Positions 1 to 17,117 of a stretch of 17,117 bases of DNA are shown here, piece by piece. The position numbers were made by a program, and so were the translations under genes. The stretch spans positions 1 to 17,117 of the forward strand of contig JAJRTK010000412.1 of NCBI GenBank assembly GCA_024278345.1, read 5' to 3'. Source of the DNA: a bacterium (GTDB lineage Bacteria > CSSED10-310 > JAJRTK01). Below the pieces are notes generated by a model. It searched no databases and was not told the origin of the DNA. It was given only the letters and a program-made list of their open reading frames with translations. Numbering within the stretch: position 1 is the stretch's first letter; each line of letters begins with the position of its first letter.

Positions 1-1313
1 AGCGCCGTGATGGCTCCCACGACCCAAATCAACCAATAACCGCCCCCGCGGCCAGCAGCCATGGCCAGGATTTCATCCTTGGAGAAAAAACCTGCCAAAG
101 GCGGGATCCCCGCAATGGCCAGGCTGGCCACCAGAAAGGTCCACCCCGTGATGGGCATCTGCTTTCGCAGGCCACCCATGTTTTCAAGGCTTTGAGGATC
201 CACGCTCTGGTCGTCCACGGAATGGAGTGCATGGTGCATGGAATGGATGACGCTTCCCGCCCCCAAGAAGAGCAGAGCCTTAAAAAAAGCGTGGGTGACC
301 AAATGGAAGATACCGGTGATGTAGGCGCCACATCCAACGGCGACAAACATATATCCCAATTGGCTCACCGTGGAATAGGCCAGCACCTTCTTGATGTCTG
401 TCTGAGTCAGGGCGATAGCCGCCGCCAGGAGCGCTGTCAAAACGCCAATTGTCGCCACAATGGCACCGGTGTAAGGGGCCAGTGTATAGAGAAAATGGCT
501 CCTCGCCACCATGTACACGCCTGCGGTCACCATCGTCGCCGCGTGGATCAAGGCGCTCACCGGCGTGGGACCTGCCATGGCATCTGGAAGCCACACGTAG
601 AGCGGAATCTGAGCACTTTTCCCCATGGCGCCCACAAAGAAGAGAAGCGTGATTCCCGTCAAAACCGCCGGAGTCATTCCTCCGGCCGCTTGTGCCACAT
701 CGGAATAAACCAGAGAGCCGCAAGCGCTCCAGAGAAGCATCATGCCAAGAAGAAAACCAAAATCACCTATCCGGTTGACGATAAAAGCTTTTTTTCCGGC
801 CTTGGCCTTCTCCATGTCCTCGAACCAGAAACCGATGAGCAGGTAGGAACAAAGGCCCACCCCTTCCCAGCCCACGAACATGAGCACGTAATTGTTCGCA
901 AGGACCAAGATGAGCATGGCGAAAGTAAAGAGGTTCAGGTAGCAAAAGTAGCGTGCGTACCTCTCATCATCGGCCATATAACCCACCGAATAGAGGTGGA
1001 TCAGAAAGCCGACTCCTGTGACCACAAGGGTCATGACGGCGCTCAACGAGTCAAAGAGGAGTGCCACGGGAATCTGAAAACCATCGCCAGCGGCCATCCA
1101 GATGTAGAGCAAGTTTTCAACCGACCGCGTTTCCTCAGCTCTGCCAAGGAGCCCAAAGAAACCGCAGATCGCTGCAATGAACGCCAGAAGAACGACCCCG
1201 CTACCGACAACGGAGACCTTCCGCTTGCTGACATAGGGGCCCACTGCCACGTTGAACAAAAAACCCAACAGCGGGAAAAGGGGAATCAGCCAGAGATTTT
1301 CGAGAACTTTCAC
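1..1313 (-). CDS. nuoL: NADH-quinone oxidoreductase subunit L (NuoL), 3' end cut by window edge
   Basis: This is the large antiporter-like membrane subunit of respiratory complex I, which couples quinone reduction to proton pumping. The first 437 codons read without interruption from a GTG start three bases after the nuoK stop. No strong ribosome binding site is visible, so translation is probably coupled to nuoK. Multiple hydrophobic helices are present. Family landmarks include the segment FVGWEGVGLCSYLLIGFW with the conserved glutamate at about residue 150, the pump lysine in MGKSAQ at about 232, PTPVSALIHAATMVTAGVY at about 249-267, DIKKVLAYST at about 306-315, and HAFFKALLF at about 341-349. 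These match the proton-channel residues of E. coli NuoL. The family is usually just over 600 residues, so roughly the last third lies outside the window. nuoM and nuoN would be expected next. Confidence 0.96.
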   Translation of the reverse strand, partial: MKVLENLWLIPLFPLLGFLFNVAVGPYVSKRKVSVVGSGVVLLAFIAAICGFFGLLGRAEETRSVENLLYIWMAAGDGFQIPVALLFDSLSAVMTLVVTGVGFLIHLYSVGYMADDERYARYFCYLNLFTFAMLILVLANNYVLMFVGWEGVGLCSYLLIGFWFEDMEKAKAGKKAFIVNRIGDFGFLLGMMLLWSACGSLVYSDVAQAAGGMTPAVLTGITLLFFVGAMGKSAQIPLYVWLPDAMAGPTPVSALIHAATMVTAGVYMVARSHFLYTLAPYTGAIVATIGVLTALLAAAIALTQTDIKKVLAYSTVSQLGYMFVAVGCGAYITGIFHLVTHAFFKALLFLGAGSVIHSMHHALHSVDDQSVDPQSLENMGGLRKQMPITGWTFLVASLAIAGIPPLAGFFSKDEILAMAAGRGGGYWLIWVVGAITA

Positions 1314-1316
1314 GGC

Positions 1317-1622
1317 CTACCACTTCAGCAGTTTCAGGTCATCGACGTCCACGGACCGATGACTCTTGTAAATGGCGATGATGATCGACAGACCTATCGC
1401 GACCTCCGCGGCCGCCACAAGGATCACCAAAAACACGAACAGTTGACCATCGAGCTGTCCCAAATGACGGGCCGCGGCCACGAAGGTCAGGTTCACGGCA
1501 TTGAGCATGAGCTCGATACACATGAAGAGGAGGATCGCGTTTCGCCGACGCAAAACACCTACGGCGCCAATGACAAAAAGAAGAGCGCTCAAAAACAGGT
1601 ACCAGCCGAACGGAACCGTCAT
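1317..1622 (-). CDS. nuoK: NADH-quinone oxidoreductase subunit K (NuoK)
   Basis: Small membrane subunit of complex I, 101 residues, the normal family length. Three transmembrane helices are visible at about residues 4-23, 28-50 and 60-85. The conserved membrane glutamates are present in [13 protein letters not shown] (about residue 37) and in [11 protein letters not shown] (about residue 73), which in the family form part of the proton path. The ATG start overlaps the nuoJ stop by four bases (ATGA), which indicates translational coupling. nuoL follows after three bases. Sequence and context make the call secure. Confidence 0.97.
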
Positions 1623-2125
1623 TTCCCTTGCCCCGCTTCCTTATTCGCAAGCACGACCACGCCGATAATTGCTGCCAAGAGGAGCACGGAGCAGACTTCC
1701 AGCGGATAGACCCATTTTTGGAACAAGCCTTTCCCGATTTGCTCCATCGTACCATTCACCGCGCTCACGGTGCCTCCGGCCGGGGGAGAGGCTCCCCAAA
1801 AGACAAGGAGCATCGTGAAGACGAAGAGGGAACCTAGCGCGATGGCCAACAGTCCCTCGTAGCCAAGGCTCCGATCCCGGGCGATGCTTTTTCGCAGGTC
1901 CAGGAGCATGACGACGAAAAGGAACAACACCACGATGGCGCCAGCGTAGACAATCACCTGGACCGCTGCCACGACGGGAGCGCCCAGTGTCACATAGAAT
2001 CCCGCCAGACTCAGCATGTTCAGAACGAGGAAGAGTGCCGAGTAAACTGGGTTCTTCTGCGTGATCACCATGACTGCGGAAGCCAAGGCAACAACAGTGA
2101 GCAGAACGAATACGAGCCATGTCAT
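1619..2125 (-). CDS. nuoJ: NADH-quinone oxidoreductase subunit J (NuoJ)
   Basis: Membrane subunit of complex I, 168 residues and about five hydrophobic helices. The family signature around the third helix is clear ([21 protein letters not shown], about residues 54-74), as is the N-terminal [18 protein letters not shown] segment. The ATG at 2125 is preceded by GGAGG about ten bases upstream. The stop codon overlaps the nuoK start. Upstream lie only 67 bases and then nuoE. In the usual complete nuo operon, nuoI precedes nuoJ, so the left neighbour is unexpected here. Confidence 0.96.
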
Positions 2126-2192
2126 GGAAGAACGACCTCCAATGATCTAGCTGCGAGCAGATCCACCGACAAGAGACGATGCGGTCTCAAAA

Positions 2193-2741
2193 TCACGGCT
2201 CCCTCGAATCAGGTGAATCACCTTCACCGGATCTCTCGTTGACAGCGGATTGCTCGACGACGTCGTTGGCCGTTTCTTTTGACAGACGTTCCAGCAACGC
2301 ATCGAGCTTCGCAAGGTCCATCTCCTCGTGATATTCGCGATTGGCCATGATGACTGGCGCGGTACCACAAGATCCCAGGCATTCGAAGGAAAAAAGCGAA
2401 AACTGACCGTCCTCGGTCGTCTCTCCTTCCCCGATGCCCAACTTCTTTTCACAGGCCGACAGGAGATCCCCAGATCCAGCTAGAGCACAGGAGAGAGTCC
2501 TGCAAACATACAGGCGGTTTTTCCCCACCGGCTCCAGATGGAACATCGAATAAAAGCTCGCCACGGAATAGACTTCAGGAGCGCTCATATCGAGGACTTC
2601 CCCGATCTCCTCAAGGAGCTCCTTGGTCAAATGGCCTTGAAGCTCTTGCGCCTTTTCCAAAAGCGGTAGAACCGCCGAGCGCTTTTCCGGGTAGCGTTCG
2701 ATGATGCCTTGGATTTCGCCAGCCAGCTTTTCGCGTAACAT
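2193..2741 (-). CDS. nuoE: NADH-quinone oxidoreductase subunit E (NuoE), thioredoxin-like [2Fe-2S] protein
   Basis: Peripheral subunit of the NADH-oxidising arm of complex I. An N-terminal helical bundle (about 1-72) is followed by a thioredoxin-like ferredoxin domain. The four ligands of the N1a [2Fe-2S] cluster are visible as C80-x4-C85 and C121-x3-C125. I chose the ATG at 2741 (182 residues) over an in-frame start 12 codons upstream because AGAGGTGG lies at a suitable distance before it and because the protein then begins MLREKLAGEIQGI, as homologues do. The last 25 or so residues are an acidic, polar, probably disordered tail. It is first in the nuoE-J-K-L unit behind a good promoter. Its usual partner nuoF is not adjacent. 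A related NuoE-like subunit of a hydrogenase or formate dehydrogenase is possible in principle, but nuoJKL downstream argues for complex I. Confidence 0.92.
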   Translation of the reverse strand: MLREKLAGEIQGIIERYPEKRSAVLPLLEKAQELQGHLTKELLEEIGEVLDMSAPEVYSVASFYSMFHLEPVGKNRLYVCRTLSCALAGSGDLLSACEKKLGIGEGETTEDGQFSLFSFECLGSCGTAPVIMANREYHEEMDLAKLDALLERLSKETANDVVEQSAVNERSGEGDSPDSREP

Positions 2742-2767
2742 AGTGCCACCTCTGAAAGACTTTGTGC

Positions 2768-2796
2768 TTTCTATCACAAGGTTCTGGGCCTGTCAA
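2768..2796 (-). promoter_or_regulatory. sigma70-type promoter for nuoE-J-K-L
   Basis: On the minus strand a perfect TTGACA (-35, 2791-2796) is separated by 17 bases from TAGAAA (-10, 2768-2773). The predicted transcription start is near 2761, giving a leader of about 20 bases before the nuoE ATG. The -10 box matches 4 of 6 consensus positions. Position and spacing support it; there is no experimental evidence. Confidence 0.65.
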
Positions 2797-2960
2797 CGTG
2801 CATCCGACGGTCCTAAAAGCAGAGATCTTTTCAGGTTCCACCGGCCTATCATGGGCTTTTTCGCATCAGGAAAAGAGCGGATCCCAGGTGGCAAGCTCCA
2901 GGTCTCAGCCGAGTTCATTCAGGGTTGTGGGTCGCTTCGCGGGCAGGATTTCACTCAACC

Positions 2961-3021
2961 GTTTTTTTCTTTGGGTTAGCTTCCGTTCGCGGCGGCGGCA
3001 GTCCGTCCGCCGCCACTCACC
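2961..3021 (+). repeat. Dispersed intergenic repeat, copy A
   Basis: A T-rich tract at 2961-2972 is followed by a 47-base GC-rich core at 2975-3021. The core begins GTTAGCTTCCG and ends CCGCCGCCACTCACC. It differs from copy C at about 6 of 47 positions by hand alignment. GCGGCG and CGCCGC within the core could form a six-base stem. Confidence 0.75.
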
Positions 3022-3124
3022 CTTTCATCCCGCGGACCAGGCTTCTTACCCTGAAAGCCTTTCACCATCCCAGTCTCCAGAAGGACCAGGCTCCAGCATG
3101 CCACCTCCCAAACCTGCTTTTACG

Positions 3125-3151
3125 CGGAGCCGGGCAGAGCCCAGGACTCCG
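3125..3151 (-). terminator. Hairpin directly downstream of eno, possible terminator or mRNA 3' end
   Basis: Beginning two bases after the eno stop, CGGAG-t-CC-t-GGGC pairs with GCCC-GG-CTCCG around a three-base loop, with two single-base bulges. It is a stable stem in the right place. The sequence after it (CGTAAAAGC) has no uridine tract, so an intrinsic terminator is not established. It could instead stabilise the mRNA 3' end. Confidence 0.4.
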
Positions 3152-3153
3152 TG

Positions 3154-5570
<2,417 letters not shown>

Positions 5571-5691
5571 AACCTGCTGTCGAAGGGCCGTGGCCTGCGC
5601 CGGGGAAACCCATCACGCGAAGGGAAAACAGGGTGTGTGGCCCAGGGGGGGCTTCGGCTTTCGGGCAGTGGATGGCGAGTGCCGCGACAAT

Positions 5692-5751
5692 GGCGAGTGG
5701 CGGCGGGCGGATTGCCGGCGCCGCGAGCGGAACGCAACACTAAAAAAAGAG
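5692..5751 (-). repeat. Dispersed intergenic repeat, copy B
   Basis: On the minus strand a T-rich tract (complement of 5741-5751) is followed by the 47-base core (5692-5738) beginning GTTGCGTTCCGCTCGC. It differs from copy C at only 2 of 47 positions but lies in the opposite orientation. It sits between the convergent ends of the MBL-fold gene and the 57-residue membrane protein gene. Confidence 0.8.
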
Positions 5752-5796
5752 AAAGTTCACCCACAAACCGATCCCCGGGGGAAGAGCACCTTCGGT

Positions 5797-5970
5797 CTAC
5801 GGGGAGATGGCGTAGATGACCCATGCGATGGCAACAAACGCGGCAACCATCCGAAGGAAATACCACGCGGCGGTGATGAGCATCGTATTGGGCGAGTCGT
5901 CGGCATTCCCTAGAGTCGAATAGGCAACGGAAACTCCCAAACAAAGAATGAGGAACCACACCTGCTGCAT
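5797..5970 (-). CDS. Small two-helix membrane protein (57 residues), unknown function
   Basis: Too short for most gene callers. The reading frame starts MQQVWFLILCLGVSVAYSTL and ends VAIAWVIYAISP. It has two hydrophobic stretches, about residues 4-18 and 38-55, joined by a short polar loop (GNADDSPN). It begins three bases after the stop of the four-helix membrane protein at 5974, in the same direction, which strongly suggests co-translation. The end of the preceding gene (GGGGAAAGAAAGG) supplies a purine-rich ribosome binding site. I do not recognise a family. The hydrophobic pattern, tight spacing and absence of other coding signal in the region support a real gene. The two proteins may form one membrane complex, but this is inference. 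Confidence 0.7.
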   Translation of the reverse strand: MQQVWFLILCLGVSVAYSTLGNADDSPNTMLITAAWYFLRMVAAFVAIAWVIYAISP

Positions 5971-5973
5971 CGG

Positions 5974-6414
5974 TTAGCCTTTCTTTCCCCAGGCGATGTC
6001 CCAGGCATCGTTGATGGCCAAGGCGTTCAAAAGGGCCGCCGAGAGAGCCATGAGCCAGCCAATCTCGTAAAGGGGCGAGGCGAGGTCGCCTTTGAGCCCG
6101 AAGGTGAGGCCGGAAACCAGGTAGTAGAGGCCCGCCGGAAGGAAAGCCACGAAGTTCACGGTCTCTACGAGAGGCGTCAAATGGGCGCCCGAGACCGGCA
6201 GGTAAATTTCCTTAGCATAGAACATGCCAAAAACATAGAGGAAGGTCAGGACTCCGAAGAGCACAACACCTTTCCAGCGCTTGCCAAGATAGACGTGGCC
6301 GAGGCCAAAGACCAGCCAGGCCAAGAGCGCGGCGGTCACGGGACTTGCTACCGGGATAAGGCGTTTTTCCGTTTCCTTGGGCAATTTCCGCGGGTGCTTT
6401 TTCTTTTTTTTCAT
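5974..6414 (-). CDS. Four-helix inner-membrane protein, possibly DUF6677-like
   Basis: A 146-residue protein with a lysine-rich N-terminus (MKKKKKHPRKLPKETEKR), then hydrophobic segments at about 22-44, 47-66, 84-107 and 117-135. The first contains AWLVFGLGHVYLGKRWKG, the 'GxGHxYLG' pattern of small membrane proteins of the TM2/DUF6677 kind. The exact family is a recollection I cannot check. The positive N-terminus should stay in the cytoplasm. The ATG is well supported by AAGGAG seven bases upstream. It lies 78 bases after lepA and three bases before the 57-residue membrane protein, so the three are probably one transcription unit. The function is unknown; nothing catalytic is visible. Confidence 0.82.
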   Translation of the reverse strand: MKKKKKHPRKLPKETEKRLIPVASPVTAALLAWLVFGLGHVYLGKRWKGVVLFGVLTFLYVFGMFYAKEIYLPVSGAHLTPLVETVNFVAFLPAGLYYLVSGLTFGLKGDLASPLYEIGWLMALSAALLNALAINDAWDIAWGKKG

Positions 6415-6492
6415 TTTCCCGCTCCTTGTGGCGGAGAAGCTCTGTCTGGGGAGAGATGACGCTGGTTGCGAGACGAACTACCCGTCGTCGTT

Positions 6493-8295
6493 TTAGTGAT
6501 CGACGGAGAGAATCGCCATGAAGGCGGATTGAGGAATCTCCACGCGGCCCACCTGCTTCATTCGGCGTTTGCCTTCTTTCTGTTTTTCCAGGAGCTTCCG
6601 CTTGCGGGTGATGTCGCCTCCATAGCATTTGGCGGTGACATTTTTTCGAAGCGCCTTGACGGTTTCTCGGGCGATGATCCGCTTCCCGATGGAGGCCTGG
6701 ATGCTCACGTCGAAGAGTTGGCGAGGAATGAGCTTCCTCATCTTTTGGCAGAGCTGGCGGCCACGGTGGTAAGCCTTGTCTTGGTGGACGATAACGTTGA
6801 GGGCATCAACGGGCTCGCCGTTGACCAGGATCTCCAGCTTGACAAGATCGCTTCGGCGGTAGTCGGAGAACTCGTAATCAAGGCTTCCATAGCCGCGTGT
6901 CATCGACTTGAGGCGGTCGTGGAAGTCAAAGACGATTTCGTTGAGGGGGAGGTCGTAACGAAGGAGCACGATCTTCTTGTCGATGTACTCAAGGCCGGTT
7001 TGAACTCCGCGGCGATCCTGGAGGAGCTTGAAAATCGGGCCCAGGTATTCGGAGGGCATCAGGATCGTTGCCCGAACAAATGGCTCTTCGAGGATCTCGA
7101 TCTCGTTGGGCGGCGGAAGCTGAGCCGGCGAGCTGAGATCGAGGACCTCGCCCGCCGATGTCATCACCCGGTACGCCACGTTGGGGCTCGTGGTGATGAG
7201 CTCGAGATCGAACTCGCGCTCCAGGCGCTCCTGGGCGATCTCCATGTGCAGCAGGCCCAGAAATCCGCAGCGGTAGCCGAATCCCAGTGCTTGGGATGTC
7301 TCCGCCTGGAAGCTAAAGGCACTGTCATTGAGGGCCAACTTCAAAAGTGCGTCTCCCAGTTCTCCGAACTGCTCCGAATTTGTGGGGTAAAGACCGCAAA
7401 ACACCATGTGCTTCATGGCCTTGTAGCCTGGAAGTGGGGCCGCGGCGCCGTGGAGAGCACTGGTGATGGTATCCCCAATCCGGGTGTCGTGGACATCTTT
7501 GATGGAGGCCGTCAGATAACCGACCTCACCCCGGCATAGCTGTTTGCAGCGAAGCGGAGTCGGCGAAAAGTAGCCCACTTCCAGAACCTCGTAAGTCCGG
7601 CCCGTGGCCATCATCTGAATTTTGCTCCCCTCCTCAAGGAAACCATCGACGACGCGGACCATGACCACCGCTCCCCGATAGGGATCAAACCATGAATCAA
7701 AAATGAGGGCCCGGAGAGGCGCGTCCAGATCGCCTTGGGGAGGAGGGACCTCCAAGACAATCTTTTCAAGGATTTCCCGCACTCCCTCACCGGTTTTCGC
7801 CGAGCAGAGGAGAATCTCGGCACGCTCCATCGCCAGAAGCTCCTCCACCTGGCGGGCGATCCGCTCCGGTTCCGCCACGGGAAGGTCGATCTTGTTGAGC
7901 ACGGGGAGTAGCGTGAGGTCGCGGTCCATGGCCAGAAGGGTGTTGGCCAGCGTCTGGGCCTCCACTCCCTGGGCCGCGTCCACCACAAGGACCGCTCCCT
8001 CGCAAGCCGCCATGGATCGGGAAACCTCGTACGCGAAATCAACGTGCCCCGGCGTGTCGATGAGGTTGAGCTGGTAAACTTCCCCGTCGTTTGCCTTGAA
8101 GCTCATCCGCACCGGTCGGAGCTTGATGGTGATTCCCCGCTCTTTCTCAAGGTCCATGTCGTCCAGCAGTTGCTGGGTCATTTGACGGCGACTGACGGTC
8201 TCTGTCAGTTCCAGGAATCGATCAGCCAAGGTGGACTTGCCATGATCCACGTGGGCGATGATGCAAAAATTTCGGATGGCGGAATTGGGTACCAT
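6493..8295 (-). CDS. lepA: Elongation factor 4 (LepA), ribosome-associated GTPase
   Basis: Translational GTPase that binds the 70S ribosome and influences initiation, back-translocation or ribosome assembly. Length is 600 residues, normal for the family. Motifs include the P-loop AHVDHGKST (14-22), switch I RGITIK (53-58), DTPGHVD (80-86) and NKID (134-137). LepA-specific parts are the C-terminal GYGSLDYEF segment and the tail from [44 protein letters not shown]-type sequence, read in pieces here. The ATG at 8295 gives the canonical start [20 protein letters not shown]. An in-frame TTG at 8364 would add 23 Pro-rich residues absent from the family. No Shine-Dalgarno sequence precedes the ATG; the stretch is pyrimidine-rich. 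Confidence 0.97.
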
Positions 8296-8354
8296 GGAGG
8301 GGGAGTCTCGGGGGACCGGAAGTGGGAAAGCGCCGTTCGGCACGGGAAAGCTGA

Positions 8355-8383
8355 CTGTTAGCAAACCGCCGGGGGCATGTCAA
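8355..8383 (-). promoter_or_regulatory. Candidate promoter for lepA
   Basis: On the minus strand a perfect TTGACA (8378-8383) lies 17 bases from TAACAG (8355-8360), which matches 3 of 6 -10 positions. The predicted leader to the ATG at 8295 is about 50 bases. The -35 box is strong; the -10 is weak. Confidence 0.45.
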
Positions 8384-8449
8384 AGTTCCACCCCAACAAG
8401 CATCCGGGAGAATCCTAGACCGGTTCCCTTTCCCCGCGGAGAAAAACTC

Positions 8450-8507
8450 ATGGGATGGCATGGAGCGGAATGTCGCATCCCATAACTGGTGGCTGTTTCG
8501 GTATAAT
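8450..8507 (+). promoter_or_regulatory. Inverted repeat and consensus -10 box, possible regulated promoter towards dtd
   Basis: ATGGGATG (8450-8457) and CATCCCAT (8476-8483) form a perfect eight-base inverted repeat with 18 bases between. A perfect TATAAT (8502-8507) lies 18 bases beyond the right arm, so the arm overlaps the expected -35 position, where no good -35 box exists. This layout fits an activator or repressor site, but the regulator is unknown. The dtd start is some 350 bases further on. Confidence 0.35.
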
Positions 8508-8527
8508 GGGACAGGGCAGGTCGTGGG

Positions 8528-8568
8528 TCCATGGGCCAATCCAAGGTTGATCCATGGGCCAATCCAAG
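8528..8568 (+). repeat. Short direct repeat, two copies of 18 bases
   Basis: TCCATGGGCCAATCCAAG occurs at 8528-8545 and again, identically, at 8551-8568, a spacing of 23 bases start to start. It lies just downstream of the predicted start site of the -10 box at 8502. No function is recognised. Confidence 0.8.
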
Positions 8569-8632
8569 ACGGAGGATCGAAGTGACTTCGGTTGCGGGAC
8601 TTCTAGGTGGCATAATCCAAGAAGATACCTGT

Positions 8633-8690
8633 CTTTTCTTTGAGTTGCCTTCCGCTCGCGGCGCCGGCAATCCGTCCGCCGCCACTCGCC
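8633..8690 (+). repeat. Dispersed intergenic repeat, copy C
   Basis: A T-rich tract (8633-8641) is followed by the 47-base core (8644-8690), beginning GTTGCCTTCCGCTCGC and ending CCGCCGCCACTCGCC. Possible internal stems are TTGCC/GGCAA and GCGGCG/CGCCGC. Used here as the reference copy. Confidence 0.8.
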
Positions 8691-8868
8691 TTTTATCGCC
8701 CACGGGTAGAATCTTCCGCCCCAAGAAGAGGAACAGAATCGCCAACCCAGGGCACCCCTGCAAAAGGCCATTAGTCGAGAGCCACTGCACTGTCTGGTTT
8801 CTGGCTGGTAGGATGATGACTGAGGCCTGACAAGAATAGTGGTTTGGGGCCACTTTGGAGATACGTTC

Positions 8869-9324
8869 GTGAGAGCAGTTTACCAGAGAGTTACAAAGGC
8901 CAGCGTGACTATCGATGGGGAAGAGGTCTCCCGGATCGGCCCGGGGGCCGTGATCCTGTTGGGAGTCCGGTCTGGAGACACCCTGGCGGAGGCCCATTGG
9001 TTGGCCCGAAAGGTCGTGGATCTCCGAACCTTTGCCGGTGCAGACGGAAAAATGAACAAAAGCCTTCTGGATGTGGGGGGCGCGTTGCTCGTGGTTTCGC
9101 AGTTCACCCTTTATGGCGATTGCCGGAAAGGCCGCCGGCCAAGCTATATACGGGCGGCGCCTCCGGCTGTGGCCGAGCCGCTTTACGAAGCCTTCGTGGA
9201 AGCCTGCCGCGGCCAGGGCGTCGAAGTGGGAGTCGGCAGATTCGGCGCCATGATGCGGATCGAGATTCAGAATGATGGACCCGTTACCCTAATCCTGGAG
9301 AAAGAGGCCAATGCCGGAAATTAG
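8869..9324 (+). CDS. dtd: D-aminoacyl-tRNA deacylase (Dtd)
   Basis: Cytoplasmic proofreading enzyme that hydrolyses D-aminoacyl-tRNA (and Gly-tRNA-Ala), using an RNA-based mechanism at a dimer interface. Length is 151 residues from the GTG at 8869. The family begins MRAVVQRV and this start gives VRAVYQRVTKASV; GGAG lies about eight bases upstream. An in-frame start ten codons earlier is less likely. Both active-site motifs are present: SQFTL (77-81) and NDGPVT (135-140, the Gly-cisPro motif). The gene overlaps the recombinase gene by 14 bases, so the two are probably expressed together. Confidence 0.95.
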   Translation: MRAVYQRVTKASVTIDGEEVSRIGPGAVILLGVRSGDTLAEAHWLARKVVDLRTFAGADGKMNKSLLDVGGALLVVSQFTLYGDCRKGRRPSYIRAAPPAVAEPLYEAFVEACRGQGVEVGVGRFGAMMRIEIQNDGPVTLILEKEANAGN

Positions 9325-10336
9325 CTCGCACAGCGAAGACCTCACGGGGGAGGATGAAATTTCGCAGCCGCCGGGCCATCCAGGGGAGGCGCGGGAGAAA
9401 GAGAAGAAAGAAGAGTTGGAATTGGTGCCGGCATTCCGGGCATTGCTGGACGGATTCCTGGAAGAAGCCATCGTCGAGAAAGGGCTCGCCGCCAACACCA
9501 TCGAGGCGTACGCCCGAGACTTGAAGGAGTTCCTTTCCTGGCTCCAGATGGAAGGCTATTCTCCGGAAACCCTGATTGCCAGCCAGCTCGATGCCTTTTC
9601 GTCTTGGCTTGGACACTCCGGACTTGCGGTGAGCAGCATTGCACGGAAGATTTCCTCCGTGCGCCAGCTCGTGAGCTTTTTGGTCCGGGAAGGGCGTTTG
9701 GAGCGAGATCCTCTGGTGGGAATATCCAGCCCGCGCCGCCGCCGGCGGTTGCCAAAGGTCTTGTCAGTGCGGCAGATGAAATGCCTCCTAGAGCAGCCTG
9801 ACCCGCAGACGGCGTTAGGGAGTCGCGACCGTGCGATCCTGGAGCTACTTTACGCTACCGGGCTCAGGGTGACGGAGCTCTGCACGCTGACACTCCCCCA
9901 GCTCCACCTGAACGCCGGTTTCGTCCGGTGCGTGGGGAAAGGGGCCAAAGAGCGGATCGTGCCCTTTGGGAGCCATGCCCGTCAGGCATTGGAATGGTAC
10001 CTGCGGAACGGGCGGCCCACGCTCCTCCGCGGTCCCATCGATTCGATCTTCCTCAATTCGCGCGGCGGGGGGCTCAGCAGACAAGGGGTTTGGAAGCTCC
10101 TCCGGCGCCATTCCCAGGAGGCCGGCCTGTCGCTCAAGATCCATCCCCACTTGCTTCGCCACACCTTCGCCACCCACCTCCTTCAGGGAGGCGCGGATCT
10201 CAAGGTCGTTCAGCTCCTCCTTGGCCACGAGGATCTTGTGACCACCCAGGTTTACACTCACGTGCAGATGAGCGCCTTGCAGCGCGTCTTCCACCAGCAT
10301 CATCCCCTGGCGGCGGAGGAACCCCACAAGGACTAA
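9311..10336 (+). CDS. Tyrosine recombinase of the XerC/XerD type
   Basis: Site-specific recombinase, probably acting at dif to resolve chromosome dimers. The core has an N-terminal SAM-like DNA-binding domain (about 43-130) and a catalytic domain (about 148-330). The full catalytic set is visible: R186 (ATGLRVTEL), K210 (GKGAKER), H280 and R283 (HLLRHTFATHLL), H306 (GHEDL) and the nucleophile Y315 (TQVYTHV). It looks active. The ATG start gives about 40 extra N-terminal residues, acidic and Pro/Lys/Glu-rich, before the usual start. In-frame TTG (9416) or GTG (9425) codons after a purine-rich stretch would give a family-typical length, so the start is uncertain. XerC versus XerD cannot be settled from this sequence alone. 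No integrase-type attachment site or phage genes are nearby, which favours a housekeeping role. Confidence 0.92.
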   Translation: MPEISSHSEDLTGEDEISQPPGHPGEAREKEKKEELELVPAFRALLDGFLEEAIVEKGLAANTIEAYARDLKEFLSWLQMEGYSPETLIASQLDAFSSWLGHSGLAVSSIARKISSVRQLVSFLVREGRLERDPLVGISSPRRRRRLPKVLSVRQMKCLLEQPDPQTALGSRDRAILELLYATGLRVTELCTLTLPQLHLNAGFVRCVGKGAKERIVPFGSHARQALEWYLRNGRPTLLRGPIDSIFLNSRGGGLSRQGVWKLLRRHSQEAGLSLKIHPHLLRHTFATHLLQGGADLKVVQLLLGHEDLVTTQVYTHVQMSALQRVFHQHHPLAAEEPHKD

Positions 10337-10439
10337 ACCGGAACTCCCATCTCGGACCGCCTCGTGACGATCCGTGGAGAGTCCCGGGACTAAAGGCCCC
10401 CGCCCGGCCCGAGGTTGCGGCGTCGAGACTAGGTGGTCA

Positions 10440-10859
10440 TCACCAGTAGATGGAGGGCAGGTTGAAGGCGCCTCGGAAATGCTCTAGGACCGGACCCTTC
10501 TTTTCCATCACAATGGCGATGACGTCGAACCTGGTACGCTGCCGCAAGAGGTTGTGGTTCCGGAGGTAGTGGAGGGCGGCACGAGCCACGCGCCGTTGCT
10601 TGCTCCACCCGACGCTCTGCCTGGGAGGCACCTTTGCCCTGGCCGTTCGCGTTCGGACCTCGACGAAGACCAGGGTATTCCCGTCCCGGGCTACGAGATC
10701 GATCTCCCCGGCACGGCACCTCCAGTTTCGGGCGATGATGGCCCAACCCAGGGTTTCAAGGTGCCTCGCCGCCAACTCTTCGCCCCTTAGGCCAAGAGCC
10801 CGCCGCCACGACTTTCCTGGCGGCTTCCGCGGGGGTGGTCTTCCATCCCGGGCTGCCAC
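10440..10859 (-). CDS. yraN: YraN/UPF0102 family protein, endonuclease-like
   Basis: A 139-residue protein of the UPF0102 family, which has a restriction-endonuclease/Holliday-junction-resolvase-like fold but no firmly established function. The core motif is visible: LGLRGEELAARHL (22-34), GEIDLVARDG (51-60) and FVEVRTR (65-71). The family usually reads EVK; here it is EVR. The GTG start is seven bases after the rplS stop with no good Shine-Dalgarno sequence, so translation is probably coupled. In many genomes with this gene order rnhB lies between rplS and yraN; it is missing here. It is last in the ffh-to-yraN series and converges with the recombinase gene. Confidence 0.9.
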   Translation of the reverse strand: MAARDGRPPPRKPPGKSWRRALGLRGEELAARHLETLGWAIIARNWRCRAGEIDLVARDGNTLVFVEVRTRTARAKVPPRQSVGWSKQRRVARAALHYLRNHNLLRQRTRFDVIAIVMEKKGPVLEHFRGAFNLPSIYW

Positions 10860-10866
10860 GTTTCAG

Positions 10867-11328
10867 TTAGCTCGGGGAGTTTGCTGCCTTGGTGGATCGC
10901 CGTTTTTTGCGGCGGGACCTGGATTTCTGTTTTTCCGAGGCCTGGGTGGTGGAGCGGGCATCCAGTTTGGCGTAGCGATCTCGGGAAGCCTCCCTGATTC
11001 GGGCGGCCTTCCCGGACAGCTCGCGTAGATAATAGAGCCGAGCACGGCGGACGTGTCCTCGGCGAACCACTTCAATCTTCTCGATGTTTGGCGAGTGCAA
11101 AGGGAAAATCCGTTCAACTCCCACGCCGTAAGAGGTCTTACGTACGGTAATCGTCTCCCGGCAACTGCCTCCATTGCGGCGGATCACGTCCCCCTGGAAC
11201 GCCTGTAAGCGGGTTTTCCCGCTGGATTCCTCGATGCGGACCCAAACCTTGATGGTGTCGCCGGCCCGGAAATTCGTTTCGACTTTGCGGAGCTGGGTTT
11301 GTTCAAGGGCCTGGATTTCCGGATGCAT
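10867..11328 (-). CDS. rplS: Large ribosomal subunit protein bL19
   Basis: Ribosomal protein at the 30S-50S interface. Residues 1-115 match the family, including [13 protein letters not shown] (20-32), [10 protein letters not shown] (40-49), [19 protein letters not shown] (58-76) and [11 protein letters not shown] (94-104). The ATG is preceded by AGGAG at about eight bases. At 153 residues it is longer than the usual 115-120: the last 38 or so residues form an Arg/Lys/Ser-rich tail that is probably disordered and binds RNA. It starts three bases after the stop of the methyltransferase gene. Confidence 0.97.
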
Positions 11329-11331
11329 GAG

Positions 11332-11931
11332 TCATTCTCCTGAAAAGTTGGTTCGGGGCTGATTCTGCCCTATGAGTCGGTCAAGCACAATAGCGGCTGC
11401 CGCCCGGACAGACAAGTGGTTGTATCCCTCGACTCCCTCGATGGGCTCCAACAGAAGATCCGCGTGGGCCAGGGCGGCCGGCGCCATCCCCCAACCCGTG
11501 CCAAAAAGAAGAAGATAAGGCCCCTCCGAATCCCCCAAGGTTCTCCGGGCTTCCAGGAATCCGACGCTTTCCCGATGGCCCCTGGCCGACGTTGCCAGAA
11601 CCGTCGGGCGCCTGCCGCCGTAAATGTGCGCCAAATCGTCCAACGTCGCCTCGATGGATGGCTGTATCCTCACCAGTTCGAGAGCTTCTTTACGGTTTGA
11701 GTTGTACTGGGCTCCAAAGCCGTGGACCCAATGTTCCGTCAACCGCTCAATGAGCAGTATCTGGCTGCGAAGAGGAGTAATCAGATAATAGCTTTTGACG
11801 CCGTACGTCTTCGAAAGACGGGCGATATCGTGCAGATCGTAACTCACGGTACTGGTGGCCACCGTTCGTTTTCCTCGATCCAGAACCGGGTAATGCACCA
11901 GCCCAACATGGAACTCCGGAAAACACCTCAC
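11332..11931 (-). CDS. SPOUT-type RNA methyltransferase of the Tm1570 family (Pfam PF09936)
   Basis: A 199-residue protein recognised as the SAM_MT_RNA family, whose structural prototype is Thermotoga maritima Tm1570. Family landmarks are LVHYPV (11-16), DLHDIAR (32-38), KTYGV (41-45), LFGTGWG (142-148) and the C-terminal trefoil-knot segment YNHLSVRAAAAIVLDRL (170-186), which should bind S-adenosylmethionine. The RNA substrate of the family was unknown to my knowledge. Its fixed position between trmD and rplS, and the known natural fusion to TrmD in Calditerrivibrio, point to tRNA or rRNA modification linked to TrmD. The GTG start at 11931 has GAGGTG about six bases upstream. A 166-base gap separates it from trmD. 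It must not be confused with TrmH/SpoU proteins, whose motifs differ. Confidence 0.9.
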   Translation of the reverse strand: MRCFPEFHVGLVHYPVLDRGKRTVATSTVSYDLHDIARLSKTYGVKSYYLITPLRSQILLIERLTEHWVHGFGAQYNSNRKEALELVRIQPSIEATLDDLAHIYGGRRPTVLATSARGHRESVGFLEARRTLGDSEGPYLLLFGTGWGMAPAALAHADLLLEPIEGVEGYNHLSVRAAAAIVLDRLIGQNQPRTNFSGE

Positions 11932-12097
11932 CTTTTCACCTCGCCCCGGGCTTTTCCGTCACCCAAGATTTTTTTGCCCGGCAGATCAGCCGAGAGTCTT
12001 CTCCGTTGAAGCCTTGGCACCGCTCTCATCCCAGGCCACCGGCGGGAAAGTCGGCAAGGGATCCTACAAGAGCAGATCCCCAAGTTGGCCGCCGCCA

Positions 12098-12841
12098 TCA
12101 TTTCTTTTCTGCTCCTTCCCTTGGATCCGCCAAGCGCCGGAGGAATTCCCGATCCTTCTCCGTGAGCCCAGCCCTCTCCAAGAGATCCGACCGACGGCGC
12201 AGGGTGAGGCGCAAGCTCTCTTCTTTTCTCCACCGTGCGATGGCGGCGTGGTCGCCACTGAGCAGGACCTTCGGAACCTCGCGGCCACGAAACTCCCGAG
12301 GCCGTGTGTAGTGTGGATGATCCAGGAGACCCCGGTGGAAGGAGTCTTCCTCCACGGAGTGAAAGTCGCCCACGACCCCTGGCACGTACCGACAGACCGC
12401 GTCGATAAGGACCATTGCGGCAAGTTCACCGCCGGTGAGCACATAATCGCCCAGGCTGAACTCCAAATCGACCACCGCGTCTCGGACTCGCTGATCGATG
12501 CCCTCGTAGTGGCCGCAAAGAATCAATAGATGGCTTTCCGACGCCAGTTTTTCCACGGTTTGTTGGCGGAGAAGATCTCCCTGGGGCGTTGGCAGCAGGA
12601 CCTTCGTCTTTGGGGTTTTCAGGGTATCAAGGGCCCTGAAAAATGGCTCGGGCTTCATCACCATGCCCGCGCCACCGCCGTACGGTGCATCATCGGCGGT
12701 CCGATGGCGATCCGTGGTGTAATCCCGCAGATCGACGACCTCCAACTGCAGAAGACCGGACTTTTGCGCACGGCCAAGCAGGCTGTGCGCCAGTGGACCT
12801 GGAAACATCCCGGGAAATATCGTCAAAATCGTGACACGCAT
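12098..12841 (-). CDS. trmD: tRNA (guanine37-N1)-methyltransferase TrmD
   Basis: SPOUT enzyme that methylates G37 next to the anticodon and prevents +1 frameshifting. Length is 247 residues, as expected. Landmarks are [16 protein letters not shown] (51-66), the knot motifs [12 protein letters not shown] (109-120) and [14 protein letters not shown] (129-142), and [18 protein letters not shown] (164-181) with the catalytic aspartate at about 166. The frame is open 59 codons upstream, but the ATG at 12841 gives the canonical [13 protein letters not shown] start. GTGGAAAG lies about nine bases upstream, a mediocre ribosome binding site. The gap to rimM is 97 bases and holds nothing I recognise. 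Confidence 0.97.
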
Positions 12842-12938
12842 TGAGCTGCTTTCCACTGGGGTGTCGCGCTGAACAAGGGCGTGCCGTCCGCGAATCGCCG
12901 ACCGGATGCCGGGAGATCCTCTGGGAAACGACTGGTGG

Positions 12939-13463
12939 CTAAACCCGCTTGTCTGGGACCAAGAGTCCAGGAAGTTCTTCAACGTAGAGAACCCGAGCCT
13001 CCAGATCGACCTGTACAACGATGGCTTTCACCGCTGGCAAGAGAATCTCACCTTCCGGTGTTTCAACTTCATAGAAGTCGTGCGCCGATCCTTCCACCAC
13101 CGCCTTGAGCCGCCCGACGGTTCGACCGCCAGTGGTTTGGACTTCGAGGCCTACGAGGTCATGGACGAAGTTTTCGTCTTCATCAAGAGCAACGGCCTCG
13201 TCCATGGGAAGAGAGAGGGTCGTTCCCACCATTTCCTTGGCCTGTCCCAGATCGTCCACGCCCACTAGCCAAAGGATGATAGCGCCTCTCTGTTTCCGCG
13301 TATTGCGAACGTCGTAGCACGTCTCTTCATGGCCGTTTTGGACCCAAACACGTTTCAACGTCTTGAACCGACCCCAGTCCTTCGCGTCGGGTATGACCCG
13401 GAGCTCACCGCACCGACCCTGAGTGCCCACGACTCGCCCGATCCGGATGCGATTTTCCGTCAC
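12939..13463 (-). CDS. rimM: Ribosome maturation factor RimM
   Basis: 16S rRNA processing factor that binds uS19 and helps assemble the head of the small subunit. Length is 174 residues. The N-terminal RimM domain is seen in [19 protein letters not shown] (7-25), where homologues read GxxGxxGE. A PRC-barrel domain follows, with [20 protein letters not shown] and [17 protein letters not shown]. The start codon is GTG, overlapping the khpA stop by four bases (GTGA), so it is translationally coupled. The rpsP-khpA-rimM-trmD order is the widely conserved ribosome-maturation operon. Confidence 0.95.
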
Positions 13464-13690
13464 TCCAAGATTTCCAGGACGGCCCTCTTGTTCACTCGTG
13501 TTGCCGCGATGCTAAGGAGCGCCCGAAGGGCTTGAGCCGTCCGTCCCTGGCGCCCGATGATCTTGCCTAGATCTTCTGGGTGGACACGAAGCTCAAGGAC
13601 CGTCGTGCGCTCACCTTCGATGTCGAAGACTTCGACGTCTTCAGGCATATCCACAAGCTTCCCAGCGACGTATTCGATGAGTTCTCTCAT
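13460..13690 (-). CDS. khpA: KH-domain RNA-binding protein KhpA (YlqC family)
   Basis: A 76-residue protein consisting of one KH domain. The RNA-binding GxxG loop is GRQG (46-49) in [19 protein letters not shown]. The family binds many small and messenger RNAs, often as a partner of KhpB/Jag. The ATG at 13690 overlaps the rpsP stop by four bases and gives the family start [15 protein letters not shown] 37-codon upstream extension of the open frame belongs to the rpsP overlap and is not coding here. The stop overlaps the rimM start, giving three genes joined by four-base overlaps. Confidence 0.93.
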
Positions 13691-13971
13691 TCGCTTTCGG
13701 CTTTCTTCGCCGGGTTTTCGGGTTTCCACGTTTGGTACACACCATTTTTCCGAAAGAGGTTGTGAACGGTCTCCGAAGGCTTCGCGCCTTGTTCCAGCCA
13801 ACGAATGGCGCGTTCGTGATCGATCTTCACCACGGAGGGGTTGGCCTGAGGGGCATAGGTTCCAACTTGCTCGAGAGCCCGTCCGTCACGAGGACTTCGC
13901 GCATTCATAACCACGATTCTATAAAAAGGCGCCTTCTTCGCGCCGATCCGCTTGAGACGAATCTTCACCAT
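13687..13971 (-). CDS. rpsP: Small ribosomal subunit protein bS16
   Basis: Assembly-promoting 30S protein, 94 residues. The start [30 protein letters not shown] is diagnostic, followed by [34 protein letters not shown]. The ATG has AGGAG about ten bases upstream. It is separated from ffh by 294 bases but coupled by overlap to khpA. A short charged C-terminal tail (PAKKAESE) is normal. Confidence 0.97.
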
Positions 13972-14265
13972 GAAAAGAAACTCCTAATCCTTAAATTTCG
14001 CATTCGAGCCATCGGACTCTGAATCACACAAGATCGATTTCTGAAGAACTCTCCATACCATCTTTTCGTCGGTTTCGCCAGATCCGTGCCCTCCGCTATT
14101 TCCCGATTCTCCTTCCAAGTTTTCGGCGGGTAGGTGGAGGCAACAGCCTTCCCCTTCGACTCTCAGGGCCTGGAAAGAACTGAACTCCTCTCCTGAAGAT
14201 CGCAACCTCCGGTGATCGCGGAGTCAGGAAAAGCCAAGGCTGGGAAGTAGACTGTTTGCAGACTC
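13972..14265 (-). other. 294-base gap between ffh and rpsP, probable mRNA leader
   Basis: This is unusually long inside an otherwise tightly packed cluster. It contains a 73-codon frame with a TTG start (13984-14205), rich in Gly/Glu/Ser, whose only GGAGG directly abuts the start codon; I regard it as unconvincing. I see no clear terminator after ffh and no convincing promoter, but an rpsP leader or promoter here is likely. Confidence 0.4.
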
Positions 14266-15603
14266 TTAGCGGAAAAGGCGCTTGCCCAGCCCGCCACCCA
14301 TTCTTGCCAGCCTGGCCATCTTTCCAAACTTCTTCATAATTTTCCGAGTCTTGGCAAATTCCTTCATCAGCGCGTTGACTTCCGAGACCGAGGTTCCACT
14401 CCCCTGGGCGATCCGTTTCCGGCGGCTACCGTTGAGAAGCCTGGGCTGAAGCCGTTCACGCATCGTCATGGAATTAATGATGGCTTCGATCCGCTTGAGA
14501 TCGTCCTCGGCTCGGCCCATGTCAGCCATCTTCTTGATATCTTTCATCCCGGGAATCATCCCAAGAAGCTGATCGATGGGCCCCATCTGCTTGACCATCC
14601 CCAAGTGCGACCGAAAATCTTCCAGAGTGAAACTATCGGTGGCCATCTTTTCCTGGAGCTTGAAAGCCTGCTCCTGGTCGATGGTTTTTTGAGCCTTTTC
14701 GATGAGCGTCCGGACATCGCCCATCCCCAAAATCCGGTCGGCAAGACGCGTGGGGTGGAAAGCCTCCAGGCCGTCGAGCTTTTCTCCGACGCCGATATAC
14801 TTGATCGGCTTGCCGGTGACGGCACGAATCGATAGGGCCGCGCCGCCTCTGGCGTCGCCATCCATCTTCGTCAGAATGACTCCATCGATCTCAAGGTCAT
14901 CGTTGAAACGCTTGGCCACGTTCACCGCGTCCTGGCCTGACATAGCGTCCGCAACAAAAAGGATCTCGTGAGGCATGACCCTCTTTTTGATCCTCCGGAC
15001 CTCCGCCATCATTTCTTCGTCGATGGCCAAACGTCCCGCGGTGTCGATGATGACCAATCGATGGCCCACGGCCTTGGCATGTTCTACCGCCCGGGTGGCG
15101 ATATCCACGGGATCGGCTTCGGTTCCTTCGTCATAAACCTGGATGCCTAGCTGCTTGCCCAAGGTCTTGAGCTGATCTACGGCGGCGGGGCGGTAGACAT
15201 CGCAGGCAACAAGCAGCGGAAACTGCGCCGAAAAAAGCTTCGCCAGCTTCCCTGCCGAAGTCGTTTTCCCCGATCCTTGGAGTCCGGCAAGCATGACGAT
15301 TGTCGGCGGTTTCGAGGAAATGCGCAGCCCCTTGTGCTCCGAACCCATAAGGTCGGTGAGCTCGGCATAAACAACCTTGACGACCTCCTGCCCGGGTGTC
15401 AGCGACTTCGTGATGGCGGCTCCAAGGGCCCGCTCCTGCACGCGTTTGACGAAGTCCTTGACCACACGAAAATGAACGTCCGCCTCCAAAAGCGCAAGGC
15501 GCACCTGGCGCATGGCATCTTGGATGTTCTTCTCGTTGAGTTTGCCGTAGCCTCGAAGCTTGCGGAAAACGCCGTCCAGACGGTCAGAAAGGCTGTCGAA
15601 CAT
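14266..15603 (-). CDS. ffh: Signal recognition particle protein Ffh
   Basis: GTPase that, with 4.5S RNA, targets nascent membrane proteins to FtsY at the inner membrane. Length is 445 residues. An N-terminal helical bundle (1-95) precedes the G domain: P-loop GLQGSGKTT (107-115), CDVYRPAA (134-141), DTAGR (187-191) and TKMDG (245-249). The methionine-rich M domain includes MVKQMGPIDQLLGMIPGM (336-353) and the RNA-binding GSRRKRIAQGSGTSV segment (392-406). The ATG at 15603 gives the family start MFDSLSDRLDGVFRKLRG. The nearest SD-like sequence, AGGA, is about 13 bases away, so initiation looks weak or regulated. A promoter and a structured leader of about 150 bases lie upstream. Confidence 0.98.
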   Translation of the reverse strand: MFDSLSDRLDGVFRKLRGYGKLNEKNIQDAMRQVRLALLEADVHFRVVKDFVKRVQERALGAAITKSLTPGQEVVKVVYAELTDLMGSEHKGLRISSKPPTIVMLAGLQGSGKTTSAGKLAKLFSAQFPLLVACDVYRPAAVDQLKTLGKQLGIQVYDEGTEADPVDIATRAVEHAKAVGHRLVIIDTAGRLAIDEEMMAEVRRIKKRVMPHEILFVADAMSGQDAVNVAKRFNDDLEIDGVILTKMDGDARGGAALSIRAVTGKPIKYIGVGEKLDGLEAFHPTRLADRILGMGDVRTLIEKAQKTIDQEQAFKLQEKMATDSFTLEDFRSHLGMVKQMGPIDQLLGMIPGMKDIKKMADMGRAEDDLKRIEAIINSMTMRERLQPRLLNGSRRKRIAQGSGTSVSEVNALMKEFAKTRKIMKKFGKMARLARMGGGLGKRLFR

Positions 15604-15754
15604 GATGGTCGTCTATCCTGCTAACGGGGGAAGGAGGTTCATCCTCCTTGATGGAACATGTACCGGAAAGCTCATTTCGTGCCAAGGGCCTCCGCCCAGA
15701 GCGGTGAGGTCGGAACAGGCGGCGACGCACGGCTAGAAACTCTCTCAAAACCAG
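15604..15754 (-). promoter_or_regulatory. Structured 5' leader of ffh
   Basis: Between the predicted start site near 15754 and the ffh ATG lie two structured parts. First, CGTGC (15678-15682) pairs with GCACG (15727-15731), enclosing a nine-pair bulged hairpin: GGCCTC-CGC (15687-15695) with GCG (15701-15703) and GAGGTC (15706-15711). Second, AAGGAGG-ATGAA-CCTCCTT on the minus strand (15631-15649) is a perfect seven-base stem that hides a consensus Shine-Dalgarno sequence. An ATG directly after that sequence opens a nine-residue frame (15613-15642) ending nine bases before ffh. A cis-regulatory role is inference. Confidence 0.4.
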
Positions 15755-15760
15755 GGATTA

Positions 15761-15789
15761 ACAATACATCAGAGGCCACGGAATGTCAA
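15761..15789 (-). promoter_or_regulatory. sigma70-type promoter for ffh
   Basis: On the minus strand a perfect TTGACA (15784-15789) is separated by 17 bases from TATTGT (15761-15766), which matches 4 of 6 -10 positions. The transcription start would be near 15754. It sits entirely in the intergenic space after the acyltransferase gene, so ffh probably has its own transcript. Confidence 0.65.
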
Positions 15790-15839
15790 AGTTTGAGTAG
15801 CGAAACGCCTTCCAAGTATCGAGCGAGTTGGCGCTCGTC

Positions 15840-16688
15840 TCAGGAGGTCGCGCCTGTCCGCTTCGCTCCTGAGTCCACGGCAGTTTCCATTCTTTCCGGT
15901 TCCGTCAGGTTTTTCCGGAGATAGCCACCGAACTTCCCCGCAAGAAACCCGTCGATCAACCGGTGATCGAACGTTCCGGAAAGCCTGAGCACAGGCCGGG
16001 CCACTACTTCGTCGTCCACAACCCAAGGCCGTTTCGCCACCTGGTTCACCATGATGATCATGGGGCACCGGGCGATGGGCACGAAGGGCGCAAAACCCAT
16101 GTCAATCCCGAACATCCCCACGCTGGTCACCATGGCGCTCCCGAACGGATCCCGGGGCATCCCCCGCGATGTCAGGTCGAAGCTCAGAGTGTTGACCAGG
16201 AAATCGCTGATTCGCAAGAGCGGCCGGAGAAGCCAGACCGGCAATCTCTGGAACAGACTGCGGCTCTTCTGCATGGCCGGGTCCCTGCCTTCCCGGATCT
16301 GGCGAGCCTTTTTCCCTAGCTGGACTGAAATCTCTTCCAGAGTCAGCCTATCAGCTCCAGTGATCTTGACACCGGAAAGATCCCGTCCATCGTCGGTGGC
16401 CACCTGAAGGAAAATATCTACGCTGTCCCGGAGCAAGATCTTGCCCCACCGAACTTTACCGTTCGCCTTGGGAAGCTCTCGAAGAGAATGGGCCACCGCC
16501 TGGGCAACAACGTGGGTCACGGTGATTTTTGCGCCGTGCCGCGCCCGAACCTCCTCGATATAGCTCAGGAGATTCGTGGCATCGATGTCAAGCATCCCGT
16601 AAATTGTGGGATCGTTGGGCGCTTTCCACATACAGGCGGCGATCTTCCGAAAGCTAGAGACTTTTTTGGGGACGTGGAATGTGCTCAT
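15840..16688 (-). CDS. Stand-alone 2-oxoacid dehydrogenase E2-type acyltransferase catalytic domain
   Basis: A 282-residue protein matching only the C-terminal catalytic domain of dihydrolipoamide acyltransferases (chloramphenicol acetyltransferase-like fold). Landmarks are RKIAACMWKAPNDPTIYG (14-31), ITVTHVVAQAVA (55-66), DIFLQVATDDGRDLSGVKI (91-109), PFGSAMVTSVGMFG (181-194) and the active-site motif GTFDHRLIDGFLAG (238-251) with catalytic H242 and D246. No lipoyl domain or subunit-binding domain is present, and no E1 or E3 genes are near, so it is unlikely to be part of a normal dehydrogenase complex. Similar free-standing proteins occur in Deltaproteobacteria and others, with unknown acyl acceptor. 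About 30 hydrophobic residues at 148-170 may form a membrane-associated or oligomer helix. The C-terminal 20 residues are polar. Confidence 0.87.
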   Translation of the reverse strand: MSTFHVPKKVSSFRKIAACMWKAPNDPTIYGMLDIDATNLLSYIEEVRARHGAKITVTHVVAQAVAHSLRELPKANGKVRWGKILLRDSVDIFLQVATDDGRDLSGVKITGADRLTLEEISVQLGKKARQIREGRDPAMQKSRSLFQRLPVWLLRPLLRISDFLVNTLSFDLTSRGMPRDPFGSAMVTSVGMFGIDMGFAPFVPIARCPMIIMVNQVAKRPWVVDDEVVARPVLRLSGTFDHRLIDGFLAGKFGGYLRKNLTEPERMETAVDSGAKRTGATS

Positions 16689-16698
16689 TGGCTTTTAG

Positions 16699-16734
16699 AC
16701 TCCAAGCGAATCGAGGATGCCCTGTTTTTGGAGT
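16699..16734 (-). promoter_or_regulatory. Inverted repeat covering the only SD-like sequence before the acyltransferase gene
   Basis: ACTCCAA (16699-16705 on plus) and TTGGAGT (16728-16734) are perfect seven-base inverted arms with 22 bases between. In the mRNA the downstream arm contains GGAG, 11 bases before the ATG at 16688. Folding would mask it. The functional meaning is speculative. Confidence 0.3.
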
Positions 16735-16782
16735 TTGGCCCTTGCGAGGCCTCATTTCCCCAAAATGCGAATTCTTCCTTGC

Positions 16783-16828
16783 GTTGAGTCCGCTCCCGTC
16801 GCCGGCCGTCCGACCGCCGCCGTCCGCC
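16783..16828 (+). repeat. Dispersed intergenic repeat, diverged copy D
   Basis: 46 bases beginning GTTGAGTCCGCTC and ending GCCGCCGTCCGCC align with copy C with about ten mismatches and one gap by hand. The T-rich flank is only partly kept. It is clearly weaker than copies A-C. Confidence 0.5.
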
Positions 16829-16921
16829 TTTTCCGCGCTCGCGGCACGACCCCACCCCCGAAAAGCGGACTGCAAATGGTTTTTCGGTTGCATGGTGTTA
16901 TAAGGTATATCCCTCGACCTC

Positions 16922-16953
16922 CACCACCGGTTTGGCCTTGGTCATCGGTGGTG
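16922..16953. repeat. Eight-base inverted repeat (hairpin)
   Basis: CACCACCG (16922-16929) and CGGTGGTG (16946-16953) are perfectly complementary with a 16-base loop. A small GCC-TTC-GGC hairpin follows directly. Neither is followed by a T tract, so they do not look like terminators. Confidence 0.6.
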
Positions 16954-17022
16954 CCTTCGGCAGCTCTCGCTGTCGCTCGGACCCGGCCACCCGCCAAAAG
17001 CGCGAAGCGTACAATGATGTGG

Positions 17023-17117
17023 GTCCAGGGAGCGTGCTCCCTGGCGAGGTCCAGGAGCAGCGCTCCTGGCGGAGGTATGGAGGCGGAGCCTCCGCCGGGT
17101 TCCAGGGCTGGAAGCCC
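17023..17117. repeat. Tandem hairpin array, period about 26 bases, cut by window edge
   Basis: Four successive units start GTCCAGG (17023), GTCCAGG (17049), GTATGGAGG (17075) and TTCCAGGG (17100). Each contains its own palindrome: CCAGGGAGC/GCTCCCTGG (17025-17044), CCAGGAGC/GCTCCTGG (17051-17069), GGAGGC/GCCTCC (17079-17093), and AGGGCT/AGCCC, truncated at the edge. The stems differ between units but remain complementary. Confidence 0.8.

Follow-up and report, generated by a model that had tools for sequence, protein, structure and literature searches.

A tandem hairpin array forms the interior of a MITE whose ends match those of elements encoding DUF6399, its most likely transposase

The window, the whole 17,117-nucleotide stretch of DNA analysed here, closes with a hairpin array that forms the inside of a non-autonomous DNA transposon (MITE) broken off where the contig stops; the hairpins are transposon passengers, not a new RNA system. 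Taken together, the reading that we regard as very probable is a MITE interior carried along as a passenger, with a DUF6399 (PF19936) protein acting in trans on the ends. The window is itself an entire contig (C348) of a 6.06-Mb genome that is 88% complete and lies in 550 contigs (G000), and its last 184 bases, 16934-17117, match dozens of sites in that genome. The features located there are as follows.

16934..17117, + strand: MITE copy with a long-type left end, its right end lost at the contig end (own-genome search; left end located, complete copies elsewhere)
16934..16992, + strand: left terminal inverted repeat, long variant GGCCTTGGTCATCGGTGGTGCC...CCGGCCACCC (own-genome search; its inverted partner lies beyond the contig and is seen in other copies, e.g. 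L004 and L011)
16993..17022, + strand: leader 5′ of hairpin 1, common to the copies, with a related leader in copies of the second end type (copy comparison)
17025..17044, no strand assigned: hairpin 1, CCAGGGAGC-GT-GCTCCCTGG (hairpin scan, copy comparison)
17051..17069, no strand assigned: hairpin 2, CCAGGAGC-AGC-GCTCCTGG, mostly CTGGGAGC..GCTCCCAG in other copies, with paired changes (hairpin scan, copy alignment)
17079..17093, no strand assigned: hairpin 3, GGAGGC-GGA-GCCTCC (hairpin scan, copy comparison)
17102..17117, no strand assigned: hairpin 4, CCAGGGCT-GGA-AGCCC, its closing TGG past the contig end, with a T-A / C-G paired change elsewhere (copy alignment)

A hairpin scan placed four successive hairpins at positions 17025-17117, with perfect stems of 9 bp (17025-17044), 8 bp (17051-17069), and 6 bp (17079-17093), followed by a fourth from 17102 whose 3′ arm is removed by the contig end and for which the scan gives an alternative 6-bp stem at 17100-17113. 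When stems of 5 bp or more were counted, none of 2000 dinucleotide shuffles of positions 17015-17117 reached four hairpins (mean 0.63), confirming the proposal, made from the sequence alone, that each unit folds into a hairpin of its own. The whole window has only three hairpins whose stems reach 8 bp, two of them inside the array, and RNA folding of the array gave z = −2.55. The proposed period of 25-26 bases holds for the first two spacings between unit starts (17023, 17049, 17075, and 17099), both 26, and not for the third, 24, while the proposed GTCCAGG-like lead is found in every unit except the third, which reads GTATGG. Tandem Repeats Finder returned only 2.1 copies for the array. It had also been suggested that the array runs on past the window, which it hardly does, as in complete copies hairpin 4 is followed by a short spacer and then the terminal repeat of the right side.

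Searching the genome for further units with the core of hairpin 4 gave at least 168 occurrences at no more than two mismatches, compared to 0 for a reversed-pattern control, so that the case named in the sequence-only reading as telling against it, that only these few units exist, does not apply. The short end sequence occurs 250 times. Complete copies have 24-bp inverted ends, GGCCTYGGTCATSG...CGGCCACC, are most commonly 201 bp long, and contain no gene; a typical one runs for 201 bp from GGCCTCGGTCATGGTACCGGCCAC to its inverted form, and the left end of the window copy is longer by extra sequence between GGTCATCG and CCGGCCACC. Exact target duplications bound 19 of 38 candidate pairs (8 bp in 14, 9 bp in five), compared to expectations of 0.08 for 8 bp and 0 for 9 bp when flanks were re-paired between different copies, and the true fraction is higher because the 38 include a few chance pairings. 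In contig C5, a copy (L150, 335-535) sits within an ISL3 transposase gene, flanked on both sides by the duplicate GTTCAAGCG, and removing the element and one duplicate in silico restored the ISL3 open frame. Such inverted ends and target duplications, together with an empty site that can be reconstructed, are the signature of DDE-type transposition. The copies are thus those of a MITE: gene-less and multicopy, with terminal inverted repeats, target duplications, and ends that match an autonomous element, here the DUF6399 elements described below, and of the hosts suggested earlier for the array it is the "satellite of a transposase" that was found. No copy was detected in 97 other genomes, among them seven from the same phylum.

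Two other suggested hosts, retron-like RNA and REP-like units, found no support. Host-encoded structured repeats of the REP/BIME or retron type would share the high copy number and the palindromic interior, but not the inverted ends, the 8-9-bp duplications, and the reconstructable empty site, and an Rfam scan of the array gave no match; we consider an origin of this kind, in place of a DDE transposon, extremely improbable. REP/BIME units are short lone palindromes without target duplication, and were rejected as a class for copies with long inverted ends and duplications.

Of the at least 168 core matches, 23 of the first 30 sit no more than 250 bp from the end of a contig, and MITE copies explain the breakage of this MAG into contigs. 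The flanks of L007, L030, and L097 contain another repeat dispersed in the same genome (GGGACCTATCAGATCCGG ... CACCGGCA(A/T)..TGCCGGTG), and a sequence resembling the MITE leader (AAAAATGTGGGTCCAG) was seen 3′ of the interrupted ISL3 gene in C5.

The most likely mobilising transposase of the MITE is the DUF6399 protein, because a complete element on Thiodictyon plasmid pTs417 and DUF6399 genes elsewhere adjoin the same ends. The 1.9-kb pTs417 element codes for a DUF6399 protein of 558 aa (WP_100918590.1) and has matching ends on both sides, flanked by GTCCAACC as an 8-bp duplication; in Lamprocystis, a pair of ends lies 1.9 kb apart with a DUF6399 frame finishing just 5′ of the right end. Complete elements encoding DUF6399 proteins thus share both the ends of the MITE and an 8-bp duplication. 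An end of the first or second type lies within 140 bp of the DUF6399 stop at 13 of 17 loci, using an end pattern set loosely enough that the first end was matched in 5% of random stretches from these end-rich loci. The end is 6-7 bp past the stop codon at all six gammaproteobacterial loci and at all three in G003, a genome of the same phylum, whose DUF6399 loci each end in TG(G/A)CC(G/C)AAACGATGAACGAGGCC. In the genome of the window, contig C80 carries a decayed DUF6399 tail with an end close to that of the MITE, GTGGTCGGTACTATGACCAAGGCC, 68 bp past the stop. The four loci with no end within 140 bp are a truncated gene in own contig C387, own contig C507 and one G276 locus, both with only diverged second-type-like sequence, and a Crinalium gene with a second-type end about 170 bp from its stop. 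L276 and L277 (G003) match DUF6399 over only about 50 C-terminal residues beside a transposon end and are possibly deletion derivatives or contig-edge pieces.

Annotation lists DUF6399 simply as a family without known function, and the literature searched does not name it. Its aligned proteins from Gammaproteobacteria and cyanobacteria, where they span them, have D, D, and E motifs in common (DETF, SD..AL, and EGRNG) that would suit a DDE triad. We infer that DUF6399 proteins are transposases of the DDE type and that one of them moved these copies. A family labelled unknown thereby gains a probable function and a target-site signature. It was detected in three of 386 genomes, the present one included, and in four plasmid records, and was absent from viral contigs and phages, from 14 control genomes, and from four MAGs carrying the ends. 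All DUF6399 genes of the present genome are incomplete, with the first end type only at the C80 remnant, and no intact source enzyme was recovered from this 88% complete assembly.

The same MITE could be moved by another transposase, with DUF6399 next to the ends only through nested insertion, as several MAGs with these ends have no DUF6399 and the present genome has genes of ISL3 and IS1595, families that make 8-bp duplications. However, the own ISL3 and IS1595 loci are without these ends, the end follows the DUF6399 stop by 6-7 bp on both pTs417 and Lamprocystis, and a single 8-bp duplication bounds the pTs417 element, so that we consider a different mover quite improbable. As sources, own-genome ISL3, IS1595, and DDE_Tnp_1 were rejected, their loci being without these ends; IS256 is absent from this genome.

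Given mobilisation by DUF6399, the transposase would recognise the terminal inverted repeats in trans and move the MITE, leaving an 8-9-bp target duplication and spreading the hairpin array as a passenger. The stems would probably be kept self-complementary by palindrome-correcting copying (template switching between arms), and probably also because elements swap hairpin modules; weak selection in favour of a compact hairpin may or may not contribute.

Whether paired stems point to RNA function was judged from an alignment of 40 distinct copies, in which 98.4% of stem cells pair, compared to 33-54% in slid controls. The earlier claims of arms that change together, and of stems that vary yet stay complementary, hold between copies; a comparison of units within one molecule is no evidence by itself, the four units being different hairpins, and the variation comes from few events with no G-U bias toward one strand. 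Both-sided changes occur at four pairs of alignment columns (31-47, 32-46, 34-44, and 88-92). At 31-47 and 32-46 they occur together in the six copies of the window's subfamily and make hairpin 2 resemble hairpin 1, so that an exchange of blocks is no less likely than compensatory point changes, and clean double changes are seen at 34-44 (one copy) and 88-92 (six copies). These paired changes derive from only about three to four underlying events. One-sided transitions, read on the + strand, give G-U at four positions and A-C at four, a small sample whose equal split agrees with palindrome correction at the DNA level or with the absence of strong selection.

The hairpins of the same MITE could be kept by selection acting on an RNA transcribed from them, for instance through RNase processing or the stabilisation of mRNA, roles that have been argued for ERIC, Correia, and BOX elements. 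Such selection would agree with the high pairing, the four both-sided pairs, and the lower variability of stem columns (1.1 non-consensus letters per column vs 2.9 in the rest). Against it stand the small number of events and the G-U wobbles without strand preference, because of which RNA selection is not shown; in addition, the array has no Rfam family, and promoter and terminator scans of it gave no promoter-like site and no T-tract terminator. We therefore regard RNA selection as unlikely, and hairpins that covary in repeats are not in themselves a sign of RNA function. In L100, L110, L036, and L067, a further block (GCGGCCCAAGGGGCCGC and its neighbours) stands in place of part of hairpin 2.

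A second MITE lineage in the same genome has ends GGGTATCCACGTAAGGCGGGACA, its own hairpin series, and 8-bp duplications in four of five copies, and the DUF6399 stop in own contig C188 lies 12 bp before an end of this second type.

L066 993-1273, L070 1203-1469, L266 681-892, and L062 2637-2856 (own genome): second-lineage copies

The interior of the second type contains a module related to the first-type leader and hairpins (best E 7e-14), and a variant in which GATCCCGTTGCCC..GTTGCAACGGGA replaces one arm of hairpin 1 is present in both end types, indicating that hairpin modules pass between transposon types. The result is a BOX-like composite in which modules can be swapped while the ends stay fixed, a related hairpin module being found in two end types. 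A wider reading, which we put forward only tentatively, is that DUF6399 founds an undescribed IS family with at least two end types and with palindromic-interior satellites in several phyla, whose transposition or repair perhaps copies or favours hairpins and whose modules cross end types.

MITEs are a known kind of element, and the DUF6399 link and the hairpin modules common to two end types appear undescribed. As far as the available portions of the reports go, Chunjie of Geobacter (178-235 bp), QMITE2 of Coxiella (TIR 23-29 bp, DR 7-9 bp), Correia, and Nezha are, like the present element, short, gene-less, high-copy, and foldable in the interior, with inverted ends and target duplications, and those portions report no tie to DUF6399 (PMC10969869, PMC5896051). 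Unlike these, the present element has four separate hairpins and ends that occur in several phyla around unrelated interiors. Streptococcal BOX, in the part of its report available, likewise has a modular interior between fixed ends and a module common to two end types, as in S. suis the same boxB modules lie between two different pairs of ends (PMC3049150), but its sequence is unrelated and no transposase is reported there, whereas here there are target duplications and a candidate transposase. BrickBuilt of Porphyromonas is also a MITE with an internal tandem repeat (23-nt), although one of direct repeats of a single unit and not of four different hairpins (PMC4596501).

The same ends were sought in other bacteria by an end-pattern scan of GTDB contigs, which gave at least 56 stretches, so that the distribution is a lower bound, and most of the stretches listed are isolated, chance-like matches without a second end. 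Among the matches listed, true end pairs are present in a Blastocatellia MAG (8-bp duplication ATTTTTAG) and in deltaproteobacterium AUK140, a 51-bp palindrome in Lamprocystis, and single ends in a Desulfobacteraceae MAG and a Syntrophobacteraceae MAG. In searches of single genomes, Lamprocystis has 148 ends, the Syntrophobacteraceae MAG 26, and AUK140 19, compared to 0 to 2 for reversed controls; the end sequences, sought as text in the literature, gave no relevant match. The interiors between the shared ends in Blastocatellia, AUK140, Syntrophobacteraceae, and Lamprocystis are unrelated to that of the present genome and to one another and are mostly palindromic, tying palindromic repeats of several unrelated bacteria to one end sequence. 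Folding of 19 hand-picked interiors, six of them from the present genome, gave a mean z of −4.3 compared to −0.36 for 45 stretches drawn at random from those loci; most of the interiors fold strongly, a contrast that is no more than suggestive because of the hand picking. In Syntrophobacteraceae (L225, L228, and L252), elements with these ends enclose ACGGAGA/CTCCGTG, a repeat common among bacterial genomes.
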